Assembly (NCBI GenBank): GCA_024275165.1
Contig: JAJRZQ010000002.1
Location: forward strand, 140,679-189,420
Direction: 5' to 3'
Origin: a bacterium
GTDB lineage: Bacteria; SAR324; XYD2-FULL-50-16
Length of the DNA: 48,742 bases
Shown here: positions 1 through 48,742 of the stretch, one piece after another
Numbering within the stretch: the stretch's first letter is position 1
How the letters are laid out: each line of letters starts with the position of its first letter
Notes under the pieces: generated by a model
The model's database searches: none
The model's input: only the letters and a program-made list of their open reading frames with translations
Told to the model about the DNA's origin: nothing
Translations under genes and position numbers: made by a program

Positions 1-128
1 TTAGTGCGGCTTACATCAGGGATGAGGTGGATTCCTCAACGGAACCATATTGGGCAGGATGCCCATGAACCGCCTCCAAGCGGGACAGGATGTCAAAAAA
101 ATCATTGAACCCCGGGCAGGAGCCCGGT
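1..128. repeat. Direct repeat, copy 1, upstream of the flagellin array
   Basis: This segment recurs almost base for base at 245-373. Both copies hold a small hairpin (gggca-ggat-tgccc around 54-67) and end in a second one, ccccgggc-agg-agcccggt at 110-128. The copy starts at the window edge, so its left limit is unknown. No convincing protein is encoded: the open frame running through both copies has no family features and no ribosome binding site. Confidence 0.8.
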
Positions 129-244
129 TAGGGGCGCAAGATAGTTTAAATAAGGTCCAGAGAGGCTTGAAAGCGGCGACCCACAAAAACAGCTTACGGG
201 TCGGTGCCTCAAGCACTCAGGGTAACGGGATAAGCGGCATGATC

Positions 245-373
245 TTAGTGCGGCTTACATTAGGGATGAGGTGGATTCCTCAACGGAACCATATTGGGCA
301 GGATGCCCATGAACCGCCTCCAAGCGGGACAGGATGTCAAGAAATTCATTTATACCCCGGGCTGGAGCCCGGT
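245..373. repeat. Direct repeat, copy 2, upstream of the flagellin array
   Basis: Second copy of the segment at 1-128, offset by 244-245 bases with a few substitutions and one single-base indel near the right end. It carries the same gggcaggatgccc hairpin and the closing ccccgggc...gcccggt hairpin at 355-373. A related gggcaggatgccc motif returns at 3415-3427, so these hairpins belong to a family spread through the flagellin spacers. Confidence 0.8.
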
Positions 374-477
374 AATTCAGACAGGATGTCGAGCATAAAG
401 CCGTGCCCGCAAAACCCAAGGAAGCGCAAATATTAAACCGGCGCGTTGGGCAAGGGTAGCGGATTCAAGGAGGAGTT

Positions 478-1911
478 ATGTCTTTACGAATTAACCACAA
501 TACCGCGGCGATCAATTCGCACCGTAATTTGGTGCGGAATGATCAACGCTTAACCCGCACTTTGGAGCATCTCTCCAGCGGGGAAAAAATCAATCGTGCT
601 TCCGATTCTCCGGCAGCGTTGGTGATTTCAGAACAGATTCGCGGCCAAGTGGCCGGGCTCACCCAAGCGGTGATGAACTCGGAAAGCGCGGTTTCCTTGG
701 TGCAAACCACGGAAGCGAATTTGAGTGAAGTGAACAGTCTTTTGATCTCCATGCGCCAGTTGGCGATTCATGCGGCGAACGAGGGGATTAACGATACGGG
801 AATGCTCGAGGCGGATCAGGCCGAATTGTATAACGCGGTTCAATCCATTGACCGCATTGCTAAAAACGCCGCCTTTGGCCACTTAAAACTCTTAGACGGG
901 TCCCACGGGATCAATGGGATTTCTACCGGTGAAGACTTGGAGTTTGTAAGTGCCACGGTCCATACCATTGCCAGCCCGCAATCGGGGTACCGGATTACGG
1001 TGGACCAAGAGGCGACGCAGGCGAGGATTCAAGGCAAAGTCGCCATGACCCCCGATATTATTGATTCCGGTGAGATACTCACCTTTCAAGAAGGGGGGCG
1101 CACGGTTCAGCTCACCACGCAATTGGGCGAGAGCCAAGACCAACTGCAAAATCGGATCAATAATGAGTTCCGTGATGCGGGCTTGAAGCTGGATGCCTAC
1201 TTTGAGCAAGGCCGCTTGACCGTATTGCATCAAGATTACGGGAGCGACCCCGCCTTTACGGTCGGGAGCAGCACTGCCGGAGTACTGGGTGACCGGGCCG
1301 ACAGCCCCATGTGGGTGCAAAACGGCGGCGACATTCAAGGGCAAATCGGGGGAGAGTTCGCCCTGGGTAAAGGCCAGGTCTTAAGCGGTGGGGAAGGCAC
1401 CAATGTAGAGGGGTTGAAGATTCGTTATACCGGCATTGCCGATCCCTTGAACCCTGAAGTGGGTCGAGTGTCTTTAAACACCAATTCCTTAACCTTTCAG
1501 ATTGGGGGGAACCACAATCAGACCACTTCGGTGCTTTTGCCCAATACCCAGACGAATAAACTCTCTACCGAGGTCAGTAATGAATCGGGGTTTAAGAGTC
1601 TGCAAGACTTGGATGTGAGAACCTTTCAAGGGGCGCAAGACGCGTTGCTCTTGATTGATCACGCGGTCAACCAGATTACCAGTACCCGCGCCGAATTGGG
1701 AGCGATGCAAAAAAACACGCTGGAGAGCAATATCGCTTCCTTGCGGGTTGCCAAGGAGAGCTTGAGCAACGCCGAATCCGTGATTCGCGATACGGATATG
1801 GCAGCGGAGATGAGCGAGTTTACCCGGAATCAGATTTTAACCCAATCGGCAACGGCGATGCTGGCTCAGGCGAACCAAACCCCCAACAATGTCTTGACTC
1901 TACTCAAGTAA
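478..1911 (+). CDS. Flagellin 1 (FliC/FlaA family)
   Basis: Structural subunit of the flagellar filament, exported by the flagellar type III system and polymerised outside the cell. The 477-residue product has the classic N-terminal D0/D1 region (starts MSLRINHNTAAINSHRN, then SSGEKINRAS and SEQIRGQ; residues 1-140) and the C-terminal D1/D0 region (QSATAMLAQANQ near the end, residues 380-477). The middle (about 145-345) holds a variable domain shared with the other flagellins here, including a segment ending SSTAGVL that resembles the flagellin hook IN motif. A strong AAGGAGG lies just upstream of the ATG. It is the most divergent of the four canonical copies: SGEKINRASDSPA replaces SGLKINRAAEGPA. 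Confidence 0.95.
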   Translation: MSLRINHNTAAINSHRNLVRNDQRLTRTLEHLSSGEKINRASDSPAALVISEQIRGQVAGLTQAVMNSESAVSLVQTTEANLSEVNSLLISMRQLAIHAANEGINDTGMLEADQAELYNAVQSIDRIAKNAAFGHLKLLDGSHGINGISTGEDLEFVSATVHTIASPQSGYRITVDQEATQARIQGKVAMTPDIIDSGEILTFQEGGRTVQLTTQLGESQDQLQNRINNEFRDAGLKLDAYFEQGRLTVLHQDYGSDPAFTVGSSTAGVLGDRADSPMWVQNGGDIQGQIGGEFALGKGQVLSGGEGTNVEGLKIRYTGIADPLNPEVGRVSLNTNSLTFQIGGNHNQTTSVLLPNTQTNKLSTEVSNESGFKSLQDLDVRTFQGAQDALLLIDHAVNQITSTRAELGAMQKNTLESNIASLRVAKESLSNAESVIRDTDMAAEMSEFTRNQILTQSATAMLAQANQTPNNVLTLLK

Positions 1912-1917
1912 GGGGGC

Positions 1918-1940
1918 CCGGCCCGGGGGAACCGGGCCGG
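1918..1940 (+). terminator. GC-rich hairpin after flagellin 1
   Basis: A perfect 9-bp stem ccggcccgg / ccgggccgg with a 5-nt loop starts 6 bases after the flagellin 1 stop codon. No T-run follows, so it may attenuate transcription, protect the 3' end of the mRNA, or need Rho; it is not a textbook intrinsic terminator. Confidence 0.45.
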
Positions 1941-2020
1941 AGGGAAAACAAAAAATCCCAAGGTGGTAAGCACACCCGGGGCGACAAGGAGGTTGCCCCG
2001 TAAACAACAAGGAAGTTGAA

Positions 2021-3358
2021 TTGAAGACAACGATAACGACAAGAGGAACCATGAAGTCTTTTGCCTTTCAGGTCCCCCCCCTAAAGGGGAACCTTAGGAT
2101 TCAGCCAGAGACTCTCGATACACAGCCCGCGGTGACCCCAGGGGTCTCTGCGGTAAGCCAACTCGAAGCGAAAGTCTCGCTTTTGCAAATCGCCAAGGGC
2201 TCTCTAAAACGAATGGGAGTGGAGCTCAGCGAGATGAAGACTTTTATCGAAGAGAGTTTGGAAAAGGGCGAACCCATGCCGCATAGCTTAGTCGAGAGTT
2301 TTGTTAGCGAGCGAATCTTGAGGATCAAGGGATACAGTGAAACAGCGAGTTTTTTAGGCCAGACCCTATTAAACGGGGGTAGCGGGGTCTGGGGACAAGT
2401 TAAGGGAGAGGGGTTGCGCTTTGTGCGCGGCTCGGCCCTAGCCCAGAGCTCAGAGGGTCAAGGGTACGCCGTCGCGATTGAAAACGCGCCTAAAGCGGCG
2501 AACCTATTGGGCAGAGAGCCGGCAACCCCGGAGAGTTTACGCAAAGAAAGCCTGATCGTTTTAAGGGAGGGTCAGCAAGAGGTCCACTATCGGGTGGAGC
2601 GAGGGATCACCTTGCAGGGGCTGATCGAAGGCCTGCAAACCAGCCTCTGGAAGGGGGGCATTGATGTGAGTGTCTACCTTGCCGCAGATGGTAGGCTTGC
2701 CTTCTTGCACAATAAACTGGGCCGTAAACCCAAATTTCAAGGCATGAGCCTGAAAACAAGGTTGGTGAGCCATCTCCCCGGCAGCTTTGTCACCAGTTTG
2801 GTGGGGGAAGATGTGCAAGGGAGGATCGGCGGCGAGGTCGCCCAAGGGGAGGGAGGATTTCTCCAAGGGGATATCCAGGGCCGTACCTCGGGGCTAACCC
2901 TTTATTATCAAGGGAAGTTGTCCCACTCCGGGCAGGTGGTGGGTTTTGTCCAGGTCATACAAAAAGGGATGTTGGTTCCCTTAGACGGGGCGAACAAAAC
3001 GCATGAGCGTTTGAGCCTCCCTGCCTTGACCCCGCAACATTTGGGGATTGGGGTTTCTAATCGCTCTGGTTTTGGTTCTTTAGAAGAGATTCAAGTGAAA
3101 ACCCTTTTGGAGCGACTGGATGCCTTGCGTATCTTAGAAGCGGCGCAGGGGGAACTGACGCAGATGTCGAGAGAGCTGAAACAAAAAGAAGAGGCCTATG
3201 TGGATTTGGCGATTAAATTACTCCAAGAAGGGGCGAATCCCAAAGAGGCAGGGGAAGAACTCCTCTCGATGGGCAAGGAAAAAGCGGCTCAAATGGCGAA
3301 AGAATTAAGGTACATGCTCCGTCCAAAGGACTTAGGCGGTAGCGATAGAATGGCGTAA
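2021..3358 (+). CDS. Divergent flagellin paralogue lacking recognisable D0 ends
   Basis: The 445-residue product aligns with its neighbours across the central domain and D1. VSLLQIAKGSLKRMGVEL matches flagellin ISMIQTTEANLTEVNRLL almost without gaps, LLNGG matches LLDGS, IGGEVAQGEG matches the GGEFALGKG block, and SNRSGFGSLEEI matches SNESGFKSLQDL. The canonical D0 motifs (SLRIN.N.AA, SEQ.RGQ, QSATAMLAQANQ) are absent, and the C-terminus is Lys/Glu-rich. Filament polymerisation depends on the D0 helices, so this is unlikely to be an ordinary filament subunit. It could be a secreted or accessory flagellin-like protein, or a decaying paralogue, although the frame is fully open. The start is uncertain: TTG 2021 has AAGGAAG upstream, and ATG 2051 (10 residues shorter) has GAGG. 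Confidence 0.8.
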   Translation: MKTTITTRGTMKSFAFQVPPLKGNLRIQPETLDTQPAVTPGVSAVSQLEAKVSLLQIAKGSLKRMGVELSEMKTFIEESLEKGEPMPHSLVESFVSERILRIKGYSETASFLGQTLLNGGSGVWGQVKGEGLRFVRGSALAQSSEGQGYAVAIENAPKAANLLGREPATPESLRKESLIVLREGQQEVHYRVERGITLQGLIEGLQTSLWKGGIDVSVYLAADGRLAFLHNKLGRKPKFQGMSLKTRLVSHLPGSFVTSLVGEDVQGRIGGEVAQGEGGFLQGDIQGRTSGLTLYYQGKLSHSGQVVGFVQVIQKGMLVPLDGANKTHERLSLPALTPQHLGIGVSNRSGFGSLEEIQVKTLLERLDALRILEAAQGELTQMSRELKQKEEAYVDLAIKLLQEGANPKEAGEELLSMGKEKAAQMAKELRYMLRPKDLGGSDRMA

Positions 3359-3468
3359 CCGCCGGTACCCTAGCTTTTTCAGGGAAGAAGGCGTTAGCCA
3401 GGAAGGCAATATAGGGCAGGATGCCCAAGAAAAGGCGACGAAAGGGGTTAATAACTCTTATTGGTTGT

Positions 3469-3492
3469 GGGCTGGGGCATGTGCCCCAGCCC
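3469..3492 (+). terminator. Hairpin after the divergent flagellin gene
   Basis: Perfect 11-bp stem gggctggggca / tgccccagccc with a 2-nt loop, about 110 bases after the stop codon. It lacks a T-run. It resembles the other GC-rich hairpins placed behind each flagellin gene. Confidence 0.4.
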
Positions 3493-3499
3493 AACGCAG

Positions 3500-3645
3500 G
3501 AGTGAGAAACTTGGGCCAGGAGGCCCATAGGACAGCCAGGAAGGCGATTGACCTGGGGGGTAGTTTCCCCCTGAGTGAGAAACTTGGGCCAGGAGGCCCA
3601 TAGGACAGCCAGGAAGGCGATTGACCTGGGGGGTAGTTTCCCCCC
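3500..3645. repeat. 73-bp tandem duplication in a flagellin spacer
   Basis: Two head-to-tail copies of a 73-bp unit (3500-3572 and 3573-3645) that are nearly identical. Each unit contains a gggcc-agga-ggccc hairpin, the motif gccaggaaggcgattgacc, and a ggggg-tagttt-ccccc hairpin. A shortened relative of the same module (gccaggaaggcaat plus gggcaggatgccc) lies at about 3396-3427. No protein-coding role is evident. Confidence 0.85.
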
Positions 3646-3678
3646 AAGACCGAAAAAAAGTCTATGGATGGATTTTTT

Positions 3679-3704
3679 TAAAGGCGCTTGCAATAAGCTG
3701 AACC
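3679..3704 (+). promoter_or_regulatory. Possible sigma-28-type promoter of flagellin 3
   Basis: TAAAG at 3679 is followed 10 bases after the octamer by GCTGAACC. This loosely resembles the flagellar sigma-28 pattern TAAAGTTT-N11-GCCGATAA. The spacing is one short and the second half is imperfect, so the call is weak and rests partly on its position upstream of a flagellin gene. Confidence 0.2.
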
Positions 3705-3798
3705 ATTTCGAGGCGGAAAATCGAGGTGGCTCAATGAAGTAAACCCAAGAAAGGCCAAGGATGGACCTTTCTCCAATGATCATACAAGGAGGTATGTT

Positions 3799-5250
3799 AT
3801 GTCTCTTCGCATCAATACGAATACGGCTGCAATTAACGCGCATCGCAATTTGCAGAAAAACGATGAAGCGATGAATAAAACCTTAGAAAAACTTTCTAGC
3901 GGTTTGAAAATCAATCGGGCTGCTGAAGGCCCTGCCGCTCTGGTTATTTCAGAGCAAATGCGCGGTCAGATCGCCGGTTTGAACCAGGCGATGGACAACA
4001 GCGAAACAGGGATCAGCATGATCCAAACCACAGAGGCGAATTTGACCGAGGTCAACCGGCTCTTGGTTTCCATGCGCCAATTGGCGGTTCACGCCGCCAA
4101 CGAAGGGGCCAATGATGAAACCATGTTGCAGGCCGATCAAGATGAAATGGATAACGCCTTGGCCACGATCAGTCGGATTTCCAATCAGGCCCAATTCGGC
4201 AACAAAAAGCTCTTAGACGGTTCTTTGGCCGCCAGTGGCACCACCACCGGCACTGATTTGGAATTTGTTACCGCGGGGTTGAAGACCGCGGACGCTCGAG
4301 AGACCGGTTTTGAGGTGAAAATCATCCAGAATGCCTCAAAGGCAAATATCACGGGAACGGTGGGGCTCTCTGACGAGTTGATCAAGAAGGGGGAAACCCT
4401 GACGGTGATTGAAAACGGCAAGATGGCCACCTATAGCACCACCCAGGATGATACCTTGGATACGGCGATCAAGAACTTCACTAACGAGGTTCGTCGAAAC
4501 GGCTTGGCCGTAGATGTCATGGCCGATGAGGCTGGGGTTATTCATATCGAGCATGAAGAATTCGGTAGTGAGTACGGCTTTCAGTTCTCCAGCTCCACGG
4601 CGGGGGTCTTGAGTCAGCAGGCGGGCCAAATCGAGGTTTCCAATGTAGGTCAAGATGTGAAGGGGACCATCAACGGGGAATCGGCCATAGGAAATGGCCA
4701 GACCTTAACCGGGATTACCGGTGCCGCCAATGTGGACGGCTTGGCGGTACGCTTTCTAGGTCAGGCCGACTTAGCTGCCAACCCGGAAGGAGAGGTGGTC
4801 GGCAAGGCTTTTGTGAGTCAAAATAGTGTCAACTTTCATGTTGGGGCCAACTACGGTCAGACCGTGGGTCTTTCCATCGGCAGCACCGATGTGAATACTT
4901 TGGGGAAAAACATTTCCAATGATTCGGGTTATACCAGCTTGAGCGATTTGGATGTACGGACCTTTCAAGGAGCGGAAGACGCCTTAAAGCTCTTAGACGC
5001 CGCTATTGTGGATGTCTCCGCTCGGCGTGGCCACTTAGGCGCTTTCCAGAAGAATACTCTGGAATCGAACCTACAAAACCTAAGGGTCGCCACGGAGAGC
5101 TTGGCGAGTTCGGAGTCGATCATTCGTGATGTGGATATGGCCAAGGAAATGGCCAACTTCACCAAGAATCAGATCATGACTCAGTCTGCCACCGCTATGC
5201 TGGCTCAGGCGAACCAAACCCCGCAATCGGTTTTGAAACTGTTGCAATAG
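3799..5250 (+). CDS. Flagellin 3 (FliC/FlaA family)
   Basis: Filament subunit of 483 residues. The N-terminal D0/D1 region starts MSLRINTNTAAINAHRN and continues SSGLKINRAAEGPAALV and SEQMRGQIAG. The variable central domain spans about residues 145-350. The C-terminal D1/D0 block ends QSATAMLAQANQTPQSVLKL. An AAGGAGG sits upstream of the ATG at 3799; a second, out-of-frame ATG lies five bases earlier. It is closest to flagellin 4 (shared KKGETLTVIENGK, DVKGTINGESAIGNGQ and NVDGLAVR blocks), which points to local duplication. The five related genes lie on one strand but are separated by hairpins and repeats, so they may be expressed separately. Confidence 0.95.
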   Translation: MSLRINTNTAAINAHRNLQKNDEAMNKTLEKLSSGLKINRAAEGPAALVISEQMRGQIAGLNQAMDNSETGISMIQTTEANLTEVNRLLVSMRQLAVHAANEGANDETMLQADQDEMDNALATISRISNQAQFGNKKLLDGSLAASGTTTGTDLEFVTAGLKTADARETGFEVKIIQNASKANITGTVGLSDELIKKGETLTVIENGKMATYSTTQDDTLDTAIKNFTNEVRRNGLAVDVMADEAGVIHIEHEEFGSEYGFQFSSSTAGVLSQQAGQIEVSNVGQDVKGTINGESAIGNGQTLTGITGAANVDGLAVRFLGQADLAANPEGEVVGKAFVSQNSVNFHVGANYGQTVGLSIGSTDVNTLGKNISNDSGYTSLSDLDVRTFQGAEDALKLLDAAIVDVSARRGHLGAFQKNTLESNLQNLRVATESLASSESIIRDVDMAKEMANFTKNQIMTQSATAMLAQANQTPQSVLKLLQ

Positions 5251-5259
5251 GGGGCTTAG

Positions 5260-5381
5260 TTGAGTCAGGGCATTTGCCCTGGCTCAATGGAGATCTGCCG
5301 GGCAAGACTTCTTGCCCCCCGGCGGCCATCGCGCCGGGATCAGGCCGGTCTTTCTAGAGGGCAAGCTTGCTTGCCCTCTAG
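5260..5381 (+). terminator. Three consecutive hairpins after flagellin 3
   Basis: Three stem-loops follow the stop codon in series: 5260-5287 (13-bp stem with one mismatch, 2-nt loop), 5297-5323 (gccgggcaag paired with cttgccccccggc, with a bulge) and 5354-5381 (perfect 12-bp stem ctagagggcaag / cttgccctctag, 4-nt loop). All share a gggca(ag)...(ct)tgccc core. No T-runs follow. They may act as transcription attenuators or as exonuclease blocks that stabilise flagellin mRNA. Confidence 0.5.
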
Positions 5382-5672
5382 ATGGGCTGACCTAACCCTC
5401 TTCTTTTTGCCTTAAGGAGATACGAATCTTGAGGCGGAATCAAGAGGAGAAGGGGTTTTTAACCCAAGTGGGAGACAACTCGGTCGGTTTGAATCCGAGG
5501 TCTCGCAACCGCTTTGTTGAAAAAGGTTAGAGAGGTTTCTTCCTATTGAATTGTAGGGGGAGGGTAGGGCTGCTGGATAAAAGAGGCAGCCCCTGCCAAA
5601 AAAACAGCGGTCATAGATTCTCTAAGGGGTCAAACCCTGAAAGCAAGGTGGATTGATCCGCCTGCAATCAGA

Positions 5673-5798
5673 CCGAAGCGATTCGGGCCAAGGGTAAGAT
5701 ACTTTGCGGAAAGGCATTCCCTTTCAGGGAGGAGTCCGCCCGTGGAAGAATCCAGGGATCCCCCGGCATGGAGGCCGGGGCGAGCGACAGGAGTCGAA
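5673..5798. repeat. 126-bp direct repeat, copy 1
   Basis: This copy recurs nearly identically at 5854-5978. It starts ccgaagcgattcgg, contains ggaaaggcattccctttcag, and includes the hairpin ccccggc-atggag-gccgggg. Together the two copies fill much of the 848-base spacer between flagellins 3 and 4. The rest of that spacer holds only the hairpins at its left end and a candidate promoter at its right end. Confidence 0.85.
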
Positions 5799-5853
5799 GA
5801 ATGAACAGGGGTTAAACCCCTTGGTCAGGTGGAGCAGTCTGCCCAATTTAGCG

Positions 5854-5978
5854 CCGAAGCGATTCGGTCAAGGGTAAGATACTTTGCGGAAAGGCATTCC
5901 CTTTCAGGGAGGAGTCCGCCCGTGGAAGAATCCAGGGATCCCCCGGCATGGAGGCCGGGGCGAGCGACAGGAGTCGAA
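5854..5978. repeat. 126-bp direct repeat, copy 2
   Basis: Second copy of 5673-5798, one base shorter near its left end. A short reading frame crossing this copy has no ribosome binding site or recognisable protein features, so it is read as noncoding. Confidence 0.85.
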
Positions 5979-6014
5979 ACCCGCCCAGAGAGGGTAATTC
6001 TGGGCCGAAGGTAG

Positions 6015-6041
6015 TAAGTCGTAATTTACGATTGCCCGTAT
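6015..6041 (+). promoter_or_regulatory. Possible sigma-28-type promoter of flagellin 4
   Basis: TAAGTCGT, 11 bases, then GCCCGTAT. The spacing matches the flagellar sigma-28 consensus TAAAGTTT-N11-GCCGATAA, and both boxes match partially. A 13-nt near-palindrome (tcgtaatttacga, 6019-6031) overlaps it and could instead be a protein-binding site. The start codon lies 58 bases downstream. Confidence 0.3.
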
Positions 6042-6098
6042 TGGGCCTACCTAACTCTGCTCTAAGGATGGAGCAAAACTTGTAACAAGGAGGTTATC

Positions 6099-7559
6099 AT
6101 GAGCTTACGAGTAAACCACAATACCGCTGCGCTCAACGCGCATCGGAACTTGGTCGCCAATACCGAGGCGACCAGCAAAACCTTGGAGAAACTCTCTAGT
6201 GGTTTGAAAATCAACCGGGCCGCAGACGGCCCCGCGACCTTGGTGATTTCCGAGCAAATGCGGGGGCAAATCGCAGGTTTAAACCAGGCGATTGACAACA
6301 GCGAGACCGCGATTTCCATGATCCAAACGACCGAGGCCAACTTGAGCGAGATCAACAACCTGTTGGTTTCCATGCGGCAGCTCTCGGTCCATGCCGCCAA
6401 CGAAGGGGTGAACGATGAAACCATGTTGGCCGCGGATCAAGATGAGATCAACAACGCGCTGGAAACCATCACCCGCATTGCCCAGCAGGCGCAATTTGGG
6501 AACAAGAAACTCTTAGACGGCACCAACGGCGCGAACGGCAGCACCACGGGGGCAAGTTTGGATTTTGTTTCTGCGAGCTTAAAAACCAAGGATTCCGCGG
6601 AATCGGGTTTTGATGTCCGCATTACCCAAAACGCCACCAAGGCGCATGTAAGCGGCACCACGGCCTTGACCGAAGAGATGATCAAGAACGGGGAAACCCT
6701 GACGGTGATCGAAAACGGAAGGACCGCCAGCTACACCACCCAAGCCGATGATACCATTGACACGGCCTTTAAGAACTTCAAGAGCGCCTTGATGCAAAAC
6801 GGCTTGGCCATTGACGCGAACATGGATTCCAGTGGGACCATAACGCTCCAACACAGGGAATTTGGTTCCTCTCACGGCTTTCAGGTGTCTTCTTCCACTG
6901 CCGGGGTTTTAAGCCAGCAGGCCGGAGAGATCAATTCGGCCGAATCCGGGCAGGATATCAAAGGAACCATCAATGGGGAATCCGCGATTGGTAGCGGTCA
7001 GCTTTTGACGGGGATCGAAGGAGCCTTGAATGTCGATGGTTTGGCCGTGCGCTATACCGGTGTTGCGGGAGATAACGGCAAGATCGACGATCCCGAAGGG
7101 GTGATGGTAGGTCGGGCTTATATTTCCCAAAATAGTTTGCACTTCCAAGTAGGGGCAAATTACAACCAAACCGTAGGGATTTCCATTGACAACCTGAGCG
7201 CCAATGTATTGGGTCGGGCAGTGGATAATGAATCCGGGTTTAAGAGCTTGGCCGATATTGATGTGCGTAGCTTTCAAGGGGCGCAAGACGCCATGAAGCT
7301 GATTGATAAAGCCATCACCGGCATGACCGCAAAACGGGGCGAGTTGGGCGCTTTTCAGAAAAACACTTTGGAAAGCAACCTGCAAAACCTGCGGATTGCC
7401 AATGAGAACTTGGTTAGTTCTGAGTCAATTTTGCGGGATGTGGATATGGCTTCTGAAATGGCTAATTTCACGAAGAACCAGATCATGTCTCAAAGTGCCA
7501 CGGCCATGTTGGCCCAGGCGAATCAAACTCCCAAAAATGTGCTGACCCTATTGGGTTAA
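6099..7559 (+). CDS. Flagellin 4 (FliC/FlaA family)
   Basis: Filament subunit of 486 residues with intact termini: MSLRVNHNTAALNAHRN, SSGLKINRAADGPATLV and SEQMRGQIAG at the N-terminus, and MSQSATAMLAQANQTP near the C-terminus. The central domain (about 145-355) is closest to that of flagellin 3. The start has a strong AAGGAGG upstream (caaggaggttatcatg). Four intact copies suggest either filaments of mixed composition or expression of different subunits under different conditions, as in other multi-flagellin bacteria. Confidence 0.95.
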   Translation: MSLRVNHNTAALNAHRNLVANTEATSKTLEKLSSGLKINRAADGPATLVISEQMRGQIAGLNQAIDNSETAISMIQTTEANLSEINNLLVSMRQLSVHAANEGVNDETMLAADQDEINNALETITRIAQQAQFGNKKLLDGTNGANGSTTGASLDFVSASLKTKDSAESGFDVRITQNATKAHVSGTTALTEEMIKNGETLTVIENGRTASYTTQADDTIDTAFKNFKSALMQNGLAIDANMDSSGTITLQHREFGSSHGFQVSSSTAGVLSQQAGEINSAESGQDIKGTINGESAIGSGQLLTGIEGALNVDGLAVRYTGVAGDNGKIDDPEGVMVGRAYISQNSLHFQVGANYNQTVGISIDNLSANVLGRAVDNESGFKSLADIDVRSFQGAQDAMKLIDKAITGMTAKRGELGAFQKNTLESNLQNLRIANENLVSSESILRDVDMASEMANFTKNQIMSQSATAMLAQANQTPKNVLTLLG

Positions 7560-7620
7560 GGACTTTTTTAGGGCTTTGAGGAGTTTTTGAAGACTCAACC
7601 TTCAAGTAAGGGTTGTAATC

Positions 7621-7648
7621 GCAGAGGGCACCCTGCCCTCTGCCTTTT
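7621..7648 (+). terminator. Intrinsic-terminator-like hairpin after flagellin 4
   Basis: Perfect 10-bp stem gcagagggca / tgccctctgc with a 3-nt loop, followed by cttttag. The short T-run makes it the best terminator candidate in the flagellin array. It lies 62 bases after the stop codon and 33 before the flagellin 5 start. Confidence 0.55.
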
Positions 7649-7680
7649 AGCAAAAAGGACGATGCATCAAGGAGGTCAGC

Positions 7681-9123
7681 ATGTCTTTGCGAATCAATCA
7701 CAACAGGGCAGCCTTGAACTCGCATCGAATTTTAGTGAAAAATGATCGTCAAATGGGCCAGACCTTGGAAAAGCTTTCTAGCGGTCTAAAAATCAATCGA
7801 GCTGCGGAAGGCCCGGCAACTTTGGTGATTTCCGAACATATGCGAGGTCAGATTTCCAGCATGAATCAAGCCATTGACAACAGTGAGACCGCCATTTCCA
7901 TGGTGCAAACCACAGAAAGCAATTTAGTTGAGGTCAATCGTCTTTTAGTTGGAATTCGCCAGTTGGCAATTCATGCCTCGAATGAGGGGAGCAACAGCAC
8001 GGCCATGTTGGAAGCGGATCAGTCGGAGATTGACCACGCCTTGGCCAGTATCGACCGGATAGCGAAACAGGCTCGGTTTGGGAACAAAAAACTTTTAGAT
8101 GGAACCAACGGAATCAGCGGCAACACGACGGGGGAGGGGCTTTCGTTTCTTTCTGCCGGGCTCAATACCCAAGACTCCAGCAAAAAGGGATATGCGGTGG
8201 TGGTCACCCAGCAGGCGACTCGAAGTCGAGTCGAGGGTACGGTCGCCTTGAGCCCGGAAATGATTGGCAAAGGGGAAACCTTGACGGTCATTGAAAAGGG
8301 TAAAATGGCCAGCTATACCACGAGTGCCGATGATACTCTCGATAGGGTGGTGAAGAATCTAGCAAACGAAACGCGCCAACAGGGCTTGCGCCTCGATGTT
8401 CGTTTAACGGATTTGGGGACTTTTGAAATCGTGCACCAAGATTTTGGCTCCGACATGAATTTTCAGGTCTCCTCTTCCACTGCCGGGGTTTTAAGCGCAA
8501 AGGCTGGAGAAATTCAAGCCAATACCCCGGGCTTGGATATCAAAGGGAGCATCAACGGGGAACCGGCTAAAGGCTATGGTGAGGTTCTTACCGGAATGGC
8601 CGGCAGTGTCGCTGACTTGCAGGTGAGATATGTCCACCAAGGGGAAGCGATTCCGCCAGAGGGGTTGGGAGTGGGCCGCGTCTATATTACCCAAAACAGT
8701 CTGAAATTTCAGGTAGGGGGTAGTTACGGTCAGACCGTGGGGATGAATGTCAAAAATATCTCGAGTCATGCCTTAGGGGTCGGGGTCGATAATGAAAGCG
8801 GTTTTCGCTCTCTCGCTGACTTAGATGTGCGTAGCTTTCAAGGGGCTCAAGACACACTTTTTTTAGTGGATCAAGCGATCCATGATGTTACCCGAATCCG
8901 CAGTGATTTGGGCGCCTTTCAAAAAAACGCCTTAGAGGGCAATTTGCAAAATTTGCGAATTGCCAATGAAAACCTGGTCTCCAGCGAATCGGTGCTGCGA
9001 GACGCGGATATGGCCGGCGAAACGGCCTCCTTTACCCGCAACCAGATCATGTCGGAATCCGCCACCGCCATGCTGGCTCAGGCCAACCAAACCCCGAAAA
9101 CGGTCTTACGCTTGATCGGTTAG
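7681..9123 (+). CDS. Flagellin 5 (FliC/FlaA family)
   Basis: Filament subunit of 480 residues. It starts MSLRINHNRAALNSHRI and carries SSGLKINRAAEGPATLV and a slightly changed SEHMRGQISS. The C-terminus has MSESATAMLAQANQTPKTV. The central domain has the family blocks GETLTVIEKGK, SSTAGVLS and DIKGSINGE. AAGGAGG lies upstream of the ATG. Its 3' end overlaps the 3' end of the convergent ispE gene by 18 bases, which closes the flagellin array. Confidence 0.95.
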   Translation: MSLRINHNRAALNSHRILVKNDRQMGQTLEKLSSGLKINRAAEGPATLVISEHMRGQISSMNQAIDNSETAISMVQTTESNLVEVNRLLVGIRQLAIHASNEGSNSTAMLEADQSEIDHALASIDRIAKQARFGNKKLLDGTNGISGNTTGEGLSFLSAGLNTQDSSKKGYAVVVTQQATRSRVEGTVALSPEMIGKGETLTVIEKGKMASYTTSADDTLDRVVKNLANETRQQGLRLDVRLTDLGTFEIVHQDFGSDMNFQVSSSTAGVLSAKAGEIQANTPGLDIKGSINGEPAKGYGEVLTGMAGSVADLQVRYVHQGEAIPPEGLGVGRVYITQNSLKFQVGGSYGQTVGMNVKNISSHALGVGVDNESGFRSLADLDVRSFQGAQDTLFLVDQAIHDVTRIRSDLGAFQKNALEGNLQNLRIANENLVSSESVLRDADMAGETASFTRNQIMSESATAMLAQANQTPKTVLRLIG

Positions 9124-9978
9124 AGGGGTTGGGTGATAATCGAAGTGGTCCAGGCTTTGGACCGCGAAGATTCTGCATTCCTCCAGGGGGCCAAGTTGCT
9201 TTACAGCTTGGTCCCTTTTTTTTTGTTCGAAAAAGAGGGCGAAACAACAAGAGCCAGAGCCGGAGAACCCAAAGGCGTTGGGGGATAGGGCCCGTAAACT
9301 TTCGCTGCCTTGCCTCAACTCCTTGTGGCTTGCCGCTAGGGGAGCAAAAAAATCATTGGACTCTGGGGTGATCCGCGCCAACTCCTCTAAGCTAAAAGCC
9401 TTGGGGGTTAGCTTTTGTTTGGAATGGAGAGCTTGGGCGTAGGCCTCTTTCGTGGAGATCGAAAGCTTCGGTTTGAGTAAGATAAAATAGAGGGTCTGGG
9501 GTAAGGTCAGGGGGGTGAGGATTTCTCCGATGCCGGTCGCGATAGAGGGCCGGGGCGCTAAAAAAAAGGGCACATCGGCCCCAAGGGATAGGGCTGTTTT
9601 TTTTAATTCATCTGGGGTGAGTTTGAGCTGAAAGAGGCGCCGCAAGGTGAGCAGTATTGCCGCGGCGTTCCCGCTCCCCCCCCCGAGCCCCGCCCCATGG
9701 GGGATTTGTTTGTTGAGGTGAATCCGCAGGGCGAGCCTTTTCCCGCTCGCTTGCCCTAAGGCCTGGACGGCCTTAAAAACGAGGTTGTCTTGGGGGGGAA
9801 TGGGCAGGTTGCATTCCACGCGCAATTTGGTCGCGGGGGAAAAGCTCAGGGAGTCAAAGAGGTCGATGGGGATGAAGTCCAAAGAGAGGTTGTGATATCC
9901 GTCGGTTCTTTTTTTTTGGATGTACAGTCTCAGATTAAGCTTTGCCGGGCTTTGCAGGGTAAAGGGGGCAAAGTCCAT
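9106..9978 (-). CDS. ispE: 4-diphosphocytidyl-2-C-methyl-D-erythritol kinase
   Basis: GHMP kinase of the non-mevalonate (MEP) isoprenoid pathway; it phosphorylates the 2-hydroxyl of CDP-ME with ATP in the cytoplasm. The 290-residue length is normal. Visible motifs are the N-terminal SPAKLNLRLYI with RTDGYHNL (substrate site), the glycine-rich ATP loop GAGLGGGSGNAA at about residues 94-105, and a late GFSGSGSCCFAL motif typical of GHMP motif 3. It is the last gene of a minus-strand operon: its ATG lies one base after the stop codon of the thioredoxin-like gene. Its C-terminal codons overlap the end of flagellin 5. Confidence 0.93.
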   Translation of the reverse strand: MDFAPFTLQSPAKLNLRLYIQKKRTDGYHNLSLDFIPIDLFDSLSFSPATKLRVECNLPIPPQDNLVFKAVQALGQASGKRLALRIHLNKQIPHGAGLGGGSGNAAAILLTLRRLFQLKLTPDELKKTALSLGADVPFFLAPRPSIATGIGEILTPLTLPQTLYFILLKPKLSISTKEAYAQALHSKQKLTPKAFSLEELARITPESNDFFAPLAASHKELRQGSESLRALSPNAFGFSGSGSCCFALFFEQKKRDQAVKQLGPLEECRIFAVQSLDHFDYHPTPLTDQA

Positions 9979-9979
9979 T

Positions 9980-10951
9980 TTACTTAAGGTATTTTTGGAT
10001 CAATTCCTCAAACTTGCTCAAGGGCAAGGCCCCACTGATCACTTCGCCCTTGACGGTCTTTTTGCGGGGGTCGAAGCGGCCAATGACAAAGGTCGGGGTT
10101 CCGTTAATGCCGATGGACTGAGCGTATTGGATGTCTGCCTGTACTCGAGCTTGATATTTTAGGCTCTTGACGCAGCGCTTAAACTTGGCTGAATTTTGGA
10201 TCCCCACCCGCTTGCCGTAGGCGAGCAGGTTGAGGTCGCTCTGCGCTTTTTGGTTTTGAAACAAGAGGTTGTGAAAGGGCTCAAACTTCCCCTGCTCCCG
10301 GGCGCATTCCACGGCATTGGCGGCCTCGTCGGCTTCGGTGTGAAAGGGCAGGGGGAGGTGGCGGTACGCGAAAACAACCTGATTGCGGTATTTTTTTCTT
10401 AAGGTTTTTAAGGAGCCCTGCACCCGGCCGCAAAAGGGGCATTGGAAATCGGAGAACTCCAAGAGCATGACCTTTCCTTTGGTGTTCTTCCAGCGGTAGC
10501 CTGTTGCGAGGGGAACCTCTAAGGTGAAATCGTTGGGAGCCGTAAAACGAGGCTGAACCCAACCTTTTTTAAGGGCCAACTCAAATTGTTGTTGCGCGCT
10601 CCGCATCATCCCGAGGGATTCTAAATGTTGGCGGATGCGGGGGGCAAATTCTTCTAAGCTGCCTCTTTGGCTTAATTGATTGGCCTCAAAAAAGGCCTTC
10701 ACCGCTCGCCGGGTTGCTTTTTTGGGAGTAGGCCGTTTGAGTTTGCCTTTTGCCCAGAGCTTTTTTAAAGCGGTCTGCTGGAACTGTTGGAAGGTTTTTT
10801 GATAGACCTTTTTTCTTAAGTCGTTGAGTTCTTTGTCTTCAATATCTTGCAGGGTGACCTTTTGTCCATCAATGACACCGATGACTTTGGATTCTGCGGC
10901 ATCAAGAGAAAGGGGGAGCCAAAGGCTAAGTAAGAGAAGAATTATTTTCAT
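9980..10951 (-). CDS. DsbA-like periplasmic thiol-disulfide protein with N-terminal extension
   Basis: The 323-residue protein has a signal peptide (MKIILLLLSLWLPLSLDAAES). Residues 20-140 are charged and helical (VIGVIDGQKVTLQDIE is reminiscent of the SurA/PrsA N-terminal region). From about residue 145 follows a DsbA/DsbG-type thioredoxin fold: LLEFSDFQCPFCGRVQ with the CPFC active site near residue 170, an inserted helical domain, and the cis-Pro motif INGTPTFVIG. This matches the family with an N-terminal helical extension fused to thioredoxin_4. Likely role: disulfide formation or isomerisation in the periplasm. Its first 26 bases overlap the end of the HD-GYP gene and it runs directly into ispE, so the three are probably cotranscribed. 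Confidence 0.85.
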   Translation of the reverse strand: MKIILLLLSLWLPLSLDAAESKVIGVIDGQKVTLQDIEDKELNDLRKKVYQKTFQQFQQTALKKLWAKGKLKRPTPKKATRRAVKAFFEANQLSQRGSLEEFAPRIRQHLESLGMMRSAQQQFELALKKGWVQPRFTAPNDFTLEVPLATGYRWKNTKGKVMLLEFSDFQCPFCGRVQGSLKTLRKKYRNQVVFAYRHLPLPFHTEADEAANAVECAREQGKFEPFHNLLFQNQKAQSDLNLLAYGKRVGIQNSAKFKRCVKSLKYQARVQADIQYAQSIGINGTPTFVIGRFDPRKKTVKGEVISGALPLSKFEELIQKYLK

Positions 10952-12320
10952 GGATCGGTAGGGTTTGCTGGGCTTCAGCCCACTGGGTAAATGCTTGTAC
11001 GGAGTGGTCGCAGAGTTGGGTCCCCTTCACCTCGCTTAGGATATCCATTGCCTTGTGATGAGGGAAGCCTTTTCTGTAGGGGCGATCTGAGGTGAGGGCG
11101 TCGTAACAATCGGCCACCGCGCAAATTCGGGCCATGAGCGGGATTTTTTCCCCCTTCAAGCCTTTTGGGTATCCCTCGCCGTCAATGCGTTCATGGTGTA
11201 GCTCCACCACGGGGATAATGGGGGCTAAGCTGGGGATGGGGGTTAAAATGGTCGAGCCGATCATCGGATGCTCATTAAAGGAGGCCACCTCCTCGGCGGT
11301 GAGCTTGCCCGGTTTGCGCAATAGTCCGTCGGCAATGCCGATTTTACCCAAATCATGCAGGCGGGCTCCGATTTGCAGGGTTTCTAGTTCCGCTTTGGAA
11401 AGCCCCATTTTTTCTCCAATGGCAACGGCATATTGACTCACTCGCTGAGAATGCCCGCTGGTATAGGGGTCACGAGCTTCTAAAGCGTTGACCAAGGCGG
11501 TGATGCTGCCCAGCATGGAATTTCGTTCCAATTCTAAGCGTTTACGGTCTTCATCCAAGAGGCGGAACTGTTCGCTCAAGGCTTTTTCCACCGTGATGAT
11601 GAACTGTTCTAAGTGAAAGGGTTTGACCACATAGGCAGAGGCCCCCTGGGCGATCAGGCTGCGCATGACGCTTTTTTCCGAGTTGGCGCTTAAGATGATA
11701 AAGGGGATATGGCGGGTCTCTTCTTGGGCTAAGAGTGCCTTGCAAAATTCGATGCCGTTCATGACCGGCATATCTAAATCGCTGATGATGATGGCCGGCT
11801 CGGTGGTTTTTAAGACCTCCAAGGCTTCTTTGCCGTTGCAGGCGGTCACGACCTGAAAGCCGGCTTTGGTTAGCCCGGCCTCCACTAAGCGGAGCAAGGC
11901 GGGGGAATCATCGACCACCAAGATCAGGCTGCCCAGGTGCCCCAATCCTTGTTCAAAGAGGTGGGAAAGGGCTTGCTGCCAAACCTTTTCGTTTTCTTGT
12001 TGGGTTAAGACTAAAGTCGTCCCCAATTCGTAGGCTTTTTCGCTTTGGGTTTGGTTGGGCAGGGGTTGCACGGCCACAAAGGGGATTTGTCCCCCCTGGG
12101 GGTGTTGCCGGATCTGGGTGATGAAATCTATTCCTTGGGTTTGCGGGAGTTGGCAGTCGGCTAAGATGAGGTCGAATCGTTGTTCGTCAAACAGGGTTAA
12201 GGCCTCTGTCGCGCTGCTGGCCTCAATGATTTGCGCTTGGAAGTGAGCCAGCTTTAGCCCCCATATCTTGCGAATCGTTATGGATTCATTGACGAGGAGA
12301 AAGGTGAACTTTGGTTCCAT
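10926..12320 (-). CDS. Two-receiver HD-GYP response regulator (probable c-di-GMP phosphodiesterase)
   Basis: The 464-residue protein has REC1 (about 5-120), REC2 (about 130-250) and an HD-GYP domain (about 270-445). REC2 has the full acid pocket (VVDDSP, D in SDLDMP, VVKPF). REC1 keeps the acceptor Asp (LADCQLP) but has VNES where the acidic pair belongs, so it may be phosphorylated poorly. HD-GYP motifs are intact: ARLHDLGKIG, HHERIDGEGYPKGL and CDALTSDRPYR-like residues. Family members hydrolyse c-di-GMP to pGpG or GMP and influence motility; a link to the nearby flagellins is inferred. It is followed by overlapping dsbA-like and ispE genes. Confidence 0.9.
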   Translation of the reverse strand: MEPKFTFLLVNESITIRKIWGLKLAHFQAQIIEASSATEALTLFDEQRFDLILADCQLPQTQGIDFITQIRQHPQGGQIPFVAVQPLPNQTQSEKAYELGTTLVLTQQENEKVWQQALSHLFEQGLGHLGSLILVVDDSPALLRLVEAGLTKAGFQVVTACNGKEALEVLKTTEPAIIISDLDMPVMNGIEFCKALLAQEETRHIPFIILSANSEKSVMRSLIAQGASAYVVKPFHLEQFIITVEKALSEQFRLLDEDRKRLELERNSMLGSITALVNALEARDPYTSGHSQRVSQYAVAIGEKMGLSKAELETLQIGARLHDLGKIGIADGLLRKPGKLTAEEVASFNEHPMIGSTILTPIPSLAPIIPVVELHHERIDGEGYPKGLKGEKIPLMARICAVADCYDALTSDRPYRKGFPHHKAMDILSEVKGTQLCDHSVQAFTQWAEAQQTLPIHENNSSLT

Positions 12321-12355
12321 CCGTTTTCAAAGAGGTTCCGGCAAGAAGCCGAAGG

Positions 12356-12398
12356 GTTAAAAAAAGGAACTCCCAGCAAGCCCCTGGGAGGCCTTTTT
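12356..12398 (-). terminator. Bidirectional intrinsic terminator
   Basis: A stem ctcccag / ctgggag (12370-12390) with a 7-nt loop is flanked by a run of A on the left and cctttttaa on the right, giving T-rich tails in both directions. On the minus strand it lies after the Lys-rich gene and before the HD-GYP gene, so those two are probably separate transcripts. Confidence 0.65.
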
Positions 12399-12453
12399 AA
12401 GCCAATGCCTGGTCTGCTGGTTGGGGCGCAGGCCGCTGAAGTTTCAGAGGCCC

Positions 12454-13398
12454 TTAATTTTGCGTGAAGGCCGCGACCTTGCCGACCTCTTCTACAGGAG
12501 TTTGCCCCGTGGCTAAAAGAAACTCGAAAAGACGGTTGAGCGAACTTTTCATCAAGGTGATATCTTCCTCGGTGGGGTTCATGTTGCGGGGAAACCACCC
12601 CTCTAAAAAGAGTCGCACCTTTTTCGCGGTTAAGTCTGTAATCTGGGTGAGTTCTTTTTCTTCCGCGTAGTCGAGCAATAAAGCTTCCGCGTCTTCCAAA
12701 CAGCGCTCGGCGGGGTCCGGCTCGAGCTGAGCCGTGGTTTGCAGCCAGGGGCCGAAATCCTTTAAGAGGTCGGCAAAGGGGCTGACTGCCGGGGCTTCGT
12801 CTGGTTCTGCTTCGGTTTTTTCGGGAAGGGTTGCCGCTAAATCGGCCATTTCCCCTTGGGCCATCTGTTCTTGCGCCTTTTCTTCTAAGTACTCTTGCCA
12901 TTGCTCGTCATAGGCTTGCAGGGTTTTTTGCAAGGGGTCTAGGTCCATTTCTCCCAGTTTGGCGAGGTGAAAGAGGCCCACAATGACTTGGTTCATGCAG
13001 GCGGGAGCCTTTTGCTCGAAGAAGTAGAGCATGGCTTGGACTAAAATCAAGAGGTTCTTTTTCCCTTCCGCTTGCAAACGGCTGTTCATGTTTTGCAAGG
13101 CGGTGCCGTATTTTTCCAAGTAGGCCTCGGTCGCCAAGGCGTCAATGGCATCGGGGGTTTTTTCGTGGGCCTCTTCGGCGGCGGTTACCTCCGCTAAGGT
13201 GAAGCGACAAGCTTGCATCTCCGGTTCATAAACCAGTTGCGGCAGGTTGCGGAGCAATTTCTTGACCTGGCCCGGTTTCATGTTTTTTTGGCGCGGCGCT
13301 TGGGCGGCGAGGGCCCGTTTTTTCTGGGTCCGTTTTTGTGTTTTTAGGGTCTGTCGTTTTTTGATTCCCGCTTTTTGCGTCTTTTTCTTTTTGGCCAT
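12454..13398 (-). CDS. Hypothetical protein with Lys-rich N-terminus
   Basis: Not recognised. The start at 13398 (MAKKKKTQKAGIKK) is preferred: an AAGAG lies upstream, and the earlier in-frame ATG would run into the radA coding region. The 314-residue product starts with about 40 residues very rich in Lys/Arg/Gln, which could bind nucleic acid. A mixed helical body follows, then an acidic stretch (about 200-235), and a C-terminal segment of about 65 residues (TQITDLTAKKVRLFLEGWFP onward) that looks like a compact helical domain. No signal peptide or membrane segment. It is divergent from radA, with 123 bases between the starts. Confidence 0.7.
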   Translation of the reverse strand: MAKKKKTQKAGIKKRQTLKTQKRTQKKRALAAQAPRQKNMKPGQVKKLLRNLPQLVYEPEMQACRFTLAEVTAAEEAHEKTPDAIDALATEAYLEKYGTALQNMNSRLQAEGKKNLLILVQAMLYFFEQKAPACMNQVIVGLFHLAKLGEMDLDPLQKTLQAYDEQWQEYLEEKAQEQMAQGEMADLAATLPEKTEAEPDEAPAVSPFADLLKDFGPWLQTTAQLEPDPAERCLEDAEALLLDYAEEKELTQITDLTAKKVRLFLEGWFPRNMNPTEEDITLMKSSLNRLFEFLLATGQTPVEEVGKVAAFTQN

Positions 13399-13521
13399 TT
13401 TCTCTTGTCTCGTTTGGGTCAAGCTGAAAGAATTTACTTCGCGCCTTAAAGGCGAATTTTTAACATAAAACAGCGCCCGAGAATAGGCAAGGGATGGGGC
13501 GAAAAACTCCCAAAATTCAGC

Positions 13522-14868
13522 ATGGCTAAAAAGAAACCGGATTTTGAATGTAGCGCCTGCGGGGCGCGTTATCCCCAGTGGCAGGGGCGCTGTAATCGTT
13601 GCGGCGCTTGGGACAGCTTCATGGAGCGCATTCCCGAAGACAAACGGCAGCAAAAGGCTTGGGTTGCGGGGGGCACTCAGGCTAAGCCCTTGGCCGCGAT
13701 TGAGCAAAACCAAGGGGAGGAGCGCTGGGTTACGGGAGTGAGCGAGTTCGACCGGGTGATTGGGGGGGGGATTGTGCGGGGGAGTTTCGGCCTCTTGGGC
13801 GGGGCCCCGGGGGTGGGGAAGTCCACCCTGATTTTACAGCTTTTAAGCCGCTTGGCGGGGATGGGGAAAAAGGTGCTGTATGTTTCTGGGGAGGAGTCCG
13901 AAGGCCAGATCAAGTCTCGGGCCGAGCGCTTGCTTTTGAGGCAGGAGCAGATTTATATTCTGATTGAGTCTAGTCTAGAGGCGATTCTTTCGCAGTTGCA
14001 AGTGGTCGAGCCGGATTTTGTGGTGATTGATTCCATTCAAACCCTTTATGATCCGGCTTTGGACGCGGGCCCCGGTAGCGTGACCCAGGTACGGGAAACC
14101 GCCCAGGCCTTGATGCGCTATGGGAAGCAAAAGGGGGTTTCGGTGCTTTTGGTGGGCCATGTAACTAAAGATGGTGATTTGGCGGGCCCCCGCACCCTAG
14201 AGCACATGGTGGATTTTGTTTTGCACCTGGAGGGGGAATCAAAGGAACGACTGCGGGTTTTGCGGGGGGTGAAGAATCGCTTTGGGGAGGTGCATGAAGT
14301 GGGCTTGTTTCAAATGACCGCCAAGGGGTTGGCCGAAGCGAGCGACGCGGGTCGTTTCATGGCGGAGCGTTTCCTTTGGGGTCATGCGGGGACCGCGGTT
14401 TTTGCCGCCAATGAGGGGAAACGGGTTTTTTTCTTAGAGGTACAGGTTTTAGTGGGCGACACCCAACAAAGTTACCCCGCGCGCACGGCAAACGGGATGG
14501 AGCGAAACCGCCTGCTCACCTTGGTGGCGGTTTTGGAAAAGAACCTCAATCTCGACTTTTCCCGCAATGATATCTATGTCAATCTGGCGGGAGGTTTTCG
14601 GGTCACCGAAACGGGCATGGATATGGCGGTGATGGCGGCACTGCTCTCCAGTCATTTGCGCAGGGCTCTGCCCGCGCGAAGCCTTTTTTTAGGCGAGGCG
14701 GCCCTCAATGGGCAATTTCGGAGTCTGCCCAATTTGGAAGATCGGGTGAACGAGGCGCAGCGTTGCGGCTTTACTCATATTTACTTAGCCCCTCCCAGGA
14801 AAGGCGGCCCCGCCCCCAAGGCAGAGCCCTTACTGGATGTATCGGGGCTTTTGCGACTTATTCAATAA
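13522..14868 (+). CDS. radA: DNA repair protein RadA (Sms)
   Basis: RecA-family ATPase that acts in recombination-intermediate processing and branch migration. The 448 residues show the complete family layout: N-terminal C4 zinc finger (C10, C13, C24, C27), Walker A GGAPGVGKST at about residues 93-102, Walker B VVIDSIQT, the RadA signature KNRFG at about 251, and a C-terminal Lon-like domain (ARTANGMERNRL, then GMDMAVMAALLSS). It uses the first ATG; the ribosome binding site is weak. A YggU-family gene follows 12 bases later. Confidence 0.96.
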   Translation: MAKKKPDFECSACGARYPQWQGRCNRCGAWDSFMERIPEDKRQQKAWVAGGTQAKPLAAIEQNQGEERWVTGVSEFDRVIGGGIVRGSFGLLGGAPGVGKSTLILQLLSRLAGMGKKVLYVSGEESEGQIKSRAERLLLRQEQIYILIESSLEAILSQLQVVEPDFVVIDSIQTLYDPALDAGPGSVTQVRETAQALMRYGKQKGVSVLLVGHVTKDGDLAGPRTLEHMVDFVLHLEGESKERLRVLRGVKNRFGEVHEVGLFQMTAKGLAEASDAGRFMAERFLWGHAGTAVFAANEGKRVFFLEVQVLVGDTQQSYPARTANGMERNRLLTLVAVLEKNLNLDFSRNDIYVNLAGGFRVTETGMDMAVMAALLSSHLRRALPARSLFLGEAALNGQFRSLPNLEDRVNEAQRCGFTHIYLAPPRKGGPAPKAEPLLDVSGLLRLIQ

Positions 14869-14880
14869 AAAGTAACTTCA

Positions 14881-15180
14881 ATGACGAGCCTGTTTGCCTT
14901 AACCCCTCAGGGGCTGTTGATTCAGCTTAAGGTAATTCCGAAAGCAAGCCGGGAGTGCTGGGGCAAGGTGCTGGGGGAGCGAATTCAATTAAAAATCTCT
15001 GCTCCGCCCGTGGAGGGACAGGCCAATCAGGCCTGCGTCCGGTTTCTTTCCCAAAGCTTCAAATGCCCCAAAAGCGAGATCAAATTGTTGCGGGGGGAGC
15101 GATCTCGTGAAAAGACCTTCTTGCTATCCCGCTTTGACCCCGATAGGCTAAGGGCATGGAAAGAAAAGCATATCCTTTAG
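14881..15180 (+). CDS. YggU/DUF167 family protein
   Basis: Small protein of 99 residues with the family core: LIQLKVIPKASRE near the N-terminus, IQLKISAPPVEGQANQACV in the middle and KLLRGERSREK near the end. The family (UPF0235) is widespread but its biochemical role is unsettled. It lies between radA and the TPR gene, with 12 bases on the left and near-contact on the right, so cotranscription is likely. Confidence 0.88.
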   Translation: MTSLFALTPQGLLIQLKVIPKASRECWGKVLGERIQLKISAPPVEGQANQACVRFLSQSFKCPKSEIKLLRGERSREKTFLLSRFDPDRLRAWKEKHIL

Positions 15181-15182
15181 TA

Positions 15183-15611
15183 ATGCGTTGTTTGCTGCGG
15201 CTGGGCGTTGTGGTTTTATTGCTCTCCCCCCCCTTGCTCTCTTATGCTCAAGCTCCTGCCCAAGTCTCTATGGAAGAGTTGGAAGATCGGGATTTTGTGC
15301 AAAACCTGTTTCAAGATAAAAAATATCAATTTGCCTTAGAAGAGGCGCAAAACTATATGCGCAAAAATCCAAAGGGGTTTTTTGTGGATGAAATGCGCTT
15401 TGTTTTGGCCCAGGTTTACAGCCAACAGGGGGAGGATAAAAAAGCTCAGGCGGAATACGCTCGCATTATTCAAGATTATCCAGAGAGCGCTTACCTAGAA
15501 GACGCCTATTATTTTCTCGCGCTATTAAAGATCAGGGAAGGCGAGATCGCGGATGGGGAAGCCTATTTGGCGCAACTCAAAGAGCGGTTTCCCTTTTCAA
15601 AGCGATTGTAA
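15183..15611 (+). CDS. Exported TPR protein, N-terminal part before an in-frame TAA
   Basis: The ATG at 15183 gives a good signal peptide (MRCLLRLGVVVLLLSPPLLS, then YAQ); an ATG 27 bases upstream is in frame but adds a charged tail and overlaps the YggU gene. After cleavage come TPR-like helices (FVDEMRFVLAQVYSQQGEDKK, SAYLEDAYYFLALLKIREGE), resembling YbgF/YfiO-type repeat proteins. The frame stops at TAA 15609-15611 in the middle of a repeat. The same frame then stays open for 1800 bases with matching TPR content. Sequence error, pseudogene formation and readthrough are all possible. Confidence 0.75.
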   Translation: MRCLLRLGVVVLLLSPPLLSYAQAPAQVSMEELEDRDFVQNLFQDKKYQFALEEAQNYMRKNPKGFFVDEMRFVLAQVYSQQGEDKKAQAEYARIIQDYPESAYLEDAYYFLALLKIREGEIADGEAYLAQLKERFPFSKRL

Positions 15612-17414
15612 AAAAGTCAATTCGCCCAAGGGCAAATTGCCTATGCGAAAAAGGATTGGGCAGCGGCGATTCGCAATTTTCAGGTAGCTTACCGAGATAG
15701 GCAACTGGATAAAAAGATTCGCTTGCGGGCCTTGCTTTCTTTAGCTTGGAGCCACAATTTCGCCGGGGATTATGAACCGGCGGAGAGGGAATTTAAAAAG
15801 CTTTTGCAAGCGAAGTTGGATAGTGAAAACAAGGCAAAAATCGCCTTTCAACTCGGAGTGATCGAGTTAAAGCGGGACCACTTTAAAAAAGGTCGCGCTT
15901 GGTTTGTCCAGCAACAAACAGCCTGGCCCCATCCGGTTTACGATCGGCAAAGCCGGTTTTGGCATGCTGAGGCGGTTTATTTAGCGGAGCAAAAAAATCC
16001 CAATCTTTTTAGTGAGCAAGATAAAAAAAAGGCGGTTTTGGCCTATAGTCAAAACCTAGAGGCCAAAGAGCCCTATAAATTGAAATTGAGTCTCCTGCAT
16101 CGGGGTTGGTTGCGCCTTTCTTTGCATCAAATCGAAGAGGCGCAAGCGGATTTTTCCAAGCTGCAAGAGATGGACGAAAGCTATCGCAAAGACGCCAACC
16201 TAAACCAATTGCGCGCCGGTCTGTATGCCAAGACAGGGCAATACCAAGCAAGCAACCGGGCCTATAAACAGGTGTTGCTGAGTGAAGGGGCCTTGTATGA
16301 CGCGGAAGAGGTGAATTTTATGATGGTGCAGAACGACTTTCTGCGCAAAGATTGCCGATCCGTTATTGAGCGCTCCAAGGCCATGCCGCCTTTGCGGAAC
16401 CCCCAACGCAAAGAGGCCTATGATGTCTTTGTGGGCCAATGCGCGGCGCGGGTCAAAGATTGCAAACGGGCCTTATGGCACCTGCGCGAGGTCTCCTTAA
16501 AAGGGACTCAGGCCAAGGCCGCTTTTGAGCCGGCCCTGCAATGTTACAAACAGATGAAGCGCTATAAGGAAGCGGCCTTGTGGATTGAAAAAGCTATAGG
16601 CGTAGGAGGGTTGGCCCCGAAGGAAAAGCTTTTGCGGGAAAAGGCGCAGATGCATATTCAGCTTGCCGAGTGGCCCTTAGCTCTGGCTGCCTTGGATGAA
16701 TTGCTGAAGGTGGACCCGAAAGCCCAATTGAACCCTTGGGTTTATTTAGAGATTGCCAAATGTCACGATCAACTCGCGGACCCAAAAGTGAATCGTCGTT
16801 TTAACTCCAAGGAGGTTAAAAAACCCCAAGAGCATGAACAAGAAGCTTTACGGGCCTATGAAAAGGCCTCGGAAAACTTAGGCACCGCTCAGGTCGGCAC
16901 CCAACTCTCGATTTTAGAAGTGCGCCGTAGCCGCTACATGGAACGCAAAGAGTATGACCAGGTTTTGGCTCTCTTCAAGCAGGCCTTGGCGTTGCTCCAA
17001 AGCCCCTTGAAAAAAGATCGCCTGATTTTAGAAATCGCCCGCTTTCACCTCTACCAAAAAAAGGACGAGGCCCAAGCCCGCAAATGGTTGGAAAAGCTGC
17101 ATGGGATGGCTGCCAGGGAGGTGAACTATAAGGCCAGCCTGCTCTTGGCCGAGTTGGATATTCAAGATAAAAAACTAACCCGAGCAGCGCAGCGCTTGAG
17201 CGATATTCTACATGATCTTAGCCCGGGCGAGCCCTATTATTTTAAGGTGCGCTACCGTTTGGGCGAGATTTATCAAGCCTCGGAGCAATGGAAAAAAGCC
17301 TTAAAACAATACCAGGCCGTAGCGCGCTCGAAGGGGAAAGACCCCCTGAAAGCCAAGGCCAAGCTGAGTGTCGCCACCTTGACTCGATACCTAAAGAAAA
17401 AGGCGGGGCGTTAA
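15612..17414 (+). CDS. TPR protein, C-terminal part after the in-frame TAA
   Basis: Continues the frame of 15183-15611 without any shift: KSQFAQGQIAYAKKDWAAAI follows the stop at once and is itself a TPR helix pair. The first possible start codon inside this part is TTG 15723, with no clear ribosome binding site, so independent translation looks unlikely. About 600 residues carry many degenerate TPR units (for example GWLRLSLHQIEEAQADFSKL and YRLGEIYQASEQWKKALKQY). The complete protein would have about 740 residues and be a periplasmic or outer-membrane-attached scaffold. It ends 16 bases from the convergent GGCT-like gene. Confidence 0.75.
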   Translation, partial: KSQFAQGQIAYAKKDWAAAIRNFQVAYRDRQLDKKIRLRALLSLAWSHNFAGDYEPAEREFKKLLQAKLDSENKAKIAFQLGVIELKRDHFKKGRAWFVQQQTAWPHPVYDRQSRFWHAEAVYLAEQKNPNLFSEQDKKKAVLAYSQNLEAKEPYKLKLSLLHRGWLRLSLHQIEEAQADFSKLQEMDESYRKDANLNQLRAGLYAKTGQYQASNRAYKQVLLSEGALYDAEEVNFMMVQNDFLRKDCRSVIERSKAMPPLRNPQRKEAYDVFVGQCAARVKDCKRALWHLREVSLKGTQAKAAFEPALQCYKQMKRYKEAALWIEKAIGVGGLAPKEKLLREKAQMHIQLAEWPLALAALDELLKVDPKAQLNPWVYLEIAKCHDQLADPKVNRRFNSKEVKKPQEHEQEALRAYEKASENLGTAQVGTQLSILEVRRSRYMERKEYDQVLALFKQALALLQSPLKKDRLILEIARFHLYQKKDEAQARKWLEKLHGMAAREVNYKASLLLAELDIQDKKLTRAAQRLSDILHDLSPGEPYYFKVRYRLGEIYQASEQWKKALKQYQAVARSKGKDPLKAKAKLSVATLTRYLKKKAGR

Positions 17415-17430
17415 CCGAGGTTGGAGGCGG

Positions 17431-17841
17431 TTAAATGGATAACCCTTCGAGTTGGGCAAGGTAGTAAGCGGGCAAGCCCAATCGCTTGGCTAGGGGCAAT
17501 AGCTTGTCGAGATATTCCACATTGAGCGGGGCCGATTTGCCTAAGGGGAGATTATAACAGATTACCGCCACTTTATCCCCTTCTTGGGTGATCGCTTCCA
17601 TGGTTTCAGCTTGGTAGGACTTGGCAGCGGGTCTGGAATAAAGGCGTTGCAGCTCTTCTGCGGTCATTTGAAAGATCATCCCCCACACTTGATGCCCTGG
17701 AAGAGGTAAGATTTTTACGGCTCCGTGCAAGTCGAGTTGAGACCGATCCACATAGGCTATGCGAGCTTTTTTGGGGGTTACCCCTAGGCTTTTCAGGAGT
17801 TCTGAGTCCATGTAGAGACCATAAAAAAAGGCTTCTTTCAC
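17431..17841 (-). CDS. Gamma-glutamylcyclotransferase-like protein
   Basis: The 136-residue protein begins MKEAFFYGLYMDSELLKSLG, which matches the YGS.M...L substrate loop of the GGCT/AIG2-like fold. GHQVWGMIFQMTAEELQRL matches the strand and helix carrying the V.G..Y.L..EE.L motif. Members cleave gamma-glutamyl amines or peptides to 5-oxoproline, but the exact substrate cannot be told here. Its ATG overlaps the stop codon of the upstream enoyl-CoA hydratase gene by four bases, so the two are translationally coupled. Confidence 0.75.
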   Translation of the reverse strand: MKEAFFYGLYMDSELLKSLGVTPKKARIAYVDRSQLDLHGAVKILPLPGHQVWGMIFQMTAEELQRLYSRPAAKSYQAETMEAITQEGDKVAVICYNLPLGKSAPLNVEYLDKLLPLAKRLGLPAYYLAQLEGLSI

Positions 17842-18587
17842 GATGCGTCCTTTTGTTTTTTCATAAAGGCCAAAAAGGCGGCCTTGGCCTCTGCGCTTTG
17901 TATTAAAGCGGTAAATTCTTGGGTTTCCTGGCGGATGACTTCTTGCGCCCGTTCCTTATTGTCGAGACGCAAAAGGCGCTTGGTCGCCAACAGGGCTTGG
18001 GTCGGTTTGGCGGCAATCGCCTTTGCTTGGCCGCGCGCATGGTTTAAGACTTGTTCTGGGGGCAGTACCTCGGTGACGAGGCCTATTTCTCCCGCTTCGG
18101 TCGCCTCGACCACCCGCCCCGTGAGCAAAAGATCCGCCGCTTTTTGATAGCCCACCAAACGGGGGAGCAGGTAGCTGCTGCCGGCCTCGGGGCAGAGGCC
18201 TAAGTCGATAAAGGGGAGTTGAAATCGAGCGGTCTGCCCTGCGTAAACCAAATCGCAATGGAGCAATAAGGTGGTGCCGATACCCACGGCCCAACCCTCT
18301 ATCGAGGCGATTAAGATTTTTCGAAATTCCGCCAGACAATGAAGAAAACCCAATACCGGGCTATCTTGACTAAAGGGAGGGTGATCTAAAAAGTCCTGGA
18401 TGTCATTGCCCGCCGTAAAATGCCCCCCTAAACCGTGGAGCAGCGCCACCTTAATTTCATCTTCTTTGTTTGCCCGGTCGAAAGCCTGGATTAAATCTCC
18501 GTAACCTGCAAGATTTAAGGCATTGCGTTTTTCCGGGCGATTGAACGCGATCTCCAGAACTCCTTTTTCTTGATAAAGATGGATCAT
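17838..18587 (-). CDS. Enoyl-CoA hydratase/isomerase family protein
   Basis: Crotonase-fold protein of 249 residues. Visible features: NRPEKRNALN at the N-terminus, FTAGNDIQDFL (CoA-binding oxyanion loop), IEGWAVGIGTTLLLHCDLVYA (second oxyanion strand), and FIDLGLCPEAGSSYLLPRLVG with Glu at the usual catalytic position. It may hydrate 2-enoyl-CoA in fatty-acid breakdown or act as an isomerase; substrate specificity cannot be read. No other beta-oxidation genes are adjacent. It is the first gene of a two-gene operon with the GGCT-like protein. Confidence 0.88.
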   Translation of the reverse strand: MIHLYQEKGVLEIAFNRPEKRNALNLAGYGDLIQAFDRANKEDEIKVALLHGLGGHFTAGNDIQDFLDHPPFSQDSPVLGFLHCLAEFRKILIASIEGWAVGIGTTLLLHCDLVYAGQTARFQLPFIDLGLCPEAGSSYLLPRLVGYQKAADLLLTGRVVEATEAGEIGLVTEVLPPEQVLNHARGQAKAIAAKPTQALLATKRLLRLDNKERAQEVIRQETQEFTALIQSAEAKAAFLAFMKKQKDAS

Positions 18588-18800
18588 GGTTGGTTTTACT
18601 GTGAAGGATCGTTTCCGGTTAGCTAAGCCTAGCTTAAACTGGGCAGCCTTAAAAGCGAATTTTCAAAAGCCTCAAATCAATTTCTCGTTGCCCAGAAGAC
18701 CTAGCTATGGAATATTTATGGAAAAGGAACCTGTAACTTTGTTGATCTATAGGCGGTTTTATTTTTTCGCTTAGGAATTAACTTCCTGGTTTGCAAGTCG

Positions 18801-19010
18801 CCTCTAAGGAAACTCTGAAAAATGTAGAGTTTCCTTAGAGGCAGGGATGCCTTGCCAAATCAAAACGAGTAACTTATTGATTCGCGTTGGGATTGTGGAT
18901 TGCATTCCCAACCGAAAAGACCGAAAAACTCGACGCGCCTCCAGGGCCATCATCAGCCCGAAGGGCACGAACCTACCGCTTGAACAAGCGGTAGGCAAGG
19001 AGTTTTTCAT
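18801..19010 (-). mobile_element. MITE-like dispersed repeat, copy A (inverted)
   Basis: About 210 bp, inverted relative to 32682-32892 and 47296-47510. The left end here is a perfect 16-bp stem cctctaaggaaactct / agagtttccttagagg (18801-18841). The other end reads ctaccgcttgaacaagcggtag, then gcaaggagtttttca. A reading frame begins ATG at 18847 (MPCQIK, later RKDRKTRRA) and its first 55 or so residues are preserved in copy C. No transposase is encoded, so mobilisation would need an enzyme in trans. The rest of 18588-19060 shows no gene. Confidence 0.75.
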
Positions 19011-19060
19011 AGGTTTTTTTAAATCGTTATTCGGGGTTTTAAAAATTATAAGGTGATTGC

Positions 19061-19780
19061 ATGACAGAGCTTCCCCAACTGTTTTTGGGTCTTCAAATCC
19101 CTCCAGCAAGCGAACGGCCCGCTTGGCTGATGGAACTCATTGAAAGGGCCTTCAGTCAAGAAGAAGAATTAAAAGGGCTGCACGAGGTGGTGCAAAGCCT
19201 GAAAACGCAATTGGCCCAGCATCGCCCCGGCCCGGCCCCGGCTTTAGATATCGAGGATGACACCCCAAATGTGGATGCTTCCGGCAAGGGGCTCAAAAAA
19301 ACCTATGAGCCTTTGCGGATCGACGAACAAGCCCTGGAGGCTCAAGCGGAAAAAGAACGGGCCGGAGCCCGGGAAGAGCGCGCGGAGCCGCCCCCCGCCC
19401 CGGTAAAGAAAGAAGAGGAAGAGGAAGAACCGATTTTTGAAGACCTCATCGAAGAGGAGGAAGAGGCACAAAGGGAGGTGGACCCGAAATATAGCGTGAC
19501 CGTGGATCGGGATTTAATGGAGTTGATTCCCCTGTTTTTAAAGCAGCGCAGCCAAGAGGCGGAAGATATCAGCCTCTGGGTGAAGATGGGCGAGGACGCG
19601 AAAATCGTTCAAACCTGCATGCGCGCCAGGGGGGTGGCCTTAACCTATGGTTTTGATTATTTAGCCAAGCTGTTGGTCGCCTTGCCCCAAGCAGTGCAAA
19701 AACAAGATCGCAAAATGGCAGATAAGCTGATCTTTGAGATCAATTTTTTGCTGGATCAGTGCCATATCATCTACGGTTAG
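19061..19780 (+). CDS. HPt-like protein without the phospho-histidine
   Basis: The 239-residue protein has an N-terminal helical region (1-60), a charged, Pro/Glu-rich linker (about 65-145), and a C-terminal domain (about 150-235) matching histidine phosphotransfer domains of the type ..LIP.FL..R..E.....W....D...I...-RG....YGF..L. The key segment reads IVQTCMRARGVALTYGF, where the family normally has an H-x-x-(K/R)-G phospho-His motif; Met stands at the His position. No other His fits. It is probably a docking or scaffold domain. AAGGTG precedes the ATG. One base separates it from a double-receiver gene, forming a three-gene operon. Confidence 0.7.
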   Translation: MTELPQLFLGLQIPPASERPAWLMELIERAFSQEEELKGLHEVVQSLKTQLAQHRPGPAPALDIEDDTPNVDASGKGLKKTYEPLRIDEQALEAQAEKERAGAREERAEPPPAPVKKEEEEEEPIFEDLIEEEEEAQREVDPKYSVTVDRDLMELIPLFLKQRSQEAEDISLWVKMGEDAKIVQTCMRARGVALTYGFDYLAKLLVALPQAVQKQDRKMADKLIFEINFLLDQCHIIYG

Positions 19781-19781
19781 C

Positions 19782-20726
19782 ATGAAAAGACATCGAAAAA
19801 TTTTGCTGGTGGAGCCGGAGCCTCGGCAGGTTTCCAGATTAAAGGAATTGCTCGCGCCGCTTGCCGCTGATTTTGTGTGGGGTAAAGATGGAGGCGAGGG
19901 GGTTCGTTACGCCTTCAGCCATTACCCGGACTTGATTTTAGTCAATACCAAGCTTCCGGCGGTCTCGGGGGTGCAGATGGTGCGCCTTTTAAATATGATG
20001 GGCTTGCGCATTCCCACCATATTTGTGGCCGAGCAGGCCGAGTTTTTAAAGTATAAAACCAACCTGCCCCAGGTGGAGTACAGTTGCTGGATCAGTCGCA
20101 TGGCAGAAGAATTACTGCCCAAGGCAACCGAGATTTTAGATGACGCGGAGCGCAGTTTTCGAGATGTGCAATATGTAATGGACGCAGGTGAGTTTTTAGG
20201 TCTTTTGTCGAGACATGATCGAAAGAAAATCTTAGTCGCGGCCGATGTTCAGGTGGTGCGGAATCTTTGCGGGCAGTTGGAGGCAAACGGCTATTACGAG
20301 GTCTATTCCGCTATTGATGGGCGGGAAGCCTTATTTAAAGCCGTGGCCCTGCAACCAGACCTGCTGCTGTTGGCGCACCAACTGCCGACCCTTGATGGCG
20401 ATAGCCTAGCCCGCTTGCTGTATATTCTGGGCCACCCCTTGCCGATTGTTATGCTGACCCTGCACCAAAACCCGACCTTGCAAGAGGAAATGGCGCATTT
20501 AGAAGGGGTGAAGGATTTTTGGATTTCCGGCCAATGCATGGCGGATCGCAGAATGTTTCAAGATTCGGTGCAGAAACTCGTTGACCTGACAGAACGGGAT
20601 AAGGAAAAACTCGATAAGGCCTACCGCGAGATCGACAGCATGAATTTGGGCGGCGGTTCGACCTCGCCGGATTTAATGGATGACCCGACTCTGTTTCAAG
20701 AATTTGAAGATATCGACCTGGATTAA
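19782..20726 (+). CDS. Tandem receiver protein, both phospho-Asp sites lost
   Basis: The 314-residue product (ATG 19782, one base after the upstream stop) has two CheY-like domains (about 5-125 and 143-265) and an acidic tail. In the first, the acidic pair reads VEPEP and the acceptor position reads ILVNTKLP (Asp to Asn). In the second, the pair reads VAAD and the acceptor reads LLLAHQLP (Asp to Ala). The conserved Lys is also missing in both. The fold pattern (LP..SG and LP.LDG after the acceptor) is clear, so these are pseudo-receivers that presumably work through protein binding. An ATG further upstream, inside the previous gene, is in frame but less likely. Confidence 0.8.
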   Translation: MKRHRKILLVEPEPRQVSRLKELLAPLAADFVWGKDGGEGVRYAFSHYPDLILVNTKLPAVSGVQMVRLLNMMGLRIPTIFVAEQAEFLKYKTNLPQVEYSCWISRMAEELLPKATEILDDAERSFRDVQYVMDAGEFLGLLSRHDRKKILVAADVQVVRNLCGQLEANGYYEVYSAIDGREALFKAVALQPDLLLLAHQLPTLDGDSLARLLYILGHPLPIVMLTLHQNPTLQEEMAHLEGVKDFWISGQCMADRRMFQDSVQKLVDLTERDKEKLDKAYREIDSMNLGGGSTSPDLMDDPTLFQEFEDIDLD

Positions 20727-20729
20727 GTC

Positions 20730-21632
20730 ATGAGTTTAGAATTGAAAGCGGTTTTAATCAAACCCACTACCGAAACCCTAGGGGTCTTAGAAGATAGCAA
20801 GGTGAAGGTCATTCAAGCAAACGACTGTTTAGAGGGGGTTCGCCTGATCATTCGCTACCGGCCCGATTTTGTTCTGAGTACCATTGATTTGCCCGATTTA
20901 AGCGGCTTGACGATGGCGAAAATCTTATACCTCTTAAAGGTGCACACGCCCTTGGTTTTGACCGACCCGAAACACAATCACCAGCATGAAAAGAGGGTGG
21001 AAGCCTTGCCCAATGTAAAGGGATACTTTATGGAGTCGGGCATTTATTATGATTTAAAAAGCTTTATCGCCAAGTTGCAAAGCGTGAGCCCCTCAGCGAA
21101 AGATAAAGAACCCCCGCCGAAGTATGAATACAGTTTTAAAGAGCGGGAATGGGCAAGCTTAATGAGTCGGCGGAAAAAAAAGCGGATTTTGCTGATCGAA
21201 GAAGAAGAACTAACCAGAAAAGCCCTCTTGATTAAGCTGGACGGCTACACCGATTACGATCTCTTTATGGCGACCAACGGGCTGGAGGGCTTGACCAAGG
21301 CTTTGTTGATCCAACCGGATCTAATCTTAAGCGAAATTGACCTGCCTGAAATCAATGGCTTGGCCATGAGCCAGATTCTTTATATTTTAGATAAACCCTT
21401 TCCTGTGGTGTTTGTCACCGCAAACGACCATAAGGAAACAAAACGCAAAGCGACCCATATCGAAGGAGTGATCGGCTTTTTGCATAAATCCCGCTTGCCG
21501 CGCAAGGGGTTTTTGGTCATGGCGGTGCAGCAATATATGCACAAGGCAGAAAAATTGGCCCAATCTTTAGGCGAGTCCTATAGCAAAGCACGGGCAAATC
21601 ATTTGGAAACCGAGCAAGCAAGCCTTTTTTAA
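20730..21632 (+). CDS. Tandem receiver protein, acceptor Asp replaced by Thr and Glu
   Basis: The 300-residue protein has two receiver-like domains (about 5-120 and 148-275). The first has no acidic pair (VLIKPTTE), and the acceptor position reads VLSTIDLPDLSG (Thr). The second keeps acidic residues at the pocket (LLIEEEE) but has Glu at the acceptor (LILSEIDLPEING), with a Thr (VFVTAND) and a possible Lys (LHKSRL). Glu at this site often mimics the phosphorylated state. It starts three bases after the previous gene, so the HPt-like and both double-receiver proteins are probably made together and may form one complex. Confidence 0.8.
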   Translation: MSLELKAVLIKPTTETLGVLEDSKVKVIQANDCLEGVRLIIRYRPDFVLSTIDLPDLSGLTMAKILYLLKVHTPLVLTDPKHNHQHEKRVEALPNVKGYFMESGIYYDLKSFIAKLQSVSPSAKDKEPPPKYEYSFKEREWASLMSRRKKKRILLIEEEELTRKALLIKLDGYTDYDLFMATNGLEGLTKALLIQPDLILSEIDLPEINGLAMSQILYILDKPFPVVFVTANDHKETKRKATHIEGVIGFLHKSRLPRKGFLVMAVQQYMHKAEKLAQSLGESYSKARANHLETEQASLF

Positions 21633-21712
21633 GGTTTTATGGGGGAGGGGAACCCTATCCATCTTACACAGCTAGGGAATTTTCCCCATAGAATATTCTA
21701 TTCTTTTTACAG

Positions 21713-21718
21713 TATAAT
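21713..21718 (+). promoter_or_regulatory. Candidate -10 box of the lipoprotein gene
   Basis: TATAAT lies 33 bases before the ATG of the lipoprotein gene, in an AT-rich stretch. No good -35 box is seen at the normal distance. A GGAGGG ribosome binding site follows about 7 bases before the start codon. Confidence 0.4.
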
Positions 21719-21750
21719 AAGAACATAAATTTTTATTTTGGAGGGCAGAG

Positions 21751-23376
21751 ATGAAAAAATATCTTGGGGTCTTTATTTTTGTTATCGCCATTGCTTTGGC
21801 GGGCTGTAAAAAAGAAGATACGACCACGACCGACACGACGACTACCACGACCACAGGCACGACCGCGACGACTTCAACGGTTTCCGCCTTTCCCAGTGAC
21901 TTGGCCATTTCTTCCAATACCGAATCGGTTTCCACCACCTCGGCAAATTGGGTAGCGGCGCAAGATGGGAGCACCATGCAGCAGGATCAAAAATCCAAGA
22001 AAGAGCGCTTGAAAAAGGCAAAAAACCCCACCGTGAAGGCGGATTGCTTCGCCGCCTTAAAGGGGATGGCGGCGCCGATGGGGAGCCCTTTATGTTACGG
22101 CCCCACCTTGTATTATACCAAACATCCCGATCATCCAAACAAAGACGCCAGCGCGGATACCCTTTCTTCTTGCCCGCAAAATCAAGGCCCCGACGCGGCG
22201 GGTACTGGTTGCCTGCCCGGTGGGGATTTGGGGATTTGGTCCGCTGCCGAGGCAGACGGCACCGCTTGCAGCGCGGCAAAGCTCAACAGCGTGATCCAAT
22301 CAGCTGCCCAGAGTGTGGATATGGGGATTGGCGCGGCCGCGGCAATGGCTTGTGTCGCGAAGTTGAACAGCAATGAAATGCCGGCGGTCGGTAAGACCTT
22401 GGATCTTACCGCCAGTTTGAGCGCGGACGCGGATATGAAAACCATGATGACGATGACCAACGCCACCATTACCCGTGAGTCCGATACAGCCGCCGGCTTA
22501 CCCGTGTTTACCTCTAAAATGGATATCTCCATGACCCCTCCAGGGGGCTCGACAGCGCAAAGTCTCTCTTTGACTTTGCGTCATGTGCCGCAAGACGCGA
22601 GCAACGATACCTATAAGGGCTTGTTGACCATGGTGCGTTCCGGCGGCAGTACGGCTCCCCCTAAACCCATGGACCCGCCTCCTTCTAAAAACTTGAGCGC
22701 GAGCAGCTTGAACGCGGTGAGCGTGGTGTATGAGCAAACGGCAACAGCGTTAAACTACAAGATCATCTCGGCGAATTATTCCTCAAATGCCACGACGACG
22801 ACGATTTTTGACAGCACGACGGGGGAGGTCAATCTAGCGGCCCCGGCTACGAGTAATCAAGCCTCGGATGGTTGGAACGGGAACCTGAATGTGATTGTCG
22901 GCAACCTGGACGCAAGCGGCGACGGCAAGCTCTCGGTGGCTTGGCAGGCAGGGCCGTTGGACGGCTATACCCGAAACTTCAATGTCGATACCACCACCGA
23001 TACGGCGGGGGTTAAAACAGGCACCGCTTATTTTGGCTTTGCCGAGAATGTGGCGAACAAAGCACCGGATTTAACCATTGGGGGCATGATCTGCAATTGG
23101 GCCGGCCCCAACAACCAGAAAAAATCGGCAGGGGGTTGGAGCTATGTGCAAAAGCAAACCATGAAGCTTGATACGGCAACGGGGAAATGGAAACCGGTTG
23201 TTTCCAATATCGACTTTGCGCCCACCAATGATTGCAATTGGCTGAATGTAACGGGGAGTACCTATTCGACCAGCGCGATTACGACCGCCACCACCAAGGG
23301 AGCGGTGACGCATAATCTGGTGAGTAAAAGCACCGGTTATACCTATACTCAGCCCACGGCGCCCACGGCGCCCTAG
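21751..23376 (+). CDS. Thr-rich lipoprotein of unknown function
   Basis: The 541-residue protein has a lipoprotein signal peptide (MKKYLGVFIFVIAIALAGCKK; lipobox LAGC, lipidated Cys at about 19) followed by a Thr-rich linker (about residues 24-45). The mature part is rich in Ala, Thr, Asn and Asp, contains several Cys, and has no family I recognise. The Asp/Asn-rich beta-like segments (for example NVIVGNLDASGDGKLSVAW) suggest an exposed beta domain. It stands alone: its own promoter-like box lies upstream and a strong terminator downstream. Location: inner or outer membrane, facing the periplasm or cell surface. Confidence 0.75.
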   Translation: MKKYLGVFIFVIAIALAGCKKEDTTTTDTTTTTTTGTTATTSTVSAFPSDLAISSNTESVSTTSANWVAAQDGSTMQQDQKSKKERLKKAKNPTVKADCFAALKGMAAPMGSPLCYGPTLYYTKHPDHPNKDASADTLSSCPQNQGPDAAGTGCLPGGDLGIWSAAEADGTACSAAKLNSVIQSAAQSVDMGIGAAAAMACVAKLNSNEMPAVGKTLDLTASLSADADMKTMMTMTNATITRESDTAAGLPVFTSKMDISMTPPGGSTAQSLSLTLRHVPQDASNDTYKGLLTMVRSGGSTAPPKPMDPPPSKNLSASSLNAVSVVYEQTATALNYKIISANYSSNATTTTIFDSTTGEVNLAAPATSNQASDGWNGNLNVIVGNLDASGDGKLSVAWQAGPLDGYTRNFNVDTTTDTAGVKTGTAYFGFAENVANKAPDLTIGGMICNWAGPNNQKKSAGGWSYVQKQTMKLDTATGKWKPVVSNIDFAPTNDCNWLNVTGSTYSTSAITTATTKGAVTHNLVSKSTGYTYTQPTAPTAP

Positions 23377-23418
23377 GCTGGGGGCCGTTTGAACCTTCAA
23401 GGGGCCGAGGAAAAAAGC

Positions 23419-23449
23419 AAAAAAAGGCGGGTTTTTCCCGCCTTTTTTT
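23419..23449 (+). terminator. Intrinsic terminator of the lipoprotein gene
   Basis: Stem aaaaaggcggg / cccgccttttt (11 bp) with a 5-nt T loop and a run of seven T. It is a textbook Rho-independent terminator, 45 bases after the stop codon. Confidence 0.92.
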
Positions 23450-23490
23450 GTCGAAAGTTCAATTGATTTCTGCTATGCTATATTCAAGAG

Positions 23491-23603
23491 ATGGGCAGAG
23501 GTGAGCCCGCGGGGCAAAAAAGGTAAGACCCATCTCCTCCAAGGACCCCCTTTTTAAGGGGTCGGCCCCCGGCCAAGTAGGCCGGGGCCAAGCGTTTTTT
23601 TTT
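23491..23603 (+). ncRNA. Candidate small structured RNA with its own terminator
   Basis: An extended -10 box (TGCTATATT, 23476-23484) precedes this stretch. The segment can fold as agatggg paired with cccatct around a small gcccgcggggc hairpin. It ends in a strong hairpin ccccggcc-aagta-ggccgggg (23567-23587) followed by a run of nine or more T. No protein frame fits. It matches no RNA family I recognise and could also be the leader of the downstream glycosylase gene with an internal terminator. The remaining stretch up to 23871 holds no visible gene. Confidence 0.35.
23564..23603 (+). terminator. Intrinsic terminator before the uracil-DNA glycosylase gene
   Basis: Eight-pair GC stem with a 5-nt loop, extended by two further pairs past a bulged C, followed by aagcg and a long T-run. 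It would end any transcript started at the -10-like box near 23480, about 270 bases before the next gene. Confidence 0.75.
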
Positions 23604-23871
23604 GAGGGCCTGTGGGAGCGGGCTCTGGTTGTGAGGTCTCTAGGCCATATTGACCTAGTGCTTTTGTTGAACTCGGATTGGAGGCCTTGAGGCCGAAAAT
23701 CATCCCCGAAGGGGTGAAACCTAGCTTGAGTCTTTTGCCATGCATCGGGTGAAAGTAGCGGCTATATGGGCAAGCTGGGGTGGTCGGTCCACCTGGTTGG
23801 GCTCGGTTTTGCCCTTTCGGCCTTGAATCTCTCTCATTGCCAAAAAGGTGGATGAGGGCTAGCCTTTTTTT

Positions 23872-24795
23872 ATGGATTCCCAAACAATACAACAGAGCTT
23901 AGGAGCCTTAAAAAGGGCCTTGCTCCTTCATGTGGGGCAGGGAAAGCAGTTGCTGCTGGAAGAGTTGGACGCTTCACGCTTGGCCCAGTTGGAGTATCTT
24001 GCCGCCTTGCCCTTGAAAGGGCCCCAAGCCCCACCAGCGGCAAAGCCGAGGCAGCAAGAGTCGAGGCCCCTGGTGGCAGTGTCGGCGAGGGCGGCGGACT
24101 CGCTGCCTCCAGCAGAAGAGGGAAGTCACGAAACAGCCCCCATAACTCGCGTTGAGCCGGTAGCCCCGCCCTCCAGTTTGCCCGAGGCGCCAAAGCGGGT
24201 CTTAGACCCTGGTTTAGCTCCGAGCTTAGATTCGTTGCACCTTCGCTTTAGAAACTGCATGGATTGCGCTTTGGGTGAAGGCCGGAAGTCCTTTGTTTTT
24301 GGGGAGGGGAATGGGTCGGCTGAGTTGATGGTGATCGGCGAGGCCCCAGGAGAGGAAGAAGACCGCCAGGCTAGGCCCTTTGTTGGCCGTTCCGGTCAGC
24401 TTGTGACCCAGATGATTACCGCGATGGGAATCTCGAGAGAGTCGGTGTATATCTGCAATGCAGTTAAATGCAGGCCGCCGGGGAATCGAGCTCCAAAAAA
24501 AGAAGAAGTGGCCGCTTGTCGGCCTCTGTTGGAACGCCAGATTGAGCTGCTGCGACCAAAGGTGATTCTTACCTTGGGCAATGTGGCTACCCATGCGTTG
24601 CTGCCGACCGGGGAGGCGATTATGAAAATCCGCGGGAGCGTGCAACAATATGGCAAGAGGCTGTTGATCCCTACCTTTCATCCGAGTTATCTGCTTCGCA
24701 GCCCTGTTCATTTAAAAGAGGCATGGGAAGACATGAGAAAGGTACGGGCTAAGCTTTTTTCAACTCCTCAAGCTCAGCCCCGTGAATCCACTTAA
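23872..24795 (+). CDS. Family 4 (Fe-S) uracil-DNA glycosylase
   Basis: Removes uracil from DNA in base-excision repair. The 307-residue protein has a variable, Pro/Ala-rich N-terminal third (1-115) and a C-terminal type 4 UDG domain. Visible motifs: the Cys pair CMDC at about residues 129-132, VIGEAPGEEEDRQARPFVGRSG (uracil pocket, first motif), NAVKCRPPGNR and VAACRPLL (third and fourth cluster Cys), and the late FHPSYLLR motif. The four Cys fit a 4Fe-4S cluster. The N-terminal extension resembles that of DNA-polymerase-related UDGs. Its stop codon overlaps that of the small convergent gene at 24792. Confidence 0.92.
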   Translation: MDSQTIQQSLGALKRALLLHVGQGKQLLLEELDASRLAQLEYLAALPLKGPQAPPAAKPRQQESRPLVAVSARAADSLPPAEEGSHETAPITRVEPVAPPSSLPEAPKRVLDPGLAPSLDSLHLRFRNCMDCALGEGRKSFVFGEGNGSAELMVIGEAPGEEEDRQARPFVGRSGQLVTQMITAMGISRESVYICNAVKCRPPGNRAPKKEEVAACRPLLERQIELLRPKVILTLGNVATHALLPTGEAIMKIRGSVQQYGKRLLIPTFHPSYLLRSPVHLKEAWEDMRKVRAKLFSTPQAQPREST

Positions 24796-25004
24796 TTCCC
24801 TAAAAGAAATTCATCTGCCGGGTTGGACGCTTCTCGGTAGGCGAGGAAGTCTTCGTATTGCTCACGGACATCAACGATGCGAGTGATTTTGCCTCCCTGC
24901 TTGATGAAGTCTTCGGTAGCCTGTCGGATGAAGTCTTCGTTGGGTTGAAAGGAGGTGGATTTTTTACTGCGGCGACTGCGTTTTTTAATGATACTTGGAC
25001 TCAT
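24792..25004 (-). CDS. Small hypothetical protein, basic N-terminus and acidic C-terminus
   Basis: The start at 25004 (MSPSIIKKRSRRSKK) is chosen because AGAGAGG lies five bases upstream; an ATG 30 bases earlier has no such site. The 70-residue product has a Lys/Arg/Ser-rich N-terminus, a central DFIRQATEDFIKQGGKITRI segment likely to be helical, and an acidic C-terminus. Function unknown; a nucleic-acid or ribosome-associated role would fit the charge pattern but is only a guess. Its TAA and the TAA of the convergent glycosylase gene share the bases ttaa. Confidence 0.6.
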   Translation of the reverse strand: MSPSIIKKRSRRSKKSTSFQPNEDFIRQATEDFIKQGGKITRIVDVREQYEDFLAYREASNPADEFLLGN

Positions 25005-25034
25005 GTTAACCTCTCTAAATGGGGTTGCCGGCAT

Positions 25035-25465
25035 GGGATCATGAAAGTTACCAAGCCCCGTGATTTCCCATACCGGTGTTGATCACCAGAGTTTGAAAAA
25101 GAGTGATCATGGCTTTTTATTGCCAAGACTATGCCATAGATAAGTTTTAAAGAAAAAAACTAATAAATTACATTGAAATAATTGGATAAAATAAATTATT
25201 CTGCTTGTTTGCCAAGGAATCGAGAGCGAAGGCATTGCGGGGTGAAGTAAAAAACTATACAATAAAAACAATAAGATAATTGCTTTTCAGGGAGACCTGT
25301 TTTTTTTGGGGGTTAGACCAATTTGTCGAAGCGGTTGAGTCGGCCAACTTGGCCGTGGCCAAGTCCTGGGGGCAGGCCGCTGGAGGCAGGGTTAAACCCT
25401 TCTCGTCCAAATGGGCGAGTATCAGCCAATCAGTCCAATCGGGATTATAGAACATAGGTATTAAG
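25035..25465. other. Intergenic stretch without a recognised feature
   Basis: About 430 bases, AT-rich in the first half (25135-25275) and more GC-rich later. A 66-residue minus-strand frame at 25255-25455 has no ribosome binding site or family signature. I see no repeat copy, tRNA or strong hairpin here. The promoter of the protease gene probably lies in it but is not identifiable. Confidence 0.5.
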
Positions 25466-27349
25466 ATGAACCAACAAAATCAACCCCTTCACCCAGGGGA
25501 TCAATGGGCTGGATTTGTGGTAGCGCGCGCGCAGAAGCTGCCGAAGCTCGCCTTAACCTTTTACGAACTCAAGCACCAAGTCACGGGGGCGAAGTATATC
25601 CACTTAGAAAACCAAGACAACAACAACTTGTTTGGGGTCGCCTTTCCCACCGTGCCCCAAGATAGCACCGGAGTGGCGCATATTTTGGAACACACCGCTT
25701 TGTGCGGGTCAAAGTCCTTCCCCGTGCGGGACCCTTTTTTTTCGATGATTAAGCGCAGCCTCAACACCTTTATGAACGCCTTTACGGCAAGCGACTGGAC
25801 CATGTACCCCTTTGCCAGTCAAAACGAGAAAGATTTTTACAACCTCATGCGGGTTTATCTCGACGCGGCCTTTTACCCTCGTTTGACAAAGCTGAACTTT
25901 AAGCAAGAGGGGCATCGGGTGGAATTTGCCGCGCCGAATAATCCCCAAAGCCCCTTGGTTTTTAAAGGGGTGGTGTACAATGAGATGAAAGGGGCCATGA
26001 GCCAGCAGGGGAGTATCATGTATCGCGCGATCGGCAAGGCCCTGTTTCCGACCTTAACCTACCGGCATAATTCGGGGGGGGACCCGAAACGGATTTTAGA
26101 CTTGACCCATGAGGGGTTGAAGGCTTTTCACGCAAAGCATTACCACCCCTCGAACGCCTTTTTTTATTCTTACGGGAACTTGCCCTTAACCCAGCATTTA
26201 GAGCGGGTGCAAGCCTGGGTATTGAAAGATTTTACGGCTCTTGAAGTCGATACCTCGGTGCCCCGAGAACAGCGCTATCAGAGCCGCCACCAAGAGGAGG
26301 CGACCTATCCCTTGGACGCTGCAGAAGATGACGGCTCTCGCTGCCAAGCCTTGATGGCCTGGCTCACCTGCGACATTCAAGACGCCTTGGAGGTTTTAAC
26401 CTTAGAAGTATTAAACCTAGTGCTTTTAGGGAGTTCCGGCGCCCCCCTGCGCAAGGCCTTGTTGGAGTCTCGGTTGGGCAAGTCTCTGGCAGACGGTACG
26501 GGCTTTGAGAATGATATCCGCGAATGCTGGTTCGGAGTGGGTTTGCAGGGGGTTCAAAAAGAAGACTTCCCTCAGGTGGAACAATTGATCTTAGATTGTC
26601 TCGGCCAAATCGTCGAAGAGGGGATTCAGGCAGAAGAGGTCGAGTCGGCGTTGCATCAATTGGAAATGGATACCAGAGAGGTCTCCGGGGGGCGTTATCC
26701 CTATGCCTTAAATCTATTGTTTCGCTTTTTTGGCGCCTGGATGCATGGCGGCGACCCCGTGCAGGCCTTGGACTTTGATCAAGTTTTAGAACGGCTGAGG
26801 GAAAAGCTGCAAGCCAAAGGATTTTTAGAAGGAAAGATCAAGGAATATTTCTTGGAAAACCCCCATCGGGTTTGGTTGACCCTATCGCCGGACCCAACTC
26901 AGGCGGCCGCGGACCTAGCCGAGGAAAAAGAACGGCTCACTAAGCTTAAAGAGGTTTTGACCCCAGAGGAGGAACAAGAGATCCTTCAATCGGCTCAGGC
27001 CTTGCAAGCCCTGCAGGAAGAGGAAGAAGACCTCTCTTGCCTTCCCACTTTGGAGCGCTCCGATATCCCCATTCAGGTAGAGGGTTTTGCCCCTACGGTT
27101 TCGTTGGAGGAGGGGAAAAAACTCAGCTTTTACGCGCAGCCCACGAACGGGATTTTATATGTTCACTGGAATTTTCGTCTCCCCGCTTTGAGCGAGGAAG
27201 AACAAAAATGGTTGCCCCTTTTGGGGAGTCTCGTCACCCAAACCGGCGCAGGGGGCTTGAGTTACGATCAAACGGCCCAAAGGGTGGCCCGCCATAGCGG
27301 CGGCTACAGCTTGAGCCCGCAATTGATTAAATATAATGGAGGGCGCTAA
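25466..27349 (+). CDS. PreP-like M16 metalloprotease, N-terminal part before an in-frame TAA
   Basis: Insulinase/pitrilysin family (M16C, presequence-protease type). The inverted zinc motif HILEHTALCGS starts near residue 72, followed by MIKRSLNTFMNAFTASDWTMYPFAS and, later, GVVYNEMKGAMS with the distal zinc-ligand Glu. Such proteases degrade unfolded peptides inside a closed chamber formed by two halves. The product stops after 627 residues at TAA 27347-27349, while homologues run to about 970-1000. The same frame continues immediately downstream, so this part alone would hold the catalytic half without the second chamber half. Confidence 0.85.
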   Translation: MNQQNQPLHPGDQWAGFVVARAQKLPKLALTFYELKHQVTGAKYIHLENQDNNNLFGVAFPTVPQDSTGVAHILEHTALCGSKSFPVRDPFFSMIKRSLNTFMNAFTASDWTMYPFASQNEKDFYNLMRVYLDAAFYPRLTKLNFKQEGHRVEFAAPNNPQSPLVFKGVVYNEMKGAMSQQGSIMYRAIGKALFPTLTYRHNSGGDPKRILDLTHEGLKAFHAKHYHPSNAFFYSYGNLPLTQHLERVQAWVLKDFTALEVDTSVPREQRYQSRHQEEATYPLDAAEDDGSRCQALMAWLTCDIQDALEVLTLEVLNLVLLGSSGAPLRKALLESRLGKSLADGTGFENDIRECWFGVGLQGVQKEDFPQVEQLILDCLGQIVEEGIQAEEVESALHQLEMDTREVSGGRYPYALNLLFRFFGAWMHGGDPVQALDFDQVLERLREKLQAKGFLEGKIKEYFLENPHRVWLTLSPDPTQAAADLAEEKERLTKLKEVLTPEEEQEILQSAQALQALQEEEEDLSCLPTLERSDIPIQVEGFAPTVSLEEGKKLSFYAQPTNGILYVHWNFRLPALSEEEQKWLPLLGSLVTQTGAGGLSYDQTAQRVARHSGGYSLSPQLIKYNGGR

Positions 27350-28423
27350 AGCGGTTATCTCAATCAGCTTAGTTTGAAGTCAAAAGCCTTGGGAAGAGAG
27401 ATCAAGCCCTTTTTGGCCCTGGCGGAAGAGTTTTTAACGAGTTGGCGGCTTGATGAAAGCGAACGCATCCATACCCTGGTGGGGCAGCGGGCGAATCATT
27501 TAGAAAACAGCGTGGCCGGTTCCGGTCACAGTTACGCTATGGTTCAAGCGATGCGGGGTTTTAGTCAAGGGGCTTGGTTGGATGAGTTGCAGGGGGGGCT
27601 GACCCAGGTGCGGTTTATGCGCGAATTGGCGAAACTCAGCCCCGAGGGCCTCATGAAACAGCTCGAACCCTTTAAGGAACTCTTAAAACGGGTCTTGATC
27701 AAAGAAAATCTTTCTGTTTTTGTCGCGGGAACCCAAGAGGATTACGCTCTGGCAGAGGCGGGGTTGTTGAATTTTTTTACAAGCCTCCCCTCGGGGGAGG
27801 CGGCTTTGGGCACCGAGGTCGCTTTTGACTTGCCCGCAGGGCCTTTGGGCGAGGCTTGGACAACCACGACCCCGGTTTCTTATGTGGCGAAGGCCTACTT
27901 GGGGCCGGCGGAAAATGATTCGGACGCGGCGAAGTTTATGGTTTTATCCAGCCTCGTCAAGTCTGCTTTTTTGCATCGAGAGATTCGAGAAAAAGGGGGG
28001 GCTTACGGCGGTATGGCGAGTTATCATAGCCAAGAGGGGGCCTTTGCGATGGTCAGCTATCGCGACCCGCAGTTAGCCAGGACCTTGAAGGTCTATGATC
28101 AGGCAGTGGATTGGTTGAAGGCGGGGCACTTTTCAGAAGAAAACCTAAAAGAAGCTATTTTACTCACCCTGGGCAACATGGATACCCCGCTTTCTCCTGT
28201 GGGGAAGGCGACGCGGGAGTATAGCCTGCTTTTGCGAGGGCGCGGCCTGGCGGAGCGGCAAGCTTTTCGTGAGGGGGTGATCTCGACCACTAAAGACGAG
28301 GTGCGGCAGGCGGCGGAGAAATGGCTTTCCGGTTCGGCGCGGGTTGCGGCGGTGACCAGTAAAGAAGCCTTGGCGCGAGATGAAAAAGAGCTGCCCCTGC
28401 CTTTGACCGGAAGGGCGGTTTAA
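27350..28423 (+). CDS. PreP-like M16 metalloprotease, C-terminal part after the in-frame TAA
   Basis: Direct in-frame continuation of 25466-27349 (SGYLNQLSLKSKALGREI follows the stop). It contains the second-half M16 features: SSLVKSAFLHREIREKGGAYGGMASYHSQEGAFAM, with the RxxxGGAYG-type substrate-binding motif, and a C-terminal helical end. The first possible start is TTG 27374 without a ribosome binding site. The combined length (about 985 codons) is exactly that of full PreP proteins, so the TAA is the only lesion. The two parts are best read as one gene. Confidence 0.85.
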   Translation, partial: SGYLNQLSLKSKALGREIKPFLALAEEFLTSWRLDESERIHTLVGQRANHLENSVAGSGHSYAMVQAMRGFSQGAWLDELQGGLTQVRFMRELAKLSPEGLMKQLEPFKELLKRVLIKENLSVFVAGTQEDYALAEAGLLNFFTSLPSGEAALGTEVAFDLPAGPLGEAWTTTTPVSYVAKAYLGPAENDSDAAKFMVLSSLVKSAFLHREIREKGGAYGGMASYHSQEGAFAMVSYRDPQLARTLKVYDQAVDWLKAGHFSEENLKEAILLTLGNMDTPLSPVGKATREYSLLLRGRGLAERQAFREGVISTTKDEVRQAAEKWLSGSARVAAVTSKEALARDEKELPLPLTGRAV

Positions 28424-28502
28424 GGTTTGGGGTCTGTTGGGAGGAGCCAAACAATAGGGGGGAATGCCGCCTTGCATGCCCTTTTTTTATTGATCTGCGT
28501 GC

Positions 28503-28508
28503 TATAAT
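28503..28508 (+). promoter_or_regulatory. Extended -10 box pointing into the Hsp20 3' end
   Basis: TGCTATAAT (box TATAAT at 28503-28508) reads toward the 3' end of the minus-strand Hsp20 gene. No good -35 box is visible, but extended -10 sites can do without one. A transcript from here would be antisense to the Hsp20 gene or a very short RNA stopped by the hairpin at 28526-28556. Confidence 0.3.
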
Positions 28509-28525
28509 GGTTCATGGGGCAGTTT

Positions 28526-28556
28526 GCTTCGGCTCCCTTCAAAGGGGAGCCGAAGC
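28526..28556 (-). terminator. Hairpin at the end of the Hsp20 operon
   Basis: Stem gcttcggctccc / gggagccgaagc (12 bp, about 6-nt loop) abuts the stop codon of the downstream Hsp20 gene. No T-run follows on the minus strand, so it may stabilise the mRNA end or work with Rho. Confidence 0.5.
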
Positions 28557-28910
28557 TTAATCGACCGGAATGCTCAAGGGCTCGGGTGAGGGCTTTTTGC
28601 GTAGCTTGACGCTTAAGACCCCGTTTTCCAATTGGGCGATGAGGGCTTTTTTATCTATGCTTTGAGAGAGCTTAAAGTCGCGTTTAAAATGCCCTTGGGG
28701 GTACTCTTCCCTTACTTTGCGCTTGCCCCCCCGGGGGGTGATGGTTCCTTTGAGGCTCAAGTGATTTTGCTCTAGGCTGACGCTGAGGTTTTCCTTACGG
28801 ACCCCGGGGAGGTCGATCAAGATGCGGTAGCCTTGGCGGGTCTCGAGTACATCTGCTTTAGGTAGGTAATAGGGCTCGGTTAAGGGCGTTGTTTTTAGTT
28901 TCGCGTTCAT
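28557..28910 (-). CDS. Small heat-shock protein (Hsp20 family)
   Basis: ATP-independent holdase chaperone that binds unfolding proteins in the cytoplasm. The 117-residue product is an alpha-crystallin domain (about 18-110): YRILIDLPGVRKENLSVSLE, HLSLKGTI, FKRDFKLSQSIDKKALIAQL and ENGVLSVKLRK (the GVL motif). The N-terminal arm is short and there is no I-x-I/V C-terminal motif apart from a possible LSIPV. It lies seven bases downstream of a second Hsp20 gene; such pairs commonly form mixed oligomers. Confidence 0.9.
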   Translation of the reverse strand: MNAKLKTTPLTEPYYLPKADVLETRQGYRILIDLPGVRKENLSVSLEQNHLSLKGTITPRGGKRKVREEYPQGHFKRDFKLSQSIDKKALIAQLENGVLSVKLRKKPSPEPLSIPVD

Positions 28911-28917
28911 CTTGACC

Positions 28918-29334
28918 TTAGTGAATGGTGATGTTTTGGGCCTTATCCTCTGGGGATTGGGTCAGTTGAATCTCTAAAATTCCGTCTTTGAGACTTGCTT
29001 GAATTTTCTCGCTATCGACTCGGAAGGGAAGGCGAAAGGTACGGTCGAATTCCTGGCCCCCTCGCTCACGGTGGAGCAGTTTTTCTTCCTTGCCAAAGGC
29101 AAGGGAGCGTTTCCCGCTGAGGCGGAGTTGGTTGTCTTTAATCTCTAAACGGAGGTTCTTTTTTTGCACCCCCGGCAGTTCGGAGTAGATGAACAGGTCA
29201 TCGCCTTCCTGCTCTAGGTTGATGCGGGGATAAGTACCGCCGCAATGCTGCCATTCCCCGTAATTTTGGTTGGAAAATACTTTTTCTTGATGGGCTAAGA
29301 TTTGGTCGATCAACTGGCTCCATTGGGTCAACAT
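28918..29334 (-). CDS. Small heat-shock protein (Hsp20 family), first gene of the pair
   Basis: The 138-residue Hsp20 protein has an N-terminal arm (1-40) followed by the alpha-crystallin domain: LFIYSELPGVQKKNLRLEIK, LRLSGKRSL, FDRTFRLPFRVDSEKIQASL and KDGILEIQL. The C-terminal tail ends ITIH. A GGAGA ribosome binding site precedes the ATG. It leads a two-gene operon. A candidate sigma-54 promoter lies about 77-96 bases upstream on this strand, and no clear heat-shock sigma-32 box or CIRCE repeat was seen. Confidence 0.9.
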   Translation of the reverse strand: MLTQWSQLIDQILAHQEKVFSNQNYGEWQHCGGTYPRINLEQEGDDLFIYSELPGVQKKNLRLEIKDNQLRLSGKRSLAFGKEEKLLHRERGGQEFDRTFRLPFRVDSEKIQASLKDGILEIQLTQSPEDKAQNITIH

Positions 29335-29410
29335 ACGGTTCTCCGTTGAGGGTTTTTAAATCGCGAGGCTTGTTTCGCGTTGCTGGAAAAGAATCGGCAT
29401 AGAGTTTCTA

Positions 29411-29430
29411 TTGCACTGGGAATGCCAAAT
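29411..29430 (-). promoter_or_regulatory. Candidate sigma-54 promoter of the Hsp20 pair
   Basis: On the minus strand the site reads TTGGCATTCCCAGTGCAA. It has the invariant GG and GC elements separated by exactly ten bases and matches most of TGGCAC-N5-TTGC. No enhancer-binding-protein site was identified. Confidence 0.4.
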
Positions 29431-29470
29431 ATAATTTATAAAATAAAATCAGTTAATTATATGGGTTTTG

Positions 29471-29541
29471 TTGGGTTGAAAAACCCGAGACTCGGCCAAG
29501 AAGCCCCAGTGGAACAAGGCAGCTAGGCCCCTTTGGCCGAG
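29471..29541. other. Structured intergenic stretch between Hsp20 and CheY-like genes
   Basis: A small hairpin gggtt-gaaa-aaccc (29473-29486) is followed by a 9-bp perfect stem ctcggccaa / ttggccgag (29491-29499 with 29533-29541) and ttttg. It could be part of the leader of the response regulator gene or a terminator of a short plus-strand RNA. The rest of 29335-29649 shows no gene. Confidence 0.3.
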
Positions 29542-29649
29542 TTTTGATATAAAGCCTGCGTGGGGATGAAATAAATTTGTTTCTCTTGCTTGGCCTTTTG
29601 GGCGCAAAGGGCTAAACTCCCTGGTAACATCTAATTTTTTGAAGGGGCT

Positions 29650-30009
29650 ATGAAGGTTTTAATCATTGAAGATTGTCGAGTTCATTTAAACTTACTCCAG
29701 CGACTTTTAGGAAAAGCAAAAGGAGTTGAGCCAATCGGTGCCTTAGACGCCTTAGAAGGCTTCGCTATTTTGCGTACGATTCCCGATATTGAAGTGGTGG
29801 TGATTGATCAAAACCTACCCTACCTCAAGGGGATTGATTTTATCGCAAAGTTGAAGGCGACGCCCCCCTTTGACCAAGTGCCGATTTTTATTTCCAGCGG
29901 GGAAGAAATGTCGAACGATTTTCTTGCCGCCGGTGCCGATGAGGTGATGATTAAGCCTTATGATGTCGCTTTATTTGTGCAGGCTTTTGAAAAATACCGT
30001 AAAGCTTAG
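29650..30009 (+). CDS. Single-domain response regulator (CheY-like)
   Basis: A 119-residue stand-alone receiver with an intact phosphorylation site: acidic pocket IIEDCR, acceptor Asp in VVVIDQNLP (residue near 53), Ser in ISSGEE at the Thr/Ser switch position, and Lys in MIKPYD. There is no output domain, so it should act by binding a partner such as a flagellar motor switch, a kinase or a phosphodiesterase. AAGGGG precedes the ATG. It contrasts with the four receivers at 19782-21632, which have all lost the acceptor. Confidence 0.9.
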   Translation: MKVLIIEDCRVHLNLLQRLLGKAKGVEPIGALDALEGFAILRTIPDIEVVVIDQNLPYLKGIDFIAKLKATPPFDQVPIFISSGEEMSNDFLAAGADEVMIKPYDVALFVQAFEKYRKA

Positions 30010-30036
30010 GAAACTCCGCGTTTTTCAGAGTTTCCA
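30008..30036. repeat. Solo end of the MITE-like repeat
   Basis: ggaaactccgcgtttttcagagtttcc, which equals the right terminal hairpin of the 210-bp element, stands alone just after the CheY-like stop codon. With the following aaaatttttt it may serve as that gene's terminator. Confidence 0.6.
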
Positions 30037-30167
30037 AAATTTTTTGCGCGGGAAGCTTGTGCTGGGCGATAGAGCTTGTACCGCTTTTTAAGCTTTGAGA
30101 GAGAGTCGTTTGCTTGGAATTTTCTGTTATGGTTGTTAAAATGCCCCTCCCCTGAAAGGTTTGTGTT

Positions 30168-32687
30168 ATGATTAACAGTCTGATCTCTCGACTGAATTCC
30201 TATTTTGCCTCTCTGCCTACAGTTCTCCGGCATTATAAGAAGCGGATTTTTTTATTTTATTTGATCCTTTTGCTGGTTTTGGGGGCGGGGTTGCCACGGA
30301 TTAAGGTGGACATGAGTTTGGAAAGCTTTTTTGCTCCAGATGACCCTGCTTTGCTCACCATGAACCGCTTTCGAGATGTCTTTCAAGGCGATTCGGGGTT
30401 GTATCTCGTTTACCGCGCGAAAGATGGGGATGTTTTTTCCAATGCCTCTTTAGAGGCCCTAAATCGACTGCAACAGCGATTGACGGATCAGACTTTTGAT
30501 CCGGCGAGCCCTTTGAGTCATATAACTCGCATTACCAGCTTAATCAATGTCGATTATTTAGAGGTGCGACAAGACGACCTTATTTCCAGGGAATTCATTG
30601 GGGCCGACCTCCCCTTAAGCAACGAGCTTAGGGAAAAACGACGGGCCGAGGCCCTGTCTCATCCCGACCTTCCCGAGGTTTATTTTTCTAAAGATTTCCG
30701 TTTGGGGGCGATTTTACTGGAGACGGACCTCGGGACCGAGCGACTCGACGAGTCCGGGAGTGGAGCGGCCCTAGGGGAACTCAGTGTACAGGTGAGGCAA
30801 CAAGATACTCAAGGCCCCTCTCGGTTTAAACCGGTGGAGATGGAGGAGTACGCGGCGCTATGGCACCCCATTGAACAGGCCTTGCAGGTTCCTGATGTGC
30901 AAAGCCAATTGGAGTTTTATCCCGTGGGGGAGACGGTAATGATGGCCTTTTTTCTCGATGTCATCATGACGCAAATGGACCCGATTTTCATGGGAACGCT
31001 GTTGGTGATGATGGTCATGCTGGCGGTGCTGTTTCGCTCCTTTGCCGCAGTGATGTGGCCGGTGGCGGTGGTTGTCTTGTCGGTGGTTTATACCTTTGGT
31101 TTGGTGGGTTGGTTGGGTTTGAAGCTGAATATGATGATCGAGGTGGTTGCTCTTTTGCTCTTGGTCGTTGGGGTTTCTGACGCAGTACATATCCAATCGG
31201 GTTACTTGTTTTTTCGCAAGCAGGGAAAAGACCATGAAGAGGCCATGCGGTTGGTTTTTGCCAAGTCGGGGGTCGCCTGTCTGCTCACCAGCTTGACCAC
31301 CGCGGTGGGGCTCATGTCCTTGGTTTTTGTGCCCATTGAGCCGATTCAAAATTTTGGTCTCAGTGCCAGCTTGGGGGTTTTGCTTGCCTTTTTGCTGACT
31401 TTGTTTTTATTGCCTTTGTTGATGGATTTATCCTCCATTTATAAAGGTCAAGGGCTCGCAACAGAGGGGGCTGGGTTGGTCAGAAACCCTCTAACCGAAC
31501 TGGTTGCCCGTTGGCAGCAGTGGCGCCCTTTGGGGGTTTTGCTGGTTTTTGTGGCGGTGTTTTTGATTTTTCTCTATGGGTTTTTTCAGGTTCGGGTGGA
31601 TTCAGATATGTTGGCGATTATCCCTGAAAAATTTTCCATTCGGCAGGCCTATGATTTAGTGGATCAAAGTTTGGGAGGCTCGACGAATTTAGAGGTTTTG
31701 CTGGAGTTTGATCAAGTCGACGCCTTAAAAGACCCGGTCGTACTGGAGCAGATGGATGCGTTCCAGACTTGGTTAAAGCAAGCCTTCCCCCAGAGGGTCA
31801 AAAGCTGTCGCAGTCTCGTTGAGGTGGTGAAGTACTCGTTTCAGGTACTCAATGAAAATAAGCCCGAGGCCTACCGCGTTCCCAGAGACCGCAATGCCCT
31901 GGCTCAAACCCTGTTGCTTTTTGATAGCGCCGCCCCTGAAGTTCGTCGTTTGGTTGCCCCTGAAGATTACGCCACCGGTCGCATTTCCGTGCGGATGATC
32001 AATGGGGGGAGTGAGGATTTTGTTCTGATCACCACCGCGATCAACAAAAAGTTAAAGGAATTTTTTGACCCTTTGAAAGCGAGTTATCCTAAATTGCAGG
32101 TGGAAACAACAGGTGGTACGGCCTTGATTATGAAAATGATTGATTATGTCAGTTGGGGGCAGATTAAGTCCTTTGGCCTTGCCTTGGCGGTGATTAGCTT
32201 GATTTTAGTGGGTGTTTTTGGCTCAATGAAGGTGGGGTTGCTGGCCCTGTTGCCCAACCTTTTTCCGGTTGTGGTTACTTTTGGAGTCATGGGGTTTTTA
32301 GGGATTGCGCTGGACATGGATACCTTGATCATCGCCCCCATTGTGATTGGAATTGCGGTGGATGACACCATTCACTTTCTGACGCATTTTAAGGAAGAGA
32401 GGCTAAAGGGACAGAGTACCCGTCAAGCCCTTTTAGAATCAACGCGCGAGGCCGGACAAGCGATGATTTTTACCAGTTTGATCTTGTCGGCAGGGTTTTT
32501 GATGATGCTGAATTTTAGCCATATGGGGCTGGTGTACTTCGGGGCTTTAACTGCCGTGGCCCTGTTTTCGGCCCTGTTGGCGGATTTGTTTATGTTGCCT
32601 GCGATTTTGCAATTATTTCAGGTGAGCTTTTCTTCTGTGCAGAAAGAGACACCAGTTGAATCTAGTTTGACTTACAATAACCTCTGA
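30168..32687 (+). CDS. RND/MMPL-family exporter with sterol-sensing-like domains
   Basis: Inner-membrane protein of 839 residues with the RND duplicated plan: one N-terminal transmembrane helix (about 27-45), a large periplasmic loop, a block of five or six helices (about 260-420), a second loop, and a second block (about 660-820). GVSDAVHIQSGY and GIAVDDTIHFLTHFKEER are the repeated helix-4 motifs with Asp residues that carry protons in this family. It resembles predicted exporters of the MMPL/HpnN type that move lipids or hydrophobic compounds. Start MINSLI has only a weak ribosome binding site. The stop codon TGA lies within the MITE-like repeat that follows. Confidence 0.88.
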   Translation: MINSLISRLNSYFASLPTVLRHYKKRIFLFYLILLLVLGAGLPRIKVDMSLESFFAPDDPALLTMNRFRDVFQGDSGLYLVYRAKDGDVFSNASLEALNRLQQRLTDQTFDPASPLSHITRITSLINVDYLEVRQDDLISREFIGADLPLSNELREKRRAEALSHPDLPEVYFSKDFRLGAILLETDLGTERLDESGSGAALGELSVQVRQQDTQGPSRFKPVEMEEYAALWHPIEQALQVPDVQSQLEFYPVGETVMMAFFLDVIMTQMDPIFMGTLLVMMVMLAVLFRSFAAVMWPVAVVVLSVVYTFGLVGWLGLKLNMMIEVVALLLLVVGVSDAVHIQSGYLFFRKQGKDHEEAMRLVFAKSGVACLLTSLTTAVGLMSLVFVPIEPIQNFGLSASLGVLLAFLLTLFLLPLLMDLSSIYKGQGLATEGAGLVRNPLTELVARWQQWRPLGVLLVFVAVFLIFLYGFFQVRVDSDMLAIIPEKFSIRQAYDLVDQSLGGSTNLEVLLEFDQVDALKDPVVLEQMDAFQTWLKQAFPQRVKSCRSLVEVVKYSFQVLNENKPEAYRVPRDRNALAQTLLLFDSAAPEVRRLVAPEDYATGRISVRMINGGSEDFVLITTAINKKLKEFFDPLKASYPKLQVETTGGTALIMKMIDYVSWGQIKSFGLALAVISLILVGVFGSMKVGLLALLPNLFPVVVTFGVMGFLGIALDMDTLIIAPIVIGIAVDDTIHFLTHFKEERLKGQSTRQALLESTREAGQAMIFTSLILSAGFLMMLNFSHMGLVYFGALTAVALFSALLADLFMLPAILQLFQVSFSSVQKETPVESSLTYNNL

Positions 32688-32892
32688 AAAACTCCTTGCC
32701 TACCGCTTGTTCAAGCGGTAGGCTCGTGCCCTTCGGGCTGATTATGGCCCCTGGGGGCGCGTCGAGTTTTTTGGTCTTTTCGGTGGGGAATGAAATCCAC
32801 AATCCCAACGCGAATCAAGAAGTCGCGCTTTTTGATTTGGCAAGGCATCCCTACCTTGCTGGGAAACTCCGCGTTTTTCAGAGTTTCCTTAA
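32682..32892 (+). mobile_element. MITE-like dispersed repeat, copy B
   Basis: About 211 bp. The left end ctctgaaaaactccttgcctaccg supplies the TGA that ends the RND gene. The internal palindrome ctaccgcttg-tt-caagcggtag follows, and the right end is a hairpin ggaaactccgcg...gagtttcctt. In the minus-strand reading frame shared by the copies, an extra G near 32755 causes a frameshift relative to copies A and C. The plus-strand frame through it (from 32696) is read as noncoding. Confidence 0.8.
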
Positions 32893-33158
32893 GGTTTTTA
32901 CGCTGTCGGTTTTGAAGAGGAATGTTAAATATATATTTATCGCTGCAATATTGAAGATGGGTTTATCTATGAAGTAATATATATATAAATATTTCATGCT
33001 CAACTTAGGTTTTTTTGGCTTGTAAAGGCCCTTGGCCTTTTTTTAAATCCTCTATAATTTCATTTTGTTTTAAAAAAAAATAATTTTTTATTGACCGACC
33101 TCCGAGGTTGGGAAGTATAATAAAACTCTGTTCAGATATCTTTTCTTAAATTGGCCTC
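32893..33158. other. AT-rich intergenic stretch with a promoter candidate
   Basis: Very AT-rich. TTGACC (33091) and TATAAT (33116-33121) with a 19-base gap form a plausible but slightly over-spaced sigma-70 promoter for the gene starting at 33159. Nothing else is recognised. Confidence 0.4.
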
Positions 33159-33584
33159 ATGAATCAAATCACTAAATTGCCGACGAAAATGGAAAAAGGC
33201 TTCAAAGGGCGTATTGTTGCTTGGTTGCAAGATAAACAATGCAGATACGAGTTGCTGCAACGGGTCAATGTGGCGGTGTTCGAGTACAATGCCAAGATGC
33301 GCGAACGGCAGATTCAATTGAAAAAGGAAAATCTATCTCATCTTTTCGAGGGAGAGTTTTACGGTTTCATTGGGTTGTGGACGGCCTTGTTTCGACTAAC
33401 GGAGCAGGAACTGCGGTGTAAGATCAACTTGATTCGCCAAGAGTTGGAGGATTATGAGCAAGCTGTGGTCAAAATGGCGGACACCAAAAGAAGCATTTCT
33501 GAAATGCTTGCGGAACAGCGGTTATTTTACAAAAAAAAGATCAGTCAAGCCGAGCAAGAATTCAAACGGCATAAAAAGTTCTAG
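33159..33584 (+). CDS. Hypothetical coiled-coil protein
   Basis: The 141-residue protein is not recognised. It is highly charged and helical, with a likely coiled coil in the second half (about 85-140: LEDYEQAVVKMADTKRSISEM then EQRLFYKKKISQAEQEFKRH). The middle holds a more hydrophobic stretch (FYGFIGLWTALFRL) that is too short and polar for a clear membrane helix. A -10-like box lies about 40 bases upstream, but the ribosome binding site is poor. It is a single gene between the RND exporter and convergent minus-strand genes. Confidence 0.6.
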   Translation: MNQITKLPTKMEKGFKGRIVAWLQDKQCRYELLQRVNVAVFEYNAKMRERQIQLKKENLSHLFEGEFYGFIGLWTALFRLTEQELRCKINLIRQELEDYEQAVVKMADTKRSISEMLAEQRLFYKKKISQAEQEFKRHKKF

Positions 33585-33629
33585 CTTAGCGGTTGCTTTT
33601 TTCCAACGCCTTGATCCTGCCAGGGTGCC

Positions 33630-34523
33630 TTAGCGCAGTCGTTCGTATTGATAAATTTCCTTTCCTTCTGCGTCAAAAAAGAGAATTTCAGCCCTTTGAG
33701 GGGTAAAATGAGCCCAGGCAAAGCCGTGGGTTTCTTGGACAAATAAAGCCTTGGGGTGAGGGGTGAGCCTTGTTTTAGGTAATGGGCTCCCTCCGCCTCC
33801 AGAAAGGATTTGGTCTATACCTGAGCATTGAACATGTTCTAAGATGTGATTGTGCCCTGAAAAGATAAAATCGACACCGGAGCGTTGGATAAAAAACCGC
33901 TCCAACCCTTTCATTTGGCCATGCCTCCCGCTGGAAAGCACGGGGTGATGCCCAAAGGCGAGCTTCCAGGGTTTGGCTGTTTTTTGGAACAGGGCCCAGA
34001 GGCTGCAAATTGTGCAGGTGCTGTTAAAGGCAAAAAAGCGCGCCGGCCCGGCGTCGAACTGGTAGTCTGTTTCGGGCATGCGCCAGCGGTCTGAAATGGC
34101 GGTGTAATCAATTAGGCTGGGCCAGGCATGGCGTAAATCGTGGTTGCCCAAAATCGCGTAAAAGGGGATGGGGTGGGGGTACATCTCTTCAAATTTCTCT
34201 TTAAATTGGGGGTCGTCTAGGCCTTGCACCCCCTCTTGAATGAAGTTGTCCCCCAAAAAGAGCACAAAATCGGCACCACGATCTAAATATTGCTGGTAGC
34301 TGGCTTGAGAAACGGCTTTTTGGTGCCGGTCCCCCGAACCTTGATCCCCGATTAATAAAAACCGGACCTCCTCACCCTTCATTTCAGGATAAAGGGATTT
34401 GAAAAAGTGACGGTTTTGTTTGCGGCAAGCCCGTTGATCTAAAAGTTTGAGCCACTTGGGGTAGAGCCAAAGGGCAACCCCGGCGCTTAAGAAAGCCCAA
34501 GCCCAGGGGGGAAGGATTTCCAT
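33630..34523 (-). CDS. Membrane-anchored metallophosphoesterase
   Basis: Calcineurin-like phosphoesterase of 297 residues. The N-terminal hydrophobic segment (about 7-22, WAWAFLSAGVALWLYP) probably anchors it. The dinuclear-metal motifs follow in order: LIGDQGSGD, FLGDNF, LGNHD, GHHPVLSSG and FSGHNH. The pattern is closest to purple-acid-phosphatase-like enzymes; the substrate is unknown. Its ATG overlaps the stop codon of the msbA-like gene by one base, so a role linked to lipid or envelope phosphate metabolism is possible but is inference from context. Confidence 0.85.
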   Translation of the reverse strand: MEILPPWAWAFLSAGVALWLYPKWLKLLDQRACRKQNRHFFKSLYPEMKGEEVRFLLIGDQGSGDRHQKAVSQASYQQYLDRGADFVLFLGDNFIQEGVQGLDDPQFKEKFEEMYPHPIPFYAILGNHDLRHAWPSLIDYTAISDRWRMPETDYQFDAGPARFFAFNSTCTICSLWALFQKTAKPWKLAFGHHPVLSSGRHGQMKGLERFFIQRSGVDFIFSGHNHILEHVQCSGIDQILSGGGGSPLPKTRLTPHPKALFVQETHGFAWAHFTPQRAEILFFDAEGKEIYQYERLR

Positions 34524-36259
34524 TAGACAGCCTCTTGAAATTGCAAGTCATAAAGCCGTTTATATTCTCCTTCCTGGGCTAACAGCTCTTGATGGGTTCC
34601 CTTCTGCACGATCCGCCCCTCTTTCATGACATAGATTTGATCCGCGTTTAAGATGGTGGAAAGGCGGTGGGCAATGACCAAGGTGGTGCGGTTTTTCATG
34701 AGATTTGCGATGGCTTTTTGCACCTCTTGCTCGGATTCGTTGTCTAAGGCGCTGGTGGCCTCATCGAGGATCAAGATGCCGGCGTCTTTGATTAAGGCCC
34801 TGGAAATTGAAATCCGTTGGCGTTGTCCCCCTGAAAGAGCAGCGCCTTGTTCGCCCACTTCTTCTTGGTACTGATGGGGGAGTTTTGTAATGAACCCATG
34901 GGCATAGCCTGCCTTAGCCGCGTTTTGGACCGAGTTTTCCGTTGATTTGGGGTTCCCGTAGGAGATGTTTGAATGCACCGTGTCGTTAAAGAGGACTACC
35001 TCTTGGGTCACCACCGCGATCTGGCTGCGTAGGCTTTCGAGGGTAACCTCTTGAATGTCGTGCCCGTCAATGCGGATAAAGCCATCTTCTGCGGGGATGT
35101 CATAAAAGCGGGGGATCAGGTTGACCAGGGTGGATTTTCCACTGCCCGAAGAGCCCACCAAGGCAATGACCTGGCCTTTGGTCACCTGGATGTCGATATC
35201 TTTTAAGACCTCGACCTGATCATAACAAAAGCGTTTGATGTGGATGTGGATTTCTTTAGAAAGAGGCGGCAGGGGCTTGGCCCCTGGTTGATCGCAAATC
35301 TTTAATTCCGAATTGAGAATCGAAAAAATCCGTTGCCCCGCGGCCAAACCCTCTTGCACCTTGAGGTTGAACCCGTTGAATTTCTTAATGGGATCATAGA
35401 GCATGAAAAAGCTCATGATAAAGCTGGCAAAGTCCCCGCCGGTCATCTCCTGATGGATGACCAAATACCCCCCATAGGTGAGGATCACCGCGGCAAAACA
35501 GCCGCCCATCAACTCTAAAATGGGATAGGAATAAGAATCAATCCGCACCGAATGCATTAAGCTGGTATAGAGCCGTTGGTTCTCTTTTTTAAAGCGGGAG
35601 AGTTCATAGCCTTCCATGCTGAAGGCTTTCACGATTCGAATGCCCTGTACCACTTCATTGAGCAGGTTGGTGAGATCACCATAACGGCGGAGCCTGCGGC
35701 GGGTAACTTTTTTGTTTTGTCGGCCAAATTTTTGGATCACGAGGCCCGCGATGGGGATGAGGATGACGGTGATGACAAAGAGCTTCCAAGAGCGGTCATA
35801 CATGAGCCAAAATAAGAGGGCAATTTGCGGGATATCTCGCATGGGGCCGGAAATCGTCAAGGTAACCGCTTCGTTGAGCAGGTTTAAATCCGTGGTGAAG
35901 TTGCTGATGAGGTTGCCCGCTTTGGTCTTGTTGAAAAAAACCAAGGGCATGCCAATGATTTTATTAAACAGCCTTGCGCGCAATTCACGAATCATCACCA
36001 AGCCGAGGCTGCTCATCAAGTAGCTCTGGCCGAAAAAAGTGAAACCCTTAAAGAAATAAAGCAGGATCAGGCCACCGCCCACATAAATAAACTGACTCAA
36101 GGCAGGCACCTTGCCGCTGCCTAAGGCGTCAATAATATCCTTGATAAATTTTGCCGGGGCAACGGTAAACAGAGCGAATAAAAGCATGCACAGGATGCCG
36201 AAGAAAAGGCGGGCCTTATGCCGCATCAACTGTTTTGCCAACTCTTGGGTTACCGACAT
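34523..36259 (-). CDS. MsbA-type ABC exporter (lipid A/lipid flippase family)
   Basis: Half-transporter of 578 residues with a six-helix membrane domain (about 15-310) and a C-terminal ATPase: Walker A GSSGSGKST (near 371), Q-loop AVVTQEVVLF, signature LSGGQRQR (near 477), Walker B ILILDEATSALD and H-loop VIAHRLS. Family members dimerise and move lipid A core or other amphiphiles across the inner membrane; which substrate applies here cannot be told from sequence. It is cotranscribed with the downstream phosphoesterase. Confidence 0.9.
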   Translation of the reverse strand: MSVTQELAKQLMRHKARLFFGILCMLLFALFTVAPAKFIKDIIDALGSGKVPALSQFIYVGGGLILLYFFKGFTFFGQSYLMSSLGLVMIRELRARLFNKIIGMPLVFFNKTKAGNLISNFTTDLNLLNEAVTLTISGPMRDIPQIALLFWLMYDRSWKLFVITVILIPIAGLVIQKFGRQNKKVTRRRLRRYGDLTNLLNEVVQGIRIVKAFSMEGYELSRFKKENQRLYTSLMHSVRIDSYSYPILELMGGCFAAVILTYGGYLVIHQEMTGGDFASFIMSFFMLYDPIKKFNGFNLKVQEGLAAGQRIFSILNSELKICDQPGAKPLPPLSKEIHIHIKRFCYDQVEVLKDIDIQVTKGQVIALVGSSGSGKSTLVNLIPRFYDIPAEDGFIRIDGHDIQEVTLESLRSQIAVVTQEVVLFNDTVHSNISYGNPKSTENSVQNAAKAGYAHGFITKLPHQYQEEVGEQGAALSGGQRQRISISRALIKDAGILILDEATSALDNESEQEVQKAIANLMKNRTTLVIAHRLSTILNADQIYVMKEGRIVQKGTHQELLAQEGEYKRLYDLQFQEAV

Positions 36260-36308
36260 GGGTGAGGTCGTGGCCTTGAAGGGGGTTATGGTTTAAAATG
36301 ATTTGAGA

Positions 36309-36944
36309 TCAAGCTGAATTTTTATCATCCCTGCCTGAATTTGGGTAGGGGTTTCGGGCAGGAGGCGCCCTTCTTAGGGGATTTTGTTTTAATTTGAGCC
36401 GGCGAAGCCCGTAAAGCAACAGGAGAGGGCCGAGCCAAAGAAGGGCTTTTTGCGGGTCTCCCTCCTCTTTTAAGCTCCAATGAAACCCGATTAAGGGCAA
36501 GGCAAACCACACAAAGCGGTGAATTTTCTTCCAGGGGAGTTTGCGTTGCAGGGCTTTTAAGCTTGTCAGCGCCAGGATCAAGAGGATGAAGTCAGCGGCA
36601 AGACCCCACAAAATAAAGGGTTTGCTGAGGTTTTTTGCCAGTTCTTGCCCCCCTAAAATTTGATCTAAGAGCCAGATGAGCAGGTGCAACTGGGCATAGA
36701 AAAAAGCCCATAGGCCCGGCGCGCGCCTTGTTCTGGCGAGCCAAGAGAGGAGTTTGGATGGAGGCAAGAGGTAGCGCAAAGGCCCTAAAGCCAGGGTATA
36801 GAGCAAGACAAAAACCGCCCAATTCCCCGTGAAATGGCTGATGGTTTCTACGGGGTTCGCCCCTAAATCGCCTAAAGCGGTCTGGGCGAGGATGGCAAAA
36901 AAAGGGAGAATAAAAAGATAAGGGTAGGCTTTGGCCTTCATCAA
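36309..36944 (-). CDS. msrQ: MsrQ (YedZ) haem-binding membrane subunit
   Basis: Inner-membrane b-type cytochrome of the ferric-reductase-like family that passes quinol electrons to MsrP. The 211-residue product has about six membrane helices. Conserved His residues sit in ISHFTGNWA, AQLHLLIW, KIHRFVW and GFHWSL, and the motif LGPLRYLLP matches the family. Length is usual for YedZ. Its ATG overlaps the stop codon of msrP by four bases, so the two subunits are translationally coupled. Confidence 0.9.
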   Translation of the reverse strand: MMKAKAYPYLFILPFFAILAQTALGDLGANPVETISHFTGNWAVFVLLYTLALGPLRYLLPPSKLLSWLARTRRAPGLWAFFYAQLHLLIWLLDQILGGQELAKNLSKPFILWGLAADFILLILALTSLKALQRKLPWKKIHRFVWFALPLIGFHWSLKEEGDPQKALLWLGPLLLLYGLRRLKLKQNPLRRAPPARNPYPNSGRDDKNSA

Positions 36945-37882
36945 AAATTGTGTTTTAAATCCAAGCCTCGATAGAGTGGGGCCACCTCGGGGTATCCATT
37001 GAAGAGTTCGGTGGGCCTGCGTTGAAACCAGCTCCCCAAAACCCGCTCACTGCTTTGGGACCAGCGGGGGTGGTCGATCGCAGGGTTTACATTGGCGTAA
37101 AAACCGTATTCCTTTGGTTGGATTTGGTTCCACAAGGTCGCGGGTTGGTGGTCGGTTAAGGTGATGCGGACAATAGACTTGATGGATTTGAATCCGTACT
37201 TCCAGGGGACGACCAGCCGCAAAGGAGCCCCGTTTTGTATAGGGAGTTCTTTCCCGTAACAACCAAAGGCTAAAAAAGAGAGTTCGTGCATCGCCTCGGG
37301 CAGGGTCAGCCCCTCGGCATAGGGCCAGGGGTAATAGGAGGTGCGTTGGCCAGGGAAGAGTTTTTTATCCTCTAAGCTCACAAAGGCGACATACTTTGCT
37401 TTGCTCGTTGGGTTGGCGAGCTGGATTAATTTTGCCAAGGGAACCCCATCCCAGGGAACGATCATGGACCAGGCCTCAACGCAGCGAAGGCGGTAAACGC
37501 GTTGTTCTAGGCCTAGAGCCTTGATTTGATCCAAGTCTAGGGTAAGGGGTTTTTGCGCTAAGCCGGTGATCTCGACCTGCCAAGGGGGCAGCGTCACTCC
37601 TGCGCAAAGCTCTTTGACTTCTTGTTTTTGGGTAGAAAACTCATAGAAGTTGTTATAACTCGTGGTTAGCTTTTCCGCGGTGGGCTCTAGTTGTTGAAAT
37701 TTTGGGTTGGTTTTTGAGGCGAGGGGGTCGCCTGGCTGGGCAAAAGAGAGGCTGGGCAGGGCTAGGCTGGTGGTCGCTAAGCCTGCGGCCTTCAACAGGG
37801 CTCGTCGATTGAAATAAAGGCTTTCGTCGGTCGCCGCAGAATCGGGGAGAAACCAGGAGGGGGGGCTGAACTGTTTCATCAT
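36941..37882 (-). CDS. msrP: MsrP (YedY) periplasmic methionine-sulfoxide reductase, molybdopterin subunit
   Basis: Repairs oxidised methionines in periplasmic proteins with electrons from MsrQ. The 313-residue protein has a twin-arginine-type signal (FNRRALLKAAGLATTSLALP, about 25-45), so it is probably exported folded with its cofactor. The sulfite-oxidase fold is recognised from YNNFYEF, the molybdenum-ligand Cys in RLRCVEAWSMIVPWDG, and LRLVVPWKYGFKSIKS. Both YedYZ partners are present and adjacent. Confidence 0.92.
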   Translation of the reverse strand: MMKQFSPPSWFLPDSAATDESLYFNRRALLKAAGLATTSLALPSLSFAQPGDPLASKTNPKFQQLEPTAEKLTTSYNNFYEFSTQKQEVKELCAGVTLPPWQVEITGLAQKPLTLDLDQIKALGLEQRVYRLRCVEAWSMIVPWDGVPLAKLIQLANPTSKAKYVAFVSLEDKKLFPGQRTSYYPWPYAEGLTLPEAMHELSFLAFGCYGKELPIQNGAPLRLVVPWKYGFKSIKSIVRITLTDHQPATLWNQIQPKEYGFYANVNPAIDHPRWSQSSERVLGSWFQRRPTELFNGYPEVAPLYRGLDLKHNF

Positions 37883-37939
37883 GCAAAAGGCTTTGTTGTT
37901 TTATGGTTTTGTTGATAAGTTTTAATATCTATACCTTAA

Positions 37940-38095
37940 AAAGGTCTGAAAAATTCAGAGGTTCCTCGGCAACCCAGGGAGGGGGTGCCAAATTAAAAAA
38001 TGAAACGCTTGGATTTACAAGAGGGTAGGGAGGTATTCTCCACCCTTTGTACTGAAAAAGGGCAGGAATGCTGTTTTTCAGAGGTTTCTTTAATA
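37940..38095. repeat. Degenerate relative of the MITE-like repeat
   Basis: ggtctgaaaaattcagaggttcc at the left and gtttttcagaggtttctttaa at the right resemble the ends of the 210-bp element, in inverted orientation to each other. The interior (tgccaaattaaaaaatgaaacgcttggatt) is a shortened, diverged match to the tgccaaatcaaaa part. It lies between msrP and the B12 riboswitch. Confidence 0.4.
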
Positions 38096-38319
38096 AAATA
38101 TCATGCTTGCCAAAGTTGCACTATCAAATTTTCTCCTTTTTTGTCTTATAGCTCGAACGGGAGGCCTTTTTCTGGGGGCAAATAAGAGGGCTTGTTATGG
38201 GCTTGGATGCTTCCTCAGCTTGTTGGTTCAGGAAATAAACTCTTGGCTTGCAGGTCGCCTCGGAGTTTATTAGAGGCTCTAAAAATAAACCTTGATCAAG
38301 CGCCTTGAAGTCGGTAATT

Positions 38320-38456
38320 GTCAATTCCGGTTATCGTTTTCAGGTAACCACTCCAAGAGGAAGTGGGGTTAGAATCCCTCACTGGCGCGCAACGGTGATG
38401 CAGCTTTGCTGACAAGTCCGAGCTTCTTGAACTTTCACCACCTCGCGAACAGGACA
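38320..38456 (+). promoter_or_regulatory. Cobalamin (B12) riboswitch
   Basis: The stretch contains the B12-box core: ggaagtgg, ttagaatccctcactgg, cgcgcaacggtga and acaagtccgag, in the order and spacing of cobalamin riboswitches. It precedes btuB/btuFCD-type genes. Ligand binding would normally lower expression of B12 uptake. A long inverted repeat downstream (38488-38502 with 38540-38554) may be its expression platform. Confidence 0.85.
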
Positions 38457-38487
38457 TCAAAATGTTATATTCCATTCAATTTCCCTA

Positions 38488-38554
38488 GTTGTTTTTAAGT
38501 TTTTCAGGGCATTTATCCCCTTGTTAATATTTAAATTTTAAACTTAAAAACAAC
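38488..38554 (+). promoter_or_regulatory. 15-bp perfect inverted repeat ending at the btuB start codon
   Basis: gttgtttttaagttt (38488-38502) pairs perfectly with aaacttaaaaacaac (38540-38554); the second arm ends at the base before ATG 38555. No GGAGG is present. Pairing would occlude the initiation region, which suggests translational control coupled to the riboswitch upstream. A DNA-binding operator is an alternative. Confidence 0.6.
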
Positions 38555-40519
38555 ATGAAAAAAGTTATTTTCCTGGCCTTCATGCTCGGTTTGGGTCAAT
38601 GGGCCCAGGCGCAAGAAGTCCCCACCAAAGAAATCGTATTTACCGCCACCAAAACTGCTTCAGGCCCTATTGGTGGCATTTCGACCAGTACAATCAGTAA
38701 AAAAACCATTGAGGCTTCCCATCAAAATGAGTTGGAAGAAGTACTCAAATCCATTCCCGGGGTAGAAATCAGCTCCACTGGCGGGCCCGGCGGGCAGACC
38801 AGTATCTTTATGCGGGGCGCGGATTCCAAAACCCTCTTGGTACTCATCGACGGCATCATGGTCAACGATCCCGGTCAGCCCAACCGAGGCGCCAATATCG
38901 CCAATATCACCCTGGAGTCCGTTGAGCGAATTGAGGTCTTGCGCGGCCCTCAATCGGTACTCTACGGCTCCAACGCGGTCAGCGGGGTCATTAATATCAT
39001 CACCAAAAAAGGCAGCGCCCAACCCGAATCCTTTATCGCTACCGAGGGGGGGAGTTACAATACCACCAAGGTTTATGGGGGGACGCGCGGCCAAACAGGC
39101 GCCTTGGATTATTCGGTCGATTTTTCCAAAATCCAATCGAGTGGGTTTTCCACGGCCAATAAAGGCAACCCCAACATTGACCATGGCGGAAACACCCAAG
39201 AACCAGATGCTTGGAAAAATCAAAGCGTGGGGTTTAAACTGGGGTATCAACTCAGCAAGAATTCCAAGTTCAAGTTGACGGCTCGCGAGATCCTCTCGGA
39301 TAAACAATTAGACGATTCGGGCCCAGGCTTCATGGGGGACCGCTTTGACGGGTACCCTCCCAACCCCAACCCCAGGGGAAACAAACAAAAGCACCAAAGC
39401 AGCGATCAGTTATTTTGGTCTTTGGGGCTGGAGCAAAAATTCTTCAACGGAGAGTTGGACTCTTCATTGACGGTAAAAAATACGCGGATTGCGCGCGGAT
39501 TATATGATCAAGAAGGGGAAAAAACCAATGATTTTAACGGAACCGCTCAAGATGTCTCTTGGCAGGGGAGCTTTTTCTTCGGCTATTCCCAACAACTCAC
39601 CCTCGGCTTAGGCCAACTCAATGAGGGATTGACGCAAAATAGCTACAGCTCAGGCCAAGCGACCGAAGATGTCCAACAAACCGTCTCCACCACCAGTTTT
39701 TGGGCGCAAGATCAATATTGGAACGGGCCCTTGGAAGTGATCTTCGGGGTGCGTCAAGACGAACATGAAAAGTTTGGCAAGGTGCAAACCTATCGCTTGG
39801 CCCCTTCTTACCTCTTCCTCAACTCAGGTACCAAGCTCAAAGCCAGTTATGGCACCGGTTTTAGGAGCCCCAGCCTCTATGAGTTGTATGGCACCTATAC
39901 CAGCTTTGGCACTTTGGTCACCTTGGGCAATGAGAATTTAACCCCTGAAATCTCTACGGGTTGGGATGTTGGTTTGGAGCAAGAAATGGGCAAGTTTCAG
40001 CTCTCCGCCACTTATTTTCAAATGGATTTTACAGACCGAATTGAGTTTGTTTATAATCCAGCTACCTTTGTGGGCGCTTATCAAAACACCCAAGGCGCCA
40101 CCCAGACCAAAGGGACCGAAGTCGAACTGACCGGCCAACCCGCCGAAGGCTGGGTAATGGGAATCAACCTCAATCAAACCCTGACCGCAGACCCAAACGG
40201 TGAGCCCTTGGTGCGCAGGCCCAAGCAGGCGATCAAGGCCACCGGAGACTGGAACCCCATCCCAAAGCTGAAATTCCATGCTGCCTGGCGCGGTATTGGG
40301 AAAAGAAAAGCCTGGACAGGGGCCTATGATAAAGAGGGCAATCAAGTCGCTTACCTTAATGCCTATCAGGTGATCAACCTAGCGGTGAGTTGGCGTTTTT
40401 CATCTATGTTGGAACTCTACGGAAGAATCGACAACCTCGCCGATACCAACTATGAAGAAGCCTGGTCTTACGCTACCGGTGGCCGCATCGCAATGATTGG
40501 AGGCAAGGCCTCGTTTTGA
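38555..40519 (+). CDS. btuB: TonB-dependent vitamin B12 receptor (BtuB-like)
   Basis: Outer-membrane active transporter of 654 residues. Signal peptide MKKVIFLAFMLGLGQWAQAQ, then a TonB-box-like EIVFTATK (about 27-34), a plug domain (about 45-155: EEVLKSIPGVEIS, RGADSKTLLVLIDGIMVNDP, RIEVLRGPQSVLYGSNAVSGVINI) and a beta-barrel ending in Phe (IGGKASF). Homology alone could also fit a siderophore or haem receptor, but the B12 riboswitch in front and the BtuFCD-like genes behind favour cobalamin. It is the first gene of the operon, with 8 bases to the next gene. Confidence 0.88.
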   Translation: MKKVIFLAFMLGLGQWAQAQEVPTKEIVFTATKTASGPIGGISTSTISKKTIEASHQNELEEVLKSIPGVEISSTGGPGGQTSIFMRGADSKTLLVLIDGIMVNDPGQPNRGANIANITLESVERIEVLRGPQSVLYGSNAVSGVINIITKKGSAQPESFIATEGGSYNTTKVYGGTRGQTGALDYSVDFSKIQSSGFSTANKGNPNIDHGGNTQEPDAWKNQSVGFKLGYQLSKNSKFKLTAREILSDKQLDDSGPGFMGDRFDGYPPNPNPRGNKQKHQSSDQLFWSLGLEQKFFNGELDSSLTVKNTRIARGLYDQEGEKTNDFNGTAQDVSWQGSFFFGYSQQLTLGLGQLNEGLTQNSYSSGQATEDVQQTVSTTSFWAQDQYWNGPLEVIFGVRQDEHEKFGKVQTYRLAPSYLFLNSGTKLKASYGTGFRSPSLYELYGTYTSFGTLVTLGNENLTPEISTGWDVGLEQEMGKFQLSATYFQMDFTDRIEFVYNPATFVGAYQNTQGATQTKGTEVELTGQPAEGWVMGINLNQTLTADPNGEPLVRRPKQAIKATGDWNPIPKLKFHAAWRGIGKRKAWTGAYDKEGNQVAYLNAYQVINLAVSWRFSSMLELYGRIDNLADTNYEEAWSYATGGRIAMIGGKASF

Positions 40520-40527
40520 TTTAAAGG

Positions 40528-41643
40528 ATGAAAAAAGCAGCGCTCGCCTTAATCTTATTGCTCATGGCTCTGCCCGCTTGGGGGAAGGGCTGCGCTGCGT
40601 CCAAAACCTATCGGCCCCAATGGGCCAAAAATTTCAGCCTTGAATATGGCCGAGGCTACAAGGTTCTCTCGATTTTTGACCCCTGGCAAAACGCGGGCAT
40701 TACCCAGCGTTATTTGATCGCTCAAGCTTGCGCTAAAATCCCCAAAAAATACGCCCAACTCGACCGCATTGCCGCCAACCCCCGGCGCGTGGTCGCTCTT
40801 TCCACCACTTACCTCCCTTTTTTTGGTATCTTGGGAATTCAAGACCGCTTAGTCGGCACGGTAGATAAAAAGTGGGTCAACGCCGCCTGGGCGAGAAAAC
40901 GAATTGAGGAGGGGCAGGCTCAAAGCTTTGGCCCCCAAATTACGGATCACTTAGAAGAGCTTTTGGCAACCAGGCCCGATTTGGTGCTGGGGTTTGGGCT
41001 CAGCGATCAGGTGATCCGCGAAAAGGCGCGGCTTAAAAGGCTGAACCTGGTGATGCTCTTTTCGGCGGCCCACTTGGAAAGCTCGCCCTTAGGCCGGGCC
41101 GAATGGATTTTGGCTTTCGCGGCGATTTTTGATTTAGAGGAAAAGGCACGGGCGCATATGGAGCGAATCGCCCAAGAATATTTAGCGCTAGCGCGACTCA
41201 CCTCTCAAGTTCAACAGCGGCCCAGCGTTTTTGTGGGCAGTGAATACAAGGGGATTTGGTATTTGCCTGGGGGGCAAACCTATCAGGCTACCTTGATTGC
41301 CGATGCCGGCGGCAACTACCTTTGGAGTCATTCCAAACTGCGGGGCAGCCTGCGTTTAGACTTTGAAAGCCTTTTGTCCCGGGCCGCAAACGCCCGGTTT
41401 TGGATCAACGCCGGGCGCCTTACTGGTTTAAGGGATCTTCAAAGCGATAAGTTTCAAGCCTTTCGAGCGATTCGAGAAGGGCGGGTGTTTAATTATGTCA
41501 AACAGCTCAACCCCGAGGGGGGCAATGACTATTGGGAAACCGGTTCTGCTTATCCAAACCGGATGTTAAAGGATTTAATCCGCATATTGCACCCTGACCT
41601 GCTCCCAGGTTATGAGTTGTACTGGTATCGGAGATTACAATGA
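40528..41643 (+). CDS. btuF: Periplasmic cobalamin-binding protein (BtuF-like)
   Basis: Solute-binding protein of the BtuF/FecB/FepB class, 371 residues. Signal peptide MKKAALALILLLMALPAWGKG (about 1-21). Two lobes carry VVALSTTYLPFFGILGIQDRLVG and a late RVFNYVKQLNPEGGNDYWETG. The N-terminal 60 residues of the mature protein are longer than in typical BtuF. It delivers substrate to the BtuC-like permease, whose ATG overlaps this stop codon by four bases. Cobalamin is inferred from the riboswitch and neighbours rather than from binding residues. Confidence 0.82.
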   Translation: MKKAALALILLLMALPAWGKGCAASKTYRPQWAKNFSLEYGRGYKVLSIFDPWQNAGITQRYLIAQACAKIPKKYAQLDRIAANPRRVVALSTTYLPFFGILGIQDRLVGTVDKKWVNAAWARKRIEEGQAQSFGPQITDHLEELLATRPDLVLGFGLSDQVIREKARLKRLNLVMLFSAAHLESSPLGRAEWILAFAAIFDLEEKARAHMERIAQEYLALARLTSQVQQRPSVFVGSEYKGIWYLPGGQTYQATLIADAGGNYLWSHSKLRGSLRLDFESLLSRAANARFWINAGRLTGLRDLQSDKFQAFRAIREGRVFNYVKQLNPEGGNDYWETGSAYPNRMLKDLIRILHPDLLPGYELYWYRRLQ

Positions 41644-42626
41644 AAACAGGGTACTTGCTGGGGTTGAGTCTATTGACCTTAGGGCTGGTGGCGGCTTTGC
41701 TGGGCCTGGGTTCCGTATCCATCCCGAGCGACCAGTTCACAGCGGCCTTGCAGGGAAAAGGCATTTATGGCCGTATCCTCTGGGATTTACGACTCCCGAA
41801 GGTTTTGACCGCGGCAGGTGCCGGCGCGGGATTGGCGGTGGCGGGGTTGTTGATGCAAACCCTGTTTTCCAATCCCTTGGCGGGGCCTTATGTATTGGGG
41901 ATCAACTCGGGCGCGAGCTTAGGCGTGGCCCTGTTGGTCTTGGTGATGGGTAGCGGTATTTTAAGCGGCATCGCCGGAGGGTTTGCCATGGTGGTAGCCG
42001 CTTTTATCGGGGCCGGGCTGGTTTTGCTTTTGGTCTTGGCTTTGGCAGAAAGGGTGCGAACCCCGGTAACCCTGCTGATTCTAGGTTTGATGTTTGGCAG
42101 CATGGCCAGCGCGCTGGTTTCGATTTTGATCTATTTTGCCACGCCCAATGATATTCAAGCCTTTATTCTTTGGACTTTTGGCAGCTTTCGCAGTGTCGGT
42201 TACAGCGAATTGAGTTTGATGCTTCCCCTCGTGGCTTTTGGGTTGGGGCTGGCGTTGTTTTTGCCCAAACCTTTAAACGCCTTACTCTTAGGCGAGGAAT
42301 ATGCCCAAAGCTTAGGGGTGGAGGTCAAGGCGGTTCGACGCTTGTTGTTGCTTGCCGCGAGCATACTCGCTGGGGGGATCACGGCTTTTTGCGGACCCAT
42401 CGCCTTTTTAGGCATTGCCGTGCCTCATCTTTGCCGTTTTCTTTTTGCCACCTCGGATCACCGTTTACTGCTCCCGGCCTGCATGCTGCTCGGCGCGGAT
42501 TTAGCCTTAGCCGCTGAATTGGTCGCAGGAGTGCCCGGCAGCAGTCAAGCCTTACCCATCAACGCGATTTTGGCCTTGGCCGGGGCTCCTGTGGTGCTTT
42601 GGGTGATCCTGAAAGGTAAATCATGA
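41640..42626 (+). CDS. btuC: ABC transporter permease (BtuC/FecCD family)
   Basis: The 328-residue inner-membrane permease has about ten hydrophobic helices and family motifs: LRLPKVLTAAGAGAGLAVAG, MQTLFSNPLAGPYVLGINSGAS and ITAFCGPIAFLGIAVPHLCR. It forms a dimer with two ATPases and accepts substrate from the binding protein. It overlaps both neighbours by four bases, so expression is coupled. Confidence 0.9.
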   Translation: MKTGYLLGLSLLTLGLVAALLGLGSVSIPSDQFTAALQGKGIYGRILWDLRLPKVLTAAGAGAGLAVAGLLMQTLFSNPLAGPYVLGINSGASLGVALLVLVMGSGILSGIAGGFAMVVAAFIGAGLVLLLVLALAERVRTPVTLLILGLMFGSMASALVSILIYFATPNDIQAFILWTFGSFRSVGYSELSLMLPLVAFGLGLALFLPKPLNALLLGEEYAQSLGVEVKAVRRLLLLAASILAGGITAFCGPIAFLGIAVPHLCRFLFATSDHRLLLPACMLLGADLALAAELVAGVPGSSQALPINAILALAGAPVVLWVILKGKS

Positions 42627-43579
42627 AGCCCGCCTTAGAGGGGAAAAATCTAAGCATTGGCTACCACAATCAGCCTCTGGCCACGGGTTTATCGCTGGAA
42701 TTATTCCCCGGTGAGTTGGTTTGCCTTTTAGGCCCCAATGGGGCCGGTAAAACCACTCTACTCAAAACCCTAAGCGGACTCATCCCCCCTTTGGCCGGAG
42801 AGCTGAGCTTGCTGGGGCAACCCTTGGCAAGCGTCAGTTTGGCCCAACGGGCCAAACAATTAGCCCTGGTTTTAACCGAGCGGCCCCTAACCGGGTTTTT
42901 GACGGTCAAAGACTTGACCGCCTTGGGTCGCCATCCCTACACCGGAGCCCTGGGGCAATTGAGCGAGCATGATTGGGCTCAGGTAGCGCGCGCCTTAAAG
43001 CAAGCCGAGGTGGCCGAATTGGCCGATCAACAGGTCAGCCAACTTTCGGATGGCCAACGCCAACGCACCCTGATTGCCCGAGCCTTGGCCCAAGAGCCCG
43101 CTGTATTGGCTCTGGATGAACCCACCGCCTTTTTGGACATGCCCCACCGTTTAGGCTTGATGGCCCTTTTGCGCAAATTGGCTAGCGAGCAAAACCGCGC
43201 CCTCTTGCTTTCGACTCATGAATTGGATATGGCGCTGAAATCGGCGGATCGGCTCTGGTTGATGGGGGCGAAGGGGGCCTTTTATCAAGGCGCCCCAGAA
43301 GATTTAGGGTCGCAAGGTAAGCTCACCACGGTTTTTGGTTTAAATTGGAACCCCGTTCAGGGCGCCTTTACCCAGTCTCAAGTCCAACGGGGAGGCTTAA
43401 GCATCTTAGCCCCGCAACCCCAAGCCGCCTGGGGCCGTAGAGCGATAGAACGCGCCGGGTGGGAGTTGGACCCTACCGCCAGGGATCAACTAAAATGGAC
43501 GGAATCAGGTTGGAGGCTTTGGGGGCAAACCGGGCCCGACTTTGCCTGGGTGGTAGGCCAATTGAAAGCCAAAAAATGA
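42623..43579 (+). CDS. btuD: ABC transporter ATPase (BtuD-like) with C-terminal extension
   Basis: The 318-residue ATPase subunit has Walker A GPNGAGKTT (about 36-44), signature LSDGQRQR (about 139; Asp replaces the first Gly of LSGGQ, common in FecE/BtuD relatives), Walker B VLALDEPTAFLD and the switch His in LLSTHELDMA. After about residue 235 comes an extra domain of about 80 residues, rich in Trp and Gly (SILAPQPQAAWGRRA to the end), absent from the minimal BtuD. The extension may be regulatory. It is the last gene of the riboswitch-controlled operon. Confidence 0.87.
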   Translation: MKPALEGKNLSIGYHNQPLATGLSLELFPGELVCLLGPNGAGKTTLLKTLSGLIPPLAGELSLLGQPLASVSLAQRAKQLALVLTERPLTGFLTVKDLTALGRHPYTGALGQLSEHDWAQVARALKQAEVAELADQQVSQLSDGQRQRTLIARALAQEPAVLALDEPTAFLDMPHRLGLMALLRKLASEQNRALLLSTHELDMALKSADRLWLMGAKGAFYQGAPEDLGSQGKLTTVFGLNWNPVQGAFTQSQVQRGGLSILAPQPQAAWGRRAIERAGWELDPTARDQLKWTESGWRLWGQTGPDFAWVVGQLKAKK

Positions 43580-43707
43580 CCGTGAACTTCTGACCTTCAG
43601 GGGGGGCAACTTGCGCCTGCAAAAAGCTCTTTATCGGCTTGAGGGTTCATATTTAGGAGGTGGCGTTGTAGTTACAGGATCCAGCGAAACTCGTGAAACC
43701 AGTGGAA

Positions 43708-43733
43708 GGAGGGAGTTTTTCAGAGGTTCCTTA
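43708..43733. repeat. Solo end of the MITE-like repeat
   Basis: gggagtttttcagaggttcctta resembles the terminal sequence of the 210-bp element. It directly adjoins the broken end of the glycosidase-like fragment. Confidence 0.45.
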
Positions 43734-43975
43734 ATAACCCGACCTGCGGCTCTCAACTCTTCGATAAAAGTAATCATTTCTGACACAACATCAACACCGT
43801 CAGCGGCTCCCACCCAGTCTAAATAGATGCCATCAATTCCATAGTTGGCAATTTTAGCGATGATCCCGTTGCTTTCAAGCCAAAGATTTTTCCATTCGCT
43901 TTTCCAAAAGGCGACTTGATAATTTTCGCTCCAGTTATCGGGGTCTGGGGCTCTCAGCCCCAGCCCGCGGAGCAT
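43734..43975 (-). pseudogene. Fragment of a GH114-like (endo-alpha-1,4-polygalactosaminidase-related) protein
   Basis: About 80 residues match the middle of the GH114/TM1410 family: WSENYQVAFWKSEWKNLW and IIAKIANYGIDGIYLDWVGA, the latter holding the family's catalytic-region GxxGxYLD motif. The N-terminal half of a complete protein is missing, and the downstream end breaks at the solo repeat end at 43708-43733. No ribosome binding site is seen. It looks like a remnant left by rearrangement. The surrounding spacer (43580-44201) also holds a GC-rich stretch at 43980-44045 and no other gene. Confidence 0.65.
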
Positions 43976-44138
43976 ATATAAATAGCCGGGCGCTTACGCT
44001 CAGCGAGCGCTCGCGCGAGCCGCCCCGCCGGCTTCGGGCAGAGCGTCATCAAGGCGATCCGTCTTCAAGCAAACTCCGCGAAAGCAAAGGGAGCAGTCTG
44101 TAGGAAGAAAAGACACAACATTCCTACCGACTCTCCAG

Positions 44139-44158
44139 CCCCCCCCCAAAAAAAAAAA
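44139..44158. repeat. C9-A11 homopolymer pair
   Basis: Nine C directly followed by eleven A, about 45 bases beyond the 3' end of the histidine kinase gene. On the minus strand this gives a T-run that may help end the kinase transcript. Such tracts are prone to length change and to sequencing error. Confidence 0.7.
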
Positions 44159-44201
44159 TCCACCCACGGGCCTTGGTTTCCGAAAAGGCAAATGAACTTC
44201 A

Positions 44202-46967
44202 TCAGATCAGATTGGCTTCAAGCTGGCTGCTCAGCAATGCCAATTGGGCCCGCTCGTTTGCCTGGTCCGGCAATTGTTCCGCCACCCACCGAGCCGTATC
44301 AATCACCTGAGTGTAGCGAGGGCAGCGGGGGAGCTTTTCCACATCCAGGTATTTATCCAAGGTGCGGGTTCGCAGTCGCCCTTGATCAATTTGTACATTC
44401 CACAATCCACTTTTTTCAGCCAATTCGACTTGCTTGCCTTGCCCTAAGCCGAGCCAAGCCTTTAAGGTAAATTTCATCAAGCGAACCACCGCCTCTCTCA
44501 ACTCAAGCTCATATTCTTCCTGACGGTCCAACCCCTTGTAGGGCAGGGCCGGTTGAGGGCTGTTTTGGGCTAAGCGTTGCAACAATTCTTGTTTTAATAC
44601 TCGGCCTTGAGAGACCTCCAAATGGACTTTGATTCTAGATAGCAATTCATCGTTGCGAAAGGGTTTGCTCAAATAATCATTGGCGCCTAACTTAAACGCT
44701 CGTTCCAGGTGCGCAGGGTTATTGGAGGCGGTGAGAACCAGCACCGGCAATAGCCTCCGGCTTTGGTCGGAGCGGATTTTTTTTAGGGTTTCAAAGCCGT
44801 CTAAGTGAGGCATAAATAAATCCAACAACAACATATCGGGGTTGGTTTCTTCGAGTAGCTCTAAAGCCTGTAGGCCGTCGGTAGCGGTCAGCAGGTCATA
44901 CTGGCCTTCAAGCTGGCGGGTTAATACCCGCAAGTTTACGGGCTCATCATCCACCAATAACAACTGGGGACGGTTCTTGCCTGGGAGCGGGTTTAGTTGA
45001 GGTTGGGAATCCATTCGCCGGGGGACCTTGTCGCTTGATTCTTGTTCAGGGCTGGGCTCGACCTCGGCCCGAGGGAGCCCTAAAGTGAAGCAAACCCCTT
45101 GCCCCGGTTGATTGTTCACTTGAATTTCGCCTTGCATTAAATCCAAAAGTTCTTTGACAATATGCAATCCGAGCCCTGTTCCGGCGTTGTCAAATTGATT
45201 CCCAGAGGTAAAAGGCTCAAATAAGTGGGGCATTAAGCCGGGATTGATTCCCGGCCCGGTATCGGTTACGGACAAACAAACCTTGTTGCCCGGGGGGGCT
45301 TCTGCCCAAACCTGAAGGGTGACACTCCCCTCAGAGGTATGTTTAATGGAATTGGTCACTAAATTGATCAGGATTTGCACCAATCTAGCTTCATCAGCCC
45401 ATACCGCGGGCAGGTTTGGGGCTAGGTTTGCTCTCAACTGAAGCCTTTTTTCTTGAGCGTAAGGGTTCATTAAAGCCAAGACCTGCGCCACCAAGGGAGG
45501 AACATGGACCGGCTGAAGGTTTATTGTAATGTTGGAGAACCGGAGGCGGGCGAAATCCAAGAGATTATCAATTAAGATTTCGAGCCTGCGGCCACTGGCG
45601 ACAATTACTTCCAAATCCCCTCTCCAGGGCTCTGTGAACTGCCCCTGTTTTAAAGCCGTTTCTCCCAGGCCGATCATACCGTGGATCGGTGTTTTTAACT
45701 CATGAGCCGTTTTAGCTAAAAATTCATCCTTAGAGCGATCCAGGTCTTTTAAAACCTCTGCTTGCGCGTTTACCGTTTTCGATAGGCTTTCGACTTGGGT
45801 AAAGGAATCGGCGAAACGATACCCCAAAGCCAAGGCATGAGTAAAAACCATCGCAAGCAGCCCGTAACTGGCTAAAAAACCAGTCGAAATGATGGACTCC
45901 TGGTAGAAAATATCATTTACAGAAGTTACGCTTAGAGCAAAAAAACCGAGGATGATCAATCCGGTGCCAGGCCTTTTGGCCTTATAGGCCCGGATGATTA
46001 CTAAGATAATACTCAAAAGACAAAGCAAAATAACGATTTCCACCCCCCAAACAGAATATCGCAGGCCTGTAGACGGCACCAGCAGGGAAACCAGGGACAG
46101 CAAAAGAGAGGTTTTGCTTAAAGGACCCAATAAACTTCGACGGGCTTCTTGAGGAAACAGGTGCTTAAAAAACTTTGCCATCCCCCAGATTGCGAGGTAC
46201 AAAATAAAGAGATTGCTTTTTGAAATCCATTCCCAGCTCATATCGACTAAATGAAGCCCAAAGCGCTCCCCCACCACTAGGGTTCTCAAGCCGATCAGCA
46301 AACAAAACAAACTAAAAAACAAGGGGGTTTTGTCCTCTTTGCGGGTCATAAAAAAGACCAGATGATACGCCCCAATGATCATCAAGGAGCCCGCTAAAAA
46401 CAAATCCATTGCCAGGGCCTTGGCGGCGTAGTTTTCCATCTGGCTTTCTAAACCTAGTAAAATCGGTTCTTTAAACCCTGGGAGGTAGTGATCCCGGTTG
46501 GCTAGGTGAAACAAGATCTCTGTTTGACCCGCCTGGGACTGAAAACTATAAGAGCGGTTCTTGTAGGCTGCCTTGACTTGGTCGAGGGAGGTGGAAACGG
46601 TTCCAGCACCGCCGTAGAGTTGGCCGTTGATGTAAAGGCGATAGGCGGTGTTTACCGTGTCCACCTTGATGCGGTAAACACCCTTAGGGAGCCCGCTGAG
46701 GCGGAGGCGGTAGCTGGCGACCCCGGAACGATTTAGGGGGGGAGTTAAACCCTCATAACGGGCCCAAAATCCAGGAATAAGGGCTTTTGTATCGGGTGGA
46801 GAAACATCCCCAGGTGGGATCAGGCGGTTCCAATAAAAATCCCAAGGGCCCTTGAGTTGAATGATCCCTTGGCTGGGAAAGTCATGTTCGGCAAGGTTGA
46901 TCGAAGAGCAAAGGGCAATGGACGAAAACCCATAGAACCCCAAAAACAGAACAACACGAGCCAGCAT
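44202..46967 (-). CDS. Hybrid sensor histidine kinase with 7TMR-DISM sensor and unknown C-terminal domain
   Basis: The 921-residue protein has a signal peptide (1-20), an extracytoplasmic 7TMR-DISM-type beta sandwich (about 25-170: GPWDFYWNRL, YRLYINGQL), about seven membrane helices (about 180-395), a dimerisation domain with phospho-His in AKTAHELKTP (near 421), an ATPase domain (VTNSIKHTSEG, VTDTGPGI, GTGLGLHIVKEL) and a receiver (about 670-790: LLVDDEP, Asp in LLLDLFMP, YLSKPF). The last 110 or so residues (AVVRLMKFTLKAWLGLG onward) form a domain I do not recognise. DISM sensors usually detect carbohydrates or other small ligands. No regulator gene is adjacent. Confidence 0.9.
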   Translation of the reverse strand: MLARVVLFLGFYGFSSIALCSSINLAEHDFPSQGIIQLKGPWDFYWNRLIPPGDVSPPDTKALIPGFWARYEGLTPPLNRSGVASYRLRLSGLPKGVYRIKVDTVNTAYRLYINGQLYGGAGTVSTSLDQVKAAYKNRSYSFQSQAGQTEILFHLANRDHYLPGFKEPILLGLESQMENYAAKALAMDLFLAGSLMIIGAYHLVFFMTRKEDKTPLFFSLFCLLIGLRTLVVGERFGLHLVDMSWEWISKSNLFILYLAIWGMAKFFKHLFPQEARRSLLGPLSKTSLLLSLVSLLVPSTGLRYSVWGVEIVILLCLLSIILVIIRAYKAKRPGTGLIILGFFALSVTSVNDIFYQESIISTGFLASYGLLAMVFTHALALGYRFADSFTQVESLSKTVNAQAEVLKDLDRSKDEFLAKTAHELKTPIHGMIGLGETALKQGQFTEPWRGDLEVIVASGRRLEILIDNLLDFARLRFSNITINLQPVHVPPLVAQVLALMNPYAQEKRLQLRANLAPNLPAVWADEARLVQILINLVTNSIKHTSEGSVTLQVWAEAPPGNKVCLSVTDTGPGINPGLMPHLFEPFTSGNQFDNAGTGLGLHIVKELLDLMQGEIQVNNQPGQGVCFTLGLPRAEVEPSPEQESSDKVPRRMDSQPQLNPLPGKNRPQLLLVDDEPVNLRVLTRQLEGQYDLLTATDGLQALELLEETNPDMLLLDLFMPHLDGFETLKKIRSDQSRRLLPVLVLTASNNPAHLERAFKLGANDYLSKPFRNDELLSRIKVHLEVSQGRVLKQELLQRLAQNSPQPALPYKGLDRQEEYELELREAVVRLMKFTLKAWLGLGQGKQVELAEKSGLWNVQIDQGRLRTRTLDKYLDVEKLPRCPRYTQVIDTARWVAEQLPDQANERAQLALLSSQLEANLI

Positions 46968-47295
46968 GAGTTGAGGTTCCTTATTGGGTGTGCAATAGAA
47001 AAAAGTTTGCCACTTTTTGGCAACTATAATTCAAAAAAGTCAAAAAAGACACCCGCAAAGATAACGAGATTAAAGAAGAAAATGGATTTGCTTTGTCGTG
47101 AAACCCGAAAAATGAACATCCTCAAAGTGGGTTGATCCTCATTTTAAAAAAGAGGTTGCTCTATGAGTTTAGGCACCTTTAAAAAATCCTATTCCTGAAC
47201 TTTTTTACTCTTTGCTGACTCGGAAATAAATTCTTGATCACCAAACAAGTCAATTCACTTTGTTTGTTGATTTGACGGCGCTAACCTGCCCCGCA
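46968..47295. other. Upstream region of the histidine kinase gene
   Basis: About 330 AT-rich bases between the kinase start and MITE-like copy C. A plus-strand frame (46857-47135) overlaps the kinase start and shows no family features. I see no clear promoter box or hairpin. Confidence 0.4.
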
Positions 47296-47510
47296 AAGGA
47301 AACTCTGAAAAACTCCTTGCCTACCGCTTGCTCAAGCGGTAGGCTCGTGCCCTTCGGGCTGATTATGGCCCTTGGGGCGCGTCGGGTTTTTCGGTCTTTT
47401 CGGTTGTGAATGAAACCCACAACCTCAACGCGAATCAATAAGTCGCGCTTTTTGATTTGGCAAGGCATCCCTGCCTTGCTGGGAAACTCCGCGTTTGTCA
47501 GAGTTTCCTT
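47296..47510 (+). mobile_element. MITE-like dispersed repeat, copy C
   Basis: About 215 bp, the most complete copy. Left end aaggaaactctgaaaaactcc and right end gagtttcctt are terminal inverted repeats. It has the internal palindrome ctaccgcttgctcaagcggtag. On the minus strand, ATG at 47468 opens a frame (MPCQIKKRDLLIRV, RKDRKTRRAPRAIISPKG) closely matching that of copy A. No obvious target-site duplication was identified by eye. Confidence 0.8.
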
Positions 47511-47650
47511 CACATCAAGTGCTGCGATTTAAAATTTAAAAAAGAATCGGCTTTCAAGGCCCTGTGAAAGCAAAAAAAGTCTCCATAGTTTTTGACCTGT
47601 AGGCCGCAACTTTATTATAGTGATTCAGTAAAGAAGAAACCCATAGCTAC

Positions 47651-47679
47651 TTGACATAAACTACAAAAGCAGACATTCT
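47651..47679 (+). promoter_or_regulatory. Candidate promoter of tRNA-Pro
   Basis: TTGACA (47651-47656), 17 bases, then CATTCT (47674-47679); transcription would start just ahead of the mature tRNA 5' end at 47692. An alternative pair (TTGACC 47592, TTATAG 47615) lies further upstream. Confidence 0.4.
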
Positions 47680-47691
47680 GATAAATCAAGT

Positions 47692-47768
47692 CGAGGCGTA
47701 GCGCAGTCCGGTAGCGCACTTGTCTGGGGGACAAGGGGTCGTGAGTTCGAATCTCGCCGCCTCGACCA
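47692..47768 (+). tRNA. tRNA-Pro (anticodon GGG)
   Basis: Complete 77-nt cloverleaf: acceptor CGAGGCG / CGCCTCG, D arm GCGC...GCGC, anticodon stem CTTGT / ACAAG with loop CTGGGGG (anticodon GGG, reads CCC), T arm GTGAG-TTCGAAT-CTCGC, discriminator A and encoded CCA. It lies directly before an integrase gene, so its 3' end is a likely attachment site. Confidence 0.95.
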
Positions 47769-48143
47769 TATTCCATAAGGGTTTACAAGGTTTATCCAAA
47801 ACCTAAATTTCTTCAAATTCCCTTTTCCCACCCTCTGTTCCACTCAAATCAACTTAATTATTTGAAATTATTAGATATTTTACACCACTTTTTTGCCTGC
47901 CTTTTTACCAATTATTAAATAATAACAACGAATTAACTTTACTGATTTTTAACTTAAAAACTTACTAGAAAGAGGGAATAAGGGAGGGAAAAACCATCTA
48001 GTTTTTATCCTTTTTGTTGTAATTGAGTAATGCGTTTAAACCATAGCAAACTCCCTGATTAGAAATCCCCGTGATGTTTAGCAAAAGCTGATTGATATTT
48101 AAATCAGTGAGAGGGATTAACATCGGGAAGCGAGGAGGAAAGC
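47769..48143. other. AT-rich stretch between tRNA-Pro and the integrase gene
   Basis: About 375 bases, clearly more AT-rich than the chromosome to the left. It probably starts with the left attachment junction at the tRNA 3' end. A minus-strand frame (47998-48186) overlaps the integrase start and has no ribosome binding site, so it is not called. Confidence 0.5.
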
Positions 48144-48635
48144 ATGGCTGAACGGAAAAAAACAAAATTTGAAGGCGTAAAAACACGTGAATGTGTTGGA
48201 GCTGGAAAAGTTAAGGATACTGCATTTTATATCACCTATACTCGTGGTGGTAGCAAGCATGAAGAATGCGTTGGCAGGAAATTAGCCAACGGCATGACCG
48301 CTGAAAAAGCAAATGATATCCGAATGGGTAGGCTTTATCGGCAGGAGCTTTCTAATAGAGAAAAAAAAGAACAAGAGTTAAGGGAGATTGAATTAGAAAG
48401 GCTGGAAGCGGTCAGGAAGGCTAATGAGCGTAAATGGACCTTAGCTACTTTGTTTGCTGAATTTCAAACTCAAAAGAAAATCACTTCAAGATACAAAAGC
48501 CATTACACTGATCTTTGCCAATTCAATAAACATTTAAAAGAACTGCATGATAAGTTACCAGAGGAAATCATTGCTTTGGATATGGAAAGAATAAGGAACC
48601 GTGTAGTGGCCCTCGAAAAGTGGACAACCCTTTAA
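48144..48635 (+). pseudogene. Tyrosine integrase, N-terminal part, interrupted by an IS element
   Basis: The first 155 or so residues look like the start of a phage/island-type tyrosine recombinase: a basic N-terminal arm (MAERKKTKFEGVKTREC...), a helical linker (RQELSNREKKEQELREIE), and the core-binding domain (WTLATLFAEFQTQKKI, YTDLCQFNKHLKEL). The catalytic domain is missing. At 48602 the sequence changes into an IS end, and the last eight or so codons up to TAA 48633-48635 come from the IS. GGAGGA precedes the ATG. The position behind tRNA-Pro is typical of tRNA-targeting integrases. Confidence 0.8.
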
Positions 48636-48742
48636 GGTAGATTTATTCTCACTTCAAAGGAGGAAGCCCATGAGTCAGCGAAAGAGATATGATGCCGATT
48701 TTAAAGCAAAAACAGCCCTGGAGGCAATCAAAGGAGATCGAA
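48602..48742 (+). mobile_element. IS3-family insertion sequence, left end (runs off the window)
   Basis: The terminal inverted repeat starts tgtagtggccctcgaaaagtg, typical of IS3-family ends. It is followed by a leader and the first codons of a transposase. The insertion lies inside the integrase gene. The right end and target duplication are outside the window. Confidence 0.85.
48670..48742 (+). CDS. IS3-family transposase OrfA, 5' end (partial)
   Basis: ATG 48670 with AAAGGAGGA upstream. The visible 24 residues (MSQRKRYDADFKAKTALEAI...) match the start of OrfA helix-turn-helix proteins of IS3-family elements. The gene continues past the window edge. Confidence 0.85.
   Translation, partial: MSQRKRYDADFKAKTALEAIKGDR

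Follow-up and report, generated by a model that had tools for sequence, protein, structure and literature searches.

Organization of the operon

The window analysed here, a 48,742-nucleotide stretch of DNA, belongs to a 2.69-Mb draft genome of SAR324 (Candidatus Lambdaproteobacteria) and carries three closely spaced genes on the forward strand, encoding an HPt-fold protein and two proteins with tandem receiver domains, referred to as A and B. The features of the locus are as follows:

18800-18842, inverted repeat with perfect 17-bp arms and a 9-nt loop, lying ahead of the operon and likewise ahead of the divergent enoyl-CoA hydratase gene
19061-19780, + strand, gene 1, HPt-fold protein of 239 aa (open reading frame)
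19061-19477, + strand, N-terminal extension of gene 1 (residues 1-139), with a predicted helix at 21-53 followed by an acidic, Glu-rich linker
19478-19780, + strand, HPt-fold domain of gene 1, with Met187 (19619-19621) at the phospho-His position and Arg190 in place of the following Lys
19782-20726, + strand, gene 2, tandem receiver protein A of 314 aa (open reading frame, Pfam)
about 19794-20156, + strand, receiver A1 of gene 2, acceptor Asn55 at 19944, acidic pair EP, Thr replaced by Ala and Lys by Ile
about 20220-20576, + strand, receiver A2 of gene 2, acceptor Ala198 at 20373, acidic pair AD, Lys replaced by Ser
20730-21632, + strand, gene 3, tandem receiver protein B of 300 aa (open reading frame, Pfam)
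about 20739-21095, + strand, receiver B1 of gene 3, acceptor Thr51 at 20880, acidic pair KP, degenerate family-wide
about 21177-21533, + strand, receiver B2 of gene 3, acceptor Glu202 at 21333, acidic pair EE, with both Thr and Lys retained

The reading frames and the gaps of 1 and 3 bases that separate them are as originally predicted, as are the Met at the phospho-His position of the HPt motif (QTCMRARG), the replacement of all four receiver acceptors by Asn, Ala, Thr and Glu (LVNTKLP in A1, LLAHQLP in A2, LSTIDLP in B1 and LSEIDLP in B2) and the degeneracy of the acidic pair in three of the four receivers. The start ATG of gene 1 is directly preceded by AAGGTG. The operon is flanked by the divergent enoyl-CoA hydratase gene upstream and a lipoprotein-like gene downstream, with no kinase gene adjoining. 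The inverted repeat has an RNA z-score of −6.4 and occurs once in the genome, and its region has no match in Rfam; it could be an operator or a leader hairpin.

Predicted folds of the three proteins

Both receiver proteins are matched by the Pfam Response_reg profile (PF00072; 1e-17 and 2e-18). Taken alone, A2 and B2 score above the PF00072 cut-off, and A1 and B1 fall below it, though both can be aligned within their orthologue families. The structural model of gene 2 contains two complete, confidently predicted receiver folds, and the best full-length PDB match of protein A, extending across both receivers, is the tandem receiver part (REC-REC) of PleD, which differs in carrying a GGDEF output domain that protein A lacks. 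The acceptor Asp of CheY-like receivers is absent from all four positions, and the domains fit the description of pseudo-receivers, i.e., the PF00072 fold without the acceptor Asp or other catalytic residues.

The protein encoded by gene 1 is not matched by the Pfam Hpt profile, which does recognize its orthologue in another SAR324 genome (G009). Its C-terminal 95 residues (145-239) are confidently predicted by AlphaFold to form a four-helix bundle (mean pLDDT about 95), and the closest PDB structures are HPt proteins, albeit with a weak full-chain E value of 0.017. Thus, the predicted structure and the orthology to Pfam Hpt proteins both point to the four-helix bundle of an HPt domain. Since Met187 and Arg190 replace the phosphorylatable His and the Lys of HxxKG, we regard the product of gene 1 as an HPt-fold protein rather than a phosphotransfer protein. 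A weak, below-cut-off match of gene 1 to Pfam MRG was discarded, as the matched residues lie within the HPt bundle.

Relatives of the operon in SAR324

Relatives were recovered from the genome collection by alignment-based search, a nucleotide-pattern search with protein B alone having yielded none. Of 52 genomes of the SAR324 class, 11 encode the A-B receiver pair, and a pattern-based scan across 84,980 species genomes revealed no full-length relatives outside SAR324/Candidatus Lambdaproteobacteria, 2 of its matches being filed under the older name Deltaproteobacteria. No relatives were found in the viral collection. In 3 genomes of the same family (G003, G006 and G009), the operon consists, in this order, of a hybrid kinase with the architecture REC-PAS-HisKA-HATPase-REC-REC, an HPt protein, A and B; in a further genome (G008), the kinase, A and B are encoded together and the HPt on a separate contig, and in other genomes with the A-B pair neither the HPt nor the kinase adjoins. 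The operon of the window shares with the SAR324 module the tandem arrangement of A and B with the HPt upstream but lacks the adjacent hybrid kinase. Nor was a kinase orthologue found elsewhere in the source genome, in which the best match is 34% identical over part of its length, whereas the true kinase orthologues are 47-64% identical to each other over their full length. The orthologous operons of the same family, which include the hybrid kinase and retain His and Asp, bear out the proposed derivation of the three genes from a phosphorelay.

The extent of the change is apparent from a comparison with 3 SAR324 operons (L028, L032 and L035) that have the same HPt-A-B gene order and encode receiver proteins 31-37% identical to those of the window over the whole length. 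B1 is mostly degenerate in these operons as well as in the window. By contrast, the 3 operons include the kinase, A1, A2 and B2 keep both Asp and Lys, and the HPt has the motif HxMKGNGAGYGF and no N-terminal extension.

Two further arrangements were noted among the relatives. In G028 (L037, 8076-11080), the A gene is tandemly duplicated (A', A, B) downstream of the alanyl-tRNA synthetase gene, every copy of A keeping its Asp. In G001 (L102, 292-1516), a His-intact HPt relative lies directly upstream of a single gene encoding a receiver and an apparent GGDEF domain, an adjacency which suggests that this type of HPt can feed cyclic-di-GMP output.

Loss of phosphotransfer residues in one lineage

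In every other orthologue (11 A and 10 B sequences), the acceptor of A1, A2 and B2 is Asp. The switch Lys is likewise invariant at these 3 domains in the other orthologues; in the window, B2 alone of the three retains it. The situation is different for B1: 8 of 10 orthologues have a residue other than Asp at the acceptor (K, K, K, E, E, Q, N and P), and the acidic pair and Lys are also generally missing. Because the catalytic residues are missing from most orthologues, B1 is an old pseudo-receiver of the family, degenerate in nearly all members. The notion that all four receivers lost their chemistry here thus holds for A1, A2 and B2, the B1 loss being older and family-wide. The original prediction had also raised conservation of the substitutions in related genomes; they are instead private to this lineage. 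Given that the residues are intact in relatives and B1 is degenerate throughout the family, a single lineage, represented by one genome, has lost the operon kinase, the His of the HPt and three Asp residues (A1, A2 and B2).

The HPt protein is strongly diverged. Its 6 relatives carry the His in GHxxKG, where gene 1 has CMRARG, and only 8 of the 20 residues invariant across these relatives are kept, the changes clustering around the former His position. The active face of the domain is remodelled well beyond its His, and, given the 8 of 20 residues, the face that normally docks receivers may now function differently and the domain, which is looser than the receivers, may be partly relaxed. The protein has also gained its 139-residue N-terminal extension in this lineage; no homologues of the extension were found across the SAR324 class, and residues 1-102 are present in this genome only.

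Selection versus decay

The simplest account of these losses would be decay, i.e., a module left functionless after the departure of the kinase and now drifting towards pseudogenes. The absence of the kinase, the retention of His and Asp in the orthologues and the strong divergence of the HPt fit this account, as does protein A, which is slightly more diverged than others, keeping 78% of the other conserved sites compared with 86-98% in orthologues. However, the losses are selective: of the sites that vary little or not at all among the other orthologues, only 3 of 10 catalytic positions are kept in the window versus 80 of 96 others (Fisher p 0.0008). All 853 codons of the three genes are open, and their codon usage and GC3 match those of neighbouring genes, N-terminal extension included. 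The neutral probability that 853 codons stay free of stops while 10 or more of 14 catalytic residues change does not exceed 6e-9, whatever the time depth.

A codon branch model, run on distant orthologues rather than close relatives, rejected omega = 1 on the receiver branch of the window (lnL −18598.7 versus −18617.6, delta lnL 18.9). Whole-branch omega above about 0.1 fits poorly, a value which is a bound rather than an estimate, because dS is saturated. An omega = 1 fit with three long branches was disregarded, its optimum having run to infinite length. Nor do the receivers evolve unusually fast relative to RpoB: the A-B branch of the window (1.16 versus 0.176 for RpoB) is only slightly faster than that of the sister genome G004 (0.97 versus 0.172) and similar, relative to RpoB, to that of G028 (0.78 versus 0.11), both of which keep Asp. 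According to the original prediction, intact orthologues combined with a dN/dS near 1 would indicate decay; the orthologues are indeed intact, but selection at this locus is not neutral. Taken together, the selective catalytic loss, the open frames with normal codon usage, the rejection of omega = 1 and the RpoB-relative rate make simple decay of the receivers unlikely, and we give decay of the module as a whole a low probability. A recent end of selection, within about 0.03 substitutions per site or less, may nevertheless be compatible with the data.

Signalling context in the same genome

The genome encodes 93 detectable receiver domains (one duplicate wrong-strand row having been dropped from the tally), 82 with the acceptor Asp and 11 without, which rules out a genome-wide loss of receiver chemistry. 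Four of the 11 Asp-less receivers are located in this operon, a clustering that is not expected by chance given the 93 domains, and the loss is thus local to it. The CheY-like protein at 29650 is normal, as predicted, with the residues ED, D, S and K kept. Pfam HPt domains number 21, with His at the expected place in 19 of the 20 sequences that were read.

The seven other Asp-less receivers (L188, L194-L196 and L202-L204) are distributed over contigs C37, C32, C30, C22, C20 and C17, two of them sharing the short contig C37; their acceptors are E (four times), N (twice) and S (once). An HPt-like domain elsewhere in the genome (L206, G000:C15:28009-28263), with a His apparently shifted by one position (ANHLRGS), is possibly a second His-less HPt.

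With about 90 other receivers and more than 20 HPt domains in the cell, nearly all with intact sites, targets would be plentiful for a decoy, in which the inactive HPt, receivers or both bind the kinases, HPts or receivers of other relays and block phosphotransfer. The precedent is plant AHP6, which lacks His and competes with normal HPts for kinases and regulators (PMC6963811). A decoy would, however, be expected to keep its docking face, whereas the active face of the HPt is remodelled beyond the His, and the joint inactivation of the HPt and all receivers suggests a self-contained unit. We thus consider an inhibitory role improbable.

A probable phosphorylation-independent module

Since almost all the residues for phosphate transfer are lost yet the genes are intact and under selection, the three proteins probably now act through protein contacts alone. 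The reading we favour, with reasonable though by no means full confidence, is that a former phosphorelay module persists as a binding or scaffold unit independent of phosphorylation. The stronger version, in which a whole relay branch (the HPt and two tandem-receiver proteins) was converted in one lineage to a phosphorylation-free signalling or scaffold complex, is plausible but tentative, and a "purpose-built complex" of the three proteins, as originally proposed, would go beyond the observed losses in the same direction.

Such a conversion would have started from the SAR324 module of hybrid kinase, HPt and two tandem-receiver proteins. In this lineage, the kinase gene would have departed from the operon, the HPt would have had its His replaced and three receivers their Asp, and the proteins would have remained folded and selected. 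The HPt bundle could then, like the receiver folds, serve as a fixed interaction surface that does not depend on phosphorylation, and gene 1 might add dimerisation or partner contacts through its new N-terminal helix and its acidic linker. Asn and Ala acceptors, as in A1 and A2, should fix a receiver in an unphosphorylated-like state. B2, which combines a Glu acceptor with intact Thr and Lys, is perhaps locked in an active-like one; Glu at this site mimics phosphorylation in some regulators but not in all (PMC12632262).

Alternatively, the receivers might have retained their allostery and respond to a ligand, redox state or another modification, inputs of the kind suggested for RitR and other aspartate-less receivers (PMC4395418). 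No conserved alternative site is recognisable, only one dead-form sequence being available for comparison, and no ligand motif was identified; we regard this reading as having little likelihood.

Comparison with known systems

Pseudo-receivers and His-less Hpt domains are each known singly (PMC4395418, PMC12632262, PMC10542144). RitR, FrzS and ShkA likewise combine the receiver fold with a missing acceptor Asp and an altered acidic pair, Thr or Lys, but usually as a single pseudo-receiver attached to an output or beside other working parts, whereas in the window four receivers and their partner HPt are all inactive and none is joined to an output domain. Arabidopsis AHP6 is similarly an HPt fold without His, and plant pseudo-response regulators include receivers in which Glu occupies the Asp site; these are, however, encoded by separate genes beside a working relay rather than in one operon. 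Among bacteria, ChpA of P. aeruginosa, a multi-Hpt CheA, also contains an Hpt fold without His but differs in retaining the His in its other Hpt domains. Searches of the open-access literature revealed no bacterial operon combining an inactive HPt with receivers that are all inactive too.

The operon thus adds to pseudo-receiver and pseudo-HPt biology a case with a living counterpart in sister genomes. A 2025 review calls the working of pseudo-receivers a mystery (PMC12632262), and what His-less Hpt domains do in CheA proteins has been stated to be undetermined (PMC10542144). Because both kinds of pseudo-domain are united in one three-gene unit and chemistry-intact orthologues exist in the same bacterial family, what remains of the role of a relay module without phosphate could be tested directly, and, if the conversion is true, the working ancestral form in sister genomes permits a before-and-after comparison.

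Protein A ends in an acidic tail, DDPTLFQEFEDIDLD (window positions 20660-20726), which is absent from the orthologues and, with the acidic linker of gene 1, makes for an unusually acidic set of proteins.
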